From a virus: a DNA stretch of 64,000 nt. Shown here piece after piece: positions 1-64,000 of the stretch. The position numbers and the translations under genes were made by a program. Position 1 is the first letter of the stretch; each line of letters opens with the position of its first letter. Location: the IMG/VR virus record IMGVR_UViG_3300042516_003452, positions 20,493 to 84,492 of that record; one strand, given 5' to 3'. The notes beneath the pieces are model-generated. The model ran no database searches. It saw nothing but the letters and a program-made list of their open reading frames with translations, and was not told where the DNA came from.

Positions 1-358
1 ACCTAGGTAATTCCCTGCCTTCGTTTCTGCCGTTATTTTGCCAATGAGCACGGCCCCAGTCTTCTATCGACTGCGTAGGCTCGTCTCTTGGTAGATTACG
101 ACCTTCATTCCGTCCGTATTTTTGCCAGTGATCACGACCCCATGCTTCTTTGTCTTTTGAGCCAGACTTTTGAAATGCGTTTAAAAGATCGGCGTAAGAG
201 TTGACATATTTTCTGAAATTTTTTTCACCTGTATTTTGGTATGCCTGAAGAAGATCTCCGTTATCGCGAACATACGCCTCAAAATCTTTAACGCCAGTTG
301 CTTCATAGGCATTTGTAAGATCTGGGTAAGTATAAACGTAATCTTCGTAGACTCCCAT
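1..358 (-). CDS. Repeat-containing protein, N-terminal part (partial)
   Basis: Open frame from an ATG at 358 leftwards off the window with no stop; about 119 residues are visible. It begins MGVYEDYVYTYPDL and carries two copies of a W-G-R-x-H-W-Q-x-x-G-R-N-E-G-R unit, preceded by two Y-x-D-L-x-x-A-(Y/F) units. HWxxYGxxEGR-type repeats occur in cyanophage and cyanobacterial surface or structural proteins, so a virion surface role is possible but unproven. The ATG shares one base with the TGA of the upstream HNH gene, implying translational coupling. Confidence 0.6.
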   Translation of the reverse strand, partial: MGVYEDYVYTYPDLTNAYEATGVKDFEAYVRDNGDLLQAYQNTGEKNFRKYVNSYADLLNAFQKSGSKDKEAWGRDHWQKYGRNEGRNLPRDEPTQSIEDWGRAHWQNNGRNEGRELPR

Positions 359-705
359 CAGCACTCACCAAAAATAAAAGTTGATTCTTGTTTAACCCAG
401 GCTTCAATCTTACCAAGGGTTTCAGAAGAAAAGAAGGTTTGCTTTTCGAACCAGCTCTTCATGTCTTCCGAGCCTTTGTGGGCGTTGCAACGCCGGCAGC
501 AAGGAAGTAAATTATGGCGGTTAGAAGAGCCAGACTTAAACCTTGGGACAATGTGATCCAGGCTTGTTGCGGAATCTCCACAATAACCGCACTTGTAATG
601 CCAGGCTTCGTATATGCTCTCTCTGAACTTTTTTTTTGCAAGTTTGGGCGTGATTTCAACTAGCAGGGCGAGGGGCTCGTGCTCGTTGCAAAACATGCTC
701 TTCAA
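358..705 (-). CDS. HNH endonuclease
   Basis: 115 residues. A zinc-binding CGYCG knuckle, the LDHIVPR segment with the catalytic HNH histidine, a central asparagine (RHNLLPCCRRCN) and a second Cys pair make a compact classical HNH domain (about residues 36-80). In phages these are free-standing homing endonucleases or packaging-associated nickases. It is not next to terminase here and is coupled to the partial repeat-protein gene, so a mobile nuclease is more likely. Confidence 0.85.
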   Translation of the reverse strand: MKSMFCNEHEPLALLVEITPKLAKKKFRESIYEAWHYKCGYCGDSATSLDHIVPRFKSGSSNRHNLLPCCRRCNAHKGSEDMKSWFEKQTFFSSETLGKIEAWVKQESTFIFGEC

Positions 706-780
706 TTGCCGTTAATTTATTCTAAATTCAAGACACATTCCCGCGACCAAACTAAAGAGATAAAAGTTTCCTTAAGGGTG

Positions 781-808
781 TTGACAGGTACTTGACGCCA
801 GATATGGT
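781..808 (+). promoter_or_regulatory. Sigma-70-type promoter for the excisionase-like gene
   Basis: A perfect TTGACA (781-786) and TATGGT (803-808) are separated by 16 nt. This is the clearest host-type promoter in the window. The -10 lies inside the longest possible reading frame, which is why the ATG at 834 is chosen as the start. Confidence 0.65.
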
Positions 809-833
809 ATTGAGGCACGCGTTACTCCACGCC

Positions 834-1052
834 ATGACCACCGCCAACGGATGGGTGTCCGTTCAGAAAGCAGAAGAGATCTTGGGCATCGACCGCAAGA
901 CTCTATTCAAGTACCGCGATGACGGCACCCTCAAGCTTGGTCCGCACTTCGCAGCGTTCCCTGGGTGTCTTTCCCGTGATGGCTACCGCTGGAACACCAA
1001 GGCCGTCAGGAAGCACCTGCAAAAGCAAGGGATGATGCCGATGGCTTCTTGA
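834..1052 (+). CDS. Excisionase-like helix-turn-helix protein
   Basis: 72 residues from the ATG at 834. VSVQKAEEILGIDRKTLFKYRDDG is an HTH_17/MerR-type helix-turn-helix with the wing-like segment SRDGYRWNTKAV, as in recombination directionality factors. Function is inferred from the fold and from the neighbouring integrase-like gene, which converges on it with a 47-nt overlap of 3' ends. A sigma-70 promoter sits just upstream. It could instead be a simple repressor. Confidence 0.6.
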   Translation: MTTANGWVSVQKAEEILGIDRKTLFKYRDDGTLKLGPHFAAFPGCLSRDGYRWNTKAVRKHLQKQGMMPMAS

Positions 1053-1428
1053 TGGACCGATAGCAGTCCTTCCGAAGGCGATGGGCCAGGATTAAATCAG
1101 TGATGTTCAGCTGAAAGTCCTGATAAGCCATGGCTTCGTACAGACGAGAGCAAAGGGTATCCCAGCAGCTCTGCAGTGCGCAGGGCTGTTTTTCTTTGAG
1201 ACCAAACAACAAGACCCACTGAGGGTGCAGTGGGCGAACGGGGCGTTTCTTTTGTGGTACCAGGACAGAGTCCTCCGGTCCCCAGTCGAAGGTGAAAAGC
1301 TCTTCAGGCTTGAGGCCATAGGTGGCAATCATGCCGTAGAGCCAAGCGATGTCTTTAGTTTTACGGTTGAGGACCAGGCGGAAATACTCATCTACAATCC
1401 GCTGATCCAGAGGCGGCTGGTGAGTCAT
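1006..1428 (-). CDS. Tyrosine-recombinase-like protein, truncated and degenerate
   Basis: 140 residues from an ATG at 1428 (a TTG at 1482 would add 18). The segment WLYGMIATYGLKPEELF resembles integrase box I, but the catalytic Arg of the usual YGLR is Lys. A later AHRLRKDCYRS vaguely recalls box II (HxLR), and no C-terminal catalytic Tyr is evident. The protein is far shorter than a normal integrase (300-400 residues) and lacks the core-binding domain. It is probably a remnant of a lysogeny module or a repurposed DNA-binding protein. Confidence 0.45.
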   Translation of the reverse strand: MTHQPPLDQRIVDEYFRLVLNRKTKDIAWLYGMIATYGLKPEELFTFDWGPEDSVLVPQKKRPVRPLHPQWVLLFGLKEKQPCALQSCWDTLCSRLYEAMAYQDFQLNITDLILAHRLRKDCYRSIKKPSASSLAFAGAS

Positions 1429-1501
1429 AACTGAGATGAGCTGGATACCGGCACCATATACAGCGGTGGTACCAGCTGGCAAGGGGTAAAGAATTCCTTA
1501 A

Positions 1502-1519
1502 TAAGTCTCGTGAGACTTA
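1502..1519. other. Perfect 8-bp inverted repeat
   Basis: TAAGTCTC and GAGACTTA flank a 2-nt GT spacer, in AT-rich sequence between the last virion gene (stop at 1539) and the integrase-like gene. There is no T-run of the kind an intrinsic terminator has. It may be an operator for the excisionase-like protein or a processing hairpin at the end of the late transcript. Confidence 0.4.
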
Positions 1520-1538
1520 ATATAAGTATACATGATTG

Positions 1539-3068
1539 CTAAGGTTTGTAAGGTTTTCCATCCTTATCAAACATTGTGAAGCCCTGCATCAGTACGAAGT
1601 CTGTAGGGACGTTAAACAGTTTCTGCATCATCGGCATCATCATTGAGCTCTGACAGTTGTACGGTGGTACGTCCATCTGCGACAACGAGAATCTATTCAA
1701 GACAGAGGATTTAATTGATTGTTGTTCGCTTTCAGTTTGATCCACTAGCTTTTGCTCCCATTCAACCATGCCTCCTTCTTGGACAGGAAAATCAGAAGGC
1801 TCTGGCGGGAACGTTTTATCTGCAAACTTCAGGGCGTAGATATGTTTGCAGTAGCGCATTTCATCGAGCAAGGGTTCCCAGTTGTCGTTCAATGCGGTCA
1901 CTACACCCTGAGACGTGTCGTAGTCCGTGTACTTCGGCATACCTTCTGCCGCAGATCCAGGAATAGCAGGGTCTCCAGTACTCCTTAAGAACGTAGCACC
2001 AAAGTCTCGGAAATTACCAGGTCTATCCCTTGTTGCTTGGTTGTCTGTGACTGTGTCTGCAACAGTTGGAGGTAATTCAAACCCCTCTGGTGCGTACACT
2101 TCCATGGTGCGGTTGACCTGCGCACTTGTCATTGCACTGTTATCAAGAACTCCATTGAGCTTGGTAACTTCAAAACGACCTGGCTTAACAGACGCAACAC
2201 TGCTTCTTGGGTAAAGCTTCTTGAGTGGCTTGTTAATGTCACGCATGAAAGCGTAGTCCCGGTGCGTAAAGTCCTGACAGGAACAGCAGAAACGAGGACC
2301 AGTAATTAAATAGCGCCCAGGCGTAAAAGCTATTGGAGACGGAGTTAAGTACTCTTTGTCAGGCGTGGTCTGCACCGAGCCAGCTTTACGGACAGTCAAT
2401 ACACCGGTAAACGGATTGGTATCGACCAAAACTGCAGATATATAGCCATAGCGCTTTTGTGTTGTCGGATCAATCGAGTCACGGTCAATGATGTCACCAC
2501 CGACAGTAATGACTCTGTCCTCCAGGGTTTCACTGTTAAGTGGCTTAAGACCCCCTGGTACACCTGGGATTGCAACATAAAACGGAGGAGGCAGAGGATT
2601 ACTGACACTCCAGTTACCGGCGAGTTTTACATACCAGTTTGTCTTGTCTTCTGTGATGGACTCAATGAAAAGACGTTGTCCTGTACTTGGATCCAATAAG
2701 CGGTCGCTGCGCATGGAACCGGCATAACGCCAGCCAGCCCAGTGCATTCCCATTTCTTTGTTCTTGGTTGGGAAACCTACAAACGTCCCGGAAATAATGG
2801 GAGCAGGGTTGGCGACAGAACTTGGTGTGCCAGACGGTACAGGAATTTGGTATTGAAAAGGATATGTATAACTGTTGTCGTAAAAAGTGGCGCAAGCTAT
2901 TTCAAAGCCGCGTCTCCAGCGGGACCAAGCCGACTCACGGTTGGCACTATAGATTGAATCTGGAACTGAACCTTTGGAGAATTCAGTCGTGATTGGCTTG
3001 ACGCCTGCCGGTTCGATGAAAGGTGTTTGACTGAAATTACCAAAGGAGTTGTTGCTCCTTTTGGCCAT
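1539..3068 (-). CDS. Virion structural protein, 509 residues
   Basis: Last gene of the minus-strand virion block. It is Pro/Gly-rich, opens MAKRSNNSFGNFSQTPF, and has a cysteine cluster CCSCQDF near residue 264 that could bind metal. The middle contains repeated beta-rich stretches and the C-terminus ends FTMFDKDGKPYKP. I recognise no family. Position directly after the 257-residue gene (2-nt gap) supports an operon and a structural role. Confidence 0.6.
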   Translation of the reverse strand: MAKRSNNSFGNFSQTPFIEPAGVKPITTEFSKGSVPDSIYSANRESAWSRWRRGFEIACATFYDNSYTYPFQYQIPVPSGTPSSVANPAPIISGTFVGFPTKNKEMGMHWAGWRYAGSMRSDRLLDPSTGQRLFIESITEDKTNWYVKLAGNWSVSNPLPPPFYVAIPGVPGGLKPLNSETLEDRVITVGGDIIDRDSIDPTTQKRYGYISAVLVDTNPFTGVLTVRKAGSVQTTPDKEYLTPSPIAFTPGRYLITGPRFCCSCQDFTHRDYAFMRDINKPLKKLYPRSSVASVKPGRFEVTKLNGVLDNSAMTSAQVNRTMEVYAPEGFELPPTVADTVTDNQATRDRPGNFRDFGATFLRSTGDPAIPGSAAEGMPKYTDYDTSQGVVTALNDNWEPLLDEMRYCKHIYALKFADKTFPPEPSDFPVQEGGMVEWEQKLVDQTESEQQSIKSSVLNRFSLSQMDVPPYNCQSSMMMPMMQKLFNVPTDFVLMQGFTMFDKDGKPYKP

Positions 3069-3070
3069 GA

Positions 3071-3844
3071 TCAGAAGAACCCGCCTTGAGCAACGATGTG
3101 AGCGCCTGGGGTGTAACCAGAGGAGTTCACGCCATCTGCGTAGACACCCACATAAATACGGTCGCCACGCTCTAGGTAAACGCCACGGTTACGGAGGGGA
3201 GTGCCGTTGCCAAGTCCCGTGGTGTTACCAGCGGCTACGGTAGGAACTGCTAATTCAGGCATCACGTCTGAACAGTCAACACGCTGGGTATTAGCCGGGA
3301 CTTGTTTGGCGAACAGAACCCGATAGTCACCAGACGCGGGAATGGGCTGGGTAGTGCCACGAGTGTGGTAAAACACGAAGGTCACTTCCGGCTGGTAGCC
3401 GTAATTCACACCGTTGTAAGCAAAGCCACTAGAGGTACCACCTGAGTACTTCAGAGAGGTGTTAACACCAGTAAGCGTGGTTGTACCTGTGTAGGTGTAA
3501 TAACCAAAGCCACTGGCAGCAGGAGTACTAACGACGCCAGTATCAAAGACCAAAACCACCTGACCACTGGTCAGGGAGATAACAGTACCAGAAGTACCAC
3601 TCGAAATAACGTAGTCCGCATCACGATAGTAATCGTTGCGGACGATAGAGATTGAATCAATAACACCGCCGTTATTGTTGTCTTCTTCCAGTGCGGCGTC
3701 CATGTCCACCAAGATGGAAGGAGCCTGACCACCCTGCACAAACAGAGTGGTAGGCGTGCCAACTGTCTGAGTCGTCACCCGGACCGCATCCACCAGGGGA
3801 CGGTCAACTAACAGTGGCTGCTTATTAGTGGCTGTAGATGACAC
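3071..3844 (-). CDS. Virion structural protein, beta-rich
   Basis: 257 residues from a GTG start (3842-3844). Rich in Thr, Gly, Val and Ser with alternating patterns typical of beta-sandwich decoration, neck or tail proteins. The composition resembles the 263-residue protein at 7635-8426. A TTATAATGA motif 23 nt upstream marks it as the first gene of a late transcript that continues into 1539-3068. No family recognised. Confidence 0.6.
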   Translation of the reverse strand: MSSTATNKQPLLVDRPLVDAVRVTTQTVGTPTTLFVQGGQAPSILVDMDAALEEDNNNGGVIDSISIVRNDYYRDADYVISSGTSGTVISLTSGQVVLVFDTGVVSTPAASGFGYYTYTGTTTLTGVNTSLKYSGGTSSGFAYNGVNYGYQPEVTFVFYHTRGTTQPIPASGDYRVLFAKQVPANTQRVDCSDVMPELAVPTVAAGNTTGLGNGTPLRNRGVYLERGDRIYVGVYADGVNSSGYTPGAHIVAQGGFF

Positions 3845-3866
3845 TTTACTGCTTTCTATTTAATAG

Positions 3867-3876
3867 TCATTATAAG
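3867..3876 (-). promoter_or_regulatory. Candidate late promoter (TTATAATGA class)
   Basis: Minus-strand CTTATAATGA ends 23 nt before the GTG at 3844. The same core TTATAATGA occurs at 6334 and 21946, and TTATAATGT at 61105, always 19-23 nt ahead of a virion-type gene. Confidence 0.5.
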
Positions 3877-4560
3877 CTATTGACCCATCGTCCCCAACAG
3901 GTTCATGAACTTACCCAACGTGCTGTTTGAGCTTGTTCCTGAAGCAGGAGAAAAGATAGGAGCAAATAACTCCTGAGCAAAACGCAGAAGCGTAGGATTT
4001 TGTCCCGCTAGTTCCTGTGGTTTGGGCTTGGCTGCTGGACCTGGCGCTGCTGGAACAGAAGGCAAGGCAACAGCATTAAACATACCAACACCTTTTTGAT
4101 ATGTCGTGGGGTCTAAAGGGTTGAAGTAATAATTACTTTTCCCTGGAACCGGCATGTAATCACTAGGTTTTTTACTTCCATAAGCAGCGACTCCGCGAAA
4201 AGATTGCGCACCTTTGGATTTTTTAAACGCTTCACCAACAAGAGCAGGGTTATTTACAATGTTGCGAATACGTTCAAATTCAGACTGTCCACCGAGAACG
4301 CGCGCTCCAAAAGCAGGATCAGCTAATTGCTGCATTGAATAATCAAAAACAGCTTCATACTGACCAGGGGCTTTTGCAATATTGCGAATATCAACACCGC
4401 CCCAATTACCTTTTAAACGGCGTGCAAGTACGTTGGCAGCAACTGTTGCAACATCTTTTCCACCCGCACCTCGATAGCCTTCAAGGCCAGAAAGTATTGC
4501 AAGTGCGTTTACTTCTTCTGGCTTTAATTTGAAAGCTTCTTGTACTGTTTTGGGTGCCAT
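3877..4560 (-). CDS. SleB-like cell-wall hydrolase (virion lysin or endolysin)
   Basis: 227 residues. EEVNALAILSGLEGYRG with the catalytic-type Glu, GKDVATVAANVLARRL, APGQYEA and a closing SNYYFNP follow the order of motifs in SleB/CwlJ hydrolases (Hydrolase_2), which cleave peptidoglycan. The hydrolase domain covers about residues 15-150, followed by a Pro-rich linker and a short helical tail. Its place within the virion block suggests either entry lysin or endolysin. Assignment is from motif reading only. Confidence 0.6.
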   Translation of the reverse strand: MAPKTVQEAFKLKPEEVNALAILSGLEGYRGAGGKDVATVAANVLARRLKGNWGGVDIRNIAKAPGQYEAVFDYSMQQLADPAFGARVLGGQSEFERIRNIVNNPALVGEAFKKSKGAQSFRGVAAYGSKKPSDYMPVPGKSNYYFNPLDPTTYQKGVGMFNAVALPSVPAAPGPAAKPKPQELAGQNPTLLRFAQELFAPIFSPASGTSSNSTLGKFMNLLGTMGQ

Positions 4561-4573
4561 GGCGATTGTCTCT

Positions 4574-4690
4574 TTATTCTCCTACCCAATTTGAGTCTGC
4601 GCGGAGACCAGGAACAAAGACAGCTTGTAGTGCAACAACAAGACTGAGTTTGGTAGTCAGGCGTTTGACAAAATTAGGGCAAAGAATCAT
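4574..4690 (-). CDS. Small signal-peptide-like protein
   Basis: 38 residues, too short for most gene finders. Basic start (MILCPNFVKRLTTK), hydrophobic core LSLVVALQAVFVPG and a polar end resembling a cleavable signal peptide or a small holin-like segment. It ends 13 nt before the SleB-like gene, so an accessory lysis role is conceivable. Coding evidence is only the open frame and context. Confidence 0.3.
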   Translation of the reverse strand: MILCPNFVKRLTTKLSLVVALQAVFVPGLRADSNWVGE

Positions 4691-4775
4691 TGGTCTAAAG
4701 CAACAACACTGGCCTCCATGAATCAAAGATTCGTATCCAGCTGGTTGGACTTACATGCTGAGCAATGCCAAGTAT

Positions 4776-5849
4776 TTATTGTAAGCGAGTGACAGGTGCA
4801 GGGGTCACAACTTGGCCAGGACCAATAAGCATTGGCGCACCGCCTGCTTGGTAACCAAGCAATTCCTGCATCAGGGGGTTATAGGAGCCAACAACACCAC
4901 CCTCTTTACCAAGAGCAGTAGCGCCGTACTTCTTGCGCCAGATCTCTTCACCAAGCTTTTCAGCTGCCTCAATTTGAGCGGTAGTAGCTCCAGGGGCAGC
5001 AGCTGTTTTGCGCATAGAGCTGTAGCGCTGCATGTCAGGGTTCTGACGTGTTAATTGCTCAATACGTGACTTCTCTTGAGCAACAGCACGTTCACGCATC
5101 TGGGCTTGAGGATCAAAAGCCGGAGCTTGTGGAGCTACAGAACCCAAATCAAGTGAGTCAGGAGGGGCTGGTTTGGGTGCTGTCTCGGGGCCAGCATCCA
5201 TATCCCCCCTTGGGTACCAATTTCCATCAGAGCCTTTGTAGCCAAGTACACCACCTTTAACAAAAGGTGTCCCAGCTGACGCATTCGTAAAGGATGTTGG
5301 CTTGGGAGGAAGTGGCTTTGTATTGGGGATAAAGGGTGCCGCTAGAGAGGCAACGGCAGGAGTAACAAGATTCCCAAGGCCAGGAGGTCCCATTAAAAGT
5401 GATGCGGTTTCAAAAGCACCGCCCCAGCCTTTCTTCTCTTGTTCACGTCCATATTGTTGAATTACCTGAGGAGTAATACTCCCGAAGAAACGATCAACCG
5501 CCGGACCAACACCGCCCAGAGCAGTCTCAATACTTCTGGTTAAACCAGTTGGATCTTGGTTAAGAGCAAAATCTGCAGCTGGTAAACCAACTGTCAGTCC
5601 CACAGTTGCCTGCGTCATAGGCATCGCAGACACGCCTTTCACGGTTTGAAGAGCCTGCTGCGTCCTTGTGCCTTCTGATAAAAGTCTTCGACCAGAAAGT
5701 CCTAAGGCCCTGTTTCCAATTAATCCTTGAGACCTAAGAAAGTCATCAAGGTTTTTTTGAGCAGCACTGAGTGCCGGTTTTGCAAACTGCGTCGCTCTCG
5801 TTCCAAGAGGACCAAGTACAGATTGTGCTCTACCAAGTAAACCCCACAT
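4776..5849 (-). CDS. Virion-associated protein, 357 residues
   Basis: Ala/Pro/Gly-rich with a helical, mildly amphipathic N-terminal half (GLLGRAQSVLGPL...), a hydrophobic stretch around VGLTVGLPAADF, and a charged segment RERAVAQEKSRIEQLTRQNP. No family recognised. Such composition recurs in several neighbours and suggests an internal or membrane-interacting virion protein. It follows the connector-like gene with a 2-nt gap. Confidence 0.55.
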   Translation of the reverse strand: MWGLLGRAQSVLGPLGTRATQFAKPALSAAQKNLDDFLRSQGLIGNRALGLSGRRLLSEGTRTQQALQTVKGVSAMPMTQATVGLTVGLPAADFALNQDPTGLTRSIETALGGVGPAVDRFFGSITPQVIQQYGREQEKKGWGGAFETASLLMGPPGLGNLVTPAVASLAAPFIPNTKPLPPKPTSFTNASAGTPFVKGGVLGYKGSDGNWYPRGDMDAGPETAPKPAPPDSLDLGSVAPQAPAFDPQAQMRERAVAQEKSRIEQLTRQNPDMQRYSSMRKTAAAPGATTAQIEAAEKLGEEIWRKKYGATALGKEGGVVGSYNPLMQELLGYQAGGAPMLIGPGQVVTPAPVTRLQ

Positions 5850-5851
5850 AA

Positions 5852-6313
5852 TTATCTCCAGATCTGATGTAAGTAAAGACGAGAACCAACGGCGGTGTCG
5901 GCGGGACCAGGTAATGCCTGGATGAATTCAGCACCAGAGCGTTCGTAACGGTATCTGGCTTGGAACGGATCCTTGTAGTTCGGGACGTAAAGGATGCCGG
6001 CAAGGCGATTGGTTTCGTAGAGGTAAACCTCATCCCAAACCTTCAGCGCCTCTTTGGCGTTACTTGAGCGGATCGTACGATCCACGTCACCAGCGATGCT
6101 TTCTAACCGAGTAGAAGGAGAAGTTGCAACCTCTGTCTTTTTCTCGGCAGTATCACAGCGGCCAATCTGAATAGCGATCTTGTCGTAAAAATACGAGTCA
6201 GGGACCGTATTCATCGCCTCTTCCAGACGGGCATAGTCACCCGCCGGCACGGAAACCGTGAAGTAGCCCAGGTGATACCGGACCCTACTTTTGTCAAAGT
6301 CGGATAACTGCAC
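5852..6313 (-). CDS. Head-tail connector-like protein
   Basis: 153 residues from a GTG at 6313. It opens with LSDFDKSRVRYHLGY and ends with a conserved-looking SRLYLHQIWR tail. Size, position between capsid-type and downstream virion genes, and the mixed alpha/beta pattern resemble neck or connector proteins, but no diagnostic motif is present. A TTATAATGA promoter candidate lies 21 nt upstream. Confidence 0.45.
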   Translation of the reverse strand: MQLSDFDKSRVRYHLGYFTVSVPAGDYARLEEAMNTVPDSYFYDKIAIQIGRCDTAEKKTEVATSPSTRLESIAGDVDRTIRSSNAKEALKVWDEVYLYETNRLAGILYVPNYKDPFQARYRYERSGAEFIQALPGPADTAVGSRLYLHQIWR

Positions 6314-6333
6314 CGCTTATTTCCGTATGTTTT

Positions 6334-6343
6334 TCATTATAAA
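6334..6343 (-). promoter_or_regulatory. Candidate late promoter (TTATAATGA class)
   Basis: Minus-strand TTTATAATGA, 21 nt ahead of the GTG at 6313. Same core and spacing as the copies at 3867 and 21946. Confidence 0.5.
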
Positions 6344-6352
6344 TGACGTGAA

Positions 6353-7099
6353 TTATTGAGCTTGAGCCTGGGCTTGTTGCAGTGGATTCAACAATGGACT
6401 TTGCGGTGCGAAGGCAGACATCTGCTTAATGAAGTCCATGGAAGAAGAGGACGGCTTAAACAACTGTGAGAAAATTTGATTTTGTAAATTGTCTTTGATG
6501 TAGTTAGCCAGGAATTCTTGCTTAGTTTCTTCTTCGGTTTTAGCGGGAGCCGGAAGTTCTGGGGCTGGTGGAACTTCCATTGGAAGCGTAAGATCACCGT
6601 CAGGTTCTGGGCGGTCAATATTACCGTGACCAACACGAGCAATAATGCGGCCAGTGGGATCTAAAGACTCAGAGTAGTAGCCATATCCGCCACCGCTACC
6701 ACGGCGGACTTTACCCCCTGGTACAGCAGGTAGATAAATGGACGCATCCTCTACAGCTCCTTTATCAAAACGACTCTTGCCCTTAAACGGAACGTAGAAA
6801 TCTAAAGAATTCCATCCCTGATGGCGACTATGACTATGTGCAGCTGCTGCACGATTCAGAAGATCAATCTTGTTCGAAAGATCAGCAGTGAGGTTCCAGC
6901 GTTGCCCTGATACTGCAGGATTGGAAAACTCGATATCACGACCAATGGATTGGTATTGACGTGCCAAAGCATCTACCATTTTTGCCTTCTCGGCCACTGG
7001 AAGGGAATCGAGAAGTTTTAAATCAATGTGATAGTCAGTAGATCCGCCAATCTTTGCACTGGGACCCGTAAAACCTGATCTAGCAGTTGTATAAGACAT
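6353..7099 (-). CDS. Virion-associated protein, 248 residues
   Basis: N-terminal MSYTTARSGFTGPSAKIGG is followed by a helical region with a His/Asn-rich patch (AAAHSHSRHQGWN), then a glycine-rich loop and a C-terminus ending in alternating Gln-Ala. No family recognised. It starts just after a terminator hairpin (7126-7150) and an AT-rich stretch (CAATAAAAAATAAAAAGG on the minus strand) that could be its promoter. Confidence 0.5.
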   Translation of the reverse strand: MSYTTARSGFTGPSAKIGGSTDYHIDLKLLDSLPVAEKAKMVDALARQYQSIGRDIEFSNPAVSGQRWNLTADLSNKIDLLNRAAAAHSHSRHQGWNSLDFYVPFKGKSRFDKGAVEDASIYLPAVPGGKVRRGSGGGYGYYSESLDPTGRIIARVGHGNIDRPEPDGDLTLPMEVPPAPELPAPAKTEEETKQEFLANYIKDNLQNQIFSQLFKPSSSSMDFIKQMSAFAPQSPLLNPLQQAQAQAQ

Positions 7100-7125
7100 C
7101 CCTTTTTATTTTTTATTGTAAGACT

Positions 7126-7150
7126 AAAAAGCCCCCGGTTTCCCAGGGGG
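7126..7150 (-). terminator. Intrinsic terminator after the HhH gene
   Basis: On the minus strand CCCCC-T-GG, a GAAA tetraloop and CC-GGGGG form a hairpin with one bulged T, followed by CTTTTT. It would end transcripts coming through 7171-7599 and separates them from 6353-7099. Confidence 0.7.
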
Positions 7151-7170
7151 TTTAGTAGGAGATGAGTGTA

Positions 7171-7599
7171 TCAGACGCGGACTAAATCAGCGGCAAAAAC
7201 AGCATCCCAATCAACACGCTTAATTTGCCTTAACTGTTCGAGATTGTTGAACCTTTCACCCGATAAGGACATCTGAAGATCTTTAATCTCACGGGCTGTT
7301 TTCAATCCGATACCCTTAATATGATCAGCGATCATTTGGGCGGTAGCGCCATTGATATTTAAACGGTTGTCCGGGGGGAAAGTGCGAGGCTCTTCCTTTG
7401 CTGCTTTATCTTTTACCTGAAGGGTCTGAACCTTTTTGGTAGCCGCTTCGTCGGGCTCAATCTCGTTTTTGTAAACGGTAAAGAGGCGACCGTCCTGATC
7501 TTCGACCATGAACCAATCGCCGTTATCCCATTCACTTACAACTTTGACACGAGCCCCAGTTTTTTTATGCTGAAAAAGCATCGCTGGAAGAGTTGTCAT
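7171..7599 (-). CDS. Helix-hairpin-helix domain protein
   Basis: 142 residues. An N-terminal small beta domain (residues 5-45, GARVKVVSEWDNGDWFMV) is joined by a charged linker to NINGATAQMIADHIKGIGLKTAREI, a ComEA-type double HhH motif that binds DNA without sequence specificity. Its place between virion genes suggests a DNA-binding virion or head-completion role. The start sits one codon after a 9-bp hairpin (7600-7622). Confidence 0.6.
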   Translation of the reverse strand: MTTLPAMLFQHKKTGARVKVVSEWDNGDWFMVEDQDGRLFTVYKNEIEPDEAATKKVQTLQVKDKAAKEEPRTFPPDNRLNINGATAQMIADHIKGIGLKTAREIKDLQMSLSGERFNNLEQLRQIKRVDWDAVFAADLVRV

Positions 7600-7622
7600 A
7601 GGACCAGTTATTTACTGGTCCT
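7600..7622 (-). promoter_or_regulatory. 9-bp hairpin abutting a start codon
   Basis: AGGACCAGT and ACTGGTCCT form a perfect 9-bp stem with a 5-nt AT loop, ending immediately before the ATG at 7599. No T-run follows, so it is not a standard terminator. It may modulate translation or protect a processed 5' end. Confidence 0.5.
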
Positions 7623-7634
7623 AGTTTAACTCAA

Positions 7635-8426
7635 TCAGCTAACGGTGCGACCAAGCAGGTAGCCGTCGATATCCTCGTAGCCAGGTGCTTCATCGGGTTG
7701 GATGTAGCACACTTCAACCACGAAGTAACCAGTGCGGCCAGCGTTGGAGTCATCGTTGGAGATGTACCAGCCACCGGAAGTGGAGGTAGCGGTCTGCGAA
7801 CCACGGGCCTGCACGGTGTAGGTAGTGGCAGCAGTCACTACCTTGTACACCTTATCCACACCAACACCTGCGGCGCCGGTAGCGGTGAGAAGAGCGTTGG
7901 CGCTGTAAGCAGCAGAACCACCAGCAAAGAAGATTTCGCCGCCTTGTGCACCAGCAGTGGTGGAGGTCAGGTTGGCTTGGGCCACAGCCTCACCAGCGGT
8001 ACCGGTCGAGGTCAGACCAGGACCGAAGGTAACCACGTTACCGGTGGCAGCGTAGATACCAGAGGCCACACGACCGTCACCCCAGCCAGAAGCCACGGAG
8101 ATGGTTGCGCGGTACACATAAGCAGGGACGGTAGCGTTACCAGAGATCACCATGCCGGTGATGTCGGTACGGGTGTCGTCATTCCGATAAGGGGAAGGAA
8201 CGATCACGCTGCCAGAAGCAACTGCACCAGCACCAGACGTGGCGGTCACGGGGACATAACCACGCTGCTGGAAGTAGCGATAGCCGGGGACGGCCAGCAC
8301 CGAAGTGGGGCCGCCCTTGGAGGCGTTGTTGCTACCGTCATCGTTGGTATCAATGTTCTTGTACCAACCGTTCAGAGGCTCTGCCCAGTTACCTGGGTAG
8401 ATCTTTTTAGCGGACAAATAGGTCAT
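7635..8426 (-). CDS. Capsid-associated (decoration-like) protein
   Basis: 263 residues, directly downstream of the major capsid gene. Strongly beta-rich, with Thr, Ser, Ala and Gly dominating (SGSVIVPSPYRND, TATGAAGVGVDKVYKVV). The low-charge, Ig-like composition and position fit an abundant head decoration protein, and the uniform codon bias seen as a long antisense open frame suggests high expression. No named family recognised. Confidence 0.55.
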   Translation of the reverse strand: MTYLSAKKIYPGNWAEPLNGWYKNIDTNDDGSNNASKGGPTSVLAVPGYRYFQQRGYVPVTATSGAGAVASGSVIVPSPYRNDDTRTDITGMVISGNATVPAYVYRATISVASGWGDGRVASGIYAATGNVVTFGPGLTSTGTAGEAVAQANLTSTTAGAQGGEIFFAGGSAAYSANALLTATGAAGVGVDKVYKVVTAATTYTVQARGSQTATSTSGGWYISNDDSNAGRTGYFVVEVCYIQPDEAPGYEDIDGYLLGRTVS

Positions 8427-8463
8427 TTATCTTTTCCTATGTTGTGGATTTATGGTTTGATTA

Positions 8464-9627
8464 TCAGACGGTGCCGTCGTCCTGAACGAAGCTGAAGGCG
8501 GTGGTCACGAAGTCCTTGTTCAGGATTTCGAAGCCAGCGTACAGTTGCCAGATCAGGATGATGAAACGGCTGAAGTCATCGTTGTTGTTAATGAGCACCT
8601 GAGCGTTAGGACCGCCGATACCCACGCCAACGGACTGAGGACCGAAGAAATAACCCTGAGCCACTTCCTTAGAAGCGTAGGTGGAACCGCCATCGAAGGA
8701 GGCAGTCACGTTCTTGATCGGGAAGTTGGTCGATTCGAAGAACTTCACACCTTCAAACTGGACGCCAGTAGGCATCACGGGCTCACCAGCCAGGAAGTAG
8801 CCCTGACCAGCTTGGGGACCCATGTAGAAGCTGGCGTTGTTAGGCATCATGGGGTTGCCCATGTACATGCCTTGGCCAGGGTTGCCGCTGTAGCGAGCAA
8901 TCTCACGGAAGTCAGGATCACGACGCAGGTGCATCATGAAAGTAGGATCGCAGATGCAGCGATATAGACCATCAGCGAAGGTCGGCACGTTGCGCTTACG
9001 CAGATCCTTAACAACGGTCAGCAGGTCGGTACGAACCTGGAACTGCTGAACTTCGTTGCCGTACTCAGTGGTGGTATAGGACACACGACCAGAGGAATCC
9101 TTGGTCTTGCCACCAGCGAAGTAGTAACCGCCTTGGGTGGTACCAGCAGCACCGTTAGCTTCTGCTTTGGCAAGTTCGTCAATGAAGACGCGGTCACGCC
9201 AACGGCGATAGTCGTCGAGCAGGGTCAGGCTGCCGATCGACTGGTGGAACATGTTCAGGTTACCGGTGTCCAGCAGCAGGCGCTGGGCGGTAATCAGAGT
9301 TTCACGAGCGATCTTGAAGGTCGAAGGCTGGGTGGGGTCGCCCGGATCCGCAGGACCGGTGTACTCCTTAAGCACCACCAAGACCTTCTCCTTGGTGATG
9401 TTACGGCTGTTGGCCGTACCGATGGTCTGGTCGGACACGCGCTCACGGCTGTCCTTAGTACCAGGGGTACCCCAGAACTTATAGCGGTCTAACTGAACGG
9501 TTTGACCAGGCTGACGGGTGAAGTCGTGGACCACCACAGGCTCCACTGCCATTTCGGCAATGTAAGCAGGGTGAGGACGGTAAAGTTCCGCACCCAGAAT
9601 CTTTGGAAAGTCGTTATCAATGAACAC
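8464..9627 (-). CDS. Major capsid protein (N4 gp56-like/HK97 fold)
   Basis: 387 residues from a GTG at 9627 with a GGAGG Shine-Dalgarno 10 nt upstream. N-terminal FPKILGAELYRPHPAYIAEMA and HDFTRQPGQTVQLDRYKFWG, then DLRKRNVPTFADGLYRC and CDPTFMMHLRRDP, match the style of N4 gp56-type capsid proteins of podovirus-like phages. The size is typical. It follows scaffold and portal in the usual order. Confidence 0.8.
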   Translation of the reverse strand: MFIDNDFPKILGAELYRPHPAYIAEMAVEPVVVHDFTRQPGQTVQLDRYKFWGTPGTKDSRERVSDQTIGTANSRNITKEKVLVVLKEYTGPADPGDPTQPSTFKIARETLITAQRLLLDTGNLNMFHQSIGSLTLLDDYRRWRDRVFIDELAKAEANGAAGTTQGGYYFAGGKTKDSSGRVSYTTTEYGNEVQQFQVRTDLLTVVKDLRKRNVPTFADGLYRCICDPTFMMHLRRDPDFREIARYSGNPGQGMYMGNPMMPNNASFYMGPQAGQGYFLAGEPVMPTGVQFEGVKFFESTNFPIKNVTASFDGGSTYASKEVAQGYFFGPQSVGVGIGGPNAQVLINNNDDFSRFIILIWQLYAGFEILNKDFVTTAFSFVQDDGTV

Positions 9628-9732
9628 TTTGTTTTATCCTCCAGTGTCGCAGGAAGTGTTTTTATCGGGTGAAAGATTCAGACATTGATATGTCTTATCT
9701 AACACAAATTTTAGCAGTCGGTAATTTATTTA

Positions 9733-10314
9733 TTACACGTACTGCAAGGTGGGAGCTTTATAGCGAGCACCCATGGAATTGCTGGAGCCGTAAGACTCAG
9801 GATCAAGTGCAGGTTCTTGAGCAAAACCAGGAACACCAAGTGCGCCAGGAATCTGAGCAGCTGCAGCACCACCGATGCCAGCGGCTAAGGCAGAAGCTGG
9901 TACTAAGCCAGCAGCAATGCCTTTACCAACATTACGTTGGACGCCTTGGGTTGGGAAAGGAATCGCCGCAGAAATACCAGCATTTGGATCACCAAAGAGG
10001 CGAGTATCAACTGCAGAAGTAACATCGGCCGCAACATTAGCAGCTGCGCGACGTAAACCTTTTTCAGGTAGATCGCGGGCAACGTCACCGATCTTGTTGC
10101 CAAGACCAGTCACACCTTTTTGTGCTGCTGCAATCAACGCAGGATTGTACTTACCAGCAAGTGCGCGAGCACCAAGAAGACCTGCTGCACCACCGAGGGC
10201 GGCACCGCCACCCATCAGTGCAGCTTCTCCTGGCGTAGCTCCTTGTTGAGCGCCGTAAGCCGCCAGTCCTAAACCAGCGGCAATTGGCACACCATATTTA
10301 AGAGCGCCACGCAT
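9733..10314 (-). CDS. Ala/Gly-rich hydrophobic virion protein
   Basis: 193 residues with GxxxG-rich hydrophobic helices (VPIAAGLGLAAYGAQQGA; GGAALGGAAGLLGARALAG) that could insert into membranes. Between scaffold and capsid. Related in style to 19524-20432, 20463-21410 and 21412-21927, suggesting a set of internal proteins for genome ejection. No family recognised. Confidence 0.55.
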   Translation of the reverse strand: MRGALKYGVPIAAGLGLAAYGAQQGATPGEAALMGGGAALGGAAGLLGARALAGKYNPALIAAAQKGVTGLGNKIGDVARDLPEKGLRRAAANVAADVTSAVDTRLFGDPNAGISAAIPFPTQGVQRNVGKGIAAGLVPASALAAGIGGAAAAQIPGALGVPGFAQEPALDPESYGSSNSMGARYKAPTLQYV

Positions 10315-10318
10315 GGCC

Positions 10319-11287
10319 TCACTCCATCACAAAGAGTTTGTTAGCAACAACCTGAGGCTGAGCCTGATTCAGAATCCGCCATGCTTGCGAAGGATCGTAA
10401 TCCATCTGTTGCTTGAAGGTACCCCAGAAGTTTTCAGGCTGCTGAGGAGCAGAAGCAGACGGAGGAGCCGGCATGTAGTTGGCGTTCGGATCTACTTGCT
10501 GGGTCGGGTAACCAGGGGTCACCAGTTCCTGCTCGTTTTCGTACACGGGGTACGGACCTTCGGGACCAAAGAACTGCAGCGTGTAATCGCTCAGAACATC
10601 AGGATTGGTCAGGATCTCGTTGTAAGCCTGATTCTCTTGACGCTCGTTCACAGCGAACTCAGCGTACTGTTCAATCAGACCTTTGGCTTCAGTGCCCCAG
10701 GTGACTGCGCTATCCAACATGTTCTCCAGTTGGAGAGCATAGTTATTTAGGATTGCGGGTGCTTCCAGGCCGTACGCGCTTACCACGTACTGGCTTTCCG
10801 GACTCCACCCCAGCATTTCCGACACCTGCTCCAAGGAGAGATTGGAGGAAGTTGGGGAAGAGTTGAGCGAGGATGTCTGGTTGGCTTGCCAGGTCTGCGG
10901 AGCCGATTGTTGCGTAGGCTGGCCGCTGGCCAGGCCGTAATTGGCTGGACTGTACTGAGTCGTTTGAGAGGGTTGACCCTGGAACGGGGATTGAACTGGA
11001 CTGCTCAGCAGGTTCACCACCTTGTTGAACGCCGATTCCCATGGATTGCTCGTCGGGGCTTCCGACTGGGATTGGGGGGCGTACTGAGTAGGGGCGGATT
11101 GGTAACTGGGGGCCGCCTGCGGGACGGCTTGGGGGTAGCTGGTACCCACTTGATACGCCACTGGAGCCGCTTGCGGGACCGGAGCTGCTTGGTAGCTGCT
11201 GGGTGCTGCCACCACGTAGCTGCTGGGAGCCACCGCTGCCGGAGTCGGGCTCGTCTGTGGGATCGATTGGACGGTAGCGTCCTGCAT
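10319..11287 (-). CDS. Capsid scaffolding protein, overlapping the portal gene
   Basis: 322 residues. The N-terminal 180 are a disordered Gln/Pro/Ser/Ala region encoded inside the portal gene in another frame. The C-terminal part is helical and acidic and ends with ENFWGTFKQQMDYDPSQAWR and a short basic-hydrophobic tail, typical of scaffolds whose C-terminus contacts capsid subunits. The ATG at 11287 has AAAAGGAG seven nt upstream, itself inside portal codons, which supports independent initiation. Position between portal and capsid fits. Confidence 0.7.
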   Translation of the reverse strand: MQDATVQSIPQTSPTPAAVAPSSYVVAAPSSYQAAPVPQAAPVAYQVGTSYPQAVPQAAPSYQSAPTQYAPQSQSEAPTSNPWESAFNKVVNLLSSPVQSPFQGQPSQTTQYSPANYGLASGQPTQQSAPQTWQANQTSSLNSSPTSSNLSLEQVSEMLGWSPESQYVVSAYGLEAPAILNNYALQLENMLDSAVTWGTEAKGLIEQYAEFAVNERQENQAYNEILTNPDVLSDYTLQFFGPEGPYPVYENEQELVTPGYPTQQVDPNANYMPAPPSASAPQQPENFWGTFKQQMDYDPSQAWRILNQAQPQVVANKLFVME

Positions 11288-13034
11288 AACTCATCTCCTT
11301 TTGTAGAGCTTCTAAGGTGCGATACAGATATGGAGTTAAATCCAATCTTGGATCCGCAGCCATCGGTAGATCCGGTGCCTGCGGGTGGGGAGTTTGCATC
11401 ATTCCCCCCACAAGGCGAGCGAACTGAGAGTATGCACCCTGTAATTCGTTCACCATCCTGAACGGGAACCCCGAGAGCATCGAGGCCCGTTCCTCATCCG
11501 TCTTAGACGGGAAGAGGTATTTCAGTGCTTCAATGCTATCAACACCTAACTCTTGCAAATTTCTTACAACAATTGAGTTGTTGAGCACGTCTTGGGTTGA
11601 ATCCTCATAAACAGGACCTAACCAACGCCACTGAACGGTGACATCACCATCAGGAATGAGACCAGTAACCCCAGGTGGAATCATCTGGGTCTCAATTAAC
11701 GCCATCATAAGCTTTTTGAGCTGGTCGTTATAAGCCTGAAGAGCTTCCTGATAACCTTGCTCAGCTTCTGGTGGTGCACCAGGAGGCAGAGGTACTGGCT
11801 TCTCAATACCAGCAGCCGCTGCAAGTGTGGACCGGAAGAGTTGTTCTTCTTGATAAATAATCAGCTCAAGGCACCTACAGATGCCGTGGGTATAAATGGC
11901 ATTTGCTTTTTTCTTAGATGTCGCAGCGACCCGCCCAAATAAGGATTTGTATTCAGTTGCAGTAACACCAGCAGAAATCGACAGCTCATCCACACCGCCA
12001 AGAGCAGTACGAATTTCTTCGCGGTACTGGCGGGCAAAAGCATTTTGGTCACCTGTAATTGCATCAGGGACGATGTAACCAACACGGTCGTTTGGTTCCA
12101 GGTTTGCAATAACGCGTGGAACACGAAGCTGACCATCAACACCACGGCTGACGGGATCAGCCTTAAACATCGACCGACTCATCGGCGATGGACTTGCAAA
12201 ACCGGAGTTCGCTGCAATGGATGGCCGCTGGACCATACCATCGCCACCGGACTCAATTAGGTCAGTCTTGGGCCTGGAGGACAGCAGTGTTGGGTTGCCA
12301 AAGAATGTGATGTTCTTGCGAATGGTTCGCATTAAGTCATCATGGGTGACGATGTGATTCGCCATGGAATCAAACTCACCGACACCCTCAGACGAGAACC
12401 CTTGCGGATTATTGAGAATCTCAACGCAAGGAATGAAGCCCAGGGAATTCTTGAGTTGTTTGGTATTTCCAGTTATGGAATACGTCGGCATGTCGAACGT
12501 CAGTTCGGACTCCGAATGGGTTTCTTCAATTTCGTTCGCTTTAATCGATAGACGGATATAACGCTTAGCGCCAGGGTTATAAGTGGTTTGATTACCGGTC
12601 AGATTGGTAGTATTGATTTGATCACCAAAACCGTTACCTCTCTTGACCTTGTAACTGTAGATGATCACCACTTCATCCAGCTCACCATCAACGTTGTAGT
12701 ACGCACGATACTCGTGTTGACGGAAATAGTAGAGGCGGTAGTTGGATTTAGTTGGCCGGATGTAGAAAAGCCCCTGGCCATCACAAAGGAAATATTCCCA
12801 GATGGAGTCCAAGCGTGTATCCATCTTGTTGTACTTCAGTACACGGTCGACAAAGTCTTTGCGCTGTGCACCAAAGTTATCTTGGGCCGGGAAGAACTCA
12901 ACACCCTGACGAATACCAAAAAGCTTCATCTGGGCGATGTGAGCCGCCACAATGCCAGTATCAACAACGATGTTGCTATCTTTATCGAGATAGGCGTTGA
13001 TGATTTCCTGAAGTCTGGCTTTGGCGTCGGCCAT
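10743..13034 (-). CDS. Portal protein
   Basis: 763 residues. The core (about 1-570) has the portal pattern: DRVLKYNKMDTRLDSIWEYF, GLFYIRPTKSNYRLYYFRQ, a GGVDELSISAGVTATEYKSL clip region and long helices after RVAATSKKKANAIYTHG. It forms the dodecameric ring through which DNA is packaged by TerL. The last ~190 residues are Gly/Ser/Pro/Gln-rich and share their DNA with the scaffold N-terminus (545-nt overlap). Without this tail the length would be normal for the family. Confidence 0.85.
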   Translation of the reverse strand: MADAKARLQEIINAYLDKDSNIVVDTGIVAAHIAQMKLFGIRQGVEFFPAQDNFGAQRKDFVDRVLKYNKMDTRLDSIWEYFLCDGQGLFYIRPTKSNYRLYYFRQHEYRAYYNVDGELDEVVIIYSYKVKRGNGFGDQINTTNLTGNQTTYNPGAKRYIRLSIKANEIEETHSESELTFDMPTYSITGNTKQLKNSLGFIPCVEILNNPQGFSSEGVGEFDSMANHIVTHDDLMRTIRKNITFFGNPTLLSSRPKTDLIESGGDGMVQRPSIAANSGFASPSPMSRSMFKADPVSRGVDGQLRVPRVIANLEPNDRVGYIVPDAITGDQNAFARQYREEIRTALGGVDELSISAGVTATEYKSLFGRVAATSKKKANAIYTHGICRCLELIIYQEEQLFRSTLAAAAGIEKPVPLPPGAPPEAEQGYQEALQAYNDQLKKLMMALIETQMIPPGVTGLIPDGDVTVQWRWLGPVYEDSTQDVLNNSIVVRNLQELGVDSIEALKYLFPSKTDEERASMLSGFPFRMVNELQGAYSQFARLVGGMMQTPHPQAPDLPMAADPRLDLTPYLYRTLEALQKEMSYAGRYRPIDPTDEPDSGSGGSQQLRGGSTQQLPSSSGPASGSSGVSSGYQLPPSRPAGGPQLPIRPYSVRPPIPVGSPDEQSMGIGVQQGGEPAEQSSSIPVPGSTLSNDSVQSSQLRPGQRPAYATIGSADLASQPDILAQLFPNFLQSLLGAGVGNAGVESGKPVRGKRVRPGSTRNPK

Positions 13035-13069
13035 TAACTATTTCCCCTTTCTTTTAATGGTAGCAGTTT

Positions 13070-13540
13070 TCAAGAAACAATCTTGTTCTGGAAACCTGCA
13101 GGAACTTGACCAAACTGAGGCCCCATAAACATCTGGGCATTATCAACAAACATACCTGCGTTACCCATTGACTGCATGCCTCCCATAGCCATGGGAAGCT
13201 GTGGACCTGTACGACGAAGGAAGATTTCCTTCTCATTTGGATTATCAGTTCCCATCCCTTTGTTATAAATTTTCTGCTGACGGTTTTGCTGTTTATGGGC
13301 TTCACGATTAATCTGTAATCCTTCGCCACCCATGAAATTGCCACCAGCAACACCAGAGCGAGGATCGTGAAGAATAAAACGATCGCGATCTTGGTCTTGA
13401 CGGAATGGGCTGTAATCAGGATTTTGAAAATACCCAGGGCCAGGTTGAACGTTTAACTGTGCAGGATTAAAACGCACGGCCGCAGCAGGAATTTGACCTG
13501 GCGCACCTGGTACGTTTTGTTCTCCGTAATAACGAATCAT
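13070..13540 (-). CDS. Hypothetical protein upstream of portal
   Basis: 156 residues rich in Asn, Gln, Pro, Met and Arg (NQNP/QAHK-type stretches, IGGEGLQINREAHKQQNR) and probably extended or disordered. Placed between TerL-side genes and portal. A TAAAATAGAAAGA promoter candidate lies 17 nt upstream. No family recognised. Confidence 0.5.
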   Translation of the reverse strand: MIRYYGEQNVPGAPGQIPAAAVRFNPAQLNVQPGPGYFQNPDYSPFRQDQDRDRFILHDPRSGVAGGNFMGGEGLQINREAHKQQNRQQKIYNKGMGTDNPNEKEIFLRRTGPQLPMAMGGMQSMGNAGMFVDNAQMFMGPQFGQVPAGFQNKIVS

Positions 13541-13556
13541 CTTTGGCTCACTGCAA

Positions 13557-13569
13557 TCTTTCTATTTTA
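13557..13569 (-). promoter_or_regulatory. Candidate late promoter (TAAAATAnAAAGA class)
   Basis: Minus-strand TAAAATAGAAAGA, 17 nt before the ATG at 13540. Near-identical motifs occur at 13815, 18587, 25688 and 54921 at similar distances. Confidence 0.5.
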
Positions 13570-13581
13570 CTGCGGTATCCT

Positions 13582-13800
13582 TTAACGCTTTTGTTTTGGT
13601 GCGGTCGAGAATTTACCTGGTGGCCTACGAGTCGCCATATAGTCAGATGGCTTTAATGGAGAAGGAACACGAGAGGAAGTGACTCGTCCCATCGTCTCAA
13701 ATGGTTTCGTCGATATTTCCTGTTCTTGATCAGCAGGCATCATGATCATGATAGGAGCCGAATCAAATCCAGTACCAAAATAACGCCCTGCTAATTCCAT
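13582..13800 (-). CDS. Small hypothetical virion-block protein
   Basis: 72 residues, MELAGRYFGTGFDSAPIMIM at the start and a basic, Pro-rich end (RRPPGKFSTAPKQKR). No family recognised. A TAAAATAAGAAGA motif ends 15 nt upstream, inside the tail of the AbrB-like gene. Confidence 0.5.
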   Translation of the reverse strand: MELAGRYFGTGFDSAPIMIMMPADQEQEISTKPFETMGRVTSSRVPSPLKPSDYMATRRPPGKFSTAPKQKR

Positions 13801-13814
13801 GCCTACTTCCTTGA

Positions 13815-13827
13815 TCTTCTTATTTTA
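13815..13827 (-). promoter_or_regulatory. Candidate late promoter (TAAAATAnAAAGA class)
   Basis: Minus-strand TAAAATAAGAAGA, 15 nt before the ATG at 13800 and overlapping the stop of the upstream gene. Confidence 0.5.
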
Positions 13828-14007
13828 ATCTTCTATAACTTCGTAGCCAGAGGGATCGTTTACCTTAGAGAGGACAATGCCTTCACCACGTACGTCCCAG
13901 TTAAGGAGATCGCCTTCTAACCAGCCAAGGTCTTCGATTACTTCGTCTGGCAGGACGATAAACTGATCTCCGTTCTCGTCTTCTTGTACTTCAACGACGT
14001 AGGTCAT
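13825..14007 (-). CDS. AbrB/MazE-like swapped-hairpin protein
   Basis: 60 residues. QFIVLPDEVIEDLGWLEGDLLNWDV matches the SpoVT/AbrB fold used by transcription factors and antitoxins: a beta strand, a LP(x)EV helix, then LGWxxGDxLxW. No toxin gene is adjacent, so a phage regulator or a decoy is more likely than a toxin-antitoxin pair. Start overlaps the preceding gene's stop by 4 nt. Confidence 0.6.
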   Translation of the reverse strand: MTYVVEVQEDENGDQFIVLPDEVIEDLGWLEGDLLNWDVRGEGIVLSKVNDPSGYEVIED

Positions 14008-14297
14008 TTGGACAAAATCTTTTCCATTAGCTTATCAAGCTTATTATTTATTTCGCGAAAATTATTGTGCATTTCTTGGATCTCTCTTAGGAAGTCAACC
14101 TTAAGAACGTATTCCATCGGCATGCGATTAATTTGGTCTTCCAAAAGATCAATCCTGCGTTTTTGAGATCCGATGTAATCAAAGGCCTGCTGGACACGTT
14201 CCTGCTGCCTATCAAGTATTTTATTCGCTGCCCAGGAACCGCCTGTAACAGCAGATACAATGGCGGTTAAACCAATGGCTATGTATTCCGGACCCAC
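14004..14297 (-). CDS. Holin-like or coiled-coil membrane protein
   Basis: 97 residues from a GTG at 14297. An N-terminal membrane helix (YIAIGLTAIVSAVTGGSWAA) is followed by a long coiled coil (QQERVQQAFDYIGSQKRRID through KLDKLMEKILSK). This architecture occurs in phage holin-type or membrane-anchored accessory proteins near terminase genes. No diagnostic motif. Confidence 0.5.
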   Translation of the reverse strand: MGPEYIAIGLTAIVSAVTGGSWAANKILDRQQERVQQAFDYIGSQKRRIDLLEDQINRMPMEYVLKVDFLREIQEMHNNFREINNKLDKLMEKILSK

Positions 14298-14329
14298 GAA
14301 TCTGAATTACTTTTCTTTTAATTCTAAAA

Positions 14330-15856
14330 TCAGTAATCAATTTGGAGCTGACCTTTTCTTGCCAGGCCGGTCACCAACCAAACCAAAGCATCAACGCAGT
14401 CGTCATGACTGCTGACACCAAAGTTAGTCAGTTCTTCAAACATAGCCGTGAAGTTGCGGAACCGATTAAAAATGATCTTGCGGTCCTCGAACATTCCCAT
14501 GATTCCACGGAAACGTGCCAATTTATCGGAACGGAAACCTTTGACCGGATGCCAGATCAAGTTGTAAAGACTCTCGTTGTTTAAACAGACACGCTTAAAG
14601 TCAGCTTCTAAGGATGCCTGGTACTGGACTGCCTCACTCCAGATGTCACATGTTGAGTAAGTCGGGAAGTAATTGCCATTGTCGTCCTTACCAAGGATTG
14701 ACCAGTCGTTGAGAAGTTCCTTAAGGGCATCCAATTTTTCCAGGTTGCCCATGACACGCAAGCGGCGGTAATCAATGATGTGTACTTGGTCTCCGATCCT
14801 CCCTCCCAGTACCATCACCGTGTAGTCATTCTTTTCTTTCGTACCCGCCGACAGGTCCACACCCACACCAAGCGCGTCAAATTCCGTAGCGATTTCCGCC
14901 TTAACAATCAGCTCTGGTGCCAGGGACAGCTCATTCTGTCTGACAATCTGATTCATGTACTGGAACGAGAAGGCAATCGGTGCCTGCCTTTTCTTTTCCC
15001 GCAGGTAGTCAAGAGACCACATCTCCGGCCAGTAAGACTTTTCTTCCCCAGTCTTGGGATCGTTCAAGATGGCGGAAAGAACAATCTGCATCCAGTTGTT
15101 CTGCGGATTGAAAGTCGTGGAATGAATGTCGTCATGCCGGAAGCGAGTTCCCAGGCAAATGGCACGACCGCCTTCAAACATGGTTGGTGCGATCACCGCG
15201 TTCCAGTTGTCCTGCATCTGCTTACGGATATCAGGGTTGGAGATGTCCGCTGCAGACTTGATGGCGTCATCGATGATCACCAGGTGTGAACGCTTGGAGG
15301 TCACCGAACCTTTTAGACCAGCAGCGCAGAGTGTGAATTGTTCTTCACCAGTGGTGTCAATGCCTGCAAATTTGTGATCAATGGACCAGTACTCATTACT
15401 AGTAACGTTTTTGAGAAGGCGTACGGTAGGGAAGACTTCTTGATACCGCTTGCTTTCAATGATTCGTTTAATGGTTGCAGACTTGGAGCGTGCAATATCA
15501 ACCGTGTACGACAAGTAAAGAATTTGAAGTGGCTTCTTGGCCATGGTGTGTACACCAATAGCCCATGCAGTAAATAGACCAAGGATCGTGCTTTTAGCAG
15601 AACCCCGTGGTGCAAGAAGGTCAATGTTTGGACCAGCAATCTTCAATAGGCAGCTGCTGTCCTCTTGGGTAACAAAGTGCCGGTGCCACTCTTTGTGGTG
15701 TTCAGCCGGAGGTTTGTCAGCTACGTAGTCGCAAAAGAAACCAAAGTCATCCCTGGCTTGTTGAAGAGTTTCCAGGTTCTTTGGTGGACGGATCTGTTGC
15801 CTACGTGCAGCAGCTCGTGCGTTACGTCGGTATGCGAGATGCTGGTATGCAGGCAC
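14330..15856 (-). CDS. terL: Terminase large subunit (TerL)
   Basis: 508 residues from a GTG at 15856. ATPase domain with Walker A PRGSAKST (about 83-90) and Walker B HLVIIDDA (D196/D197). The nuclease domain has RNase-H-fold acidic residues, D334 in GVGVDLSAG and the late DDCVDALVWL pair. It powers DNA translocation into the prohead through the portal and cuts the concatemer. Length and motif order are normal. The putative small subunit lies three genes upstream. Confidence 0.95.
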   Translation of the reverse strand: MPAYQHLAYRRNARAAARRQQIRPPKNLETLQQARDDFGFFCDYVADKPPAEHHKEWHRHFVTQEDSSCLLKIAGPNIDLLAPRGSAKSTILGLFTAWAIGVHTMAKKPLQILYLSYTVDIARSKSATIKRIIESKRYQEVFPTVRLLKNVTSNEYWSIDHKFAGIDTTGEEQFTLCAAGLKGSVTSKRSHLVIIDDAIKSAADISNPDIRKQMQDNWNAVIAPTMFEGGRAICLGTRFRHDDIHSTTFNPQNNWMQIVLSAILNDPKTGEEKSYWPEMWSLDYLREKKRQAPIAFSFQYMNQIVRQNELSLAPELIVKAEIATEFDALGVGVDLSAGTKEKNDYTVMVLGGRIGDQVHIIDYRRLRVMGNLEKLDALKELLNDWSILGKDDNGNYFPTYSTCDIWSEAVQYQASLEADFKRVCLNNESLYNLIWHPVKGFRSDKLARFRGIMGMFEDRKIIFNRFRNFTAMFEELTNFGVSSHDDCVDALVWLVTGLARKGQLQIDY

Positions 15857-15889
15857 AATAATTGGTATTCACTATCAATGAATACTAAC

Positions 15890-16042
15890 CTACTTCTTTT
15901 TCTTTTGTTCTTGATATTTACGCGCTTTGTCGAGAGCCGCTTTGCGCTTGTCTTTGTCCGACATTTCGCTCCCGTCCTTGTTCTTCTCGCCCTTTTCCTT
16001 GAAGTGGGCGAGGAGTTGAGGTGGCATCTTGCTTTTGGACAT
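15890..16042 (-). CDS. Small basic protein, overlapping the 102-residue gene
   Basis: 50 residues: MSKSKMPPQLLAHFKEKGE, then a Lys/Arg-rich helix ending KARKYQEQKKKK. The pattern MPPxLLxHFKxK followed by a basic helix is, as I recall, common in small cyanophage proteins next to terminase. It shares 125 nt with the C-terminus of 15918-16226 in another frame; this frame looks the more protein-like of the two there. Confidence 0.55.
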   Translation of the reverse strand: MSKSKMPPQLLAHFKEKGEKNKDGSEMSDKDKRKAALDKARKYQEQKKKK

Positions 16043-16226
16043 CAGACCGGTTATTGCGAAGGGCGTTTAGAACTTCTGCTCCTTGCTGCGACTCTCCACC
16101 AATTGGTGCGCCTTGAAGTTGACGAGAACCAGAAAGACGATTCTTTTGCAGCTGCTGAACAATATTGATCATGCCGCCGGCAAGTCGTGCATCTGGCGCT
16201 GATTGTGCTTGGGGTGAAGGGTTCAT
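15918..16226 (-). CDS. Hypothetical protein between terminase genes
   Basis: 102 residues. N-terminal half has an amphipathic helix (ARLAGGMINIVQQLQKNRL). The C-terminal half (Gln/Arg/Gly-rich) overlaps the 50-residue gene in another frame and may be a by-product of that gene's coding. A 19-nt gap follows the putative TerS. Confidence 0.5.
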   Translation of the reverse strand: MNPSPQAQSAPDARLAGGMINIVQQLQKNRLSGSRQLQGAPIGGESQQGAEVLNALRNNRSDVQKQDATSTPRPLQGKGREEQGRERNVGQRQAQSGSRQSA

Positions 16227-16244
16227 TACCTAATTTAATTCAGC

Positions 16245-16781
16245 TTAACTTTCTTCAAATTGCATTTTAGCCCACACACTCATTGATGCCTCTTCCAGTG
16301 GAAGCTCAATTGGGTCATCCTTAAAAATGGCCATCAATTCACGAATGGCACGGTCTGCACCAGCCATCAGCAAACCTTTACGATCACGGCTACCAGTGGC
16401 CGCCTCAACCTGTGCAATCGTCCCACGAAGTTCTTTTTGCATGCCGGCAATGCGTGCTACGCCAGCATCCCGTTTAACAACACCGTTATCAACGTCATCC
16501 CTTAACTTACGAATATCCTCTTGCATCTCCTCAATTTCATAGAGGAGTTTCTTGCGGTGATCAGGCTTTGGATAGTGGGACTTAACCCACTGCTCACATG
16601 GAATGATGCTACCTCTGTAACCAAGGAACCTGGCGTAAAGGTAACATTCAATTACTGAGAAATTATCAGCAGCAAATTGCGTGAACGATTCCTGCTCAGC
16701 GGATGTTAAGTTATCGACCCATTGGTCAAATAACTCAATATCGATAAGCTCGTTGGGCCTGGTTGTAGTCGCGGGCTTCAT
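16245..16781 (-). CDS. Putative terminase small subunit
   Basis: 178 residues using the ATG at 16781, which reduces overlap with the upstream gene; a longer frame to 16904 exists. LTSAEQESFTQFAADNFSVIECYLYARFLG resembles a DNA-recognition helical domain. It is followed by a coiled coil (KKLLYEIEEMQEDIRKLRDD) and a GADRAIRELMAIFKDDP oligomerisation-like segment. Layout and position upstream of TerL fit TerS, which recognises pac or cos DNA. There is no specific family motif. Confidence 0.6.
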   Translation of the reverse strand: MKPATTTRPNELIDIELFDQWVDNLTSAEQESFTQFAADNFSVIECYLYARFLGYRGSIIPCEQWVKSHYPKPDHRKKLLYEIEEMQEDIRKLRDDVDNGVVKRDAGVARIAGMQKELRGTIAQVEAATGSRDRKGLLMAGADRAIRELMAIFKDDPIELPLEEASMSVWAKMQFEES

Positions 16782-16992
16782 CACCCTGCTTGAACTGCTG
16801 CGCTTGTTCAGCAGAGGTTCTTTGTTCTGTGGCACCTTTACCAATCGTCTCACGTTCTTGTGTGCCGGCTTCTTCCATTTTTTTCTTGGAGAAACCGTAA
16901 GCAACCTCAGCTGCCTGTTTGTACTTATCTAGGTCAAACCAGTCATCAACATCTGTTTGACCAGCTGGTACGCTAGGGAGACTTGAAGTCAT
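16735..16992 (-). CDS. Small charged virion-block protein
   Basis: 85 residues. VDDWFDLDKYKQAAEVAYGF is followed by a polar coiled-coil region rich in Glu, Gln and Arg. The DxFDLxKY segment resembles DYFDISKF of the next gene upstream (17010-17174), hinting at common ancestry. Overlaps the TerS start by 47 nt. Confidence 0.5.
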   Translation of the reverse strand: MTSSLPSVPAGQTDVDDWFDLDKYKQAAEVAYGFSKKKMEEAGTQERETIGKGATEQRTSAEQAQQFKQGDEARDYNQAQRAYRY

Positions 16993-17009
16993 TGTTAAGT
17001 ATACCTAAA

Positions 17010-17174
17010 TCAGAAGTTGCTCATCACGTTGGCGATACCAGCGGCAAACTGATCGCGGCGACCTTCCAATGACTCTTGACGCTTTTGGCGACCTTTGGAA
17101 GCCTCAAGCTTATCAAGCAGTTGCTGGAACTTGCTGATATCAAAATAATCGGTAGGAGAACTAGAGGTGGTCAT
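17010..17174 (-). CDS. Small helical protein, paralogue of 60933-61085
   Basis: 54 residues, not found with a 60-residue cut-off. Starts MTTSSSPTDYFDISKFQQLL and ends IANVMSNF, with a charged helix in between. The 50-residue protein at 60933-61085 has the same plan: DLSRFGQLLENLKAQK and SNIANAMM. The pairing supports both as real genes. Function unknown; location suggests a minor virion or assembly factor. Confidence 0.6.
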   Translation of the reverse strand: MTTSSSPTDYFDISKFQQLLDKLEASKGRQKRQESLEGRRDQFAAGIANVMSNF

Positions 17175-17209
17175 TGTTTTCCGTTACTAATGTCCTTATT
17201 CTAAGAGTA

Positions 17210-17986
17210 TTAACCGAAGGCAGCGTTAATCAAATTGTACATGTTGCCAGCGAGTTGCATGCCGCCGATCTGCTTGTCGGCTTCACCACGGACGCGGATG
17301 CCTTCAACGTTGTACTTACCAGTGGTCTCGGCTACATCGCGCTGAGCTTGTGCTTCGATACCAGCCACCCTCTCAAGACCTGCGTTAATGATGGGCTGCA
17401 GATCAAGCTTGCCTTTGACTTCGATGTTGGCTACTGCTTGGCGCCACTCGGATTCTTTATCTGCACCGTACTTGACTCCTTCCAGAGAACGCGCAGAACT
17501 AATATCAGTTCCTTTCAGCTCGTTGTCGGAGATGTACTTATCTGCTTCGCTACGAAGGCGAGCAGCTTCTGTAGTGGCACCAGCGCCGATAGTGGCTACT
17601 TGAACATCGTAGCCACCAACGATATTGGCCAGGCTTTCTTGAGCGGCTTGAATCCGCTCAAAATAACCACCGCCGCCTAAATCTTCTGCTGCATCCCCTC
17701 CACTCTTGTCAATGTTTTTATCTTTATTTTTATCTTTATCTTTATCTTTATCTTTGCCTTTGACTTTGCCTCCACTATCTCCTTTAACTTTATTTATGAC
17801 ACCAATTTTATCTTTAAAGTAATCCTTGGCATTTGGACCAAATTTTACATCGTCTTCTTTTTTGACATATTTGACAACAGCTTTTACTGGTTTATCCGGA
17901 AATCTGGACTCAAACTTTTTAACTTCTTTGGCACTAACTTTTGAGCCAAAACTTTTTAACAGTTGAGTGGGTTTTTTTTTGGCCAT
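17210..17986 (-). CDS. Virion-associated protein with Lys-Asp repeat
   Basis: 258 residues. A basic N-terminus (MAKKKPTQLLKSFGSKVS) leads to a (KD)n/(KN) low-complexity tract (about residues 75-95). Then comes a helical Ala/Glu-rich C-terminus with repeated ARLRSEADKYI / GIRVRGEADKQI segments. Probably an elongated coiled-coil virion protein. The repeat tract is length-variable DNA. No family recognised. Confidence 0.55.
   Translation of the reverse strand: MAKKKPTQLLKSFGSKVSAKEVKKFESRFPDKPVKAVVKYVKKEDDVKFGPNAKDYFKDKIGVINKVKGDSGGKVKGKDKDKDKDKNKDKNIDKSGGDAAEDLGGGGYFERIQAAQESLANIVGGYDVQVATIGAGATTEAARLRSEADKYISDNELKGTDISSARSLEGVKYGADKESEWRQAVANIEVKGKLDLQPIINAGLERVAGIEAQAQRDVAETTGKYNVEGIRVRGEADKQIGGMQLAGNMYNLINAAFG
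17715..17762. repeat. Hexanucleotide microsatellite inside a coding region
   Basis: Tandem TTTATC/TTTATT-type hexamers (plus strand) encode the alternating Lys-Asp/Lys-Asn tract of the 258-residue protein. Six-base units keep the frame, so slippage would change tract length without disrupting the gene. Confidence 0.7.
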
Positions 17987-17989
17987 GAT

Positions 17990-18568
17990 TTAAACACTCC
18001 ACATGTAATCGTTGGTATAAACACCGGATTCGGTACGGCGCGGTGCGCCAAACATATATGAAAGCATCTCTTGCTGTGGTGTCATCACTTTACCTTGAGC
18101 CATCAGATTTTGTTTTAAGAAATCACCAAAAGCTCCTGAGCCACGAATACCCGCTTTTTCAGCGCGTTTTGCCATGTTCTGATATTCGTCTTCAGTGAAG
18201 GTCAGTCCTGCATTTGTGTAGATCTGATCTGCTGTGTCCCAGCCGCTGCTGGTTAAATCAACCGGTTTTTTAAGACTTCGCCTCAAGCCTTTTGAATATG
18301 CCTTTTCATTCGGATACATATCCGCCATCATGCGGTAGAAATCCTCTCCCGCACCACGGTCACCACTTTGGACGTATTGACGAAACTGCGCCTTATCAGC
18401 TTTCTTCTTCCACTTAGGAACATCAAGCATTGAAAGGCCGTAGCCTCCAAGTGCCGACATCGTTGGAGAGGGCTGGAAGCCGGGACCTGCCGTTGCTTTG
18501 CCGAGTAGGTTACCAAATAAGGAACCACCAGCACTTACGGCCATACCTCCAAGTATCGCTGGTAACAT
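17990..18568 (-). CDS. Virion-associated protein, 192 residues
   Basis: Opens with a Gly/Ala-rich hydrophobic segment (MLPAILGGMAVSAGGSLFG) then a polar helical body (DKAQFRQYVQSGDRGAGEDF) and DFLKQNLMAQGKVMTPQQEM. No family recognised. A TAAAATAAAAAGA promoter candidate lies 19 nt upstream, so it probably leads a transcript covering the following minus-strand genes. Confidence 0.55.
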   Translation of the reverse strand: MLPAILGGMAVSAGGSLFGNLLGKATAGPGFQPSPTMSALGGYGLSMLDVPKWKKKADKAQFRQYVQSGDRGAGEDFYRMMADMYPNEKAYSKGLRRSLKKPVDLTSSGWDTADQIYTNAGLTFTEDEYQNMAKRAEKAGIRGSGAFGDFLKQNLMAQGKVMTPQQEMLSYMFGAPRRTESGVYTNDYMWSV

Positions 18569-18586
18569 GTGACCTTATAACTTCTA

Positions 18587-18599
18587 TCTTTTTATTTTA
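18587..18599 (-). promoter_or_regulatory. Candidate late promoter (TAAAATAnAAAGA class)
   Basis: Minus-strand TAAAATAAAAAGA, 19 nt before the ATG at 18568. Confidence 0.5.
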
Positions 18600-18611
18600 A
18601 CGCCTATGACT

Positions 18612-19034
18612 TTAAACGATAAAGGCAGAGTACTTACCAGCAAGACCTGGGTTTAGTAAAGTGTCACGCACTTGTCCACGACGATACTCAGGATTTAGTT
18701 TGATACGAGCTTCATCAATGGGCGCTTTACGCTGCAAAAAGTAATCGTAATTACGATCAAACAGGCTGCGACCAGTGTTGGCGTCAAACATGGCCATGGT
18801 GGCATCTTGCGCATTCTGCGCAGACTGAGCAGCTTGTGCTTGGCCAAAACCACCAATAAAAGAGTTGATGCCAGCAGAAGCCATCATGCCTCCTGGCCCA
18901 CCAAGAAACTTGCTGAAGTCACTAAGACCACCGCCCGCTGCTGCAGGTGCTGCTGATGCAGGGCTAAAAGAAAGACCTGGCGCCGGAATGAAAGAGCCCG
19001 GTTCAGCGTATTGCTGCCAACCAAACATACTCAT
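18612..19034 (-). CDS. Virion protein with WQQYA...GSFIPA N-terminus
   Basis: 140 residues. Starts MSMFGWQQYAEPGSFIPAPG, then a Gly/Ala-rich helix pair. The N-terminal signature W-Q-Q-Y-A-x-x-G-S-x-I-P-A is shared with the next gene upstream (19045-19521), so the two are tandem relatives at least at that end. The shared tag could be a docking or sorting peptide. Function unknown. Confidence 0.6.
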   Translation of the reverse strand: MSMFGWQQYAEPGSFIPAPGLSFSPASAAPAAAGGGLSDFSKFLGGPGGMMASAGINSFIGGFGQAQAAQSAQNAQDATMAMFDANTGRSLFDRNYDYFLQRKAPIDEARIKLNPEYRRGQVRDTLLNPGLAGKYSAFIV

Positions 19035-19044
19035 GGTTTTACTC

Positions 19045-19521
19045 CTACAAGTTGATGTACTGACGGGTTACGTAGGAAGGAGCACCTGCATTCTCACGCA
19101 GTACACCTAACTGGTCACCAAAGAAGCGATACTTTTCAGCCATCGCACGTTGGAATTCTTTTGGAGCGTCAAGCAGACTCTTGAAGACGTTGGCCTCCAT
19201 GCCAAGACGCTGATTCTCACGGGCTACATCCTTGAAGTAAGGCCCAAGCACGTCCAGTTGTTCTTGTAGTCTTCCGGGGGAACTTTCTTCTTGGCGAAAA
19301 AGATCAGCAAGAACAGCTAAGCCACCATATTCATCTCCGACCAACTCACGAATCTTGCGAGCCCTTTCCTCATCGAAGTAGGAACCCGCAAGACCGGGAG
19401 GCATTGTATTCCTCGAAGCTCCAGCAGGTGCACCGGTTACCGGAGGAGTTGCTGGGATGTAAGAACCAGCAGGAGCATATTGCTGCCAACCGGAACCTAA
19501 TTGAAACTGTTTAGGTGCCAT
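19045..19521 (-). CDS. Virion protein sharing the WQQYA N-terminal tag
   Basis: 158 residues from the ATG at 19521 (a TTG six nt earlier is possible). N-terminus contains GSGWQQYAPAGSYIPA, matching the downstream neighbour. The body is helical and charged (ERARKIRELVGDEYGGLAVL; KEFQRAMAEKYRFFGDQLG). It starts 2 nt after the preceding gene. No family recognised. Confidence 0.6.
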   Translation of the reverse strand: MAPKQFQLGSGWQQYAPAGSYIPATPPVTGAPAGASRNTMPPGLAGSYFDEERARKIRELVGDEYGGLAVLADLFRQEESSPGRLQEQLDVLGPYFKDVARENQRLGMEANVFKSLLDAPKEFQRAMAEKYRFFGDQLGVLRENAGAPSYVTRQYINL

Positions 19522-19523
19522 GA

Positions 19524-20432
19524 TCAACCAAAGCGGATGGCAGGAGCCTGAAGAGTAGAGCCGGCGTAAGGATTAGAGGTCAGTGCAGTACGGAGCGTTG
19601 CACCAGTCTCAGCTTGTGCACCTTGGGCCAGAGCGCCGCCGGTAGCAAGAACACCAAGACGCGCTTGGAGCTGACCCTGGGTATTTAACAGAGCTTGTTG
19701 ACGAACCAGGTCGGCATTCTTCATCTGTTGAATGATTGGATTCGTCCGCTGCAGATCATAGAACGCTTGATCGGAATAATACTTAGACAGATCTTTGATA
19801 GCGCTGGTCTCAACGCCAAGATTGTTGCGGTACTGAGTTGTACCTAACTCGCCCATTTGCTGGGCCATCGCCATCTGAGTAGAAAACTGACCTTCTTTGC
19901 CTTTGGTTGGTTCACCGGTTGCTTTTTGGCGAACCGACTCAGAAGCACTAGCAGCTAGCGGAGCGAAAAGCATGCCACCTACTGCAGGAAGAACGGCTTG
20001 AGCAACCTTGCCAAGACCACCAGGAATAAGGCGTGCAACACCTGCACCGATGGCAGCACCCGCACCACCGCCAACAAGAGCACCAGCTGCACCTGTAGCT
20101 CGGCCTGCAGCTGCTTCTTCGGCAGCGGTCATTACTGGAGAAACAAGGCCTGCTACTAAGCCGTAACGACCGACTGGCACGTTTTGAAGAGCGGCACCGG
20201 CTTTTTGTGCTCCGCCACGAACAAAGTCAACGGCTTGATTGGCCATCTGTTGGGCACGTTCTCGACGACCAGGAGCAGCAGCGCCTGTTAAATTTACGTC
20301 GCCCGGTTGAGGTACAGAAGGACCGCCACTAACTCGAACAGAAGGAGATACGCCAGCGCCAAAGGTTGTAGGTCCAGTAGTTTGAAGGCCGATGCTTGGC
20401 ATCCCCATGTAGGGATTGTAATACGGATTCAC
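19524..20432 (-). CDS. Ala/Gly-rich virion protein
   Basis: 302 residues from a GTG at 20432. Pro/Gly-rich N-terminus (MNPYYNPYMGMPSIG), a central hydrophobic GxxxG-rich region (GALVGGGAGAAIGAGVARL) and a helical Gln-rich C-terminus. It resembles internal or ejection proteins that contact membranes. An AATTTATAA motif about 17 nt upstream may be its promoter. Confidence 0.55.
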   Translation of the reverse strand: MNPYYNPYMGMPSIGLQTTGPTTFGAGVSPSVRVSGGPSVPQPGDVNLTGAAAPGRRERAQQMANQAVDFVRGGAQKAGAALQNVPVGRYGLVAGLVSPVMTAAEEAAAGRATGAAGALVGGGAGAAIGAGVARLIPGGLGKVAQAVLPAVGGMLFAPLAASASESVRQKATGEPTKGKEGQFSTQMAMAQQMGELGTTQYRNNLGVETSAIKDLSKYYSDQAFYDLQRTNPIIQQMKNADLVRQQALLNTQGQLQARLGVLATGGALAQGAQAETGATLRTALTSNPYAGSTLQAPAIRFG

Positions 20433-20462
20433 GTCAACAACTCTACTTTTTTATAAATTCTA

Positions 20463-21410
20463 TCACTGCATCATTTCATACTGAGCAGTGGTAGGTAACT
20501 GAGTTTCGGATGGTTTTGCTGCAAGTACAGCATTGGCTAAGTTGCCCATAATTGCACCTGCAGCTGCGCCGCCGGCAGCACCGGCAAGTCCACGCCTGAA
20601 TGCGTTCTTAACTAACGGTGCTGTTCTAATAGCGGCACCAGCACCCACAATTCCACCAACAGCAGTAGTAACAGAAGGAATAGTGACTGGATAACCAAGG
20701 ACACGAGCTTCTGGAACACCTTGTAAATTCTCTGGAGTTGCTTTGACAATGCCAAGGAAGCCCTTGTCTTGGTAGTAGTTCTGAAGATAGTTCCCATAGC
20801 GCTCAGGCGTCAAGGAAGGGATGTCTTCCTTTGCAGTTTCATACTTCAAAGGGCGTCCCGTGCGTCCCAAGAAGAAACGTTCAAACAACTCACTGGCTGG
20901 CTGGGAAGTTTCCCGACGATCTTCTGAGCCTTCTTCTGCATAGGCTTGGGAGAAACCCTTTGGTCTAAACATTTCACCAATATTAGTGATGTCGTAAGCA
21001 CCAGCCAATGCAGTGGTTGGAACGGCAATTGTTGCACCAATTAGGCCCGTCTTTGTTGGGCCTAATGCACGATATGCTTCTTTACCAATAGCCGCCTCTG
21101 CCCCCGCCCCCATGATCGCCAAAGGGTGGTTGTAGCGCCAATAAATACCACGGGTGCCATCGTTCGTGATATCAGTTAACAACCTTGCGCCGAAGGCGCC
21201 CACTGCTTGAGTAGGCGTCTCCTGCATCGACACTCCTAAGGACTTAAGGTTGCGGTGGTATTCACCACGGAGCCCTGGAATGTCCTTGAGAATAGTGGGG
21301 TTGTACTCACCTTTTAAGTAAGCCTGACGACTGGCTTCTGCGCTTTTACGCGCACCGGTCATCAACTCATCTTTGAACTGACCAACTTTATTTAGAAAAT
21401 CTTGAAACAT
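20463..21410 (-). CDS. Virion protein with hydrophobic segments
   Basis: 315 residues. N-terminal amphipathic helices (FQDFLNKVGQFKDELMTGAR), several hydrophobic Ala/Gly stretches (VTTAVGGIVGAGAAIRTA; GLAGAAGGAAAGAIMGNLAN). It belongs to the same compositional class as its neighbours. The gap to the next gene is 1 nt. No family recognised. Confidence 0.55.
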   Translation of the reverse strand: MFQDFLNKVGQFKDELMTGARKSAEASRQAYLKGEYNPTILKDIPGLRGEYHRNLKSLGVSMQETPTQAVGAFGARLLTDITNDGTRGIYWRYNHPLAIMGAGAEAAIGKEAYRALGPTKTGLIGATIAVPTTALAGAYDITNIGEMFRPKGFSQAYAEEGSEDRRETSQPASELFERFFLGRTGRPLKYETAKEDIPSLTPERYGNYLQNYYQDKGFLGIVKATPENLQGVPEARVLGYPVTIPSVTTAVGGIVGAGAAIRTAPLVKNAFRRGLAGAAGGAAAGAIMGNLANAVLAAKPSETQLPTTAQYEMMQ

Positions 21411-21411
21411 A

Positions 21412-21927
21412 TCACAGCCTCGGATTAAGAACGCCTTGAACCATTGCCTGATCTTCTGGACTCAAGTATTGCATCCACTGGTTACGTGGCATCTGGTTAA
21501 GTAAGTTCTCGAAATGCTGAGGATCAGCAAGAGGAAGTTGGTATTGAGTTCCAGGGGAAAGCTCAGTGAGTTGTTGATTTAAGGGAAGTTGATTGACAAC
21601 GGAACGTTGTTCAATCTGTTGTGCAATTTGCTGAGGCTGACCCGCCATCAAGATCGAGGAACCAAGCTCAGTGCCGACCAAGGAACCAGCAATGTTCGCA
21701 CCGCCTTCAATCAAACCACGAGCCGTTTTGTTAGGTATGTTGCGTGCTGCGTAACGACCAAGCAAAGTTGCTGGTAATGACGTGGCAAGATCCGAAAGAC
21801 CAAACGCTAAAGCACCTTTGGGACCTGCGGTAAAAGCACCAAAACCTGCGTTAAGTGCAGTACCAGGGAGAACCGACTTAACGACGGAACCTAAATTCTT
21901 GCTTAACCAGCCTCCAGCTAAGGCCAT
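21412..21927 (-). CDS. Ala/Gly-rich virion protein, first gene of a late transcript
   Basis: 171 residues: MALAGGWLSKNLGSVVKSVL, GAFTAGPKGALAFGLSDLAT, then a Gln-rich end. Hydrophobic Gly-rich helices suggest membrane interaction during ejection. TTTATAATGA lies 19 nt upstream. No family recognised. Confidence 0.55.
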   Translation of the reverse strand: MALAGGWLSKNLGSVVKSVLPGTALNAGFGAFTAGPKGALAFGLSDLATSLPATLLGRYAARNIPNKTARGLIEGGANIAGSLVGTELGSSILMAGQPQQIAQQIEQRSVVNQLPLNQQLTELSPGTQYQLPLADPQHFENLLNQMPRNQWMQYLSPEDQAMVQGVLNPRL

Positions 21928-21945
21928 CTACTTATCCCTTTTTAT

Positions 21946-21955
21946 TCATTATAAA
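21946..21955 (-). promoter_or_regulatory. Candidate late promoter (TTATAATGA class)
   Basis: Minus-strand TTTATAATGA, 19 nt before the ATG at 21927, followed by an A/G-rich stretch that includes the ribosome-binding region. Confidence 0.5.
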
Positions 21956-21958
21956 TTG

Positions 21959-22492
21959 TTAGTCTTTGGTATCTTCTTTGTCACCAGCAAGAAGCTGAGC
22001 GACTGACTTATCGCCTTCTGCTTCGTTCTCAACTTTTTGCTCCATTTGCGCCATGATGTAGCCCTTGGGATCTGGGTTCTTCGCACGAGGCATTGGGTTG
22101 CTGATTCTTTTACCAGGATCCATGGTTGGGCTAAGGGAGTAGAACTCACCCCAGGTGGTGTTGAAGCCTGGTTGTTCTTCTGGACGCTGGTTTGTTTTGG
22201 CTCGACCATTCATGAAGTCGTAGTCTTTGTTGCGATCAAAGCGACCGATACCAGCAAAGACTTCAGTAGGGCCTTCGCCAACTTGTTGAAGGCCTGGGTT
22301 CTGAATTAACTTCTTGGTTTGAATCCGACGAAGTAAGTCGGTACTATCAAAACGGTTTAGGTTCCAGGGCGGTGCACCACTATTTGCTTTAACGGAGAAC
22401 AGATCGTCAAAGTTAAGATTTTTCTTTTTAACGAAAAGATCTTTACCGTAATCAAGATAACGATCTAGTTCAAGCCTGTGGTCTTTAGCCAT
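21959..22492 (-). CDS. Hypothetical virion-block protein, 177 residues
   Basis: Hydrophilic, with MAKDHRLELDRYLDYGKDLF at the start and a C-terminus PKGYIMAQMEQKVENEAEGD. No family recognised. Start overlaps the preceding gene's stop, indicating an operon with 22492-22716. Confidence 0.55.
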   Translation of the reverse strand: MAKDHRLELDRYLDYGKDLFVKKKNLNFDDLFSVKANSGAPPWNLNRFDSTDLLRRIQTKKLIQNPGLQQVGEGPTEVFAGIGRFDRNKDYDFMNGRAKTNQRPEEQPGFNTTWGEFYSLSPTMDPGKRISNPMPRAKNPDPKGYIMAQMEQKVENEAEGDKSVAQLLAGDKEDTKD

Positions 22493-22716
22493 CAGCTTTC
22501 CTTCTTGCCGTCTTTATTCTTCTTCAAGCCTACCAGCGTCTTGCGAAGCCGTGCCTGTTTTACAGTCTTTTCATCGTACTGATCAGGATTGGAAAGGACA
22601 TTTGCCTGGAGCTGAGCAGAGGTAATACCTTTGCGCTTAGCTTTGGCAGTGAAGGCGCCTTCCTTCATATCCATGCCTTGGATCCACTTTTTGTCTTTCT
22701 TTTTCTTTTCAGCCAT
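22492..22716 (-). CDS. Small basic KKWIQ...KEGAF protein
   Basis: 74 residues, Lys-rich. KKWIQGMDMKEGAFTAKAKR followed by SAQLQANVLSNPDQYDEKTV and KQARLRKTL matches a small protein family I recall from phages and large viruses: W-I-x-x-x-x-x-K-x-G-A-(L/F), then a second helix ending in K-x-A-x-L-x-x-T-L. Biochemical role unknown. Located between two virion genes with overlapping ends. Confidence 0.6.
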   Translation of the reverse strand: MAEKKKKDKKWIQGMDMKEGAFTAKAKRKGITSAQLQANVLSNPDQYDEKTVKQARLRKTLVGLKKNKDGKKES

Positions 22717-22718
22717 GA

Positions 22719-25658
22719 TTAGCGAATACGACGTTTTGCGGCAGCTTGTGACATTAACCGATTACCGAAGTTTTGAAGCTGAGAACCAGAGAGGCCATAA
22801 CGCCTAATGGTTTCAGACTCAGATAACTGACCAATGCCACCCGGTACAGAACCTAGACCTAATCCTAATTCCTGTTTACCACGGACGACCTGTCCTCCTG
22901 GAGTTAAATTAGCAGCCAACGCGAATTGATTGCGTTGTGCACCTTGACTAAGAGAACGTGGTTCCATAGAGACTTGGAGTTGGCTCTCTGGGTATTGATA
23001 ATTACCTGTTGAAACTCGGCTGATCGGTCCCATTGCAGGAGCAGCTGGTCCAGTGTAAGGATTCTGCGTACGAGCAAAGGAACCAATATTCATGGTTGGG
23101 ACACGCGTGCGTCCGACCACATTGCCGGTCTGAGGATCACGCACAGGAACAACCTTCATACCTTCACCGGTTTGAGGTGTTTCCATCTGGCTGCGTAGAG
23201 CAGACATCTGAGCACCAGTTACAGTAGAGGGCTCAATGGCAACACCAGTTGTCCTCAGGGGAGCTGTAGAAATACGCGGTGAGTAATAAGCCACATCGAC
23301 ATCAACGCCGCCATCCCCAACGGTCATTGGATCAATTCCACCTTCGCCTCTGACTTGGTATTGACCAGGGATTGGAGCTGCTTTACCGGTGGTTTTGTAA
23401 ATCGGATAGCCGTATGGATTGAAACCAGCAACAACTTTTTTACCTTCTTTGTTGACTTGGATTCTTTCACCAAAGATTGGTGTATCCTTCTCAGTCTTCA
23501 GAAGACCCATCACCATTGCATTGGCCTCTTGTGGGTAATAAAGCTTGCCGGAAGCTTGACTGATTTGTGGCTTAAGAATGGGAACATCGATCCCTTCTTT
23601 ATTCATTAAGTAATCATCAACTGCTTTAACGATGAACCCTTGGTAGTCATAAGCCTCACCGATGTCGGAAAGCGTTTTGCCTTGCGCCAGGCCCAACTCT
23701 AGGGCTTCGGGATTGTTCTCACGTAAGTAGGCAGCTTTAGCGGAAGGATTATTGAAGTAATCCGATTGGGCTCTTTCTGCCACACTTTGGATCGTGGCAC
23801 GGTCCAGGGCCACAGGCTCTGGTTTTGCCGTTTTCAATGTGGTCCAACCAATACGTTGTTCACCTTGCGTTAAAGGTGTACGTCGAATACCAAGCAAGGG
23901 GCCTTCGCCAACAATCACTCGCCGAGACGTTGGTTTGTACGGCTGGCGAATATTTGTGCCAGGAATGGTTTCTCCATACATGATGTCTGGAGCCCAATCC
24001 GAAATAGGTTGGGTTGTGATCTTGGCAGGAACAACATCAACAGCCGTTTCAAAACCACCGATCAACTTATTGGTGCCAACATTGATGTCAGAAGTTTCAA
24101 TACCCATTCCACCCTTGTAACCAACATCTTGCATGCGAAGAAGTTGACCAAAGGAAAGATTGGGATCTTGGCCAAGAACATTAATACCAGCGGTCTGAAT
24201 ACCAGAAGGATCACGGCGCAGTGGAACAACGACATCGGCAGCGCGTAACTGACGTTCAGAGCCAGGAGCAGCAGCTGAAGCTTCTTGAACAACACCAGGA
24301 ATTTGAGTGGTACCTTTGTTAGTGCGTTCTCGGAAAGACTCCGTTTCGATTAAAAGGTTACCGACACCTTCCGTATCGCCATAATCCGTACCCATTTCGC
24401 GATTGGCGGTCATGACCTCAGTTGGGTCATAGTCGTAATCGTCGACTTCTTGGTAGTAGTTACCAGTGTTGGGGTCGTAACTAAAACCTGCTTGCTCTAG
24501 TTTTTCTTTCTGCTGGAGCTGCTTCAGGTTTGTTGTGTCGTGATAGGTCAAGCCCGTACCACCAACGCCAGCGGTCTCAAGCTCTTCCACCAATGCATCC
24601 GGCATGGAAGCACGAGCGCCACCAGCAATCTCCATGGTTGGGTTGCTGCTAACAGCCCCGCCGCGAATTTTGGGAGTTGTACCGAGATACTCAGTGATCC
24701 TTTCGCGTGGTACTTCAGGATTCAAGATTTGATCACGGATTGCCCGTGGATAAGAAGCGGCAGCCATTGTCCGCTCCAAAATTTCCTCTGGTGTAAAGCG
24801 ATTGCGTGCAGTAGCCGATTCAGAAACCGTACTTAAATCAAGAGCGCGACCTGCACTTAAGCCACTACGTGTAGAAACACTACCAATCTTGGCACCACGT
24901 AATAAACGAGCTTGTTGTGGGGTTAGTTCCAGCTCACCAGTTAGATCTGAGACTGAACGTCCGGTTCTTTCATAACGAGGTCCGTAAAATTCCTGAGCCT
25001 GGCGGCCAAGGTTCTCAAGCTGCTCTTCTAATTCCCAAGCGTTACCGCTGACAATTCTTTTGGGAGTTGTTTGAGCAATACGTTGAACTTCTTGGGGGAA
25101 TTGGGAAACTTGCTCAGCAACTTGGGAAGTTCTTGCGATACGGTCAGCATCTCGACTGAAACTTACAAAGTTATTGACTTCACGTTGTTCGGGTATCACA
25201 ATGCCCTTGGAAATAACTTGATCAAGACCTGCGTCAGAGGCTTCGACCTGCTGACTGCGAACTTCATCGATCAGATTCTGCTGAATGCTGGTTAAATCAA
25301 CAGTTGCCTGCGGAATTGCCGTTTCAGGCGCTGCAACTTTGGAAGGACGGACCAAAGGTGCCTGAGATATGGCTCGAAGATCGGATTCACGCGGAACACG
25401 AGGCTTTCCAACGGGAGCAGGCGCCTGACGACCGCGTAATGCCCGGTAACCAAGGGTGCCAGCTCCCAATGCACCTAAGCCCAGGGCTGCGGCACCCAAA
25501 ATTCCCGCCAATGGGGACTCTTCTTGTGGTTGACGGAGCTGATTGGCGCGAAAATCACGAACTGCTGGGGCTAAAGCAGCCCTTTCCTCCGGATCTTCTG
25601 GGTATGGGGTACCAGTGGCGCGGCTGTAGGCAGCAAAATCGGCAGGTGACAGGGCCAT
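22719..25658 (-). CDS. Large virion protein, 979 residues
   Basis: Longest gene of the window and first of the minus-strand virion block. After a short polar N-terminus comes a Gly/Ala hydrophobic segment (residues ~47-70), then a long mixed region with no repeats I can name, and a basic end (NRLMSQAAAKRRIR). Size and a single membrane-like segment suggest an internal virion or tail-associated protein. TAAAATACAAAGA and AATTTATAG motifs lie 30 and about 10 nt upstream. Confidence 0.6.
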   Translation of the reverse strand: MALSPADFAAYSRATGTPYPEDPEERAALAPAVRDFRANQLRQPQEESPLAGILGAAALGLGALGAGTLGYRALRGRQAPAPVGKPRVPRESDLRAISQAPLVRPSKVAAPETAIPQATVDLTSIQQNLIDEVRSQQVEASDAGLDQVISKGIVIPEQREVNNFVSFSRDADRIARTSQVAEQVSQFPQEVQRIAQTTPKRIVSGNAWELEEQLENLGRQAQEFYGPRYERTGRSVSDLTGELELTPQQARLLRGAKIGSVSTRSGLSAGRALDLSTVSESATARNRFTPEEILERTMAAASYPRAIRDQILNPEVPRERITEYLGTTPKIRGGAVSSNPTMEIAGGARASMPDALVEELETAGVGGTGLTYHDTTNLKQLQQKEKLEQAGFSYDPNTGNYYQEVDDYDYDPTEVMTANREMGTDYGDTEGVGNLLIETESFRERTNKGTTQIPGVVQEASAAAPGSERQLRAADVVVPLRRDPSGIQTAGINVLGQDPNLSFGQLLRMQDVGYKGGMGIETSDINVGTNKLIGGFETAVDVVPAKITTQPISDWAPDIMYGETIPGTNIRQPYKPTSRRVIVGEGPLLGIRRTPLTQGEQRIGWTTLKTAKPEPVALDRATIQSVAERAQSDYFNNPSAKAAYLRENNPEALELGLAQGKTLSDIGEAYDYQGFIVKAVDDYLMNKEGIDVPILKPQISQASGKLYYPQEANAMVMGLLKTEKDTPIFGERIQVNKEGKKVVAGFNPYGYPIYKTTGKAAPIPGQYQVRGEGGIDPMTVGDGGVDVDVAYYSPRISTAPLRTTGVAIEPSTVTGAQMSALRSQMETPQTGEGMKVVPVRDPQTGNVVGRTRVPTMNIGSFARTQNPYTGPAAPAMGPISRVSTGNYQYPESQLQVSMEPRSLSQGAQRNQFALAANLTPGGQVVRGKQELGLGLGSVPGGIGQLSESETIRRYGLSGSQLQNFGNRLMSQAAAKRRIR

Positions 25659-25778
25659 TGGGTACTTATTAGCTATAAATTCCTTGTTCTTTGTATTTTA
25701 CTGGGGGAAACTTAGGTAAAAAGTGAATACGGTAGACTATTACCAAAAGAATCGCTGAACATCCGGGTTAATAAGGAC
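25659..25778. promoter_or_regulatory. Divergent promoter region between late and early blocks
   Basis: 120 nt separating the minus-strand virion block from the plus-strand early block. Holds a minus-strand TAAAATACAAAGA (25688-25700) and an AATTTATAG (about 25669-25677). Plus-strand AT-rich sequence includes TAGACTATT near 25733-25741 as a possible -10. No ORF. Confidence 0.5.
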
Positions 25779-25988
25779 ATGAACCCTAAGAATGCTTTAG
25801 AAAAAGCAACTGCACTGTACGCAATTGCGGATGCGGCCGAAGATTTAGAGAAAGCTGGGGCTGCACCATTCGAAGTCAAGGCGTTTACGACTGGTGCCAG
25901 GGAAAAATTGGCAGAAGAACGACCTGATTACGACAAATACGCCAAAGCTTACGCTGCTTCTTCCCGTTTTGCACAAAGCAACCAGTAA
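25779..25988 (+). CDS. First early-block gene, small helical protein
   Basis: 69 residues: ALEKATALYAIADAAEDLEK, then KAFTTGAREKLAEERPDYDK and a short tail. Predicted all-helical and acidic. No family recognised. It is followed 30 nt later by a strong terminator, so it is probably expressed as its own short transcript. Confidence 0.6.
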   Translation: MNPKNALEKATALYAIADAAEDLEKAGAAPFEVKAFTTGAREKLAEERPDYDKYAKAYAASSRFAQSNQ

Positions 25989-26018
25989 GTAAAAGCGTTA
26001 ATTAGCACATTGTTAATA

Positions 26019-26045
26019 GCCGGGGCCACAAACCCCGGCATTTTT
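26019..26045 (+). terminator. Intrinsic terminator
   Basis: GCCGGGG and CCCCGGC pair perfectly around a 7-nt loop (CCACAAA), followed by ATTTTTG. Ends the monocistronic transcript of 25779-25988. Confidence 0.85.
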
Positions 26046-26246
26046 GTGTGTTTTCTTGGGTAAAACCCCTGTAAACATGACACTTTTTGCAAGGGCCGCC
26101 CCCTATAGGGGCCAAAAAGGATAAAAAATTTCCTGACGCTTCTCCAACACCCCACGCGACGCGAGTTGCGTATAGAAAAAAAGAAAGGGCGGGGGCTGCG
26201 CATCCGAAGAACGCAGGCAAATCAAGTCAGTTTACCGACAGGAACC
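26046..26246. promoter_or_regulatory. Intergenic region before the early gene cluster
   Basis: 200 nt without a convincing gene. It contains a perfect 12-bp palindrome CCCCTATAGGGG (about 26101-26112), a purine-rich tract before 26190, and AGGA ahead of the ATG at 26247. It must carry the promoter for the downstream early genes; no consensus -35/-10 pair stands out. Confidence 0.4.
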
Positions 26247-26546
26247 ATGACTCAGGCCAAAGTTAGCACCAAGGGACAGCGCTGGCAGCATGACTGGCGG
26301 CGTCAAGTAGGCGAGCGCCCAACAGAGAGTAACGCCAAGCTTTTCCACAGCTATGTGGAGATGGCGTATCAGTTGCTCGAGGAGTTTAGCTCAGCCGACT
26401 TTATCTACAGCGAAGTCAGGCAAGTCTGCCAACCCCAGTATCTCTTCCAGGTGGTCTGTGACATGCGAAGCGAGAAGCTAAGCATGCGCATTTGGACCAC
26501 CGAGGAAGGATATAAGGCGGTGTCCATCCACAAAATCCCTGTCTGA
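26247..26546 (+). CDS. Early hypothetical protein
   Basis: 99 residues from the ATG at 26247, chosen for its AGGA. KLFHSYVEMAYQLLEEFSSA, QYLFQVVCDMRSEKLSMRIW and GYKAVSIHKIPV suggest a small alpha/beta fold. No family recognised. Confidence 0.55.
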   Translation: MTQAKVSTKGQRWQHDWRRQVGERPTESNAKLFHSYVEMAYQLLEEFSSADFIYSEVRQVCQPQYLFQVVCDMRSEKLSMRIWTTEEGYKAVSIHKIPV

Positions 26547-26560
26547 TACGTTCGCGTATC
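26545..26560 (+). other. UUCG-tetraloop hairpin
   Basis: GATACG-TTCG-CGTATC, a 6-bp stem capped by an exceptionally stable UUCG tetraloop, overlapping the TGA at 26544-26546. A near copy lies at 28412-28425. Likely an mRNA 3'-end or processing structure. Confidence 0.6.
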
Positions 26561-26641
26561 GCGTACGGGAAAGATCTGCTCCCCGCCCCGCACTTGTTCA
26601 TACAGAACAGTTTCGCAACAGGAGCGTGGTCAAGTCACGGT

Positions 26642-26675
26642 CTTGGCAGCTGCAATCCCGCAGCGTAAGTCCAAG
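26642..26675 (+). ncRNA. Family B structured intercistronic element, copy 1
   Basis: Outer stem CTTGG/CCAAG encloses CA, an inner hairpin GCTGC-AATCCC-GCAGC, and GTAAGT. The same plan (outer stem, CA(T), inner hairpin, (T)GTAAGT, closing strand) recurs at 30497 and 31631 with different stem sequences, so pairing is conserved while sequence is not. Confidence 0.5.
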
Positions 26676-26692
26676 CTCACCGGAGTAACACC

Positions 26693-26920
26693 GTGACCAA
26701 CACCATCGCCACCGTCCGTCGTATCGACTGCGTGGACATCACCAAGATGTCACACGAGGAGATCTTCGACATGTGTGGCGTACCAACCCGGCAAGAAGCT
26801 GGCGACAACGTCATGCTTCAGGTCCTCGACCTGCTTGAGCACGGACGTAGCCAGGTACTTACTGCCGAACACCTCCAGGTCATCAAGTCCTACGTGGACG
26901 AGATGCTGGAGACCAACTGA
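26693..26920 (+). CDS. Early hypothetical protein
   Basis: 75 residues from a GTG start with GGAG seven nt upstream. Segments DITKMSHEEIFDMCGVPTRQ and QVLTAEHLQVIKSYVDEML suggest two or three helices. The stop runs straight into a family D RNA element. No family recognised. Confidence 0.6.
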   Translation: MTNTIATVRRIDCVDITKMSHEEIFDMCGVPTRQEAGDNVMLQVLDLLEHGRSQVLTAEHLQVIKSYVDEMLETN

Positions 26921-26967
26921 TCCGTTAAAGCGGGCGGCAGGGTGCAAACCCCTGCCCAGTTATTGCC
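26919..26967 (+). ncRNA. Family D structured intercistronic element, copy 1
   Basis: Begins within the TGA stop. Short hairpin CCG-TTAAAG-CGG, then GGCAGGG-TGCAAAC-CCCTGCC, then CAGTTATTGCC. Copy 2 at 27085-27133 has the same order with compensatory changes in the second stem and an invariant TGCAAAC loop. Confidence 0.55.
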
Positions 26968-27005
26968 TACAGCGGAGATAGGCACCGCACACACAGGAGT
27001 TACCT

Positions 27006-27086
27006 GTGCACTTCACCACCTACGAATCCGTCGCACTCATCACGATCTTCATCGTGAGTTGCGTAATCGGATACGTAACCGACTGA
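27006..27086 (+). CDS. 26-residue membrane peptide
   Basis: Starts with GTG preceded by AGGAG at a 6-nt spacing. The peptide is MHFTTYESVALITIFIVSC followed by VIGYVTD: one hydrophobic helix. The clean Shine-Dalgarno and placement between two copies of a structured element support it. Function unknown. Confidence 0.45.
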   Translation: MHFTTYESVALITIFIVSCVIGYVTD

Positions 27087-27133
27087 TCCGTCTAAGCGGG
27101 TGACCAGGTGCAAACCCTGGTCCAGTCATTGCC
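27085..27133 (+). ncRNA. Family D structured intercistronic element, copy 2
   Basis: Starts in the stop codon at 27084-27086. CCG-TCTAAG-CGG, then GACCAGG-TGCAAAC-CCTGGTC, then CAGTCATTGCC. Compared with copy 1, four stem positions changed on both sides while loop and tail are kept. Confidence 0.55.
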
Positions 27134-27166
27134 ACCCACCGAGGGTGGCTTAATTTAACTCAGCTC

Positions 27167-27322
27167 ATGCGAGTTACCTACCAAGATCTGCTGCAGTGGT
27201 TCACTGAACAGCAACTAGATGATGCCGTCATCATTGCCCGTTGCACAGCAGATGCATTCCCTCACCTCAACTACGAGCAGCGACTTGTCAAAGTCCTGGT
27301 CGAAATGAAGACCTACGCCTGA
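27167..27322 (+). CDS. Small early protein
   Basis: 51 residues: MRVTYQDLLQWFTEQQLDDA, then VIIARCTADAFPHLNYEQRL and a short tail. Preceded by TTAACTCAGCTC, an instance of the CTCAA-type leader. No family recognised. Confidence 0.5.
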   Translation: MRVTYQDLLQWFTEQQLDDAVIIARCTADAFPHLNYEQRLVKVLVEMKTYA

Positions 27323-27331
27323 TCTACTACC

Positions 27332-27580
27332 ATGCTGATCTATCAACCCAAGTGTGACGACCGTACTCGCGTAGCCTGGTACGGAGGAGAGTCTACACAG
27401 CTACACTTCCAACACCGTGGTATCACCGAGAGGTGGATCGACATCGAGACACGTACTCTCATGGGTGATATCCCAGGTGGTGTGAAGGAACTGCTTGCAG
27501 AAATGCAAGACTTTTACAACTACTGCTACGGCGAGACTTCCATCCTCGACCAAGATAACCTCATCGGCACGATCTTCTGA
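27332..27580 (+). CDS. Hypothetical early protein
   Basis: 82 residues; beta-rich N-terminus (VAWYGGESTQLHFQHRGITE) and acidic helix (GGVKELLAEMQDFYNYCY). No family recognised. Followed by a UUCG hairpin and a family C hairpin. Confidence 0.55.
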   Translation: MLIYQPKCDDRTRVAWYGGESTQLHFQHRGITERWIDIETRTLMGDIPGGVKELLAEMQDFYNYCYGETSILDQDNLIGTIF

Positions 27581-27590
27581 CTCCTGCTCT

Positions 27591-27630
27591 AAGGGCCTTC
27601 GGGCCTTTACTGCAGGACTCAACATCCTGC
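27591..27630 (+). ncRNA. UUCG hairpin plus family C hairpin, copy 1
   Basis: AAGGGCC-TTCG-GGCCTTT (7 bp, one G-U) followed after ACT by GCAGGA-CTCAACA-TCCTGC. The second hairpin is identical at 28443-28461, where it again follows a UUCG hairpin. A CTCAACTCA leader and the next start follow. Confidence 0.55.
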
Positions 27631-27655
27631 CGTCCACTCAACTCAGCTCAACACA

Positions 27656-27871
27656 ATGACAGCTCTTAACTTCCGCAAGAACGTGCGTGAGTTTATGCCT
27701 TGGGCCATCAGTGCTAGCCAGACTACCGCTCGTGTAGTCACCAAGGCAGTCACTGATACTGCAACCAAGGCCAAGGCTACTGAGAAGCTACATGACATCC
27801 GTTGTCGTGCAGCAGCACTCATCATGCCAAACGACATGGCATTCATCATCACTCCTAAGAACAACATCTGA
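27656..27871 (+). CDS. Hypothetical early protein
   Basis: 71 residues, helical and basic (LNFRKNVREFMPWAISASQT, KAVTDTATKAKATEKLHDIR), ending in a hydrophobic strand. Preceded by a CTCAACTCAGCTCAACAC leader. No family recognised. Confidence 0.5.
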   Translation: MTALNFRKNVREFMPWAISASQTTARVVTKAVTDTATKAKATEKLHDIRCRAAALIMPNDMAFIITPKNNI

Positions 27872-27874
27872 CTC

Positions 27875-28084
27875 ATGACTAAGAACCACATGGTTGACTC
27901 TGTGCTTGCCCTCACCATGGGCACTGGCATCGGCTTGTTACTTTCTGTCTTTGGACAGAAGCTACTCAACAAGCATTACGTTGCCAACTGCCACAAGCAA
28001 CCACACCATAACCTCGTGTATGTCGATGGTTTCCTCGGCGACACGTACTACTGCATCAAGAATGCAGACTTTAAGCAGAACTGA
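27875..28084 (+). CDS. Membrane-anchored small protein
   Basis: 69 residues with one membrane helix (VLALTMGTGIGLLLSVFG) and a Cys/His-containing tail (NCHKQPHHNLVYVDGFLGDT). Starts 3 nt after the previous stop. No family recognised. Confidence 0.5.
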   Translation: MTKNHMVDSVLALTMGTGIGLLLSVFGQKLLNKHYVANCHKQPHHNLVYVDGFLGDTYYCIKNADFKQN

Positions 28085-28093
28085 AGCCTGCAC

Positions 28094-28399
28094 TTAACCC
28101 TTCCGTACGATCCGCTCTTGACAGAAGCTTGGTTTCCATCGGACTATCAAGCTTCTTTCTGAATCGTATGCATCCCATCCTTCTATCCAGGAAATCTTAG
28201 TGGTGGTGTAATCAACATCACCACGTTGAAAGCCTGGATGTTTAGATGGGTTACGCAATCGATTCCACAGTATTTTGCTTCGACCAATGTACAAGACATT
28301 GTCATTGGCATCAATCAATGCATAGCATCCAGGTTTGGCTGGTATATTTCTGGCGTCTTGCCAGCACACCCACTGCCATTTCCTCGGATCTAGTTCCAT
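28094..28399 (-). CDS. GIY-YIG endonuclease
   Basis: 101 residues on the strand opposite its neighbours. GCYALIDANDNVLYIGRSKI is the GIY-YIG core, followed by WNRLRNP with the catalytic-type Arg. A downstream ERSLIVRWKP provides the acidic residue. Small solitary GIY-YIG proteins in phages are usually homing nucleases. Isolation on the minus strand between plus-strand genes fits late insertion. Confidence 0.8.
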   Translation of the reverse strand: MELDPRKWQWVCWQDARNIPAKPGCYALIDANDNVLYIGRSKILWNRLRNPSKHPGFQRGDVDYTTTKISWIEGWDAYDSERSLIVRWKPSFCQERIVRKG

Positions 28400-28411
28400 T
28401 GATCTAGCTTA

Positions 28412-28461
28412 ATACGTTCGCGTATCGTGCGGTGGGTTTTCTGCAGGACTCAACATCCTGC
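28412..28461 (+). ncRNA. UUCG hairpin plus family C hairpin, copy 2
   Basis: ATACG-TTCG-CGTAT (near copy of 26547-26559), then after a GT-rich linker GCAGGA-CTCAACA-TCCTGC, identical to 27612-27630. A CTCAA-rich leader and the ATG at 28490 follow. Confidence 0.55.
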
Positions 28462-28489
28462 ACTCAGTTCACTCAACATCTCAACTCAG

Positions 28490-28684
28490 ATGAAACGTCT
28501 TTACTCCATGGGTAAGAACAGGTACATCACCTTGGATACTTACCACACACACCATGAGTCACTGCGTAGCAAATTGCTACAAGCAATCTTTATCGCCATC
28601 ATTGCATCCATCACTGGTTCTGCAATGGTCGGCGTAGACCTCATTCAACTTCCATCCACTAACAACAATGTATTCACTCGCTGA
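28490..28684 (+). CDS. Small single-helix membrane protein
   Basis: 64 residues from the ATG after ATCTCAACTCAG. Polar N-terminus, then membrane helix LLQAIFIAIIASITGSAMVG. Start chosen by the leader motif; a longer frame would begin inside the upstream hairpins. No family recognised. Confidence 0.5.
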   Translation: MKRLYSMGKNRYITLDTYHTHHESLRSKLLQAIFIAIIASITGSAMVGVDLIQLPSTNNNVFTR

Positions 28685-29018
28685 ACACACCCAAGTTCTA
28701 GAAGCACGTATCAATCGCTTGATCGATAAGCTTCTGGAACACTACCACAAACAGTACGGAGATGGTTGCATCGAATTCAACATTGTGCGTGGCACCAAGT
28801 ATTACAAGATCATCCAGCGCAACGTCATACGTAACAACCTTGGCAGTTACGAAGGCAGCGTCCACGCCTTTATCCATCGTCAATCAGGTGCTGTTTACAA
28901 GCCCGCTTCATGGAAGGCACCAGCCAAACATGTGCGGTACAACCTGTTAGACGATGTGTCTTATGAGACCTGCCTCCTGAAAGCCGACTGGGCTGGATCG
29001 TATTTGTACATGAAGTAA
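28668..29018 (+). CDS. KPASWKAPAK family hypothetical protein
   Basis: 116 residues. RGTKYYKIIQ, SVHAFIHRQSGAVYKPASWK and APAKHVRYNLLDD form a signature I recall from many unrelated phages (cyanophages, actinophages): a small beta-rich protein of unknown role. Overlaps the previous gene by 17 nt. Confidence 0.65.
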   Translation: MYSLAEHTQVLEARINRLIDKLLEHYHKQYGDGCIEFNIVRGTKYYKIIQRNVIRNNLGSYEGSVHAFIHRQSGAVYKPASWKAPAKHVRYNLLDDVSYETCLLKADWAGSYLYMK

Positions 29019-29132
29019 CTACACACTACCTCTGGTGTCCTCACTGCCTGAACCACTACGGCTGGTACTTGCATCCTTGTTTGTACCAGCTATTCTCCAT
29101 CTGCATCCAACGCATTCAACGCAACACGATCC

Positions 29133-29570
29133 ATGGAAGCGCTCAGCCAGCTCGACGTTCACAACCCTGATCACATCAGTGTCATCACTCGCGATGGAAA
29201 GATTACCGTCTCGGTTACCAAGGACGGAGCATCCGTGACCCTTGGCTTTCCTATCCGCAATACATTTGACACTACCCCCCGATTCCCCCTGCAACAACAG
29301 CCAGCACCACAGGTAACGGCTGTTAAGGAGATCCAGGAGACACCTAAAGTTCTCAAGAAGAAGAAGACAAGGGTTAGTCCTGTAGGTAACTGCAAGCTAA
29401 CCCCTGAGAAAGTCAGGAACATTAAGCAAGGTCTTGTTGATCCAGGCGTTGCTAAAGGTTTTGACAGCCGTCAGAAACTTTACGAATGGTTTGCTGACAT
29501 TTATAAGGTGAGCTACCACACCATCTCCAACATTGACAAAGGTCTGGCCTGGAGAGGCGTAAAGATCTAA
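29133..29570 (+). CDS. Putative DNA-binding protein
   Basis: 145 residues. N-terminal small beta domain, a Pro/Lys-rich linker, and a C-terminal helix-turn-helix-like segment (LTPEKVRNIKQGLVDPGVAK, YKVSYHTISNIDKGLAWRGV), resembling the recognition part of homeodomain-like or HNH-associated DNA-binding modules. Possibly an early regulator. Confidence 0.5.
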   Translation: MEALSQLDVHNPDHISVITRDGKITVSVTKDGASVTLGFPIRNTFDTTPRFPLQQQPAPQVTAVKEIQETPKVLKKKKTRVSPVGNCKLTPEKVRNIKQGLVDPGVAKGFDSRQKLYEWFADIYKVSYHTISNIDKGLAWRGVKI

Positions 29571-29601
29571 CTACCGCCGCTAGTACATCAGTACTACGAC
29601 T

Positions 29602-29629
29602 GGACCTGGACATGTCCTTAAACTGTCCA
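29602..29629 (+). ncRNA. TTAAAC pseudoknot element (family A), copy 1
   Basis: S1 GGAC (29602-29605)/GTCC (29614-29617); S2 TGGACA (29607-29612)/TGTCCA (29624-29629); linker C, joining T, and loop TTAAAC (29618-29623). The strand order S1a-S2a-S1b-S2b makes an H-type pseudoknot. Both helices differ from other copies by paired changes. Confidence 0.7.
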
Positions 29630-29651
29630 TTCCTTTTACTCAGTTCAAACC

Positions 29652-29789
29652 ATGACTCAACTCGATCCCAACTACAACGCTGACTTGCTTGATGCCATGG
29701 CCGACATGGCATACGAACAAGAGCAAGCCATGCGTGAAGAATATGAACTCAACCCACCTGAACAGGAGACTTATGATGACCAAGCATGA
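29652..29789 (+). CDS. Small acidic protein behind pseudoknot copy 1
   Basis: 45 residues, MTQLDPNYNADLLDAMADMA then a Glu/Tyr-rich tail. Start follows ACTCAGTTCAAACC, a CTCAA-type leader. An overlapping frame from 29774 would encode a membrane helix (IILHVIVIISIFIQIILEAL) but then runs far into the next gene, so only this one is called. Confidence 0.5.
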   Translation: MTQLDPNYNADLLDAMADMAYEQEQAMREEYELNPPEQETYDDQA

Positions 29790-29864
29790 ACACGACGATG
29801 ACATCATCTTGCATGTCATCGTTATCATTTCAATCTTCATTCAAATCATTCTGGAGGCACTCCA

Positions 29865-30233
29865 ATGTCTTACATCTCAGAACTCAAGAAGTTCTACCCC
29901 AAAACTTACAAGGTCCGTTACGCAGTCAACGCCTACAACACTCACAAGTACTTCGAACACGAAGACCCAACGGTCATCACCGTCCACCAAACAACGCTCA
30001 ACTACGGCGGTCCAGAGGAAGGTGGATGGTGGTACCAGCAAGGCAACCCAGTCCTCAGCCACTGCATCTTCTCCAAGAAGCAGGCGATCCAAACCTACGT
30101 CAAGTACTTCGAAGAGTACGAGATCGAAGGTCAGCCCAGTCTTGGAGACACCACAACAAGCTCAAACATTGAGCTAAGTTTCTCCAACGGATACGCTCAA
30201 GTGTATCCTCAGATTCGTCCACACTATTGCTAA
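29865..30233 (+). CDS. Hypothetical early/middle protein
   Basis: 122 residues with a GGAGG eight nt before the ATG, unusual in this region. MSYISELKKFYPKTYKVRYA, then GGPEEGGWWYQQGNPVLSHC. Trp/Tyr-rich alpha/beta protein; no family recognised. Confidence 0.55.
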   Translation: MSYISELKKFYPKTYKVRYAVNAYNTHKYFEHEDPTVITVHQTTLNYGGPEEGGWWYQQGNPVLSHCIFSKKQAIQTYVKYFEEYEIEGQPSLGDTTTSSNIELSFSNGYAQVYPQIRPHYC

Positions 30234-30236
30234 GTC

Positions 30237-30479
30237 ATGCAAGCAACTGCTGTACCAAACCTCAGCATTAATCAACGCAACATCTACATGTATTTCCTGA
30301 ACCACAGGAAGAAGTACGGCAAGACTCCTTGCTTCGTACCAAAGTGTACAACTCAAGTATCAAGGCTTGATCAATATCTCAACGCCTTAACGAAACTTGA
30401 GCAGTACGGATTACTACGCGTTGAACGGTGCAGTGATAACTACACCGGCTGGATCATGACTGAACCTAGACAACACTAG
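30237..30479 (+). CDS. Winged-helix-like DNA-binding protein
   Basis: 80 residues. NQRNIYMYFLNHRKKYGKTP, VSRLDQYLNALTKLEQYGLL and RVERCSDNYTGW give helix, helix-turn-helix and beta-wing in the order of a winged-helix domain. Probably a phage transcription regulator. Starts 3 nt after the previous stop. Confidence 0.55.
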   Translation: MQATAVPNLSINQRNIYMYFLNHRKKYGKTPCFVPKCTTQVSRLDQYLNALTKLEQYGLLRVERCSDNYTGWIMTEPRQH

Positions 30480-30496
30480 CGTTATACGCACATAAG

Positions 30497-30537
30497 CCTG
30501 GGCATCACCGACGTAAGTACGGTGTGTAAGTCCCAGG
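30497..30537 (+). ncRNA. Family B structured intercistronic element, copy 2
   Basis: Outer CCTGGG/CCCAGG; CAT; inner CACCG-ACGTAAGTA-CGGTG; TGTAAGT. Sits in the 78-nt gap between 30237-30479 and 30558-30833. Confidence 0.55.
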
Positions 30538-30557
30538 ATTCACCTCAACCTAAACCA

Positions 30558-30833
30558 ATGACCTATCCCGAAGTCAACTGGAAGAAGAACGAGTATCACC
30601 AACTGCAAGAGGTGGTGAACCTCCTCAAAGCAATCCAAGAACGTGAGAGCAAGCGCCATCAAATGGACGAGCATCTCACTCCACATACCGCAGATGTGGT
30701 ACTGGAAGTCATAGGCATGCTCGAAGATGAGATCGACTATGACCCAAGTCCTTCCGAAGGGGGCGAACCGCCTATCACACTGGATGAAATGCATACTGCT
30801 GCATGGAAAGAACATCAAGCCATGCATAGCTAA
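30558..30833 (+). CDS. Hypothetical acidic protein
   Basis: 91 residues from ATG at 30558. Helical (EYHQLQEVVNLLKAIQERES; DVVLEVIGMLEDEIDYDP) with an acidic Pro-rich segment. No family recognised. Confidence 0.55.
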   Translation: MTYPEVNWKKNEYHQLQEVVNLLKAIQERESKRHQMDEHLTPHTADVVLEVIGMLEDEIDYDPSPSEGGEPPITLDEMHTAAWKEHQAMHS

Positions 30834-30879
30834 CCCCCCTGCACCCCCCGAAGGGAGTACCAGGAGCTAACCTTCTATT

Positions 30880-30898
30880 AGATAAGACATACTTATCT
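30880..30898. promoter_or_regulatory. Perfect 7-bp inverted repeat, operator candidate
   Basis: AGATAAG and CTTATCT around ACATA, in the 140-nt gap before 30974. A TTGACT follows near 30931 with an overlapping CTAC/GTAG pair. The region probably holds a promoter with an operator. Confidence 0.4.
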
Positions 30899-30973
30899 GT
30901 TGCTCTCTGTTACTTCCCTTCCTTACCCCTTGACTACCCTGGTAGACTCAACACACTTACTCAACTCATCTCA

Positions 30974-31180
30974 ATGAAAGACAACACTCCTCGCATACCA
31001 GACTCACTGGATATGCAAAGACTTCAAGCCATGCAACTTGTTGCTCGCATGAAGGAAACATCAGATCGTCTCGGCATCGGATTCATCGGGGGCTTTATTG
31101 CCCCCAATGGAGAGAAATTCGTCATGTCCAATATGGACGATGAAGACTACAACGCACTCATGCCGGAGGATCTGAAATGA
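30974..31180 (+). CDS. Hypothetical protein
   Basis: 68 residues; a helix (MQRLQAMQLVARMKETSDRL) and a beta hairpin (GGFIAPNGEKFVMSN). Preceded by ACTTACTCAACTCATCTCA, the clearest copy of the CTCAA leader. Ends in ATGA shared with the next start. Confidence 0.5.
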   Translation: MKDNTPRIPDSLDMQRLQAMQLVARMKETSDRLGIGFIGGFIAPNGEKFVMSNMDDEDYNALMPEDLK

Positions 31181-31248
31181 ATACCTTATTCATCGCAGTA
31201 CTTTCTGTGATGATTATTTGTGGAACAATCATGATTTTAGAGAAATGA
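31177..31248 (+). CDS. 23-residue membrane peptide
   Basis: MNTLFIAVLSVMIICGTIMI plus LEK: a single hydrophobic helix. Both ends use ATGA overlaps with neighbouring genes, which argues for translation by coupling. Function unknown. Confidence 0.45.
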   Translation: MNTLFIAVLSVMIICGTIMILEK

Positions 31249-31442
31249 CCAAGCGTTTGCCCATCAGCTTTGATCGCACCATCCATGGTGTGAACATCAC
31301 CGAACACGGTGTCAAATCTTATAGCAAAGCAGTGAAGCTTGGTCCTTTCCAAGTAACACTCAATGCTAGTCCGAATGGTGTCAAGGGATCAATCAGTATC
31401 CCTGGCACAGGACTTAGCATTCCAAACATTAAGATAATCTGA
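31245..31442 (+). CDS. Small DUF4236-like protein
   Basis: 65 residues from the ATG at 31245. The C-terminal VKGSISIPGTGLSIPNI resembles the glycine-rich tail of DUF4236-type proteins. Role unknown. Coupled to the membrane peptide upstream. Confidence 0.4.
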   Translation: MTKRLPISFDRTIHGVNITEHGVKSYSKAVKLGPFQVTLNASPNGVKGSISIPGTGLSIPNIKII

Positions 31443-31448
31443 AGAATT

Positions 31449-31625
31449 ATGACCTATCAAGAACTTTTATCTCAACTTGAAGTAATGAGTCAAGAACAAT
31501 TAAACATGGATGTAACTGTTTATGTCTGTGATACTGAAGAATATTATGCAATCCAAGATGAAATTGTTTTTGCCACAGAAGAATGTGGCGTACTTGATAT
31601 AGATCATCCCATATTGTATTTGTAA
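31449..31625 (+). CDS. Small acidic protein
   Basis: 58 residues: MTYQELLSQLEVMSQEQLNM then DVTVYVCDTEEYYAIQDEIV. The pattern (helix, then V-x-V-Y-D-x-x-x-x-E-Y) is typical of small alpha/beta phage proteins. An antisense frame exists but is not supported by neighbours. Confidence 0.5.
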   Translation: MTYQELLSQLEVMSQEQLNMDVTVYVCDTEEYYAIQDEIVFATEECGVLDIDHPILYL

Positions 31626-31630
31626 GTAAC

Positions 31631-31656
31631 TGGGCATCCTTACGGTGTAAGTCCCA
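31631..31656 (+). ncRNA. Family B structured intercistronic element, copy 3
   Basis: Outer TGGG/CCCA; CAT; reduced inner hairpin CC-TTAC-GG; TGTAAGT. Shorter than the other copies but with the same order. Confidence 0.45.
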
Positions 31657-31684
31657 AACCTTGTCCACTTACTCAATTCAACTT

Positions 31685-31873
31685 ATGTCTGCTTACACTG
31701 AAGACCTTACCATGTTTGATCGAATTAATCTGGCTGCCTGCGCACAGCGCAGAGCAACAGATAATCTATTTGATTCAAATCGTTGGAATGGCGAGTACGA
31801 CACAGCACGTTTGTGGATGAAGTATCGCCTCATCAAGACCACCACTTATTCGTACATTGACGAAGACTCATGA
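31685..31873 (+). CDS. Hypothetical protein
   Basis: 62 residues from the ATG after CTTACTCAATTCAACTT. MFDRINLAACAQRRATDNLF and DTARLWMKYRLIKTTTYS. No family recognised. Stop overlaps next start by 4 nt. Confidence 0.5.
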   Translation: MSAYTEDLTMFDRINLAACAQRRATDNLFDSNRWNGEYDTARLWMKYRLIKTTTYSYIDEDS

Positions 31874-32127
31874 CTGTCCTTGCAATCGAAGACACCCTAT
31901 TCACTGACACCCATGTCACTGTTACAGCAGTTGTTGACGAAATGCGGTTGCTTTATCACGCAACTCATCTCGACCCTGAAGAGTGGGCTCCTGCATTGTG
32001 TACAACAACTGTTGAACTGGATCCAGAGGAACCAATCCCTCTTGATGAAGATGGCTTCTGTGCCTATCTTGATCAGCTCGATCCTCAATGGGAACTGGTC
32101 GAACGCGATGACTTCGATCTAGATTGA
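31870..32127 (+). CDS. Acidic hypothetical protein
   Basis: 85 residues, strongly acidic C-terminus (LDQLDPQWELVERDDFDLD). Alpha/beta N-terminal part. No family recognised; the acidity could indicate DNA mimicry but this is speculative. Confidence 0.5.
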   Translation: MTVLAIEDTLFTDTHVTVTAVVDEMRLLYHATHLDPEEWAPALCTTTVELDPEEPIPLDEDGFCAYLDQLDPQWELVERDDFDLD

Positions 32128-32148
32128 TCGACTAATCATCTGACCAAT

Positions 32149-32176
32149 CGTCCTGGGCATGACGTTAAACTGCCCA
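32149..32176 (+). ncRNA. TTAAAC pseudoknot element (family A), copy 2
   Basis: S1 CGTC (32149-32152)/GACG (32161-32164); S2 TGGGCA (32154-32159)/TGCCCA (32171-32176); loop TTAAAC (32165-32170). 22 nt after the previous stop and 21 nt before the PcfJ-like start. Contains an in-frame ATG that would wrongly extend that gene. Confidence 0.75.
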
Positions 32177-32197
32177 TCCTTTTACCCATTCAAATCA

Positions 32198-33922
32198 ATG
32201 CAATTCCAACTCCCCTCCAACCTGCAAACCGAACTCCTTGCTTATGACCCAACACTGAAGGTGTTGGCTAAGCAGACTAGGACCGCATCAACCAAGAAGG
32301 CTAAGTATCCCCTCGGTAACATTCCGCACCTTATCCCACATAACGTGGTGCGCGAATCAGATCAGCAAGCTGCGATTGATGATATCAACCAGCAGAAAGC
32401 ACCTGATCGTTACAGAGTATTTACCACGCCTGTGGACGTAGCAACTCCACAGGCCAGACTCAAAGTCATTGCCATCTTGTATCACTACGAACAAGTATGG
32501 TACGCAGCATGGCTACCTCCCAAGCAGCAAGCTGATGAGTATGTGTATGGCTATGCCTACGCATTCAAGAACACAGCGGCTGCTGCTAAGACTGCACCCC
32601 ATCACATCTGGACCAGCAAAGACAAGTGCATCGAGCACGAAGGTGCTCGTGGCGTGCAGACCTTTACTTATTCAATGAACATCACCGAGGGTGATGTTCA
32701 ATCAAGTGAAGGTAGTGGCTGGCGTGCCTACCAATGGCAAGCCTTTAATCTTCACTGCCAGAAAGGACGCGAGATTATTGAGCATTGCGTCCGTCCATAC
32801 GAAGCAAGCCTACGGGAAAATATGCCCACATGGTCTGATTCCCGTGGATTGTTTGATCGTATCCGCTGCAAGAACGTCTTTGATGCTGCTGACATTCCTC
32901 CAAAAATGGCCGAGCTTCTTGATCTAGAGCAAGGTCTAACTGTTGATAACTTACTCAATGCAGCAATTGAATTCAACAAGAACCCTAACTTTCCATCATC
33001 AACGTTTTGTGTACTGGAAAGAATCAGTCACATCATTTCCAAGCCAGCAATCAAGAAGCTGCTGCAGGCAGAGCTTGATCGCTGCACACTTGCATACAAC
33101 AACCCTAATAACACTGAGCGCAAGCCAATTACTCAAGGCTTTAGAACCTTTGTCCACGTCATTGATTCCATTGACTGGATCAACAGGCTATGGCCTGACT
33201 GCCCACTTGATTACTACCAAACCTATTACAAAGAACTTCGTTACATCAGACTGAGTCAAGTGCGTACAAGCAGCATTAGCTCCAACTCAAATGCATTTGT
33301 TAGTTGGTTGCGTGAACACATGCCTGTTGCATCGATGTTCACAATGCTGCGCAAACAGCTCGAACAACAAACCTTGACTGGTCGAGATGCGGAGGTTGGC
33401 TATGCACGCTTTAGTTTCTTTGAACTAAATGACACATTTTCCATGGCAATCCGTATCCTTGACCATGGCAAAGAACTTGCACCACCCAAGCGTTGGCGCA
33501 TTGATGACTTCCATGACTATGTGCAAGCTGAATCCTGGAAGATCCAGAACCCTAACGAATCGTTGCGTCAAGATCTATTCCCTGAACCCATCAGGGTTAC
33601 ACGCAATGGTGAGACCTGGTCATTTTTCCAGCCTGTTGACACACATCAACTAGCTATGTGGGGCCAGGCCGTACGCAATTGCGTCGGCTCTGCATCACAC
33701 TATGCTGATGACATCAAGAAGCGTAAGCACTTCATCGTGCTGTGCATGATTGATGGTAAGCCCACATTCACCATCCAGTTGGTGGTTGACATGGGCCTGA
33801 TGTCCGTCAAGCAAATCTCTGGTGTCGCTAACCAGCGGCTCACTGAAGACCAACGTGAGGCTTACACAGAAGCCTTCCGTGAGGTCTTGCAACAACGGGA
33901 GAAGCAGCTACAATCTGCCTGA
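32198..33922 (+). CDS. PcfJ-like protein
   Basis: 574 residues. The C-terminal ~130 residues contain QAVRNCVGSASHYADDIKK, HFIVLCMIDGKPTFTIQLVV and VKQISGVANQRLTEDQ, matching PcfJ-type proteins of conjugative plasmids and phages (exact activity unknown). The N-terminal two thirds show no known domain. ATG at 32198 is chosen because it follows CCATTCAAATCA; the longer frame begins inside the pseudoknot. Confidence 0.6.
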   Translation: MQFQLPSNLQTELLAYDPTLKVLAKQTRTASTKKAKYPLGNIPHLIPHNVVRESDQQAAIDDINQQKAPDRYRVFTTPVDVATPQARLKVIAILYHYEQVWYAAWLPPKQQADEYVYGYAYAFKNTAAAAKTAPHHIWTSKDKCIEHEGARGVQTFTYSMNITEGDVQSSEGSGWRAYQWQAFNLHCQKGREIIEHCVRPYEASLRENMPTWSDSRGLFDRIRCKNVFDAADIPPKMAELLDLEQGLTVDNLLNAAIEFNKNPNFPSSTFCVLERISHIISKPAIKKLLQAELDRCTLAYNNPNNTERKPITQGFRTFVHVIDSIDWINRLWPDCPLDYYQTYYKELRYIRLSQVRTSSISSNSNAFVSWLREHMPVASMFTMLRKQLEQQTLTGRDAEVGYARFSFFELNDTFSMAIRILDHGKELAPPKRWRIDDFHDYVQAESWKIQNPNESLRQDLFPEPIRVTRNGETWSFFQPVDTHQLAMWGQAVRNCVGSASHYADDIKKRKHFIVLCMIDGKPTFTIQLVVDMGLMSVKQISGVANQRLTEDQREAYTEAFREVLQQREKQLQSA

Positions 33923-33936
33923 GCCCGCACGGTTTA

Positions 33937-33967
33937 CCAGCCTTAGCCTCGATACTAGGGCTGGTTT
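33937..33967 (+). terminator. Hairpin after PcfJ-like gene
   Basis: CCAGCCTTAG and CTAGGGCTGG (10 bp, one T-G) around CCTCGATA, followed by TTT. Only 6 nt precede the next ATG, so it may act as a leaky terminator or leader hairpin. Confidence 0.45.
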
Positions 33968-33972
33968 CAACT

Positions 33973-34200
33973 ATGACCGACTACACCGATGATCAGCTAC
34001 TCGCTATGGCTATGGCCAACATTGGTGAGTACATCACTGACAACTCACCGCAGTACATCCTGATTGACGAAGATCCTCGCAATGAGGATGACTACGACAC
34101 ATGGGACTATGGCACTGAGCCATTACCCCAAGATCACACTTGGCACTCCACATCAATTGATGTAGAGGTAAGTCCAAGTGACGCAGACGTGACGGAATAG
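33973..34200 (+). CDS. Acidic hypothetical protein overlapping tRNA-Leu
   Basis: 75 residues, very acidic (Asp/Glu-rich, DEDPRNEDDYDTWDYGTE). Its last 18 nt, including the TAG stop, lie inside the tRNA-Leu gene. No family recognised. Confidence 0.5.
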   Translation: MTDYTDDQLLAMAMANIGEYITDNSPQYILIDEDPRNEDDYDTWDYGTEPLPQDHTWHSTSIDVEVSPSDADVTE

Positions 34201-34268
34201 GTATACGTAACGCACTTAAAATGCGTCGGCCATTGGCCTTGCGGGTTCGACTCCCGCCGTCTGCACCA
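34183..34268 (+). tRNA. tRNA-Leu (anticodon UAA), CCA encoded
   Basis: Acceptor GCAGACG/CGTCTGC, anticodon stem ACGCA/TGCGT with loop CTTAAAA (anticodon TAA), long variable arm GTCGGCCATTGGCC as expected for Leu, and T-arm GCGGG-TTCGACT-CCCGC. Discriminator A and CCA are encoded at 34265-34268. It decodes UUA/UUG and could supplement the host pool. Confidence 0.95.
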
Positions 34269-34291
34269 ATCCACTTACTCAACTCAAGACC

Positions 34292-34654
34292 ATGCAATTC
34301 TTTGCTGCTTTCAAGTCCCTCATCCCTGAGTTCCATGCTTATTCAGATGAGGACAACCGCTACAACCTTGGTGCCACCTGGACTGCAGCCGATGGCCTGA
34401 AGGACTATCACAACCTGGAGCTACGGTACATCCGTAACTCTGAGCGTCTTGCTCTCCAGGGTGAGCCCTGTCCTGATGGCAGCTGGCGCTACGTCGAGCC
34501 CAGTGGTGCAGTCCATACCATCAGCCCTGAACGTGCTAAGCACTTCATGGAGCAGACACAAGCTCATGCCACACTCATGGTTGGCATGCTTGATAAGTTA
34601 CGAGATGCTGGCATCCTCGATCAGATGGTAGACACCACGGCAGAACCTGCCTAA
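34292..34654 (+). CDS. Hypothetical protein
   Basis: 120 residues: MQFFAAFKSLIPEFHAYSDE, DGSWRYVEPSGAVHTISPER, then a long helix (AHATLMVGMLDKLRDAGILD). No family recognised. CTCAACTCAAGACC leader upstream, just after the tRNA. Confidence 0.55.
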   Translation: MQFFAAFKSLIPEFHAYSDEDNRYNLGATWTAADGLKDYHNLELRYIRNSERLALQGEPCPDGSWRYVEPSGAVHTISPERAKHFMEQTQAHATLMVGMLDKLRDAGILDQMVDTTAEPA

Positions 34655-34674
34655 GATCACTGCGGAATGTTCGG

Positions 34675-34698
34675 CCCCTGCGCAAGCGGGGGTCTTTT
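34675..34698 (+). terminator. GCAA-tetraloop terminator ahead of the next gene
   Basis: CCCCTGC-GCAA-GCGGGGG followed by TCTTTT. It ends 5 nt before the ATG at 34703, so it may attenuate rather than fully stop expression of that gene. Confidence 0.6.
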
Positions 34699-34702
34699 CT
34701 TC

Positions 34703-35032
34703 ATGATCACTCCAGCTCAGTCAGAGATAGTTACAGATGTAACTGAACTCATTGCAGATTGTATCCCTGATTCCGAATGGGATCGGGTACGCAATGCAAT
34801 CGTCGAACGCATTGTCGACAACATGCCATCACAAGTTTTGCTGCAGTTAACTGACAGCATCGATAACTTTGATCTGGCTGAACTAATCCTCATTACCCAC
34901 TACAAGGAAGCACCAAATCTTGAGTTGATTGTTGACGCATTCAAACTCATTGGTGCTGAACAAACTGCTGACCTCCTCGACTCACTCAACATTCAACAAG
35001 AGAATGGCATTCCAGAAGGCGATCCTTCCTGA
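34703..35032 (+). CDS. Hypothetical helical protein
   Basis: 109 residues from the ATG at 34703. ELIADCIPDSEWDRVRNAIV, ERIVDNMPSQVLLQLTDSID, then more helices: an all-alpha acidic fold. No family recognised. Confidence 0.5.
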   Translation: MITPAQSEIVTDVTELIADCIPDSEWDRVRNAIVERIVDNMPSQVLLQLTDSIDNFDLAELILITHYKEAPNLELIVDAFKLIGAEQTADLLDSLNIQQENGIPEGDPS

Positions 35033-35408
35033 CTGTCCTCAATGCAATCAACCTGGACTCAGAGTTATTGAATCCAGGAAGACAGCGATGTCTACCAGAC
35101 GACGCAAGAAGTGTGAATGCTGTGGCTACAGGTTTACAACTCATGAAGTTACAGCAGACTTCTTTGAAGAAGCCAAGCACAACCTCTATCTTGTTGAACA
35201 ACTCCACAAACTTATGAAGGGAACACCACTCACATCCGGGGTGGAACCACCCCCATCTGGGGTGAGTGCATCTGAATTCAAAGCACTCAACAAATGCAGT
35301 GACTGCCATCACAACATTGATGGTTGTCATTGCGCCTTTGACTTTCCTGAGTACGACACTGCTGAGTCGTACGACTGCAATCACTTTCAACTCTGGAAAT
35401 CCAAATGA
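35004..35408 (+). CDS. NrdR-type zinc-ribbon protein
   Basis: 134 residues from the ATG at 35004. CPQCNQPGLRVIESRKTAMS and TRRRKKCECCGYRFTTHEV match the zinc ribbon of the ribonucleotide-reductase repressor NrdR, but the ATP-cone domain is absent. A second Cys/His cluster (CSDCHHNIDGCHC) is at the C-terminus. Possibly a regulator that competes with host NrdR. Overlaps the previous gene by 29 nt. Confidence 0.6.
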   Translation: MAFQKAILPDCPQCNQPGLRVIESRKTAMSTRRRKKCECCGYRFTTHEVTADFFEEAKHNLYLVEQLHKLMKGTPLTSGVEPPPSGVSASEFKALNKCSDCHHNIDGCHCAFDFPEYDTAESYDCNHFQLWKSK

Positions 35409-35707
35409 CTACCAAGCGTCAATACGATTACATCATTGGTGATCGCGTAGCAGAGCGCCCTAAATCCCATGGCATTTTTGCTGTACGCAATGAAACCAAA
35501 GATCGTATTCAGCAGTACAGGTCCCAACGCTACGGCACTGTTGTTGGTATCAACCTGAAACCAAACAAGTCAGGTGCCAAGCAGAAGTTCCTACTAATCA
35601 GGTGGGATCATCTGCAGACTCCCACGGAACATGCACAGATGAGGATCTGTCCTGCTGATCAGCTTCAGCGTTTACAATCTGAGGGTTATGGATTCGAAGT
35701 CGAATGA
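35405..35707 (+). CDS. Small beta-rich hypothetical protein
   Basis: 100 residues; YDYIIGDRVAERPKSHGIFA, RYGTVVGINLKPNKSG and KFLLIRWDHLQTP suggest an SH3-like beta barrel. No family recognised. ATGA overlaps at both ends tie it to NrdR-like and cupin genes. Confidence 0.5.
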   Translation: MTTKRQYDYIIGDRVAERPKSHGIFAVRNETKDRIQQYRSQRYGTVVGINLKPNKSGAKQKFLLIRWDHLQTPTEHAQMRICPADQLQRLQSEGYGFEVE

Positions 35708-36060
35708 AAGTCGACAAGCCATGGGGTTGGTACAACACACTGACCCCAGAACAAACCTCATTGTTCCGTGGCTACCTCGTTAAAGAACTCCATGTCAACA
35801 AAGGCCATCGCCTCAGTCTTCAGCGCCATCAACACCGGTGTGAACACTGGATCGTTGTCAATGGCGAAGGATTGTTTGAGTGTGATGGCCGTACACAAAT
35901 TGTGAATGAAGGTACTCACTTGTACATTCCAAAGCAATCAGTGCATCGCCTTACTGCAACAGAGCAAGACATTCGTATTGTCGAAGTTCAATGCGGTGAA
36001 GTAATCTCTGAAGACGACATCGAACGTCTGGAGGATGACTATGATCGATCACAGAACTAG
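35704..36060 (+). CDS. Mannose-6-phosphate isomerase type II cupin
   Basis: 118 residues, a single cupin domain. KPWGWY, LSLQRHQHRCEHWIVVNGEG, LYIPKQSVHRLTA, IRIVEVQCGEVISEDDIERL and EDDYDR are diagnostic for the C-terminal isomerase domain of ManC/AlgA enzymes. It interconverts fructose-6-P and mannose-6-P with a metal bound by the H-x-H...E...H set. The GDP-mannose pyrophosphorylase half is missing. It could feed mannose to Gmd and the ColD-like enzyme encoded at 56-58 kb. Confidence 0.85.
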   Translation: MKVDKPWGWYNTLTPEQTSLFRGYLVKELHVNKGHRLSLQRHQHRCEHWIVVNGEGLFECDGRTQIVNEGTHLYIPKQSVHRLTATEQDIRIVEVQCGEVISEDDIERLEDDYDRSQN

Positions 36061-36061
36061 C

Positions 36062-36253
36062 ATGGTTGTTCAAGCAATCATTTGGAGTGTAGTCATCACA
36101 GGATTCAGCCTCCTACTCGTTGGCATGATCTTTGGTGAGCCAGAAACAACCGAGGATAAATTCAAAGTTGTTGACAACTACAAAGATTGCCAAGTCATCC
36201 AGTACAGTCCAAGCAACGCTGCTCGCTACCAGTACTTTCTTCACTGTCCATGA
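36062..36253 (+). CDS. Small single-helix membrane protein
   Basis: 63 residues from the ATG right after the cupin stop. MVVQAIIWSVVITGFSLLLV is a membrane helix, followed by KFKVVDNYKDCQVIQYSPSN and ARYQYFLHCP, a tail I recall from cyanophage small proteins. Role unknown. Overlaps thyX by 4 nt. Confidence 0.6.
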   Translation: MVVQAIIWSVVITGFSLLLVGMIFGEPETTEDKFKVVDNYKDCQVIQYSPSNAARYQYFLHCP

Positions 36254-36888
36254 ACGTTGAACTTACCTGGGTAACACCCAACGCAGAAGAACTCATTGTC
36301 AAGATGGCACGGGTATCTGCACCCAAGAATCAAGACAACATGGACACTGCTCCACGGTTGTTGCGGTATCTGATCAAACACAAGCACTGGTCGCCATTTG
36401 AAATGGCAAACATGTGCGTAGAAATTGAGACGACGCGTGCAATCTCACCACAGATTCTTCGTCACAGATCATTCTCATTTCAGGAATTTAGTCAGCGTTA
36501 TGCAGACACCAGTGAGCTTGGCTCAGCTGTTATTCCTCATCTGCGTCGTCAAGATCACAGGAATCGTCAGAACAGTATCGATGATCTGTCTGCTGATGCA
36601 ATCAGTGGTTATTACCGCCGCATTAGCAAGTTGTATGAAGACGCTGAACATCTCTACCGCGAGATGGTTAGCAGCGGCATTGCAAAGGAATGTGCAAGGT
36701 CCGTCTTGCCACTTTCGACACAGACTCGTCTTTTCATGAACGGTACACTGCGTTCATGGATCCACTACCTCCAGCTTCGTTGTGACCCAGGAACCCAGCT
36801 CGAACACAGGCAAATCGCAGAAGCAGTCAAAGGAATCTTCTGCAAAGAATTCCCCATCATTGGAGAAGCAGCCTTTGCAGAAGACTGA
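36250..36888 (+). CDS. thyX: Flavin-dependent thymidylate synthase
   Basis: 212 residues from the ATG at 36250. The ThyX signature RHRSFSFQEFSQRY (about R71-Y84) is intact, with upstream KHWSPFEMANMCVEIETTRA and late RLFMNGTLRSWIHYLQLRCD. It makes dTMP from dUMP using FAD, NADPH and methylene-tetrahydrofolate, supplying phage DNA synthesis. Starts within the previous gene's stop (ATGA). Confidence 0.95.
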   Translation: MNVELTWVTPNAEELIVKMARVSAPKNQDNMDTAPRLLRYLIKHKHWSPFEMANMCVEIETTRAISPQILRHRSFSFQEFSQRYADTSELGSAVIPHLRRQDHRNRQNSIDDLSADAISGYYRRISKLYEDAEHLYREMVSSGIAKECARSVLPLSTQTRLFMNGTLRSWIHYLQLRCDPGTQLEHRQIAEAVKGIFCKEFPIIGEAAFAED

Positions 36889-36907
36889 TGAACTCAAGCA
36901 GTGGCGA

Positions 36908-37024
36908 TCAGAAGGTCGCGGCGCTTTGTTTTTTTAATTCCATCACGGCATGCTTGGACTCCACATCCTTGCGTGCCAGCTTCTTCCGTTTGTCCACCAA
37001 GTAAACGATCAATGCTTTGTTCAT
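36908..37024 (-). CDS. Small basic protein downstream of DUF4278
   Basis: 38 residues: MNKALIVYLVDKRKKLARKD then a short basic tail. Coupled by ATGA to the DUF4278-like gene, on the strand opposite the early block. Function unknown. Confidence 0.4.
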   Translation of the reverse strand: MNKALIVYLVDKRKKLARKDVESKHAVMELKKQSAATF

Positions 37025-37173
37025 TTGATTTGACCTCCAGTGACAAAGGGAAAGTAGCAAACGTTACGGTAGGTCAGGCAGAGCCAGGGACGGTGGGCTA
37101 AGTTCCACCAAGCTCTGTCTGCCTTGGCCTGATCCTCTTGGTTGTATTTGCAACCACGATACGTTAACGTCAT
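37021..37173 (-). CDS. DUF4278-like protein
   Basis: 50 residues from the ATG at 37173. MTLTYRGCKYNQED and CLTYRNVCYFPF match the short duplicated YRG motifs of DUF4278, a family found mainly in cyanobacteria. This points to the host and suggests acquisition from it. Role unknown. Confidence 0.55.
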   Translation of the reverse strand: MTLTYRGCKYNQEDQAKADRAWWNLAHRPWLCLTYRNVCYFPFVTGGQIK

Positions 37174-37256
37174 GGTTTTAGTATCTATTGATACGGAAAC
37201 TATATGACGATTGATGTATATGATGTCGTTCACCAGGTAACACAACTCAAGATTCA
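37174..37256. promoter_or_regulatory. Divergent intergenic region
   Basis: 83 nt between the DUF4278 gene (minus) and 37257 (plus). Contains the inverted repeat GTATC-TATT-GATAC and AT-rich TATATGA/TATATGAT stretches that could be -10 elements for either direction. Confidence 0.4.
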
Positions 37257-37553
37257 ATGAAAGGTTTTGGTTCAACTCAACAACCAACGAAGTCAGCAGC
37301 GTATTGGATCGCTGCCTATGCCAAAGACAATGAAGATGAACCACTTGGTGTGTTCAAAAAAGTTCTGGCCTACAAACCAGGTCAGGACAAAGAACTCTTG
37401 ATGATTCGTTACTGCAATTCAGTCATGAAGATCAACCGAAACATATGGGAGATGCTGGTCCACCAAGGACCAACTGAAATCCCAGACTCTGGTGACCAAA
37501 TTGTTTTACGATTATCCAGGGAAAAGTTTAAGGGCTCTGCTCAAGTAAACTGA
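37257..37553 (+). CDS. Hypothetical protein
   Basis: 98 residues; SAAYWIAAYAKDNEDEPLGV, VLAYKPGQDKELLMIRYCNS. Beta-rich small domain of unknown type. AACACAACTCAAGATTCA leader upstream. Confidence 0.5.
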   Translation: MKGFGSTQQPTKSAAYWIAAYAKDNEDEPLGVFKKVLAYKPGQDKELLMIRYCNSVMKINRNIWEMLVHQGPTEIPDSGDQIVLRLSREKFKGSAQVN

Positions 37554-37576
37554 CTAACCATTACCACTAATCACCC

Positions 37577-37759
37577 ATGAACGCTGAAAACAAACGATTG
37601 ATCAAACAGTTTGTACTGGATCGCCTGTGGAGCGACACAGATCAGCTTCGTCTTGATCTCGACGTTTATTCAATTACTCGCAGTATTGATCCGCTGGAAG
37701 CAATGGAGGAATACGAGTACCAAGTTGAGCGAATCCAAAAGATGCTTGCCTGCTACTGA
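37577..37759 (+). CDS. Small helical protein
   Basis: 60 residues: RLIKQFVLDRLWSDTDQLRL and DPLEAMEEYEYQVERIQKML, helical and acidic. No family recognised. Confidence 0.5.
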   Translation: MNAENKRLIKQFVLDRLWSDTDQLRLDLDVYSITRSIDPLEAMEEYEYQVERIQKMLACY

Positions 37760-37780
37760 AAAGCCGCTCCCCAATCACCC

Positions 37781-38140
37781 ATGACACAACAACATCTCAT
37801 CGCCCCACCGCCTGAGCTGGTGCAGCAGTGGCGAGAAGCGCCCGAGTTCTCTGCATTGTCTCCGTGTGTGATGGTCACTTGCACCACTACCAAGCTGCAA
37901 GACATCGCTACTCAAGCTGCCCAATGGGGCGCAGACCAGGAGCTGGAGGCGTGCTGTGCGCTGATGGACGACTGGGGTCTTGATGGCGAAGACCTTATGC
38001 AGTGCCGCCGCCCCAAGCCGCCGAGCTTGAAGGAGCAGGCGCTGGATGATCTGCACATTGCTTTTGACAGGGGCTGTCTCAGCGAAGGACAGGCCGACAC
38101 TATCCGCCGCGCCCTTGAACAACTCGCCGACAACGAGTAG
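37781..38140 (+). CDS. Cyanobacterial/cyanophage WGADQELEACC family protein
   Basis: 119 residues. ELVQQWREAPEFS at the start, AAQWGADQELEACCALMDDW in the middle and RRPKPPSLKEQALDDL at the end form a pattern I recall from marine cyanobacteria and their phages. The gene is GC-rich compared with its neighbours (many GCC/CGC codons), consistent with recent transfer. Function unknown. Confidence 0.55.
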   Translation: MTQQHLIAPPPELVQQWREAPEFSALSPCVMVTCTTTKLQDIATQAAQWGADQELEACCALMDDWGLDGEDLMQCRRPKPPSLKEQALDDLHIAFDRGCLSEGQADTIRRALEQLADNE

Positions 38141-38172
38141 TCACCTTCACTAACATTCCCGATCAGGAAGAT

Positions 38173-38200
38173 GGACCTAAGTAAGTCCTTAAACTGCTGA
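38173..38200 (+). ncRNA. TTAAAC pseudoknot element (family A), copy 3
   Basis: S1 GGAC (38173-38176)/GTCC (38185-38188); S2 TAAGTA (38178-38183)/TGCTGA (38195-38200) with one A-G mismatch; loop TTAAAC (38189-38194). The most divergent copy, but of the same 28-nt length and spacing. Confidence 0.55.
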
Positions 38201-38233
38201 TTAGTTTTTCTTATCATTCAATTCAACTCAACC

Positions 38234-39004
38234 ATGAAACTTCTCAAGTTTTCCAAGGGCAACGGCAAGCTCAGCAACCGCCTGATCTTTAGCCTGCCTG
38301 CTGGCTACTCATGCCCACACGCTGGTGTGTGCAAGACCTTTGCTGATCGCACTACTGGTGCCATCACTGACCTGCCTCAGTACACAGGTGTGACAGCTGA
38401 ACGGGACTTCCGTTGCTTTGCTGCCATGGCAGAGGTACGGCCTAACGTGCGGGAAGCGCGTTGGCACAACTGGGATCTGCTGCGTGAAACCATTCACATG
38501 AATGGGAATCAAGCCATGTTGATTCGTGACTTGATCGACCTGTCTCTCCTGATGCATCCGCCCAAGAAGCTGGTTCGCATCCATGAGTCTGGTGACTTCT
38601 GGACTGAGAACTATATGAAGGCTTGGATGATGGTTGCCCAGGGTAGGCCCGAACAAAAGTTCTATGCCTACACCAAGTCCCTTGGTATGTGGTACAATCT
38701 GCGTGACATGATTCCACCCAACTTCTATCTCACTGCATCGCACGGTGGTACGCTCGACTACCTAATGGAAAAGTATCCCGAAGTATTCACCAGGGTTGCT
38801 CACGTTGTATACACAGAAGAACAAGCCGCAGAGCTTGGTCTTGAGATTGACCATGACGACAGCCATTGTCTTGGTGACAAACCATTCGCACTACTGGTCC
38901 ATGGTTCCCAGCGGGCTGGTAGTGAGGCAAGTCAAGCCATCTCTCAACGTAAGAAAGAAGGTGGATTTGTGGGATACGGCAAATCAAATCAGAAGACAAG
39001 CTGA
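38234..39004 (+). CDS. GP88 family protein
   Basis: 256 residues. KFSKGNGKLSNRLIFSLPAG, YSCPHAGVCKTFADRTTG, VRIHESGDFWTENYMKAWM and KFYAYTKSL match phage GP88-type proteins. These have a conserved Cys set near the N-terminus and an H-x-S-G-D-F motif; their biochemical role is not established. Preceded by pseudoknot copy 3 and a TCAATTCAACTCAACC leader. Confidence 0.7.
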   Translation: MKLLKFSKGNGKLSNRLIFSLPAGYSCPHAGVCKTFADRTTGAITDLPQYTGVTAERDFRCFAAMAEVRPNVREARWHNWDLLRETIHMNGNQAMLIRDLIDLSLLMHPPKKLVRIHESGDFWTENYMKAWMMVAQGRPEQKFYAYTKSLGMWYNLRDMIPPNFYLTASHGGTLDYLMEKYPEVFTRVAHVVYTEEQAAELGLEIDHDDSHCLGDKPFALLVHGSQRAGSEASQAISQRKKEGGFVGYGKSNQKTS

Positions 39005-39019
39005 AGACACTTGCGTTAT

Positions 39020-39054
39020 TTGAAAGATCGGATAACATCTGTCCGGTCTTTCAA
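39020..39054 (+). terminator. 13-bp hairpin after GP88 gene
   Basis: TTGAAAGATCGGA and TCCGGTCTTTCAA (13 bp, one T-G pair) around a 9-nt loop, then TTATTC and an ATG at 39061. Strong stem with a weak T-run: a terminator or attenuator. Confidence 0.55.
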
Positions 39055-39060
39055 TTATTC

Positions 39061-39294
39061 ATGTCGTACGTCATTGCCACTTGGAAGGAGGGTAAGGCAT
39101 TTGCCATTACTGCCTGCTCTTCTTCCAATCAATTCCAATTAATTCCATTAGATTCAGAAGTAGCTCTGAACAAGATTTTCTCCCATCCTTACCGGGCTGG
39201 TGCTCAGTCGATCTTGGCGTGGATTAACAACAATGACAGCAAACTTGCCGGTGCACAGCTCTCAATTCAAGATGAAGCCAGATTCCGTAAATGA
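39061..39294 (+). CDS. Hypothetical protein upstream of DNA polymerase
   Basis: 77 residues: SYVIATWKEGKAFAITACSS then a helical tail. Overlaps the polymerase start by 23 nt. No family recognised. Confidence 0.5.
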   Translation: MSYVIATWKEGKAFAITACSSSNQFQLIPLDSEVALNKIFSHPYRAGAQSILAWINNNDSKLAGAQLSIQDEARFRK

Positions 39295-41092
39295 ATCCTG
39301 GTTGATCTTTGACATTGAAACCAATGGCTTGTACGACCAGGCAACGGAAGTCTTTTGCATTGTTATTTATGACATCAACAAACAACAGACTTTTAGTTAT
39401 GGGCCTGATCGCACTGCTGATGCTCTTGCTCATTTGGCAACCGCTGATGTACTCATTGGTCACAATGTGATTTTTTATGACGTTCCTGTTCTGCAAAAGC
39501 TGCATTCATTTGTCAGCAAAGCACGCATCATTGACACGCTCATTTGCACCAGATTGATCTGGCCCAAAGAAATCCTGGAGGATCTTGACAATGAACAATA
39601 TCCGCAGGTTCCCAAGGCGAACCGTGGATCCGCATCACTTAAGGCCTGGGGATGGCGCCTGGCCAATCACAAGATCACGTTCAAAGACTTCTCCGAATTT
39701 TCTCAGGAGATGTTGGACTACTGTGTCCAGGACGTTATGGTCACCCGTAGCCTTTGGCAATTCATCGTCAAACAAAACTATCCAGAGTCATCGCTCCGGC
39801 TTGAGCACGACTTTGCTCTTGCCATTAACAAACAAATTAGAGCAGGTTTTCCTTTTGATGTTGATGCATGCCTTGATCTCGTGGATGGTCTTAGAGCAAA
39901 ACAGAAAGAACTGGAATCTCATCTGAAGGAACTCTTTCCGCCCATTAAGCACGAAGAGATCTTTGTGCCCAAGGTCAACAACACCAAACGTGGTTATGTC
40001 AAAGGACAACCTTTCACCAAAGTCCGCTACGAAGAGTTCAATCCAGGATCTCGTGATCAGATTGTTAATCGACTCGGCGCTAAGTACGGATGGAAACCAC
40101 AGAGCTTTACTGAAAAAGGAAATCCAATTGTTAATGATGAAGTACTAGAGCAGCTTCCGTATCCTGAAGCACAACCACTGGCTGAGTACATGCTTATAAA
40201 GAAGAGGCTCGGTCAAATCGCTGATGGAAACAATGCTTGGCTCAAGCTTGTCAACAACGATGATCTCTGTATACACGGCGATCTGGTTACTAACGGCTGC
40301 ATTACTGGGCGCTGTTCACACCGTTATCCAAACATGGGTCAGGTCCCGGCAGCTTACTCACCGTATGGAAAAGAATGCCGAACTTTGTTCCATGCTCCTT
40401 ACGGGTGGGACCTTGTTGGTGTTGACGCTAAAGCACTTGAACTTCGTTGCCTCGCTGGATACCTTGCCGTCTGGGATGGAGGTGAGTACGCCACTCTGGT
40501 GACAGACGAATCGATTGACATTCACACCTACAACCAACAGCAGTTTGGTGTGGAGACCAGGGACATCAGCAAACGTTTGCTGTATGGAATGCTCTATGGA
40601 TGTGGTGCGGTGAAGGCTGGCACTATCATTGATCCGAATGAAAAAGATCCAGAAGTTCTGCGTCAACTAGGAAGATCTGCAATTAATTCATTCATGACAG
40701 GTGTACCAGCGCTCAAGAAATTGAAGCAACAACTAGAATACACTGTGCAAGAACGTGGATTCCTGCGTGGATTGGATAAGCGTGCACTCTTCTGCCGCTC
40801 TGAATTCAAAGCATTGAATGTATTACTCCAGGCAGCTGGTGCTCTCATCATGAAGCAGGTGGTCATCAACCTGCATAACAACCTGGAAGGACTGGGACTT
40901 GTACATGGCAAGGACTGGATCCAACACGCCATGGTTCACGATGAAGTACAGCTGTCTTGTCCCAAGGATCTGACTGCAACAATCCAAGAACAAGCTTTGC
41001 TTGCATTCCCGCAAGCCCAAGACTTCTTTGGATTCCGCTGTAAGATTGAAGGCGACTCACGCGTCGGCTCGAACTGGGCACAGACACACTGA
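39272..41092 (+). CDS. DNA polymerase, family A (T7-like)
   Basis: 606 residues using the ATG at 39272, which follows CTCTCAATTCAAG, the local leader motif. 3'-5' exonuclease domain: LIFDIETNG (D14, E16), VLIGHNVIFYDVPVL and a later YCVQDVMVTRSLW. Polymerase domain: motif A VGVDAKALELR (D385), motif B RDISKRLLYGMLYG (from ~430), motif C VHDEV (H556, D557). All catalytic residues are present. It replicates the phage genome with the primase-helicase and SSB encoded here. Confidence 0.95.
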   Translation: MKPDSVNESWLIFDIETNGLYDQATEVFCIVIYDINKQQTFSYGPDRTADALAHLATADVLIGHNVIFYDVPVLQKLHSFVSKARIIDTLICTRLIWPKEILEDLDNEQYPQVPKANRGSASLKAWGWRLANHKITFKDFSEFSQEMLDYCVQDVMVTRSLWQFIVKQNYPESSLRLEHDFALAINKQIRAGFPFDVDACLDLVDGLRAKQKELESHLKELFPPIKHEEIFVPKVNNTKRGYVKGQPFTKVRYEEFNPGSRDQIVNRLGAKYGWKPQSFTEKGNPIVNDEVLEQLPYPEAQPLAEYMLIKKRLGQIADGNNAWLKLVNNDDLCIHGDLVTNGCITGRCSHRYPNMGQVPAAYSPYGKECRTLFHAPYGWDLVGVDAKALELRCLAGYLAVWDGGEYATLVTDESIDIHTYNQQQFGVETRDISKRLLYGMLYGCGAVKAGTIIDPNEKDPEVLRQLGRSAINSFMTGVPALKKLKQQLEYTVQERGFLRGLDKRALFCRSEFKALNVLLQAAGALIMKQVVINLHNNLEGLGLVHGKDWIQHAMVHDEVQLSCPKDLTATIQEQALLAFPQAQDFFGFRCKIEGDSRVGSNWAQTH

Positions 41093-41095
41093 ACC

Positions 41096-41272
41096 ATGAG
41101 CAACAAAACTACTGTTGAACTTACAGGAAAAGCAATTGGCTCTTTGCTTGCTTTTGTTTTGTTTTCTGTGTTGATTAAGTACGCTTTTGATTTTACCTGG
41201 TTTCAAGGATGTGTCCTTGGATATTTGTTTTGGTTAATCCGAGAAGGTATCCAAACCATTAAGAGTAATTAG
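41096..41272 (+). CDS. Small membrane protein
   Basis: 58 residues: AIGSLLAFVLFSVLIKYAF and FQGCVLGYLFWLI, two hydrophobic segments. Starts 3 nt after the polymerase stop and ends 5 nt before pseudoknot copy 4. No family recognised. Confidence 0.5.
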   Translation: MSNKTTVELTGKAIGSLLAFVLFSVLIKYAFDFTWFQGCVLGYLFWLIREGIQTIKSN

Positions 41273-41277
41273 TAATT

Positions 41278-41305
41278 CGTCCTCAGGTATGACGTTAAAC
41301 TGCCT
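41278..41305 (+). ncRNA. TTAAAC pseudoknot element (family A), copy 4
   Basis: S1 CGTC (41278-41281)/GACG (41291-41294); S2 AGGTA (41285-41289)/TGCCT (41301-41305) with one T-G pair; loop TTAAAC (41295-41300). 22 nt before the SSB start. Confidence 0.7.
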
Positions 41306-41326
41306 TAACACCAACTTCTCAAAACA

Positions 41327-42157
41327 ATGAACATTGCTGATGTCTGCGCTGTCCTCATGGAACAACCCCGTGAGGTATTCACCAGTGCGACTGCATCCAA
41401 CCTGCGTGCAGTAGTTAATCTACCTCCGGTTGGTTCCAACAAAGCTCCAACTCCAGTCGAACTCAATGTCTACGGAAAAGCCTGCGATCGGTTCCGTCAC
41501 AACAAAGCAAACGACCGTCTACTTATTTACGGCTCCAAGCTACGTTTCGACGTTAACACCCGAGCGTATTCGTTACATGGAGGAGTTGTCCACCAGATCA
41601 CGGATGAGTTTCCAATCCTCAATCGCGTCATCCTCTCGGGACGTTGCGTGAAAGATCTGGATCTCAGTGATCCTCGTGTGTTTAAAACAACGCCTGATGG
41701 CTTGATGATTTGTAACCAGAGCCTTTCTGTTTACATGGGTAAGAATCAGGCTGATCTGTTTAACTTCTATGCCATCAATACGGCTAACGATAAGTTAAAC
41801 AACGCAGAGATCATTGCTAACTTCACCCGTAAAGGTGTGGGCATTACAGTGTCTGGTCGTCTGGTCACCGATGCCTGGACCGATAAGCAAAGCAATGAAC
41901 GCAAGATCAACACCAAGATCCAGGTGAATCAAATCACCTTGGCTCCCAAAGCTGATGCCACCAAGAACACTGAGTCTCAGACAAAACCTGTGCAAACCAA
42001 CACACCGGTTGCACCAAGCTCAAGTGACGCTAGCCTATGGGGCGCAGCTAACGCACCACAACCTACTGATCCCTGGACCCACGCCTCTGGCGGTGGTCTG
42101 CCTGACCTCCCTGGTCAATACTCCAACTCACCTTCATTCGACGAAGTTCCTTTCTAA
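41327..42157 (+). CDS. ssb: Single-stranded DNA-binding protein with tandem OB-like domains
   Basis: 276 residues. An N-terminal OB-like domain (~1-95) and a second one (~100-205; NRVILSGRCVKDLDL, VGITVSGRLVTDAWTD, KINTKIQVNQITL) are followed by a disordered Pro/Ser/Gln linker. It ends in SFDEVPF, the acidic-hydrophobic tip by which SSBs recruit partners. It coats ssDNA at the fork. Position between polymerase and a DUF5895-like gene fits. Confidence 0.8.
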   Translation: MNIADVCAVLMEQPREVFTSATASNLRAVVNLPPVGSNKAPTPVELNVYGKACDRFRHNKANDRLLIYGSKLRFDVNTRAYSLHGGVVHQITDEFPILNRVILSGRCVKDLDLSDPRVFKTTPDGLMICNQSLSVYMGKNQADLFNFYAINTANDKLNNAEIIANFTRKGVGITVSGRLVTDAWTDKQSNERKINTKIQVNQITLAPKADATKNTESQTKPVQTNTPVAPSSSDASLWGAANAPQPTDPWTHASGGGLPDLPGQYSNSPSFDEVPF

Positions 42158-42387
42158 TGACACTCCCAAGAGTCAACAACTACACGCTCTTGCAAGAGAG
42201 CGATAACTCCAGTTGCATCTACAAGTTCCAGGGTGATTACTTTCCTGATGTACTTGTTCACATGGTGGACTTTCTAAAGGGAGTTGGTTTCCTTGAAGAG
42301 ACAATCCATCGTGGAATGTACGATGCTGCTGAGGAGTACTTCAAGTACCAGCAAAGCATCTGCTCTGAGTCAAGTCCATTTGACTAA
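42157..42387 (+). CDS. Hypothetical protein downstream of ssb
   Basis: 76 residues; CIYKFQGDYFPDVLVHMVDF, LKGVGFLEETIHRGMYDAAE. Small alpha/beta protein, coupled to ssb by shared bases. No family recognised. Confidence 0.55.
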   Translation: MTLPRVNNYTLLQESDNSSCIYKFQGDYFPDVLVHMVDFLKGVGFLEETIHRGMYDAAEEYFKYQQSICSESSPFD

Positions 42388-42392
42388 GAACA

Positions 42393-42420
42393 CGTCCTGG
42401 GTATGACGTTAAACTGCCTA
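42393..42420 (+). ncRNA. TTAAAC pseudoknot element (family A), copy 5
   Basis: S1 CGTC (42393-42396)/GACG (42405-42408); S2 TGGGTA (42398-42403)/TGCCTA (42415-42420) with two wobble pairs; loop TTAAAC (42409-42414). It begins 5 nt after the upstream stop, leaving no room for a separate promoter. Confidence 0.7.
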
Positions 42421-42441
42421 ACTCCAAACCCTGAACTAACT

Positions 42442-43458
42442 ATGACCGCATCCATGACTACTAAGAAAACGTCTGCACTTGCCACTCGTGGACTGGAATC
42501 TTTCAAGATGTTCCAGTCCAAAGAATTTGTATCTGGTTACCAGAACCTTGTTACAATTCAACCCCTGAACAAATCAAAAGTTCGTGGTTGGTTTGTCCGT
42601 AAGTCCGACCTGGATACTTGCGGATGGAATGCTACTGAAGATGACTTTGATTCCAGTTCTGTTATTTGGAACTACAAGCAGACCTTTGGTATGGCGCCCA
42701 ATACCTCCATTGAGGAGGGCCTCAACTTTGTTGCGCCTCGCATGCAGATCTTGTTGCGTTCTCCCCTGATGGTTGAAGAAACCACAGGGATGCGTCAAAC
42801 GATTGGCACCTTTGAGCATCCAGAGGTGAAGGAAATGTTTGAGAACGACAAGCTGGCTGCTGATCTTGCCAATAGTAAAGGTGAGATGTACAAGCGTAAG
42901 TACAGCGTGCGTACCAAGTATCTGGTGTATGTGCTGACCAAGGACAACAAGCGTGCTCATAAGATCCCCATGGTCCTGACCTTGAAGGGATTGAATGGCA
43001 CTGATGTGTCCGAGAAGGTCAAGCTGTATGAAAAGGAAATGTCCAAGTGCCTGAGCAAAGCACTGGACTCTGAGGTGCCCCTGGCATTCAACGAAAAGTT
43101 CTATGCCACAACGGTGTTTATCCCCATGCTTGCCAACGAGATGCGTGGTGCCAACAACGTTGAGATTTGCGCCATCGAATCCTTCGAGATTCCTGACTAC
43201 AGCTCCCAAGATGAAGCGATTAGCTCACTGAATCGCCTCAGCATTCCCGATGAAGATCGTGAATCAACCTGGAAGTTCCAGGAAATGTTTGGTGATTACA
43301 TCAACCAACACGCTCGTCAGGATGCAGAACGCCTTGGTGGTGCCTATGGAATCAAGCAAGGTGTTGAAATCCTTCCCGTGTCCCGTACTACGGATGCAGT
43401 TGAAGTAAAAGCTTTACCTGCTCGTGACCCGATGACTGGTGAGGATGAGTCACTCTGA
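42442..43458 (+). CDS. DUF5895-like replication-region protein
   Basis: 338 residues from the ATG at 42442 (the longer frame starts in the pseudoknot). VRGWFVRKSDLDTCGW, APRMQILLRSPLMVEE, a central KRKYSVRTKYLVYVL and HKIPMVLTLKGLNG resemble proteins of the DUF5895 type found in cyanobacteria and phages, which I assign from memory. Next to ssb, so a replication or recombination accessory is plausible. Confidence 0.5.
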   Translation: MTASMTTKKTSALATRGLESFKMFQSKEFVSGYQNLVTIQPLNKSKVRGWFVRKSDLDTCGWNATEDDFDSSSVIWNYKQTFGMAPNTSIEEGLNFVAPRMQILLRSPLMVEETTGMRQTIGTFEHPEVKEMFENDKLAADLANSKGEMYKRKYSVRTKYLVYVLTKDNKRAHKIPMVLTLKGLNGTDVSEKVKLYEKEMSKCLSKALDSEVPLAFNEKFYATTVFIPMLANEMRGANNVEICAIESFEIPDYSSQDEAISSLNRLSIPDEDRESTWKFQEMFGDYINQHARQDAERLGGAYGIKQGVEILPVSRTTDAVEVKALPARDPMTGEDESL

Positions 43459-43713
43459 TTGACCAATGATCGGGGGGTTATCCAAGCCGCCTTCAACTGA
43501 AACATTGTTGAAGATAAACATATCTTGGACTAATCCCCTGATTACACCTTGACGATTAGTGGCGATCTGCGCAAGCAAGGTCGCCATTTCTTTTAAGGCA
43601 CTTACCGAATTACATTCTTCTATTGATCGTTTGATCTTTTCGAGCCAGAACTTGTCATCAAGCGTTGGCTCAATCTGGAATTGTGTAAGAGGTACGTACT
43701 TAATCTCGTCCAT
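43450..43713 (-). CDS. Small protein on the opposite strand
   Basis: 87 residues: MDEIKYVPLTQFQIEPTLDD, then helices SVSALKEMATLLAQIATNRQ and GVIRGLVQDMFIF. Looks like a real conserved fold (ALKEMAxLLAxxAxxRQ). Convergent with 42442-43458 (9-nt overlap). Function unknown. Confidence 0.55.
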   Translation of the reverse strand: MDEIKYVPLTQFQIEPTLDDKFWLEKIKRSIEECNSVSALKEMATLLAQIATNRQGVIRGLVQDMFIFNNVSVEGGLDNPPIIGQSE

Positions 43714-43794
43714 TTTGTATTCAATTGTTACAGCAATTCTACTTCTACAGTTAAAGGTATCTACAAACTTTGCAATGTATTAAGGATTACACAC
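43714..43794. promoter_or_regulatory. Divergent intergenic region
   Basis: 81 nt between a minus-strand and a plus-strand gene; must hold promoters for both. AT-rich with TTGTTACA and TTTGCAATGTATTAAGG, but no clear consensus pair. Confidence 0.35.
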
Positions 43795-44001
43795 ATGAAA
43801 CCAGAAGACAAAGCAGCAATCAAGGCAGGTGGCGCCACGGCTTTGGTCGTTGGTACTATTGCCACATTCATGGCCAACCCTGTAGCATGGGGTGCGGTCC
43901 TCTACGGATCGTATAAGATGGCCAAGCTAGCTCGCGATCACGTTCGTGAGACCAAAGCTAAGCAGAACCGTGGTGATAAAGACCATGGTTTCTACATCTG
44001 A
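43795..44001 (+). CDS. Small membrane protein
   Basis: 68 residues from the ATG at 43795. Gly/Ala-rich helix GGATALVVGTIATFMANPVA then a basic tail (KLARDHVRETKAKQNRGDKD). One or two membrane passes. Function unknown. Confidence 0.5.
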   Translation: MKPEDKAAIKAGGATALVVGTIATFMANPVAWGAVLYGSYKMAKLARDHVRETKAKQNRGDKDHGFYI

Positions 44002-44025
44002 TCTCAACTCAACCCAATTCAAATC

Positions 44026-44973
44026 ATGTCAACCCAACTCCAGAACCAGGAACTCAACACGGCGCAGGCGTCGATCTACACGCGGACGAACATCCGTCGT
44101 GCGTTCCAGGACTTTGATGACACCGACATTGCTGGGATTTATCTGCGAGGCGACAATTGTCTTGTGGTGCGCCGCGATGGTAGTGAGCAGACTTACGCAC
44201 GGGAGCTGATCAAAGCAGCATACTCAACTTATACTCATAGACTCAAGGATTTCTTTTCGTATCTTGGCCCCAATTATCGTGGCCCTAGTGTATGGCATAA
44301 CAATGCTTACATACTTTTTAAGGGCTGGAACTACACCCACGCACTGGGACACCTGACTTCCAATGCAAAACTCCAAGCCCATTGGGCGGACAAATTTATC
44401 CACATCACGGATGAACAAAAGGCAGTGGCCTTACTTCAAGGTGATCAAACCGACTTGGGGCATCTGGTTGCTCCAGACGGGTTGCGGCTTCCGAATCAAC
44501 CGCTTGACTTGGACCGTGACATGGAGGAAAAAGAGTCCGATGTACAGGCAGTCAATGCTGAACCTTATTGCTCATGTGGGTCCTTTCAGCGTCAGCTGCT
44601 TAATGTTTCAGACTTCCAAGCTGAGATCCAGGGATTCAAACCCTGGTGTATCCATCTGACTTGGTTCAATAAGTACAGAGAGCTATTGTGCAAACGTACT
44701 GAAGCACGTAACGCTAGTCCGAGTGGTACACCGGATAAGTGCGTGGCCTGGTGGTACGCACCGCCTGCTGATGCCACCAGTGATGGGCGCTTTGTTCTGC
44801 TCCATACCAAATCTGGTGCTCAGGCTCCACTGACGCACTGGCGTACTTACAAACCCAATGAGGTGTTCACTCAGAACCATGCATGGGATCTGTTCTTCAA
44901 TATGATGGAGGCTGGTTACGTTCCATTCCCTGGTGTTGCCTTACCTCAACTCAAAGCTGCCATCAAGAAATGA
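44026..44973 (+). CDS. SWIM-like zinc-binding protein
   Basis: 315 residues. The segment PYCSCGSFQRQLLNVSDFQA followed by FKPWCIHLTWFNKYRELL fits CxCx(n)CxH of a SWIM zinc finger, a DNA or protein interaction module. The N-terminal ~150 residues show no known domain. Preceded by ATCTCAACTCAACCCAATTC. Confidence 0.55.
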   Translation: MSTQLQNQELNTAQASIYTRTNIRRAFQDFDDTDIAGIYLRGDNCLVVRRDGSEQTYARELIKAAYSTYTHRLKDFFSYLGPNYRGPSVWHNNAYILFKGWNYTHALGHLTSNAKLQAHWADKFIHITDEQKAVALLQGDQTDLGHLVAPDGLRLPNQPLDLDRDMEEKESDVQAVNAEPYCSCGSFQRQLLNVSDFQAEIQGFKPWCIHLTWFNKYRELLCKRTEARNASPSGTPDKCVAWWYAPPADATSDGRFVLLHTKSGAQAPLTHWRTYKPNEVFTQNHAWDLFFNMMEAGYVPFPGVALPQLKAAIKK

Positions 44974-45191
44974 GTGATCCAATCTTTGATGACATCCTTG
45001 ACTATGCTCGTAAACTTGCAACGCAACCCAAGATGATTAGTCACCTTCGCTACGAACTTGACATCCCAGAAGAGACTCACTGGGAACTTGTCAAGCTAGC
45101 TGCTGACCTTAAAATGCATCACGAAGACTACGCACTTAACGTTCTTATTGGTCATGTTGAATCTGAACTGGATCGAAAAGCTCAAGGTTGA
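44970..45191 (+). CDS. Small helical protein
   Basis: 73 residues: PIFDDILDYARKLATQPKMI, LRYELDIPEETHWELVKLAA. Coupled to the SWIM-like gene by ATGA. No family recognised. Confidence 0.5.
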   Translation: MSDPIFDDILDYARKLATQPKMISHLRYELDIPEETHWELVKLAADLKMHHEDYALNVLIGHVESELDRKAQG

Positions 45192-45372
45192 ATGCATCGA
45201 TGAAGAGGATGGCACCATGACCATCCACATCGAGTGGGATGAAAACGATCCTGAACTTGACTACTGGACTTCTCTAGGTCCAGAAGGTCAAGAAGAGTTT
45301 ATTCTTACTGCACTGCGGAACGCTTGTGCCGCTTACACTGACACCGAAGCTTTTGATTCTGATGTCGATTGA
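45154..45372 (+). CDS. Small acidic protein
   Basis: 72 residues from an ATG at 45154 (start uncertain; overlap with the previous gene is 38 nt). DGTMTIHIEWDENDPELDYW, GQEEFILTALRNACAAYTD. Alpha/beta, no family recognised. Confidence 0.45.
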   Translation: MLNLNWIEKLKVECIDEEDGTMTIHIEWDENDPELDYWTSLGPEGQEEFILTALRNACAAYTDTEAFDSDVD

Positions 45373-45763
45373 CACCTACGGTTTGACTTACGAGCAGTAC
45401 GCTGAGTTCTTTCATAAGAACGTACGGTTTGCTGCCAAGCTTTACCTTGACACTTGCAACATCTTGACTGGAGAAGGTGTTGGTAACGTTGACTTCAAGA
45501 CTGTCTTGGATATGTACCAGGAAGCTGTGTACACAGCCAATGACGACTGCCGGCGTTACCAACGCATTAACAACCCTGAAGCTTTGAAAGAAGCTACGGT
45601 TGAAATCTTTGGCATTACTCCCACCAGGGAAGAGCTGATGGAAGAAATTCAATCGGTTAATGCCAAGGTTGAAGCCCTGACTGATTACGTTTCCAACCTA
45701 GTGACTATCACTACAAGTGGATTGAATGGTGTTATTGAAACCCTTGATAACAAAGAGGGTTGA
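45362..45763 (+). CDS. Hypothetical helical protein
   Basis: 133 residues from ATG at 45362, overlapping the previous stop. YEQYAEFFHKNVRFAAKLYL, DMYQEAVYTANDDCRRYQRI and a C-terminal coiled coil (REELMEEIQSVNAKVEALTD). No family recognised. Confidence 0.5.
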   Translation: MSIDTYGLTYEQYAEFFHKNVRFAAKLYLDTCNILTGEGVGNVDFKTVLDMYQEAVYTANDDCRRYQRINNPEALKEATVEIFGITPTREELMEEIQSVNAKVEALTDYVSNLVTITTSGLNGVIETLDNKEG

Positions 45764-45772
45764 TTTGATTGC

Positions 45773-45811
45773 GGCCATTACAATAACTAAAGATTGGTTT
45801 GCGTAATGGCC
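45773..45811 (+). promoter_or_regulatory. Hairpin that buries a start codon
   Basis: GGCCATTAC (45773-45781) pairs perfectly with GTAATGGCC (45803-45811), which contains the ATG at 45806. A 9-bp stem would block initiation of the next gene until melted by ribosomes, protein or temperature. Confidence 0.5.
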
Positions 45812-46012
45812 ATTAAAACCTTTAAGAAAAAACTGCCTGTTCTTATTGAACGTTTTCTTATTCGAATCAAAGTTACTTACTTGATCTGGCGCGTCAGCAT
45901 GAGTAAGCGCAAGCCTACTCGTGTCGATGACTCCTACAAGGTGTACCTCACCCTGATCCATGGAGATGCTGCTGAACTCAAACAACCCTACGTACATCCG
46001 CGCTTGCATTAA
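45806..46012 (+). CDS. Small basic protein under hairpin control
   Basis: 68 residues: MAIKTFKKKLPVLIERFLIR, VTYLIWRVSMSKRKPTRVDD. Basic amphipathic helix then a polar tail. Its start lies in the 9-bp hairpin. Function unknown. Confidence 0.45.
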   Translation: MAIKTFKKKLPVLIERFLIRIKVTYLIWRVSMSKRKPTRVDDSYKVYLTLIHGDAAELKQPYVHPRLH

Positions 46013-46053
46013 TACTGAAACGCTGTAGCATACTGCTGTTTCTTATTTGATCC

Positions 46054-46689
46054 ATGGCATTCCAAAGCGTTTGGTACGAAACAGAACTACCAAGCGACAT
46101 TGTAAAAATTCTTGAAAGCGTTCTTGAAGAAAAGTATGACGAAGACCTAATCAAGTCTGTGGTTGGTGAAGGTGGTGGTGGTGTTGTCAATGAAAAAGTC
46201 CGCAAAGCAAAGAATGCATGGCTGCCATCTACCCACTGGATCAATGGTTTTGTCATGCACTTTGCAAACCTAGCCAACGTTCAAAACTTTCGTTATGAAC
46301 TAACTGGTCTTGATGGTCAGTCATCCCAGTACACCATCTACGACAAAGGTGAGTTTTACAACTGGCATGTTGATCAGGGTGTAAGCAGTTACTACAAACC
46401 AATCAGCAATCAAACCCACGGATATTCAGAAGAGATTGTTAAAGATCACTTCTATTCTCAGGCTGAGCTGGTGCGTAAGCTTTCGTTCTCTCTCCAACTT
46501 TCTGATGATGAGGACTACGAAGGTGGTGAACTCCAGATCATGGATGAAGCCGAAGGTCTTTATACAGTCCCCAAGAAACGTGGACTGTTGGTTTGTTTTG
46601 ATTCCAGGGCTCGTCACCGTGTTAACAAAGTAACCAAAGGCAGACGTAAATCATTGGTAGGCTGGATCGTTGGTCCCCGCTGGCGCTGA
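46054..46689 (+). CDS. 2-oxoglutarate/Fe(II)-dependent dioxygenase
   Basis: 211 residues. The facial triad is H105 and D107 (FYNWHVDQG) and H188 (SRARHRV), with R198 (GRRKS) to hold 2-oxoglutarate. A DSBH core is seen in LSFSLQLSDDEDYEGGEL. Such PKHD-type oxygenases are frequent in cyanophages; substrates are unknown (protein, nucleic-acid or sugar hydroxylation). Confidence 0.85.
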   Translation: MAFQSVWYETELPSDIVKILESVLEEKYDEDLIKSVVGEGGGGVVNEKVRKAKNAWLPSTHWINGFVMHFANLANVQNFRYELTGLDGQSSQYTIYDKGEFYNWHVDQGVSSYYKPISNQTHGYSEEIVKDHFYSQAELVRKLSFSLQLSDDEDYEGGELQIMDEAEGLYTVPKKRGLLVCFDSRARHRVNKVTKGRRKSLVGWIVGPRWR

Positions 46690-46730
46690 TTCTCTGGTAC
46701 ACTGACTCTGCATAAACCTTGCAGGGTCGC

Positions 46731-46758
46731 TGTCCTGGTCACGACATTAAACTGACCA
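46731..46758 (+). ncRNA. TTAAAC pseudoknot element (family A), copy 6
   Basis: S1 TGTC (46731-46734)/GACA (46743-46746); S2 TGGTCA (46736-46741)/TGACCA (46753-46758); loop TTAAAC (46747-46752). Compensatory changes in both helices compared with other copies. Lacks the ATG found in most copies, so RNA structure rather than a uORF is what is conserved. Confidence 0.75.
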
Positions 46759-46779
46759 CCAATCCAACTCATTCCATCC

Positions 46780-46896
46780 ATGTTCGAATCCTTGTTTGCC
46801 GCCGTACTTCCGGTGATGAAAGATCTTCTGTGGGCAGCGGCAGGCATGCTGCTGACCTATTGCATCAACAAACTTCAATCCCAATTCAACTTCTGA
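46780..46896 (+). CDS. 38-residue membrane protein behind pseudoknot copy 6
   Basis: MFESLFAAVLPVMKDLLWAA, then AGMLLTYCINKLQSQFNF: an amphipathic start and one membrane-like helix. The element plus CCAACTCATTCCATCC leader position support the start. Two nt separate it from the Gp157-like gene. Function unknown. Confidence 0.5.
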   Translation: MFESLFAAVLPVMKDLLWAAAGMLLTYCINKLQSQFNF

Positions 46897-46898
46897 TC

Positions 46899-47612
46899 AT
46901 GTCCCAAATCACTCAAGTTAAACTAAAGGACCTCAACGTCCTCAAGCTCTACGAGCATTATGCTGCTCTCGAAAAGTCTCTGCCTCTTCTCACTCCTGAA
47001 TCCCGCCAACTGGCAGAAGCTGAGCTGGAAGCATGCGCTCACCTGCGTTCAGAAAAGGTGGACCGCATCTACTACGCCATGGCTGCGCATGAAGATGCCC
47101 TGGAGCGGATCAAGAAAGAAGGGGATCTAATCACCCAGGCCAAGCGGCATCACGAATCCCAACTCCGCTCGCTCAAAAACTTGCTAAGTTACCTGCGTCG
47201 TGTCCTACCCCAGGACTCGAACAAGATCACCGGTCGTAATTACCAGTTCACCCTTGTTAAAAAGAAGGAACTCACAGTCGAAATCTCCACGGACCCGGAG
47301 TTTTGGCACACTAAAGAAAGAGAACTTTATTGCATTACAGAAGAAATCACCACAACCAAACGAGTCGTGTTACGTTCAATGTCAGGAGAAATCCTTGACG
47401 AAAGGATCGAACCCAAAACAACAACTAAAATCGTCCCTAACCTCGATGCCATCCGCAGCGCCTATCAAAGTGGTCAAAAACTACCAGACGGAATCAAAGT
47501 ACAACAAGACTACGCCGTACGCTCAGCCCGAATCTTTGACAAGTCAGGAGTGGACTTGGCTCCATCCGAATATCCAGGAGAGCTTTTACCAGAAGCTGGC
47601 AGCGCCGACTGA
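46899..47612 (+). CDS. Gp157-like (Sipho_Gp157) protein
   Basis: 237 residues from the ATG at 46899. N-terminal helical region with a long coiled coil (EDALERIKKEGDLITQAKRH) and LRSLKNLLSYLRRVLPQ before KITGRNYQFTLVKKKELTVE. This resembles Gp157-type phage proteins that accompany recombination or SSB genes. C-terminal ~70 residues are specific. Activity unknown. Confidence 0.55.
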   Translation: MSQITQVKLKDLNVLKLYEHYAALEKSLPLLTPESRQLAEAELEACAHLRSEKVDRIYYAMAAHEDALERIKKEGDLITQAKRHHESQLRSLKNLLSYLRRVLPQDSNKITGRNYQFTLVKKKELTVEISTDPEFWHTKERELYCITEEITTTKRVVLRSMSGEILDERIEPKTTTKIVPNLDAIRSAYQSGQKLPDGIKVQQDYAVRSARIFDKSGVDLAPSEYPGELLPEAGSAD

Positions 47613-47634
47613 CGGTGATGACGCACGCATTAAG

Positions 47635-47859
47635 ATGAGTTGCCATGAGCATGCACTCAAAGACTTTGATCTCCAGCTGGAGATGAATGGTCTAGAGATG
47701 GACATGCTCACTGATGGTGACGACATTCCTCCCTACAACGAATCCAAGTACGACGACCTAGAGCAAAAGAAACTACGTCTTCTAACTGGTAAACGTTTCC
47801 ATCAGAACGCTGCCAATGCTTATTGGTACTGGATTCAACGGGAAAAATCTGGTAAATAA
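47635..47859 (+). CDS. Hypothetical protein
   Basis: 74 residues from ATG at 47635; HALKDFDLQLEMNGLEMDML, KKLRLLTGKRFHQNAANAYW. The frame is open further upstream but overlaps the Gp157-like gene. No family recognised. Confidence 0.45.
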   Translation: MSCHEHALKDFDLQLEMNGLEMDMLTDGDDIPPYNESKYDDLEQKKLRLLTGKRFHQNAANAYWYWIQREKSGK

Positions 47860-47893
47860 ACTGCAATACAATAAGTAGATACGCAGGAGTTTC

Positions 47894-48157
47894 ATGGGCG
47901 GCGATCCAGTTCTCAATAAGTTGATTGCTGGGTTTACTAGCGATGGAACTCCTTTATCAGCCACTATTGGTTCGAAGATGGAACATGGCGTCGTCATCTT
48001 GACGGCGTCCATGCTTGCCAATGAAAACCTTGCATCTTCTATGGATGCAGAAGAAATGGTTGATGCTGCAATCAACTACTACAACCTGATTCAAGAGCGG
48101 CTTGGTTACTACCAGCAGCATCAGGCTCATTCGTTGGAACGACTGTTAGGACAATGA
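47894..48157 (+). CDS. Hypothetical protein
   Basis: 87 residues: GGDPVLNKLIAGFTSDGTPL, then helices (AEEMVDAAINYYNLIQERLG). No family recognised. Overlaps the next gene by 4 nt. Confidence 0.5.
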   Translation: MGGDPVLNKLIAGFTSDGTPLSATIGSKMEHGVVILTASMLANENLASSMDAEEMVDAAINYYNLIQERLGYYQQHQAHSLERLLGQ

Positions 48158-48549
48158 GTTTTGCTAAAAGATATCTAGAACAATACAATGCAGACACTGC
48201 GTGGAATTCGTTGCGTGGTGGGACTGGTGCTTATGACTACAGCAGCATGCCCGAGTACATCAATACATTCCGTACTATTTATAGCGCAGGTCAAAAACCC
48301 AAGCAGTTTGCAAAGGGTGTTGAAGACATGTCAGGTATTGTTTACGGTTTTCTTGGAAACGCTAGAAAGAATCGAGGCAAGGCTGCGCAGTTTGCTAATG
48401 CATATGATGTTGATTCATTAATGAACAGCGTAGCCACCGGTGGTGGTTTAGAAAGTATTAACAACCTGCCGCAACAACTATTTAAAAATACACTAGCTGG
48501 CAAGTACTCAGGTAACTTCCCCACCTTTGGTGTCAATAGTTTTATCTAA
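48154..48549 (+). CDS. Virion-like hypothetical protein
   Basis: 131 residues; SFAKRYLEQYNADTAWNSLR, EYINTFRTIYSAGQKPKQFA. The end LAGKYSGNFPTFGVNSFI recalls the LAGKYSAFIV end of the minus-strand virion protein 18612-19034, suggesting a structural role. Confidence 0.45.
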   Translation: MSFAKRYLEQYNADTAWNSLRGGTGAYDYSSMPEYINTFRTIYSAGQKPKQFAKGVEDMSGIVYGFLGNARKNRGKAAQFANAYDVDSLMNSVATGGGLESINNLPQQLFKNTLAGKYSGNFPTFGVNSFI

Positions 48550-48584
48550 ATACTGCTAAAGTTTGTAAGCCATACACATAACGG

Positions 48585-48782
48585 ATGGAACCGGTTCCAG
48601 TGCCTAAATTAACCGTGTCATTTGCGGTTGATCTTGAGGTAGAGTACAACTCCTTTGGCGGCAAAACTGCAGACGAAATTGCAGTGGCGCTCCAGGATGA
48701 CCTAGACGATTTATTGTTTGAGGTCAGTCCTTTTGTCAAAGGCGTATTCACATCCTGTACATCGGTTGCATTCAATGACTGA
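48585..48782 (+). CDS. Small beta-rich protein
   Basis: 65 residues: KLTVSFAVDLEVEYNSFGGK, TADEIAVALQDDLDDLLFEV. Compact alpha/beta; no family recognised. Overlaps the next start. Confidence 0.5.
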   Translation: MEPVPVPKLTVSFAVDLEVEYNSFGGKTADEIAVALQDDLDDLLFEVSPFVKGVFTSCTSVAFND

Positions 48783-49050
48783 CGATCTCGCCAAAAAGCT
48801 CAGAACAGCAGGTGCCTTTGATACTCCTTGGTTAAAGGAGCAGCTCCAGAACTGGAACGTATCCAGTGAGCAACGCAAAGCTGATTTCATGGAGCATATG
48901 TACAAATGCTCTGGTCGTACTAATGGTCTGTACACCGGACTGTGGCAAGACTTCTGCGTCCGTGAGGCTGGCCCTATCATGCGTGATCGGTTCTTTGAGA
49001 TGATGGAAGCTGTCCGTCTGTATGAAGAAGGACAACTACAGCCTGCATAA
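48775..49050 (+). CDS. Hypothetical protein
   Basis: 91 residues from ATG at 48775. TDDLAKKLRTAGAFDTPWLK, QRKADFMEHMYKCSGRTNGL, helical. No family recognised. Confidence 0.5.
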   Translation: MTDDLAKKLRTAGAFDTPWLKEQLQNWNVSSEQRKADFMEHMYKCSGRTNGLYTGLWQDFCVREAGPIMRDRFFEMMEAVRLYEEGQLQPA

Positions 49051-49078
49051 AAGGTTTAAAATAAACTGACAAAACTTG

Positions 49079-49107
49079 AAGGACGTGCCATTTTATGGTG
49101 CGTCCTT
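49079..49107 (+). terminator. 13-bp hairpin between genes
   Basis: AAGGACGTGCCAT and ATGGTGCGTCCTT (two G-U pairs) around TTT, followed by TATTTAC and the ATG at 49115. Terminator, attenuator or leader hairpin. Confidence 0.5.
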
Positions 49108-49114
49108 TATTTAC

Positions 49115-49471
49115 ATGGAACATCCTCACGAACCCATTGATGCCATTAACAGCTGGCAAGAGTGGTACAAAAACAATCGCGTTGTCGCATCCTTGAACAA
49201 ACCCTTGGAAAGCAAAGACAGCCGTGAAGAACTACATGACACATCCAAAGCAATTGATTCATGGCTCCAAACATGTACCTATGACGCAATGAAACAAGCA
49301 ACTGATCACTTTGGTGACACCATTGTTGAAGCGTCTGCAACCCTCTCGGCTGATGAGATTTACTCTTGCTTGCTCCAGGCGGTGCAAGAAAATTATGACC
49401 ACACCAAAAAAGAATTTGACAATGCAGCTCGACTCCTTGAACTAATCAAGAACGATGCCAAAACTAACTGA
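49115..49471 (+). CDS. Hypothetical helical protein
   Basis: 118 residues from the ATG at 49115, after the hairpin. DAINSWQEWYKNNRVVASLN, DEIYSCLLQAVQENYDHTKK. No family recognised. Confidence 0.5.
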   Translation: MEHPHEPIDAINSWQEWYKNNRVVASLNKPLESKDSREELHDTSKAIDSWLQTCTYDAMKQATDHFGDTIVEASATLSADEIYSCLLQAVQENYDHTKKEFDNAARLLELIKNDAKTN

Positions 49472-49688
49472 CGACTACCCCACTTGGATCTGCGATGACT
49501 GTGGAACCACGTATGGAAATTGGTACAAGCACGGGTACTACATTGGCCCGCCTCATCGCTGTAGTACTTATCACAACGGAACTTGTGATATTTGTAAAAC
49601 TACTGGCGTTGCTGTAACGGAGCCACGGGACTACGGACATCTCCGTGCAAAGTGGAGGACTGAGATAATAAAGAAAACAGGTCCTTAA
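49455..49688 (+). CDS. Zinc-ribbon protein
   Basis: 77 residues. WICDDCGTTYGNW and CDICKTTGV provide two Cys pairs about 40 residues apart, with intervening His/Cys (PPHRCSTYH). Small zinc-binding protein; such proteins in cyanophages often have a YGHLR-type segment as here. Role unknown. Confidence 0.6.
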   Translation: MPKLTDDYPTWICDDCGTTYGNWYKHGYYIGPPHRCSTYHNGTCDICKTTGVAVTEPRDYGHLRAKWRTEIIKKTGP

Positions 49689-49691
49689 GTC

Positions 49692-51011
49692 ATGCCAGTT
49701 TATAGAGAAGTAGGTGCATCTACGCTGTATGAAGTTGTTAAGGTCCAGACCTGTAGTGGTCAGCCCTTAGAAGTTACAACGGCTAGTGGCAATACAGTTT
49801 ATGTGCAACCTGCAACTACAGCGGGTGATGCATTTGGGCGGCTCCGTACTTCAAGCCCATTAACGCTTTTTGATTCCAGTCATCGTTATGATGACAATGG
49901 ACTATGGGCTACCTCTACTGGAACAGGTGGAACCTATGTGTTCAGTAGCGGTGAAGGCTTGATGAATCTAAATGTAACTACCGCATCAGGTGCGCAGGTC
50001 CTAAGGGAAACCACCAAGGTGTGTTCATATCAGCCAGGGAAATCCCTGCAGATTATGAATACTTTTGTTATGGCTTCTGGTAAAACTAACCTAAGGCAGC
50101 GGGTTGGTTACTACGGAACAGACAACGGTATTTATGTTGAAGTAAGTGGGACTAGTGTTCCTTCTTTTGTTGAACGAAATTCTGTGTCAGGCACTGTTGC
50201 TGAAACACGCGTTCCTCAAACCGAATGGAACATTGACAAACTGGATGGTAATGGTCCTTCTGGTTTCACGCTTGACATCACAAAAGCTCAAATCCATTGG
50301 ATTGATGTGGAATGGCTGGGCCTTGGTACGGTACGTACTGGGTTTGTACTCAACGGACAACTGGTGCATTGCCATTCGTTCCACCACGCAAACTTAATTG
50401 CATCCACTTACATGACAACGGCATCATTGCCGGTGCGTTATGAAATTACAAACCTTGGAACAACAGCAAGCAGCAGCACACTAAAACAAGTTTGTACAAC
50501 CGTTCTTTCGGAAGGTGGTTATGAGCTACGTGGCGCACAATCTTCCGTTGGTACACCCATTGCTTCTCCGCGTGATCTAGCAAACATCTCAACAGATTAT
50601 CCAGTTGTTTCCATCCGCCTTAAGTCAACTCGCCTTGATGCAGTCGTTATCTTGACTGCTATTTCATTGATGGGGATTACCAATAACTCCAACTACAACT
50701 GGAAGGTCATTGTTGGTGGTACAACCAATGGTGGATCATGGACTGAATTAAGTACTGATTCTTCTGTCGAATACAACATCACTGGCACGTCTTACACTCA
50801 AGGAACAGGGCGTGTCTTGGCTGGTGGTTTTGCCACAGGTTCCAACCAGGGGTCAACTGTAATTGACATCTTGAAAGAAGCTTTGTTTAAATTCCAGCTG
50901 GAACGAAATAGTTTTACTGGTGTTGCCACGGAATTAACCTTGGTATGCAGCAGTGCTCAATCTGGGTCTGATGTACTGGCTTCCTTGGACTGGGAAGAAA
51001 TTAGCCGCTGA
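49692..51011 (+). CDS. Virion structural protein (GDAFGRLRTSSP family)
   Basis: 439 residues, beta-rich. The segment AGDAFGRLRTSSPLTLFDSS followed by HRYDDNGLW is a hallmark I recall from structural proteins of marine phages, with repeated Thr/Ser/Gly strands after it. Likely a capsid-attached or tail-fibre-type protein. It lies on the plus strand, apart from the main virion block. Confidence 0.7.
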   Translation: MPVYREVGASTLYEVVKVQTCSGQPLEVTTASGNTVYVQPATTAGDAFGRLRTSSPLTLFDSSHRYDDNGLWATSTGTGGTYVFSSGEGLMNLNVTTASGAQVLRETTKVCSYQPGKSLQIMNTFVMASGKTNLRQRVGYYGTDNGIYVEVSGTSVPSFVERNSVSGTVAETRVPQTEWNIDKLDGNGPSGFTLDITKAQIHWIDVEWLGLGTVRTGFVLNGQLVHCHSFHHANLIASTYMTTASLPVRYEITNLGTTASSSTLKQVCTTVLSEGGYELRGAQSSVGTPIASPRDLANISTDYPVVSIRLKSTRLDAVVILTAISLMGITNNSNYNWKVIVGGTTNGGSWTELSTDSSVEYNITGTSYTQGTGRVLAGGFATGSNQGSTVIDILKEALFKFQLERNSFTGVATELTLVCSSAQSGSDVLASLDWEEISR

Positions 51012-51037
51012 TAAACTAGAACTACTGAGAAAACACC

Positions 51038-51580
51038 ATGTATACTCCTGGCCCCCAAGCAGAGCCTGCACCCGTTGCACAGGTTGCTCCTCAACCACAG
51101 GACAAACCTAAAGCTCCTGGTAAATCAAAGAATGGTGATGTCGGGGCCTTTATCCAGCAGTGCATCTCCCTGTGTTCCTACCTCAAGGAACTTCAGACAC
51201 AATCCCATCTCATTCACCTGAACTACGAGGGGGCTAACTTCCTCGGGGTGCATGCCTTCCTTGGAGATCAATACGAGGCTCATCAAACTCAATTCGATAC
51301 GCTTGCTGAATTCATCAGGTCGATGGACTACCTGATGCCGATGTGCGCCAGGGGATTGGCAGATGCTGGCCCTGGCATCCAGCACGTTACCAGCTACAAG
51401 GGTACCGATCAACTGGCGACGTACTACAAAAACCTGGAAGAGCTGGGCATGAAGACCAAAAAACTGGAGCCCGTTGCTGCCAAGGTAGGTGCCATTGATA
51501 TTCAGAACTACATGGCTGAGTTGTGTGGTCAAGCCTTTAAGGCTGCTTGGTTTGTTAAGGCTACACTGCGGAATGGTTGA
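51038..51580 (+). CDS. dps: Dps-like ferritin
   Basis: 180 residues: a Pro/Ala/Gln-rich tail (~1-33), then a four-helix Dps core. IHLNYEGANFLGVHAFLGDQ and FDTLAEFIR reproduce the ferroxidase spacing of bacterial Dps: H60, H72, D87, E91 (H-x11-H-x14-D-x3-E) with the conserved GANF. It would oxidise Fe(II) with peroxide and may bind DNA through the tail. It is flanked by virion-like genes, so it may be packaged or act late in infection. Confidence 0.8.
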   Translation: MYTPGPQAEPAPVAQVAPQPQDKPKAPGKSKNGDVGAFIQQCISLCSYLKELQTQSHLIHLNYEGANFLGVHAFLGDQYEAHQTQFDTLAEFIRSMDYLMPMCARGLADAGPGIQHVTSYKGTDQLATYYKNLEELGMKTKKLEPVAAKVGAIDIQNYMAELCGQAFKAAWFVKATLRNG

Positions 51581-52455
51581 TGCCAAACGTATTCCAAAAC
51601 TTCCTTAACCAAGTAACTTCTGGTTATAAAGAAGCAGATAAACGTTTGGGTGGGTGGTTGCCAGGTGGTGGTACTGCTTCTCCTTTGACGCGTGCAAAAC
51701 AAAAAGGAGAACAAAAACTTGCTGGCCGTATTGCTGCTCAACAGATGCCGCAATATCCTGGTCAACCAGGGCGATTTGCAAGTCAGGGTCAGTTGTTAAA
51801 TGCTGTACGTGCAACAACAGAAGCAGGTTCTAATCCTTTTTCTCTTTTAATGTCAGATCCAACGGAAACAAAACGTGTTGCAGAATACTACCAACAGAAC
51901 CCAAGCTTGCAAAATCAATATGATTTAAGTACAAACATGTTCTTGCGCTACCTTTCAGGTACTGGTTCAAAAGGATTAGAAATAGCTCCAGATGTTGGTA
52001 AACAGATTTATGCGGATATTCAACAACAAGAAAGAAAATTTGCATCTTCTCCATACCGCGAATCAATAATAAGCGCTAGAACAGGTCCCGCCTCAATTTC
52101 TTATATAAAAGAAAATCTTTTGCAAGGCAATACACCTGTTTATTATGGAGGTCTTTCAGATGCAGTTGCTCCACACAAAGCGCAACTTCCATTTGATGTA
52201 GGTCAGCGTTGGCAACTTCAGAACTCCTTGGGTAGTTTTTGGGCAAAGCCAACAGACACTGGTTACGCCATTGATGATCGTTATAACTTTGTCTATGCTC
52301 CTGCATCAAAAGAAGGCAAAGGCAAGTTGTCTGAATTTAAAATGATTCCCGGAAATATTGCTGACATTGGAAGAAATCTTGTAAGGTCTGGTTACGGAAC
52401 TCCTTATGCAACTAATTTAGAAATTAATCCACAGGGTCAAGTAACTATTCGTTAA
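51580..52455 (+). CDS. Virion-associated hypothetical protein
   Basis: 291 residues from the ATG at 51580. FQNFLNQVTSGYKEADKRLG, QFPxx-type Gln-rich stretches and a beta-rich C-terminal third (DRYNFVYAPASKEGKG). Resembles the minus-strand virion proteins in composition. Coupled to dps. No family recognised. Confidence 0.5.
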   Translation: MPNVFQNFLNQVTSGYKEADKRLGGWLPGGGTASPLTRAKQKGEQKLAGRIAAQQMPQYPGQPGRFASQGQLLNAVRATTEAGSNPFSLLMSDPTETKRVAEYYQQNPSLQNQYDLSTNMFLRYLSGTGSKGLEIAPDVGKQIYADIQQQERKFASSPYRESIISARTGPASISYIKENLLQGNTPVYYGGLSDAVAPHKAQLPFDVGQRWQLQNSLGSFWAKPTDTGYAIDDRYNFVYAPASKEGKGKLSEFKMIPGNIADIGRNLVRSGYGTPYATNLEINPQGQVTIR

Positions 52456-52644
52456 ATGGAATCAAAACCAGCATGCACCATCGAGTTGAACATCAATGCT
52501 CTCCGCATGCTGTACAACATCATTAAAGAAGCACACGAAAAATATCCCCCTGACAAAACGGATACACCGGAGATGGAGATGTTGACTCACATGAAGTCAA
52601 AGCTGTATGCCTGCATGATGGAGTATTTGTTTCAAGAGAACTAA
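52456..52644 (+). CDS. Small helical protein
   Basis: 62 residues: CTIELNINALRMLYNIIKEA, PEMEMLTHMKSKLYACMMEY. Begins directly after the previous stop. Overlaps the HNH gene on the other strand by 122 nt. Confidence 0.5.
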   Translation: MESKPACTIELNINALRMLYNIIKEAHEKYPPDKTDTPEMEMLTHMKSKLYACMMEYLFQEN

Positions 52645-52900
52645 CTTTTTGTTCCCAGTGTTCTAGGCGGTGGCAGTTGCAGCATAACGGAATACATTTG
52701 TTAATTTCCTCCTCAACCCGCTTCCAGGCGTAGCCATGGTTCACCATACTGGAGATGTTGTTATCCTTATCTCCTACGTGGTGAAACTCTAGAACACGGT
52801 GATCATCCAACCCACACTTCTTGCATTGCAAAGTCTGCTTGTACTCCAGCAGCTTCTTTCGATTCTTATTGATACGTTCCTTGGATTGACTCCAGGGCAT
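52523..52900 (-). CDS. HNH endonuclease
   Basis: 125 residues. CKKCGLDDHRVLEFHHVGDK, AWKRVEEEINKCIPLCCNCH and RLEH match the small HNH family common in cyanophages (CxxCG...LxFHHvxDK...ExxKCxxLCxNCHRxxH). The catalytic domain covers residues 24-82. The last ~40 residues run antisense to 52456-52644 and are probably not conserved. Likely a homing nuclease near tRNA-Pro. Confidence 0.8.
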   Translation of the reverse strand: MPWSQSKERINKNRKKLLEYKQTLQCKKCGLDDHRVLEFHHVGDKDNNISSMVNHGYAWKRVEEEINKCIPLCCNCHRLEHWEQKVSSLETNTPSCRHTALTSCESTSPSPVYPFCQGDIFRVLL

Positions 52901-52953
52901 GCATAACTTTTATTCGTTTAATTAATATACGCCATTTATTGAGGTCGTTGATA

Positions 52954-53025
52954 TCGGAGATGTAGGGATCGAACCTACGACCCTCTGCTCCCAAAGCAGA
53001 TGCGCTACCGCTGCGCTAATCCCCG
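52954..53025 (-). tRNA. tRNA-Pro (anticodon UGG)
   Basis: Acceptor CGGGGAT/ATCTCCG (one G-U pair), D-arm GCGC..GCGC, anticodon stem TCTGC/GCAGA with loop TTTGGGA (anticodon TGG), T-arm GTAGG-TTCGATC-CCTAC, discriminator A. No CCA is encoded, unlike the tRNA-Leu. Flanked by two HNH genes. Confidence 0.95.
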
Positions 53026-53103
53026 TAAAGTAGAGGCCTCTTTCCAGACTGTCTGCCTGGCGAGTACCTCATGAGCCCCATCGGAAAGAGAGGGGGAACT
53101 CCA
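53026..53103 (-). other. Structured spacer between tRNA-Pro and HNH gene
   Basis: 78 nt with a long-range CTCTTTCC/GGAAAGAG pairing enclosing CAGAC-T-GTCTG and CTCATGAG. Could be a tRNA-precursor leader or part of the mobile HNH unit. No ORF and no recognisable ribozyme core. Confidence 0.35.
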
Positions 53104-53655
53104 TTATTCTACAGTTTCATTTGGAGTTTTCCAAAAGTAATCATCACATTCACCAAGGCGACCCCATTTTTCTTCCCGATAATCAATATCCTTATTCAAA
53201 AAATCAATAGCATTCTTTAATGTTTGAAGATTATCTTTTGCATGTCCAAGCATTGTGTTGCAACTGTGACACAAGAGTCCCCTGACTTTGCCTGTTTCGT
53301 GACAATGATCTACGCAAAATGTTTTCTTTGGGCTAGGACTGTTTGTTTTACAGATAGCGCAACAACCTTTTTGAAAATCAAGAATTTGATTGTATCTGCC
53401 TTTCGGTAGTCCATATGAACGCAGGCGATCAAGATCGTTAGCGTGTTCTAGATTGTTTTTGCGCCATCTATTGTAATTTTCTTGATGGCGCTTTTTGTTC
53501 TTTCTTGCCCATTCCCGACTGTACTCATTTGTACAAGCACGGCACCAACTATTCAATCCATCTTTGTTTTTCTTTGCTTTGTTAAAAGCGTCTCTAGATT
53601 TAATCGCTAGGCATTTGGTGCATTTTTTCGTTGGGAGTTTGCCAGAAATAGTCAT
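53104..53655 (-). CDS. Endonuclease VII-like HNH homing nuclease carrying a copied C-terminus
   Basis: 183 residues. An N-terminal zinc ribbon (KKCTKCLAIKSRDAFNK, WCRACTNEY) is followed by an endonuclease VII-type domain: CCAICKTN, FCVDHCHETGKVRGLLCHSC and NTMLGHAKDN. The last ~20 residues, KWGRLGECDDYFWKTPNE, are unrelated to the nuclease and copy the end of the neighbouring 229-residue protein. Its start lies inside that protein's last codons. This indicates insertion into the 3' end of the neighbour with duplication of the target's end. Confidence 0.85.
   Translation of the reverse strand: MTISGKLPTKKCTKCLAIKSRDAFNKAKKNKDGLNSWCRACTNEYSREWARKNKKRHQENYNRWRKNNLEHANDLDRLRSYGLPKGRYNQILDFQKGCCAICKTNSPSPKKTFCVDHCHETGKVRGLLCHSCNTMLGHAKDNLQTLKNAIDFLNKDIDYREEKWGRLGECDDYFWKTPNETVE
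53120..53170 (-). repeat. Duplicated 3' end of the target gene, distal copy
   Basis: 51 nt aligning without gaps to 53631-53681 (about 40 of 51 positions identical by hand count). It encodes W-G-R-L-G-E-C-D-D-Y-F-W-K-T-P-N in the frame of the HNH gene. Confidence 0.8.
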
Positions 53656-54289
53656 CGCACTCGCCTAAGCGCCCCCATTTTAACGTTCTTTCGGAGTCAA
53701 AGTATCGAGTTGATACCTTAAAGTCTGGCGTTTTCAGCTCATTGTTGGTGAGCGATGGATCAACCATTCGACAACGATTGTTGGGATAAGCGCCAATTTG
53801 ACCGTTGTCCAAAGCCACAATGTTGTGGGACTTATGCTCGTCAGGAAATTCCGCAAAGTAAAAATCTGGTTCGTTCCTGTGAGGATGGTAGTTGTCAACC
53901 GTAAATAAGTATGTGCCCTTCATTACACCAGCACTACGTGTCATAACTTGAAATTCCATGTTGAAGATCAAGTTCTTCTCAATGACCGTAAGCCCGTGAT
54001 CGAACCCATTCCAGAACTGCAGGTCAGTTAGCTCCAGGTCAGGGGTGGGTACTTGAGGTTTGTCAGGGTAATCCGGATCCCAAGCAAGGAATGCACTGAT
54101 GGGAAGCTTGTCGTAAAGAGCGCCATACTCAGTAAGGTACGTCTCAAAATATAAAGCTCGCCCTGTTAAAGACTTACATGTAACCCAGTAGCCAGGGGTG
54201 TACTCACCATGACCATCTCTCAGGTCACGCAGGTATTCGCGCCGTACCCAAACTTTGACTGGCGGTACATTGGCTACAAGAGTTGTCAC
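53600..54289 (-). CDS. Hypothetical protein, insertion target of the HNH gene
   Basis: 229 residues from a GTG at 54289. KVWVRREYLRDLRDGHGEYT, ALYFETYLTEYGALYDKLP, a beta-rich core, and the end LKWGRLGECDDYFWQTPNE followed by eight residues read from HNH sequence. The ancestral end was probably TPNETVE, now attached to the nuclease. A structured region with a terminator precedes the start. No family recognised. Confidence 0.6.
   Translation of the reverse strand: MTTLVANVPPVKVWVRREYLRDLRDGHGEYTPGYWVTCKSLTGRALYFETYLTEYGALYDKLPISAFLAWDPDYPDKPQVPTPDLELTDLQFWNGFDHGLTVIEKNLIFNMEFQVMTRSAGVMKGTYLFTVDNYHPHRNEPDFYFAEFPDEHKSHNIVALDNGQIGAYPNNRCRMVDPSLTNNELKTPDFKVSTRYFDSERTLKWGRLGECDDYFWQTPNEKMHQMPSD
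53631..53681 (-). repeat. Duplicated 3' end of the target gene, proximal copy
   Basis: Counterpart of 53120-53170, in the frame of the 229-residue gene. Several differences fall at third codon positions, so both copies have been kept as protein. Confidence 0.8.
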
Positions 54290-54317
54290 AAAAAATCCCG
54301 GTGTATCATGCCGGGAT
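54290..54317 (-). terminator. Intrinsic terminator in front of a GTG start
   Basis: ATCCCGG and CCGGGAT around a 9-nt loop, followed by TTTTT on the minus strand. The GTG of the next gene is immediately after the T-run, so readthrough must be allowed if that gene is expressed from upstream. Confidence 0.75.
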
Positions 54318-54415
54318 CATAGCTTCCTTTCACGCTCTTGTGAGCACCACGTTCGTAACGTGGAGGGGTTTTCGACTATTACCCCTAGAGCGGTATTGCT
54401 CCACGTGTCAGCATA
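54290..54415 (-). ncRNA. Structured leader or small RNA upstream of the 229-residue gene
   Basis: 126 nt with successive helices: GAGC/GCTC, AGGGGT/ACCCCT, CCACGTT-ACG-AACGTGG, GCTC-ACAA-GAGC, and a terminator. An extra ACGTGG at 54401-54406 could pair with CCACGT in place of the third hairpin, giving alternative folds. Either a terminated sRNA or a riboswitch-like attenuator. Confidence 0.5.
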
Positions 54416-54619
54416 TCAGGATTTAGTGTCGCGATAGCGTCGGGCAGCACGACCTGCTTTCTTTGCTTTCTCAGTGTTTGGTACGAACTGCTTGCCTTCA
54501 CGACTGGCAGCGCGTTTCTTTTGATCCGTCTCCTGACGTTCTTCTTTTGACAATGAGGCCCAAGCCTTTTCAGGTAGGTAACGCTTGGTATATCCTTTTT
54601 GTATAGCTTTGTCTGCCAT
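54416..54619 (-). CDS. Small basic protein (RYLPEKAW family)
   Basis: 67 residues: KRYLPEKAWASLSKEERQET, then Lys/Arg-rich KAKKAGRAARRYRDT. I recall the pattern R-Y-L-P-x-x-A-W-x-x-L-S from small proteins beside DUF5872-type genes in phages and giant viruses. Possibly DNA-binding. Abuts the next gene. Confidence 0.55.
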   Translation of the reverse strand: MADKAIQKGYTKRYLPEKAWASLSKEERQETDQKKRAASREGKQFVPNTEKAKKAGRAARRYRDTKS

Positions 54620-54906
54620 TACTTACTCTCTTTATATTTCTTGGCGGCGGCTTTAGCTTTGCCACGTTTTTCATATTCGTCCTTTGTCATCCACTTCTCT
54701 TTGCCCCACTTCTCTAAAGACTTCTGTTTTTCTCCTTTGCCACCTTTATATCCACCACCTGCTTCTTTGTATTCCTGTGCAACCAGCTGAGCTTTACGTG
54801 CGCTCCACTGACCAGGCTTACCGCCCTTGGATCCAGCCATCACGCGATCTTTGATGCGTTCGCGTAACTCTGGTTTTGTATACTTATTCGTCTCCTGAGA
54901 CATCAA
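54619..54906 (-). CDS. DUF5872-like basic protein
   Basis: 95 residues. ELRERIKDRVMAGSKGGKPG, QWSARKAQLVAQEYKEAGGG and SLEKWGKEKW match a family (DUF5872, from memory) shared by phages and giant viruses. Very Lys/Gly-rich, likely nucleic-acid-binding. A TAAAATAATAGAAGA motif 15 nt upstream suggests late expression. Confidence 0.65.
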   Translation of the reverse strand: MMSQETNKYTKPELRERIKDRVMAGSKGGKPGQWSARKAQLVAQEYKEAGGGYKGGKGEKQKSLEKWGKEKWMTKDEYEKRGKAKAAAKKYKESK

Positions 54907-55075
54907 GATTATTCTTTTTTTCTTCTATTATTTTAGCCCACTTACATGGACGAGCAGACTTAGCCCAATCCCTTGGTGGATTAGGGATCAGGCGTTCCAG
55001 CTGCCAGAAATATTCCTGCAACCGTTCTTGTTCAGTCGGCTGCCTAAATTTCTTTCCGTCCTGCGGCACTGCCAA
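54884..55075 (-). CDS. Hypothetical small protein
   Basis: 63 residues: DGKKFRQPTEQERLQEYFWQ, LERLIPNPPRDWAKSARPCK. Overlaps both neighbours by 20-30 nt. No family recognised. Confidence 0.45.
   Translation of the reverse strand: MAVPQDGKKFRQPTEQERLQEYFWQLERLIPNPPRDWAKSARPCKWAKIIEEKKNNLDVSGDE
54921..54935 (-). promoter_or_regulatory. Candidate late promoter (TAAAATA class)
   Basis: Minus-strand TAAAATAATAGAAGA, 15 nt before the ATG at 54906. Fifth copy of the class and the first outside the main virion block. Confidence 0.4.
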
Positions 55076-55244
55076 ACTTCTCCATAAGTTGATCTACTTC
55101 TTCCAGGGATTCAAGCCTGGAGATAATGTCAGCAAGTACGTTAATGACGATGGGGTGTTCGCCACGGGCAGCGAAGGCAATTGCATCGCGTAAGTTTTCG
55201 GATGCTTCCTGGACAGAAGCTTTGACCTGAGTCGACAGGGACAT
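55044..55244 (-). CDS. Small helical protein
   Basis: 66 residues from the ATG at 55244, which has AAAGGA seven nt upstream. LSTQVKASVQEASENLRDAI, NVLADIISRLESLEEVDQLM: a helical bundle or coiled coil. A longer frame reaches 55289. No family recognised. Confidence 0.55.
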   Translation of the reverse strand: MSLSTQVKASVQEASENLRDAIAFAARGEHPIVINVLADIISRLESLEEVDQLMEKFGSAAGRKEI

Positions 55245-55288
55245 TTCAGATTCCTTTGGTGTCCTTACTATAGGGGTAATGATTAACA

Positions 55289-56023
55289 TCAGGGTTTATG
55301 CAGGATTGGTATCTTATACATACCAATTCTGTCATGGCCCCTCTTGGCAAACTCAAGGCAAATGGTAGTGGTATCACAATCCCATTGCTTGGTTTTTGGG
55401 TTGATTTCCGAAAACCTCACCCCTTGCTCAATCGGACCAGCCTTGTAAACACAGAAACAATTAAAGGTCGCCGCTAAAGGAAGGCATTCGGGGAGTTCAG
55501 AAATTTTGGGGCCGAAATACTCAGAGTCTTCTGCGTTAACCCTGGTGGCCCAGCTGTCATAGATCCAGTCCGGTACACCGTGCCCTTGTGGAAGAACGCT
55601 GTAGCCAGAGGCGATATCAAGATCGGAGTAGATGATCTTGCCTACGTCAACGGTGTTGTAAGTAACATCGGGTTCAATGCAGATGATCTTGTCGTAGGTG
55701 CCAAGGTCAGTGGTCTCATCTGCAATGGAGAGAGTCTTATTGCGTGCCTGAGCTAGGTACTTAACTCTTTCTTCTGCTTTGATAGAATGGAAGTAGGGCC
55801 AGTCGTAGTTGCGGATCGCAATTGAGACGCGGTTTAACTTCTTCTTGAGCAGAGGTTCAACTGCGTTCAGTGCTTGTTTGGTTCCATCGTTTGAGTCGTT
55901 CTCCAGGACGACGAGATCAAACACAATGTCCTGGTGTACGTCACACAGACTGAGCAGCTGGTTGGCCCAGGTGGAGACGTGCTTTGCTCGGTTGCGAATG
56001 ATGGTCGAGATCAGGCAGCGCAT
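55289..56023 (-). CDS. Glycosyltransferase (GT2/CAP59-like)
   Basis: 244 residues. CLISTIIRNRAKHVSTW, LVVLENDSNDGTKQAL, LAQARNK and a KIICIEPDVTYN strand-acid motif resemble GT-A glycosyltransferases. FNCFCVYKAGPIEQGVRF would line the acceptor site. Closest in the window to 58236-59081 (shared ENDSxD and ARNK patterns). Overlaps the ColD-like gene by 13 nt, so it may transfer that pathway's sugar. Confidence 0.7.
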   Translation of the reverse strand: MRCLISTIIRNRAKHVSTWANQLLSLCDVHQDIVFDLVVLENDSNDGTKQALNAVEPLLKKKLNRVSIAIRNYDWPYFHSIKAEERVKYLAQARNKTLSIADETTDLGTYDKIICIEPDVTYNTVDVGKIIYSDLDIASGYSVLPQGHGVPDWIYDSWATRVNAEDSEYFGPKISELPECLPLAATFNCFCVYKAGPIEQGVRFSEINPKTKQWDCDTTTICLEFAKRGHDRIGMYKIPILHKP

Positions 56024-57183
56024 GCGTAAAGCTCCTCGATCAAACGGTTGAGTTGATCTTCAGTGATGAAGTGGTTGTTGCCAATATAGAAGGCATGGGT
56101 GTGGATTTCTTCGCTGTTGGGCAAATACGGACTTTTCTTGTAGTCCTTCATGAAGGGTTGACGGAGCAGGTTGCCGACCAGGAAGGGGCGTGTCTCAACG
56201 CCTACCGAACGGAGATAAGTGATCAAGTAGTTGCGTGTCTCAGCTGAGACGCAATGAAACGGGAAAGTCATGGCGCTGTTCCCCCAGGGGTTGGGGAGGT
56301 GCTTGATCCATGGGTGATCTACCATCTGTAGGTAGAAATGGTAGTAATGGTTTTGACGGATCTTGACAAACTTGTCGAGCTTCCGTAGTTGGACCTGACC
56401 GATCACGGCGCCCAACTCATTATTGCGGAAGTTGTAGCCTTCGGTTGGGAACAGGAATGCCGGATCAATGTCGGGGTAGGCGTTCTCTTCATCCAGGCGG
56501 TACTGCCCATACATCTCACGGGACATGCCGTGGGAACGCTTGGCACGCATTAAGTTATATAGTTCTTCGCTATCGGTACTGACCATGCCACCTTCAATGG
56601 TGGTCATGTGGTGGCCAAAATAAAAGGAGAAGGTAGAGCCCAGGCCTGCATTGCCTACCTTGTCGCCTTCAAAATTGATGGCGCCATGGGACTCACAGCA
56701 GTCCTCCAGAAGGATGGCGTTGGGCCAGTACTCTTTGACCTGCTTCAGCTCATTGGCAAAACCCATAATGTGGGTCACATACACCACGTCTGGTTCAATG
56801 TCCAGTTCCTTGTAACGCTTTAAAGATTCGTAACACGGCGAATAGGATTCATAGTTGATGTCATAGAAGAAGATCTCGTGACCTTGTTGTTTAAACGTTG
56901 AAATGTTGGTAGCCCAGTTCACGGCAGGGCAAAAGATCTTTAGCTTGGCACGCTTACCAAAGTGCAACTCACGCACTGCGTCCAGCAAAAGGGTGTTGGC
57001 TGTGGTGCCACTGCTGACGAACAAGGAGAATTTGCGGCCCTGCCACTGGGACCACTGTTCTTCAAACTCCCGGCACTTCGGACCATTCGTAAAGCGATCG
57101 CTGGTCAAAATGAATTTGGTCAGAGCCAGCTTCTCCTGAAAACCGATGGTGTTTTTCTGAAGAGGCCAATCAAATTGAGCCAT
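56011..57183 (-). CDS. ColD-like GDP-4-keto-6-deoxymannose 3-dehydratase
   Basis: 390 residues, DegT/DnrJ fold. SSGTTANTLLLDAV and LLEDCCESHGA (D161 holds the PLP ring) are typical. In SFYFGHHMTTIEGG the Lys that forms the PLP Schiff base in aminotransferases is His (H191/H192), the known signature of ColD, which removes the C3 hydroxyl instead of adding an amine. Combined with Gmd next door this would give a GDP-3,6-dideoxy sugar. If the His reading is wrong, perosamine synthase is the alternative. Confidence 0.75.
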   Translation of the reverse strand: MAQFDWPLQKNTIGFQEKLALTKFILTSDRFTNGPKCREFEEQWSQWQGRKFSLFVSSGTTANTLLLDAVRELHFGKRAKLKIFCPAVNWATNISTFKQQGHEIFFYDINYESYSPCYESLKRYKELDIEPDVVYVTHIMGFANELKQVKEYWPNAILLEDCCESHGAINFEGDKVGNAGLGSTFSFYFGHHMTTIEGGMVSTDSEELYNLMRAKRSHGMSREMYGQYRLDEENAYPDIDPAFLFPTEGYNFRNNELGAVIGQVQLRKLDKFVKIRQNHYYHFYLQMVDHPWIKHLPNPWGNSAMTFPFHCVSAETRNYLITYLRSVGVETRPFLVGNLLRQPFMKDYKKSPYLPNSEEIHTHAFYIGNNHFITEDQLNRLIEELYACAA

Positions 57184-57234
57184 TTCTAACGCTTTACTTC
57201 TTGGTTATAGTTGTGAGTATAAACAAAAGTTGCG
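57184..57234. promoter_or_regulatory. Divergent promoter region between ColD-like gene and gmd
   Basis: 51 nt; a TATAAA (57218-57223) lies 12 nt before the gmd ATG and can serve as -10. No good -35, so recognition by a modified polymerase or extended -10 is possible. Confidence 0.4.
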
Positions 57235-58272
57235 ATGAAAAAAGCACTAGTCACCGGAATTACAGGCCAAGATGGCGCCTACCTCACCCATAGCCTGATC
57301 AATAAAGGATACGAAGTGCTGGGTTTGATTCGTAACAACGCCAACCCAGGCAGTAAGGACAAGCTCAAGTGGATCTTCCATGGGAACATCCCTTCGTCCG
57401 TAAAGTTTGAGTACTCGGACATGACCGATGCCACGTCAGTGCATCGGGCAGTTGAGTCCTTCGCACCAGATGAGGTCTACAACCTGGCGGCCCAAAGCCA
57501 TGTGGGCGTCAGCTTTAAGTCCCCTGGTAGCACCTCGTATACGAACGCAATTGGGGTGTTGAATATTTTGGAGGCTTGCCGTAATGCCAATGCCAAACCA
57601 AAGTTTTACCAGGCCGCAACCTCTGAGATGTTTGGTAAGGTCCAACAGGTACCGCAGACGGAAGACACTCCCTTCTATCCGCGTAGTCCATATGGTGTTG
57701 CCAAGTTGTTTGGGTATTGGCTGACGATCAACTACCGGGAAAGCTACGACCTCTTCGGTTGTAATGGCATCCTCTTCAACCATGAGTCGCCGTTGCGTGG
57801 AGAGGAGTTCGTCACTCGGAAGATCACCAAGGCCGTTGGTCAGATTTGGAGGGGTCGCCAAGAATTTGTGGAGCTTGGAAACTTGGATGCCAAACGGGAC
57901 TGGGGTCACGCCCGTGACTATGTGGAAGCCATGTATCTGATGCTCCAGCAGGATGAGCCGGATGACTATGTGATCGCAACGGGTCAGCAGACCAGTGTTC
58001 GCACCTTCTGTGAAATGGCTTTTGAAACCGCTGGCCTACCCATCGAATGGGATGGGGAAGGTGTGGATGAGGTTGGGTACTGCCGCAGCTTGGATCAAGT
58101 CGTCATCCGTATCAATCCTGAGTACTACCGTCCTGCAGAAGTTGATTCCCTCCTGGGGGATTCCACCTATGCCCAGGAGAAACTGGGTTGGAAGATGGAA
58201 TCTACCCTGGAAAAACTGGTGGAAGAGATGGTTGCTTACGACGTAGCCAACGCTGTACCTAGTCGCTTCTGA
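57235..58272 (+). CDS. gmd: GDP-mannose 4,6-dehydratase
   Basis: 345 residues. Rossmann VTGITGQDGAYL (6-17), catalytic T129/S130/E131 (TSEMFG) and Y153/K157 (YGVAK), substrate-binding FNHESPLRGEEFVTRK. Converts GDP-mannose to GDP-4-keto-6-deoxymannose, the precursor of fucose, rhamnose, perosamine and colitose. Full length. Divergent from the ColD-like gene and convergent (37-nt overlap) with a glycosyltransferase. Confidence 0.95.
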   Translation: MKKALVTGITGQDGAYLTHSLINKGYEVLGLIRNNANPGSKDKLKWIFHGNIPSSVKFEYSDMTDATSVHRAVESFAPDEVYNLAAQSHVGVSFKSPGSTSYTNAIGVLNILEACRNANAKPKFYQAATSEMFGKVQQVPQTEDTPFYPRSPYGVAKLFGYWLTINYRESYDLFGCNGILFNHESPLRGEEFVTRKITKAVGQIWRGRQEFVELGNLDAKRDWGHARDYVEAMYLMLQQDEPDDYVIATGQQTSVRTFCEMAFETAGLPIEWDGEGVDEVGYCRSLDQVVIRINPEYYRPAEVDSLLGDSTYAQEKLGWKMESTLEKLVEEMVAYDVANAVPSRF

Positions 58273-59081
58273 TGGAACCGAATAACGTCGGGGTGGGGAA
58301 CCACCTCTTCGTTATGGATGACTTCAGCGTGAAGAGAAGGATCTGCAATTACTTCATAGCCATTGCTGCGGACTCCAGCGCAAAACTCCCAGTGTTCAAC
58401 GCCATCAATCACGGCCCACTCCACGCCATCCTCACAGTCCAAAGCCTCAGCTTTCACCATGGCAATTGAGCCAAAAGCACTGTTGCAACTGACGGGTTGG
58501 TTGTTGTCCCAAGCTTCTCTGTCTTCAGGACGCAAGAAAGGATTGGCAGCAAACGTTAAACATTGATCGTCGTCCAGATCTTTGAGGGACCAGCTATCAA
58601 AGTAGGACTTACGCTCGGTATCCTCTACAAAATCACGGACGTTTTGGACCGTGTTTGGGGAGATCATTCCCCAAGACGGATTGGCGTCCAGGCGATCAAT
58701 CATCCCGGTGATCAGTTCAGGATCCCAGTAGACATCACTGTCTGCGACAAGTAAGTAGTCAAAGTTGTAGTAGGTGTTCAGTGGTGCCAGGGCCATGTTG
58801 CGGTAACGGGCCTGGTAACGGACACGATCCAAGGAACTAACGCTGCCCCACTTAGGTGCGTCAATCCGTTCGGACTGAAGGATACCTTTGCGTTTTTTTA
58901 GCCAGGACAGCAGCTTGATTGAGGTCTCATCTTTGGAATCATTCTCAAAGAATGAGTAGATCACACGGATGTCACGCTCTTGCAGTTCCTCCTCCATGGC
59001 CTCAAATTGATTCAAGGAACGGGTTAGGTACCGTTCGCTATCACGCCAGAGGGAAAGGACTGCAAGAATTGGGCCTTTCAT
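58236..59081 (-). CDS. Glycosyltransferase, relative of 55289-56023
   Basis: 281 residues. ILAVLSLWRDSERYLTRSL, VIYSFFENDSKDET, RYQARYRNMALAPL and YLLVADSDVYWDPEL (DxD-type) mark a GT-A glycosyltransferase. WEFCAGVRSNGYEV and a C-terminal His pair may bind the acceptor. Starts within the stop of the 52-residue gene. With gmd and the ColD-like enzyme it forms a surface-sugar module. Confidence 0.75.
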   Translation of the reverse strand: MKGPILAVLSLWRDSERYLTRSLNQFEAMEEELQERDIRVIYSFFENDSKDETSIKLLSWLKKRKGILQSERIDAPKWGSVSSLDRVRYQARYRNMALAPLNTYYNFDYLLVADSDVYWDPELITGMIDRLDANPSWGMISPNTVQNVRDFVEDTERKSYFDSWSLKDLDDDQCLTFAANPFLRPEDREAWDNNQPVSCNSAFGSIAMVKAEALDCEDGVEWAVIDGVEHWEFCAGVRSNGYEVIADPSLHAEVIHNEEVVPHPDVIRFHQKRLGTALATS

Positions 59082-59236
59082 AAATCAATCCGTGTGTACG
59101 GAATATCCATTTTCTTTAACTTAGCCTCAAATTGATCCGCTTCCACGGTTTCGACATCTTCATAGGCAAGATTATTGAGGCAACCCGTGCGGCATTCCTC
59201 GTCGAAGTCGTAGTAAAAGCGGGTGAGGTTAGTCAT
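59078..59236 (-). CDS. Small hypothetical protein between HLIP and glycosyltransferase
   Basis: 52 residues: MTNLTRFYYDFDEECRTGCL, then EDVETVEADQFEAKLKKMD and a short tail. Compact, acidic. Coupled to the glycosyltransferase by ATGA and follows the HLIP stop directly. No family recognised. Confidence 0.5.
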   Translation of the reverse strand: MTNLTRFYYDFDEECRTGCLNNLAYEDVETVEADQFEAKLKKMDIPYTRIDL

Positions 59237-59476
59237 TTACATGAAGTCCCATATTGAGTTGCCTGAGACTAATTCTAAGATCAGTACTATAGTTAGCACT
59301 AACATGGCAACGCGACCGTTGACTCGTTCTGCGTACCAGATGTGATCATTCCAGTCGCCATGCGGTTTCCAGAACTTCAGGTCAGGGCATTCCTCCCAAA
59401 TCCACTTGACAATTGCCTGGAAAATCCAACCGAAACAAGAGGCATAGCCTTGGACTCCGTACCAGAATTTGTTCAT
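59237..59476 (-). CDS. hli: High-light-inducible protein (HLIP)
   Basis: 79 residues. The C-terminal helix YAERVNGRVAMLVLTIVLIL followed by ELVSG is the chlorophyll-binding motif (E50, N53, R55, E68) of HLIPs, which bind chlorophyll and carotenoid in thylakoids and protect photosystems under stress. An N-terminal Trp-rich extension (~45 residues) is longer than in most phage HLIPs. Strong evidence for a cyanobacterial host. Confidence 0.85.
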   Translation of the reverse strand: MNKFWYGVQGYASCFGWIFQAIVKWIWEECPDLKFWKPHGDWNDHIWYAERVNGRVAMLVLTIVLILELVSGNSIWDFM

Positions 59477-59577
59477 TGACGGCTCGCTACTTCCATGAAA
59501 AACAAGTATGCGTCCATTGTAATGACGACGAGCATGGCCCCAAGGATGGCTGCGATTGCGTAATTAAAGTCGTCCAT
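59473..59577 (-). CDS. 34-residue membrane protein upstream of HLIP
   Basis: MDDFNYAIAAILGAMLVVIT, then MDAYLFFMEVASRQ: one membrane helix. Its TGA overlaps the HLIP ATG, so both are made from one message. Could assist HLIP in the thylakoid, but I do not recognise it as a known photosystem subunit. Confidence 0.5.
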   Translation of the reverse strand: MDDFNYAIAAILGAMLVVITMDAYLFFMEVASRQ

Positions 59578-59628
59578 TCGGTCGCCTTGACATATGTGTT
59601 AAGTTAACAGCAATATACAAAACCATCA

Positions 59629-60483
59629 ATGGTTGCTAAAGTAGAAACTAACGATCCTTGGATTAAGGCCAAGGACGAGCAACCGGAAATGATGCGGGAC
59701 CTGAACAGGACCGCAGCCAGGATTACACTTAACGGAAAGCGTCATTACACAACTCCGTTACCTACTGGACCTGCACCGTCCGTAACTACGATCATCAGCG
59801 AGACAGCTTCCGAAGCAAACAAACGGAAGCTTGAAATGTGGTCGAAAAATAATCCGGGTGTTAAAGAAGCTGCTGCTGAACGCGGGACGGCGATCCACTA
59901 TGGAATGGAATGCTACCTCAAGGGGAATAAAACTCCGGAGATTCCTGAAGAATATGCCGATTTTTGGTCGGGTATGCCACCGATATTGGACCAGTTCCAG
60001 GAGGTCCTTTGGGCGGAATCACCGGTACTTGACAAGTTTGATTTCACTATCGGCGCTGATGACGTTGCTCGTGTGTGGGGTTGCGATGAAGAAGGACGTG
60101 CCTGGGCTGGTGCTCCTGACATCATTGCTGTGGCTAACAACAAGCTTACTCTTGCTGACTTAAAGACCAGCGTCAAACCTTACAGCCGTAAGTGGCCAAA
60201 AGATTTAGAGAAAGGTTCCCAGGAATGGAGGGACCTGCTGGGGGGTCACATGAAATTTAAGAAGACCTGTAAACAGTTAGCCGCCTACGACATTGCAATC
60301 GAGCAAACACTCGGCATGCGGGTTCAGCAGGCAGCCATCCTGGTATCGACTCCTGTGCGTACGCAAGTTTTTAAGATCTCCCGCAACTTCCTCAACTCAT
60401 TGCGAGAAGATTGGTACAAGATCGTAGACGAATATTACAAACAGATTGAAAACTGCAACGTCTACGATCCTGATTTGATTTAG
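59629..60483 (+). CDS. PD-(D/E)XK exonuclease
   Basis: 284 residues. ERGTAIHYGMECYL (H90), E130, GAPDII (D164), LADLKTSVKP (D177, K179) and QLAAYDIAI are the RecB/Cas4-like nuclease motifs in order. Phage members digest host DNA or process recombination and packaging ends, as T7 gp6 does. Located ahead of the primase-helicase. TTGACA at 59587 lies upstream with a weak TATACA. Confidence 0.8.
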   Translation: MVAKVETNDPWIKAKDEQPEMMRDLNRTAARITLNGKRHYTTPLPTGPAPSVTTIISETASEANKRKLEMWSKNNPGVKEAAAERGTAIHYGMECYLKGNKTPEIPEEYADFWSGMPPILDQFQEVLWAESPVLDKFDFTIGADDVARVWGCDEEGRAWAGAPDIIAVANNKLTLADLKTSVKPYSRKWPKDLEKGSQEWRDLLGGHMKFKKTCKQLAAYDIAIEQTLGMRVQQAAILVSTPVRTQVFKISRNFLNSLREDWYKIVDEYYKQIENCNVYDPDLI

Positions 60484-60902
60484 AAGTAACGAATAGGGCG
60501 AGTTCCAGCCAGTGGGAAGTTGGGGCCACTGATGGGGAAATTAGGTCCGCTGATGGGAAAATTTGGACCTCGTACTCCAATACCAGTTGAAGAACCAATG
60601 CCAATCCCAGTAGAACGACCAATACCAATTCCGGTGGAACTGCCGATACCAATGCCGTTGTTTGTGGGAGAAGGTTGTGGTGTAGTTGTTCCCGCAGTAG
60701 GAGTAGTGCGAGTAGTAGGAGTAGTAGGAGTAGTAGGAGTAGTGCGAGTAGTAGGAGTAGTAGGAGTAGTAGGCGTTGTTCTTGTGGTGGGTGTTGCTGC
60801 TTTTGCTGTTTTTGCTGTTTTTGTATAAGCAGAACGTGCTGCAGATTCACCAGACTTTGCAGGTTTTGCAGACTTTGCAGAGGCTTGTTTTTTAGCTTTC
60901 AT
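60480..60902 (-). CDS. Low-complexity repeat protein
   Basis: 140 residues built from repeats: Lys/Ala-rich start, (PTTPTTPTTR)n-type Thr/Pro repeats, GIGIGSST repeats and three G-P-N-F-P-(I/L) units. Probably an extended linker or fibre-like virion protein, length-variable by slippage. On the minus strand, convergent with the exonuclease gene (4-nt overlap). Confidence 0.55.
   Translation of the reverse strand: MKAKKQASAKSAKPAKSGESAARSAYTKTAKTAKAATPTTRTTPTTPTTPTTRTTPTTPTTPTTRTTPTAGTTTPQPSPTNNGIGIGSSTGIGIGRSTGIGIGSSTGIGVRGPNFPISGPNFPISGPNFPLAGTRPIRYF
60700..60775. repeat. GTAGTAGGA-type minisatellite
   Basis: Near-perfect tandem repetition of GTAGTAGGAGTAGTG-like units (plus strand), encoding the Thr/Pro tract of the overlapping protein. 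Units are multiples of three, so copy changes keep the frame. Confidence 0.7.
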
Positions 60903-60932
60903 TGTTTTATCCGATAGTTAAAGGGGAATGAC

Positions 60933-61085
60933 TCACATCATTGCGTTAGCAATGTTGGATGCACCTTGGTCACGGGCTTCGTTAAAACGCTCAGCACGTT
61001 CGTCATTCTTCTCGGCTTGACCAGATTTTTGTGCCTTGAGGTTTTCCAGGAGCTGGCCGAAACGTGAAAGGTCTCCGTCTTGCAT
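60933..61085 (-). CDS. Small helical protein, paralogue of 17010-17174
   Basis: 50 residues: MQDGDLSRFGQLLENLKAQK, then a charged helix ending SNIANAMM. Shares the DxSxF-x-QLL start and IAN-(A/V)-M end with the 54-residue virion-block protein. TTATAATGT lies 20 nt upstream, the same spacing as late promoters. Confidence 0.6.
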   Translation of the reverse strand: MQDGDLSRFGQLLENLKAQKSGQAEKNDERAERFNEARDQGASNIANAMM

Positions 61086-61104
61086 GGCTATAGTTAGTTC
61101 TAAA

Positions 61105-61114
61105 GACATTATAA
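61105..61114 (-). promoter_or_regulatory. Candidate late promoter (TTATAATG class)
   Basis: Minus-strand TTATAATGTC ending 20 nt before the ATG at 61085. Lies in the 33-nt divergent gap to 61119. Confidence 0.45.
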
Positions 61115-61118
61115 CAAG

Positions 61119-61403
61119 ATGATTCGTACCTTATTTAAAGACATTATTGATGCCGTAATTAAATGGTGGAAGAAGATTTGGTTTGAGGCAAAACTCAAGG
61201 CCAGGCTTGATATGATTGAACTTGAAAATCGGATTGAATCAGAGTTAGAACGGGAAGAACAAAACAAACAGATCTACATTGAACATCCGATTGACCCCGA
61301 GCTTCAGACTGGTGAGTCCCAGAAGCTGGGTGGGGCAATGGAACTGAGGGCACCTTGGTACACTGATGGCTTGGAATCCACACGGGAAGATGGAAAGTCG
61401 TAA
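61119..61403 (+). CDS. Hypothetical protein with amphipathic N-terminus
   Basis: 94 residues: MIRTLFKDIIDAVIKWWKKI, then a coiled-coil-like acidic region (ELENRIESELEREEQNKQ). May bind membrane peripherally. No family recognised. Overlaps the next gene by 14 nt. Confidence 0.5.
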   Translation: MIRTLFKDIIDAVIKWWKKIWFEAKLKARLDMIELENRIESELEREEQNKQIYIEHPIDPELQTGESQKLGGAMELRAPWYTDGLESTREDGKS

Positions 61404-61542
61404 ACGGCACGCATGGCAAGTTGCGTGCGAGACGGCAGTTGTGACAAAGGAAGATGCATTGATGGTGTATGAGAGATTAATGAAACAATTCGAAAAACTG
61501 GATTCTGTACAAACTGATACTGAGTCCAGTAAGTCTTGTTGA
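61390..61542 (+). CDS. Small helical protein
   Basis: 50 residues: MESRKRHAWQVACETAVVTK, then EDALMVYERLMKQFEKL and a polar tail. Short and easily missed. No family recognised. Confidence 0.5.
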   Translation: MESRKRHAWQVACETAVVTKEDALMVYERLMKQFEKLDSVQTDTESSKSC

Positions 61543-61615
61543 TCTACAGAAAAATGTAATGGCTCGATTGGATTGGTCGCCGTAGGATAAAGAGACACAC
61601 AACCCGGCCCTCCCC

Positions 61616-61801
61616 ATGGACTACACCGTCGGCGTGGGTGAGTGGATGAATAGTCTCATGAGTCGCATGTTACATGCGGCAGACGGGGACTGTTTTTATC
61701 TGCCCACCCAAATGCATTTGCATGCCTACATACTTTTGAAGGAAGGCTCTTTTGCTGATCGAAACTTTAAAGTAGAAGTCAAGGAACAAGAAACAGCATG
61801 A
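61616..61801 (+). CDS. Small protein upstream of the primase-helicase
   Basis: 61 residues: MDYTVGVGEWMNSLMSRMLH, YLPTQMHLHAYILLKEGSFA. ATGA overlap with the primase-helicase start suggests coupled expression. No family recognised. Confidence 0.5.
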   Translation: MDYTVGVGEWMNSLMSRMLHAADGDCFYLPTQMHLHAYILLKEGSFADRNFKVEVKEQETA

Positions 61802-64000
61802 CCAGTCGTAATCAACAGGCGTTAAAACCAGGCGAAATCAACCTGGCTTACATCCCTTTGGACTGGCCTCTGACTCCGTTGGGTGCCAGGAAAGATCCGT
61901 ATGTCAGTGGATGGCAGAACAAACCATTCAGCGTTAAGGAAGTTGAAGAGGAGATCGCAACAGGTGAATGTCGTGCTATTGGACTCCTTGGTGGTCCTGT
62001 CTACAACCTGCCCTACGGATTGGTATGGGTTGATGTTGATGGCCCCAGCGTTTACAAACTTTTGGAGGAAATCTCTGGGCTTTCGCTTCAGGAAGCACTG
62101 CCGCCAACACTGACCATCCTCAGTGGGAAGATCGGTCGTGAGCGGAAACTGTATCGACTGAGCCGGGAGAAGCACAAGCATTTCGCTCGTAACAAGTACA
62201 CCTGGCACGCAGAAGAAGATAAAGAAAAACTGGAGATCCTTTGGAAGAAACACCAGGGTGTTCTCATGGGACTGCACCCTGAGACTGACGGTTATTTCAC
62301 CGCAGAAGACCAGGGTTTTGAGTGGGCAACTGAATTGCCTGAGCTGCCGGAATGGCTGCTAAATGCCATCATCAATAAGAATGTCCGCAACGGAACTCCG
62401 GCTAAGGAGTGCACCAGGATTGTTGGTCCTGGTTTCGTTGTTCAGTCGCAAATCTCGCTTGAGCGGGACATGAAACTAGCCGTCGAAGCAATGTGGGCAT
62501 TGCCCGCAGATGCTTGCGACGACTACGACATTTGGATCACGATTGGTCAGACCCTGCACAGCTTGGATGATTCCTTGCTGGATGACTGGGATAACTGGTC
62601 AATGCAATCGGAAAAATATCGGGAAGGTGAGTGTCACAGGCGTTGGCGTTCCTTCTCAAGAGATGGAGGCCGTGGTATCGGCTCCCTTATTCACATTGCG
62701 AAGGAGCATGGCTGGAATCCGCCGCCGGATAATTCCCGTGCTCTGAATGTTGATGATGAGACACTTGAGCATGTGTCACAAATACTTGCTGAATTAGAAC
62801 AGGACCTTGCCATGCCCCTTGAAGCTGTTGAAGAAGTTGCAGAGTTTGTTGCGGATCAGAATCCTTCCCGTACGCAGGGGTCAAGGCGAGGACGGAAAAC
62901 AGGAAAAGACCAGCGGACAAAAAATCCTTCATCTGGTGAGATCACCGATCTACTTCTGCAGGACTATAGGGGGAACCTGCTGTTTAGCCAGCCCCATGGC
63001 CAATTCTTTATGTATGCTAAAGAATCGGGTGGTCTCTGGTCGCCACTGACCAAGATCGAGATGCTCGGTGACATCCGCCACCGACTGCAGCGACTTGGCG
63101 ATACGTTGCCCAGTGGGTTCACCAGTAACCTCATGAACGATATCTACGGTCAGTTGCAGTCCGTACTGGCGTTTGAGGATTGGTATGACGGTAGTGATCT
63201 CCTGCTGTTTACCAATGGTGTGCTGAATGTGGATACGAAAGAGCTGCTTCCATTTAACCGGGAGCTGTTCATGCTGCAGCAGATGCCTTACGCCTACAAC
63301 CCTGCTGCTGGGTGTGAAGAAATCATCAAGTGGTTGAAGCACACGCAACACGACAGCTGGGAGCGCACCATGGTTCTGCGTGCTTGGCTACGGGCAACAC
63401 TGCTGGGGCGCTACGAAATCCAAAAGTTTGTGGAGATTGTGGGTCCAGGTAAGTCCGGTAAGTCCACTTACGCCAACTTGGCTGTAGCACTGGTAGGTAA
63501 GAGCAATACCTACTCCACGGACTTTGAGAATATGGAGAAAAACCGCTTTGAAGCAGCGGCCTACATGGGTAAAAAGCTTCTGCTGTTCCAGGATGCTGAC
63601 CGCTGGGGTGGATCGGTCTCTCGCCTGAAGGCCATCACTGGTAACGACTGGATCCGTAGTGAACGCAAGTATCAAGGCGAAGCACTGGACCCATTCCAGT
63701 ACCACGGGATGGTGATGATCACCGCCAACGAGGCAATCCAGTCCACCGACTACACCTCTGGTTTGGCCCGTCGTCGTCTCACTATTCCTTTCGACCGTCC
63801 GTTCACGGGCGGGCCGAATGAACAAAAGGAGTTGATCAAGTTCAATTCCAAAGGTGAACCGCAAGGTGTCTTCGCTCCGCTGCTGCCCGGTCTGGTGAAC
63901 TGGCTGCTGGACATGACGGAAGAAGAAATGCGTGACTACCTGATGGAGACTGCCAAGAAGGTGAAGTTCTTCCAGAAGTACGAGCGCATGCAAACCCTGC
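61798..64000 (+). CDS. Primase-polymerase/SF3 helicase (partial, runs off window)
   Basis: 734 residues visible, no stop. The N-terminal prim-pol domain has WVDVDG (D79, D81). A PriCT-2-like linker follows (VEAMWALPADACDDYDIWIT, then GGRGIGSLIHIAKEHGW). The D5/P4-type superfamily 3 helicase has Walker A GPGKSGKST (about 549-557), Walker B LLLFQDAD (about 594-601) and sensor MVMITANEA. One polypeptide would prime and unwind DNA for the family-A polymerase and SSB. Confidence 0.9.
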   Translation, partial: MTSRNQQALKPGEINLAYIPLDWPLTPLGARKDPYVSGWQNKPFSVKEVEEEIATGECRAIGLLGGPVYNLPYGLVWVDVDGPSVYKLLEEISGLSLQEALPPTLTILSGKIGRERKLYRLSREKHKHFARNKYTWHAEEDKEKLEILWKKHQGVLMGLHPETDGYFTAEDQGFEWATELPELPEWLLNAIINKNVRNGTPAKECTRIVGPGFVVQSQISLERDMKLAVEAMWALPADACDDYDIWITIGQTLHSLDDSLLDDWDNWSMQSEKYREGECHRRWRSFSRDGGRGIGSLIHIAKEHGWNPPPDNSRALNVDDETLEHVSQILAELEQDLAMPLEAVEEVAEFVADQNPSRTQGSRRGRKTGKDQRTKNPSSGEITDLLLQDYRGNLLFSQPHGQFFMYAKESGGLWSPLTKIEMLGDIRHRLQRLGDTLPSGFTSNLMNDIYGQLQSVLAFEDWYDGSDLLLFTNGVLNVDTKELLPFNRELFMLQQMPYAYNPAAGCEEIIKWLKHTQHDSWERTMVLRAWLRATLLGRYEIQKFVEIVGPGKSGKSTYANLAVALVGKSNTYSTDFENMEKNRFEAAAYMGKKLLLFQDADRWGGSVSRLKAITGNDWIRSERKYQGEALDPFQYHGMVMITANEAIQSTDYTSGLARRRLTIPFDRPFTGGPNEQKELIKFNSKGEPQGVFAPLLPGLVNWLLDMTEEEMRDYLMETAKKVKFFQKYERMQTL

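Follow-up and report, generated by a model that had tools for sequence, protein, structure and literature searches.

A probable homing-endonuclease cassette that carries a replacement gene end in an S-EIV1-like cyanophage

Genes that carry a foreign end together with an endonuclease have been described as the mobile ORF gene hybrids of fungal mitochondria, namely for atp6 of Allomyces macrogynus and for atp6, atp9, cox2, and nad3 of Glomus (PMC3630166). In these hybrids the inserted C-terminus is foreign and in phase with the gene, and the native C-terminus lies downstream and is closer to uninserted relatives (PMC3630166). In phages, the free-standing mob and seg endonuclease genes of T4 overlap the upstream gene and use its transcript, and mobA and mobE split genes instead (PMC2988022). 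A replacement end of the invaded gene was not found to be mentioned in this review of the mob and seg genes (PMC2988022), and no phage example of a replacement gene end was found in the literature searched, which largely excluded subscription journals. Homing endonucleases with the Endo VII motif (DHHRN) were established by F-CphI of the cyanophage S-PM2, which adjoins an intron-containing psbA gene, and the intron gives protection (collaborative homing) (PMC6083498).

The DNA analyzed here (the window, 64,000 nucleotides) belongs to an IMG/VR virus record of 84,492 bases from an S-EIV1-like lake cyanophage. The gene under study, called the host gene in the following, encodes a protein of 229 aa (53600-54289, minus strand) of the phrog_3704 family (E 4e-97). 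In viral contigs 99 relatives were found, and there were matches in 113 phage records, and the closest phage-record match of the protein was Synechococcus phage S-EIV1 (85%). Relatives in phage records are annotated as PurM or ferredoxin, yet there was no Pfam match, and the annotation looks doubtful. A single KWGRLG-YFW motif was present at the corresponding position in 77 of the 78 relatives that could be read to their ends; two further relatives, the sequences of which are cut before the gene end, were left out of this count. Eleven residues were invariant in an alignment of 30 sequences (K204, W205, G206, R207, L208, G209, Y214, F215, W216, T218, and E221), and the tail that follows the motif in uninserted relatives was variable, with 0 to about 80 residues. 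An AlphaFold2 model based on the 30-row alignment had a mean pLDDT of 51 and was unusable. A reading made earlier from the sequence alone had predicted that the intact gene ends with GECDDYFWKTPNE-TVE, and such endings do occur in uninserted relatives, e.g., L006 ends with GEQDDYFWKTPNETVE before the stop codon and L008 with NESVE. Uninserted relatives without this ending would have refuted the sequence-only reading; the ending motif was present, and thus this refutation failed.

The 3'-end of the host gene overlaps with a gene for an Endo VII-type (HNH, DHHRN motif) nuclease of 183 aa (53104-53655, minus strand; PF02945, E 6e-26), which is presumed to be a homing endonuclease. As the earlier reading had stated, it starts within the last host codons; the ATG is in the +1 frame, and the two open reading frames overlap by 56 nt. 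The catalytic residues D116, H117, H119, R125, and N133 are all intact, as are the zinc CxxC pairs at 99 and 129, and thus the nuclease has the residues expected for the Endo VII-motif (DHHRN) family. It shares the catalytic motif and a cyanophage host with F-CphI, and the overlap with an upstream gene with the T4 mob and seg genes. The GC content of the nuclease core was 38%, versus 48% for the window. The nuclease was present in two carriers and absent from 77 uninserted relatives at the same site. The only other carrier was L001 (IMGVR_UViG_3300045740_000123), which has the HNH gene and a second copy of the motif; no further carrier was detected when IMG/VR was searched with a DNA probe for the junction and with the HNH protein. 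An intein was dropped as an explanation, because the nuclease frame differs from the frame of the host gene. A group I intron or another described RNA family was not detected at the insert with Rfam at the gathering threshold, and the only Rfam matches in the whole window at this threshold were two tRNAs.

At the other end of the host gene, an HNH gene was observed that overlaps the start by about 35 nt in the uninserted locus L038 (3601-4035), and also in L033 and L037. Nucleases are thus attracted to both ends of this gene.

The C-terminus of the nuclease had been read as a copy of the end of its target, and the comparison of the two 51-nt segments confirmed this. The upstream segment, copy A (53631-53681, minus strand), encodes the C-terminal motif KWGRLGECDDYFWQTPNE of the host protein and contains the nuclease start in the +1 frame, while the downstream segment, copy B (53120-53170, minus strand), is read as the C-terminal tail of the nuclease. 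They are identical at 40 of the 51 nt, and the ungapped repeat reaches 56 nt with 79% identity (53115-53170 and 53626-53681). When the host protein was compared with its own record by tblastn, copy B was the only second place (E 9e-10), so that the resemblance of A and B is not due to chance, and this explanation was dropped. Over 54 nt the copies differ at 12 positions, 11 of which are in codons that keep the amino acid, in agreement with the silent differences noted before; the remaining one leads to an exchange of Q to K. Both the ATG of the nuclease and an SD-like AGGCGAG lie inside copy A, and thus A doubles as host C-terminus and nuclease leader. A paralogous tandem gene was not considered further, because the shared stretch comprises only about 20 residues. 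An att-type repeat of an integrase was also considered and dropped, without a specific search.

Slippage or microhomology repair could also yield a repeat, and both carriers are metagenome assemblies, so a simple local duplication or an assembly chimera beside an unrelated nuclease insertion, without any homing, had to be considered. This can hardly be maintained, because the junctions are identical in two independent assemblies, and because the divergence of A and B and their origin from different allele groups show that they are not a recent tandem copy.

The uninserted relatives were used to infer which of the two copies is foreign. Between about codons 142 and 180 the body of the host gene in the window is nearly identical to the uninserted loci L002 and L008, and it is still close to them until about codon 196. 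The identity breaks between YFD and SERTL, and the part beyond the break, the putatively imported 3'-part of the gene (53600-53696, minus strand; the break point near 53696 is approximate), is similar to L003/L004. Copy A is identical to L001 at 50 of the 51 positions, to L003/L004 at 45, and to L002/L008 at 38 positions, while 48 of the 51 positions of copy B are identical to L002 and also to L008. At the 12 sites that distinguish A and B, L002 and L008 each agree with B at 11 sites and with A at one site, L017 agrees with B at 11 sites and with A at none, and L003/L004 agree with A at seven and with B at four sites. In the window the tail is followed by the stop codon, 4 nt, and the native 3'-flank of the host gene, GTTCCCCCTCTCTTTCCGATGGGGC (53075-53099, minus strand), as in the uninserted L006. 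The tail of L001 runs into TAATAAATAAGTACCCCCTCTCTTTCC, for which L028 and L037 are nearest. Copy B and the L001 tail enter two different native 3'-flanks, and the native spacing is kept in both cases.

Because A is common to both carriers and the tails lie on different native flanks, A together with the HNH gene is the mobile unit, and the B-like ends of L002 and L008 as well as the native 3'-flank indicate that B and the L001 tail are native ends left behind. Judged from the sequences alone, A was thus imported and B is native, and a second phage has the unit next to another native end. The proposed displacement of the true 3'-end onto the nuclease was therefore borne out by the divergence and by the native flank. 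In one point the earlier reading had to be corrected: the foreign, recoded copy is the upstream A, which travels with the nuclease.

The reverse polarity would mean that A is native and that the nuclease arrived with tail B from another allele. A direct repeat by itself is symmetric, and the divergence between the tails of the window and L001 (43 of 51 nt identical) resembles that of the 3'-part of the nuclease. This polarity is nevertheless improbable, because the nearest uninserted relatives of the gene body end B-like and not A-like, A is the copy common to both carriers, the nuclease starts inside A, and a constant A with variable tails is already seen in the two carriers. The tail divergence alone cannot separate the two polarities, because the divergence of the carriers rises along the nuclease. 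The synonymous difference between the window and L001 was 0.54 for codons 1-100 of the host gene, 0.28 for codons 101-203, and 0.11 in A, and in the nuclease it was 0.32 for codons 13-60, 0.55 for codons 61-110, 0.78 for codons 111-162, and 0.87 in the tail. The minimum at the junction is what would be expected from repair tracts centred there, which is an inference.

All eight differences between the tails of the window and L001 are silent. This would also be compatible with a tail that is a working part of the nuclease under selection, e.g., for DNA binding, and that resembles the host gene only as a by-product of its acquisition. Such a role is unlikely, because HNH relatives lack the tail, the same kind of silent differences is seen between uninserted alleles, and the two tails stem from different native ends. 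With HNH homologues from elsewhere the alignment stops at about residue 153-164, and a tail that is normal for such homologues, which would have refuted the earlier reading, was therefore absent. Most of the tail divergence probably predates the insertion, because the silent changes are like those between uninserted alleles and the native flanks are different. Silent tail divergence alone was thus not accepted as proof that the nuclease tail is under selection, and the selection that had been suggested from the retained coding sense of B is not needed.

The locus is very likely a homing-endonuclease cassette of the free-standing type, in an S-EIV1-like cyanophage, and A and the Endo VII-type nuclease are the mobile parts; cutting, homing, and protection are inferred. 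The mobile unit would consist of a foreign, synonymously diverged 3'-end of the host gene (A) and a nuclease gene that starts inside it. The targets of the nuclease would be uninserted alleles, cut close to the conserved KWGRLG motif, a site that is inferred. Repair from the carrier would then replace the end of the recipient gene by A, so that the host protein would stay complete, and the recipient's own 3'-end (B) would stay behind downstream of the nuclease gene and extend its reading frame by a disposable tail. The divergence of A and B at the DNA level may be large enough for both sides to be poor targets, and the recoded end would keep the protein and may escape cutting, which is also inferred. 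Two similar cassettes in the same phage group, described below, support the homing cassette. Caution is required because only two carriers are known, both from metagenome assemblies, and because there are no cleavage, homing, or expression data. In addition, L003/L004, the closest source of A among the loci examined, agree with A at no more than seven of the 12 informative sites.

The comparison with the fungal mobile ORF gene hybrids revealed that the endonuclease ORF is again near the 3'-end of the gene, with a foreign end in phase upstream of it and the native end displaced downstream, and this criterion of the hybrids is met. Also in the window the native end is closer to uninserted relatives (for L002/L008, 48 of 51 with B versus 38 of 51 with A). 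The criterion of a mitochondrial genome with a LAGLIDADG or GIY-YIG nuclease is not met, i.e., the fungal examples have such nucleases in organelles, whereas the nuclease of the window is of the Endo VII type and the genome is that of a tailed phage. A further difference is that the window nuclease starts inside the replacement end and that the native end is read as its tail. In contrast to F-CphI, for which the intron gives protection, the protection of the window cassette would come from the diverged gene end. The anatomy of the window (phage, Endo VII type, dual-coding junction) is thus a new variant of a known arrangement, the fungal gene hybrids.

In a self-similarity scan of all loci collected, duplicated gene ends were associated with just two families of nucleases; the other hits looked low-complexity or paralogous and were discarded. 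The second family is found in a DUF5872-like gene, of which the window has an uninterrupted version (54619-54906, minus strand; empty site within 54791-54822). In relatives this gene is the host of a second cassette, with a 215-aa HNH nuclease (loci of the cassette: L001:2640-3680, L131-L188, L190, and L193-L220). The native 5'-end is cut off before the HNH gene in the carriers, and the HNH gene is followed by a replacement 5'-end (MAEDKSKYTKPDLRERIKNKVMREGRGGKPGEWS in many), a gap, and the native 3'-part (ARKAQ...). The cut-off native 5'-ends of L001 and L033/L038 have no start codon, and a second intact DUF5872-like copy was not found in 14 carrier records, which may be incomplete.

The gap element was detected in 49 contigs by a pattern scan, and 41 distinct gap alleles were present over all loci collected; a scan of a genome contigs database with the bypass pattern yielded no match. 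The length from the take-off UCG to the landing codon was 20 nt (2 alleles), 21 nt (12), 24 nt (14), 25 nt (7), 26 nt (5), or 30 nt (1). The alleles cover all three frames, and from these lengths it follows that the 3'-part is out of frame in 14 of the 41. The gap opens with UAG, and UCG-UAG is present in all alleles by design of the search. At the take-off site a UAGCC-GNRA-GGCUA hairpin (-7 kcal/mol) was found in 40 of the 41 alleles, with the loops GUAA, GUGA, GGGA, GCAA, and GAAA. Most of the gap start and the hairpin was already a requirement of the search pattern; carriers found independently via the HNH protein share both, except that L175 is an exception for the hairpin. The landing codon was UCG in 39 alleles and UCU in two.

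In the T4 gene 60, bypassing involves matched codons, a stop after the take-off codon, and a take-off hairpin, and a homing endonuclease is linked to it (PMC5009743). The second cassette has all four features. In contrast to T4 gene 60, which has GGA and a gap of 50 nt, it has UCG and 20-30 nt, it carries a replacement 5'-end, and the length and frame of the gap differ among the alleles. Based on the matched UCG codons, the stop after take-off, and the hairpin, the gap is probably a site of T4 gene 60-like ribosome bypass, for which there are no protein data. This absence of protein data, and GTG or TTG codons shortly past the gap in some alleles, leave room for re-initiation, or for a post-gap part that is not translated at all. 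Several results make both rather doubtful. First, pN/pS for the first nine codons past the gap was 0.14 for the out-of-frame and 0.17 for the in-frame alleles, and the 3'-frame of 47-62 codons is kept in all 41 alleles. Second, the predominance of UCG at the landing site has no counterpart at the uninserted sites, where the matching serine codon is UCG in none of 29 cases. Third, the GNRA-loop hairpin is nearly always present, and eight alleles with enough upstream sequence retain the gap without an HNH motif detectable by a simple motif search. Part of the selection signal past the gap could predate the insertion; this does not hold for the variable frame of the gap. HNH remnants were observed in at least L188 and L190.

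The last example is the gene for tRNA-Pro(TGG), which is intact in the window (52954-53025, minus strand) downstream of the nuclease gene and represents the empty site of a possible third cassette. In L001 (5310-5862) and L028 (near 5155) this gene is interrupted within its anticodon loop. Inside the L001 insert there is a diverged gene that resembles tRNA-Pro(UGG), with an Rfam tRNA score of 37.5 bits, and after it an HNH gene. The diverged tRNA was missed by ARAGORN and by a faster Rfam search, and it has unusual D and T arms. It may be a substitute tRNA that belongs to a homing cassette, and its function is uncertain. Just beyond the tRNA-Pro gene the window also contains a small HNH gene (52523-52900, minus strand; phrog_2255, E 1e-21), an 85-aa version of which was found in L001.

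Two additional features of the window were observed. Two 56-nt repeats (26912-26967 and 27078-27133) are 80% identical, lie 166 nt apart, and contain a GGCAGGG..CCCTGCC-like stem, possibly a pair of structured RNAs. In addition, an array of 9-nt repeats (AGTAGTAGG-like) is located at 60666-60800.

The three examples make it likely that homing cassettes form a general class in S-EIV1-like cyanophages and that each one replaces exactly what it breaks, i.e., a 3'-end, a 5'-end together with a mobile bypass element, or a tRNA. With a diverged copy of the part that it displaces, a homing nuclease can thereby reside in a conserved phage gene that stays intact, and neither an intron nor an intein is needed. 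The strategy of the replacement end, described for fungal mitochondria, would now extend to tailed phages, where the nuclease is from another family. The second cassette, if its interpretation is true, would provide a family of naturally occurring bypass sites of the T4 gene 60 type, in which nature has varied the gap length and the frame. For a long time T4 gene 60 has served as the standard case of bypassing in phages, and a variable-gap family of 41 alleles would make the rules of bypassing and its origin from homing elements directly testable.
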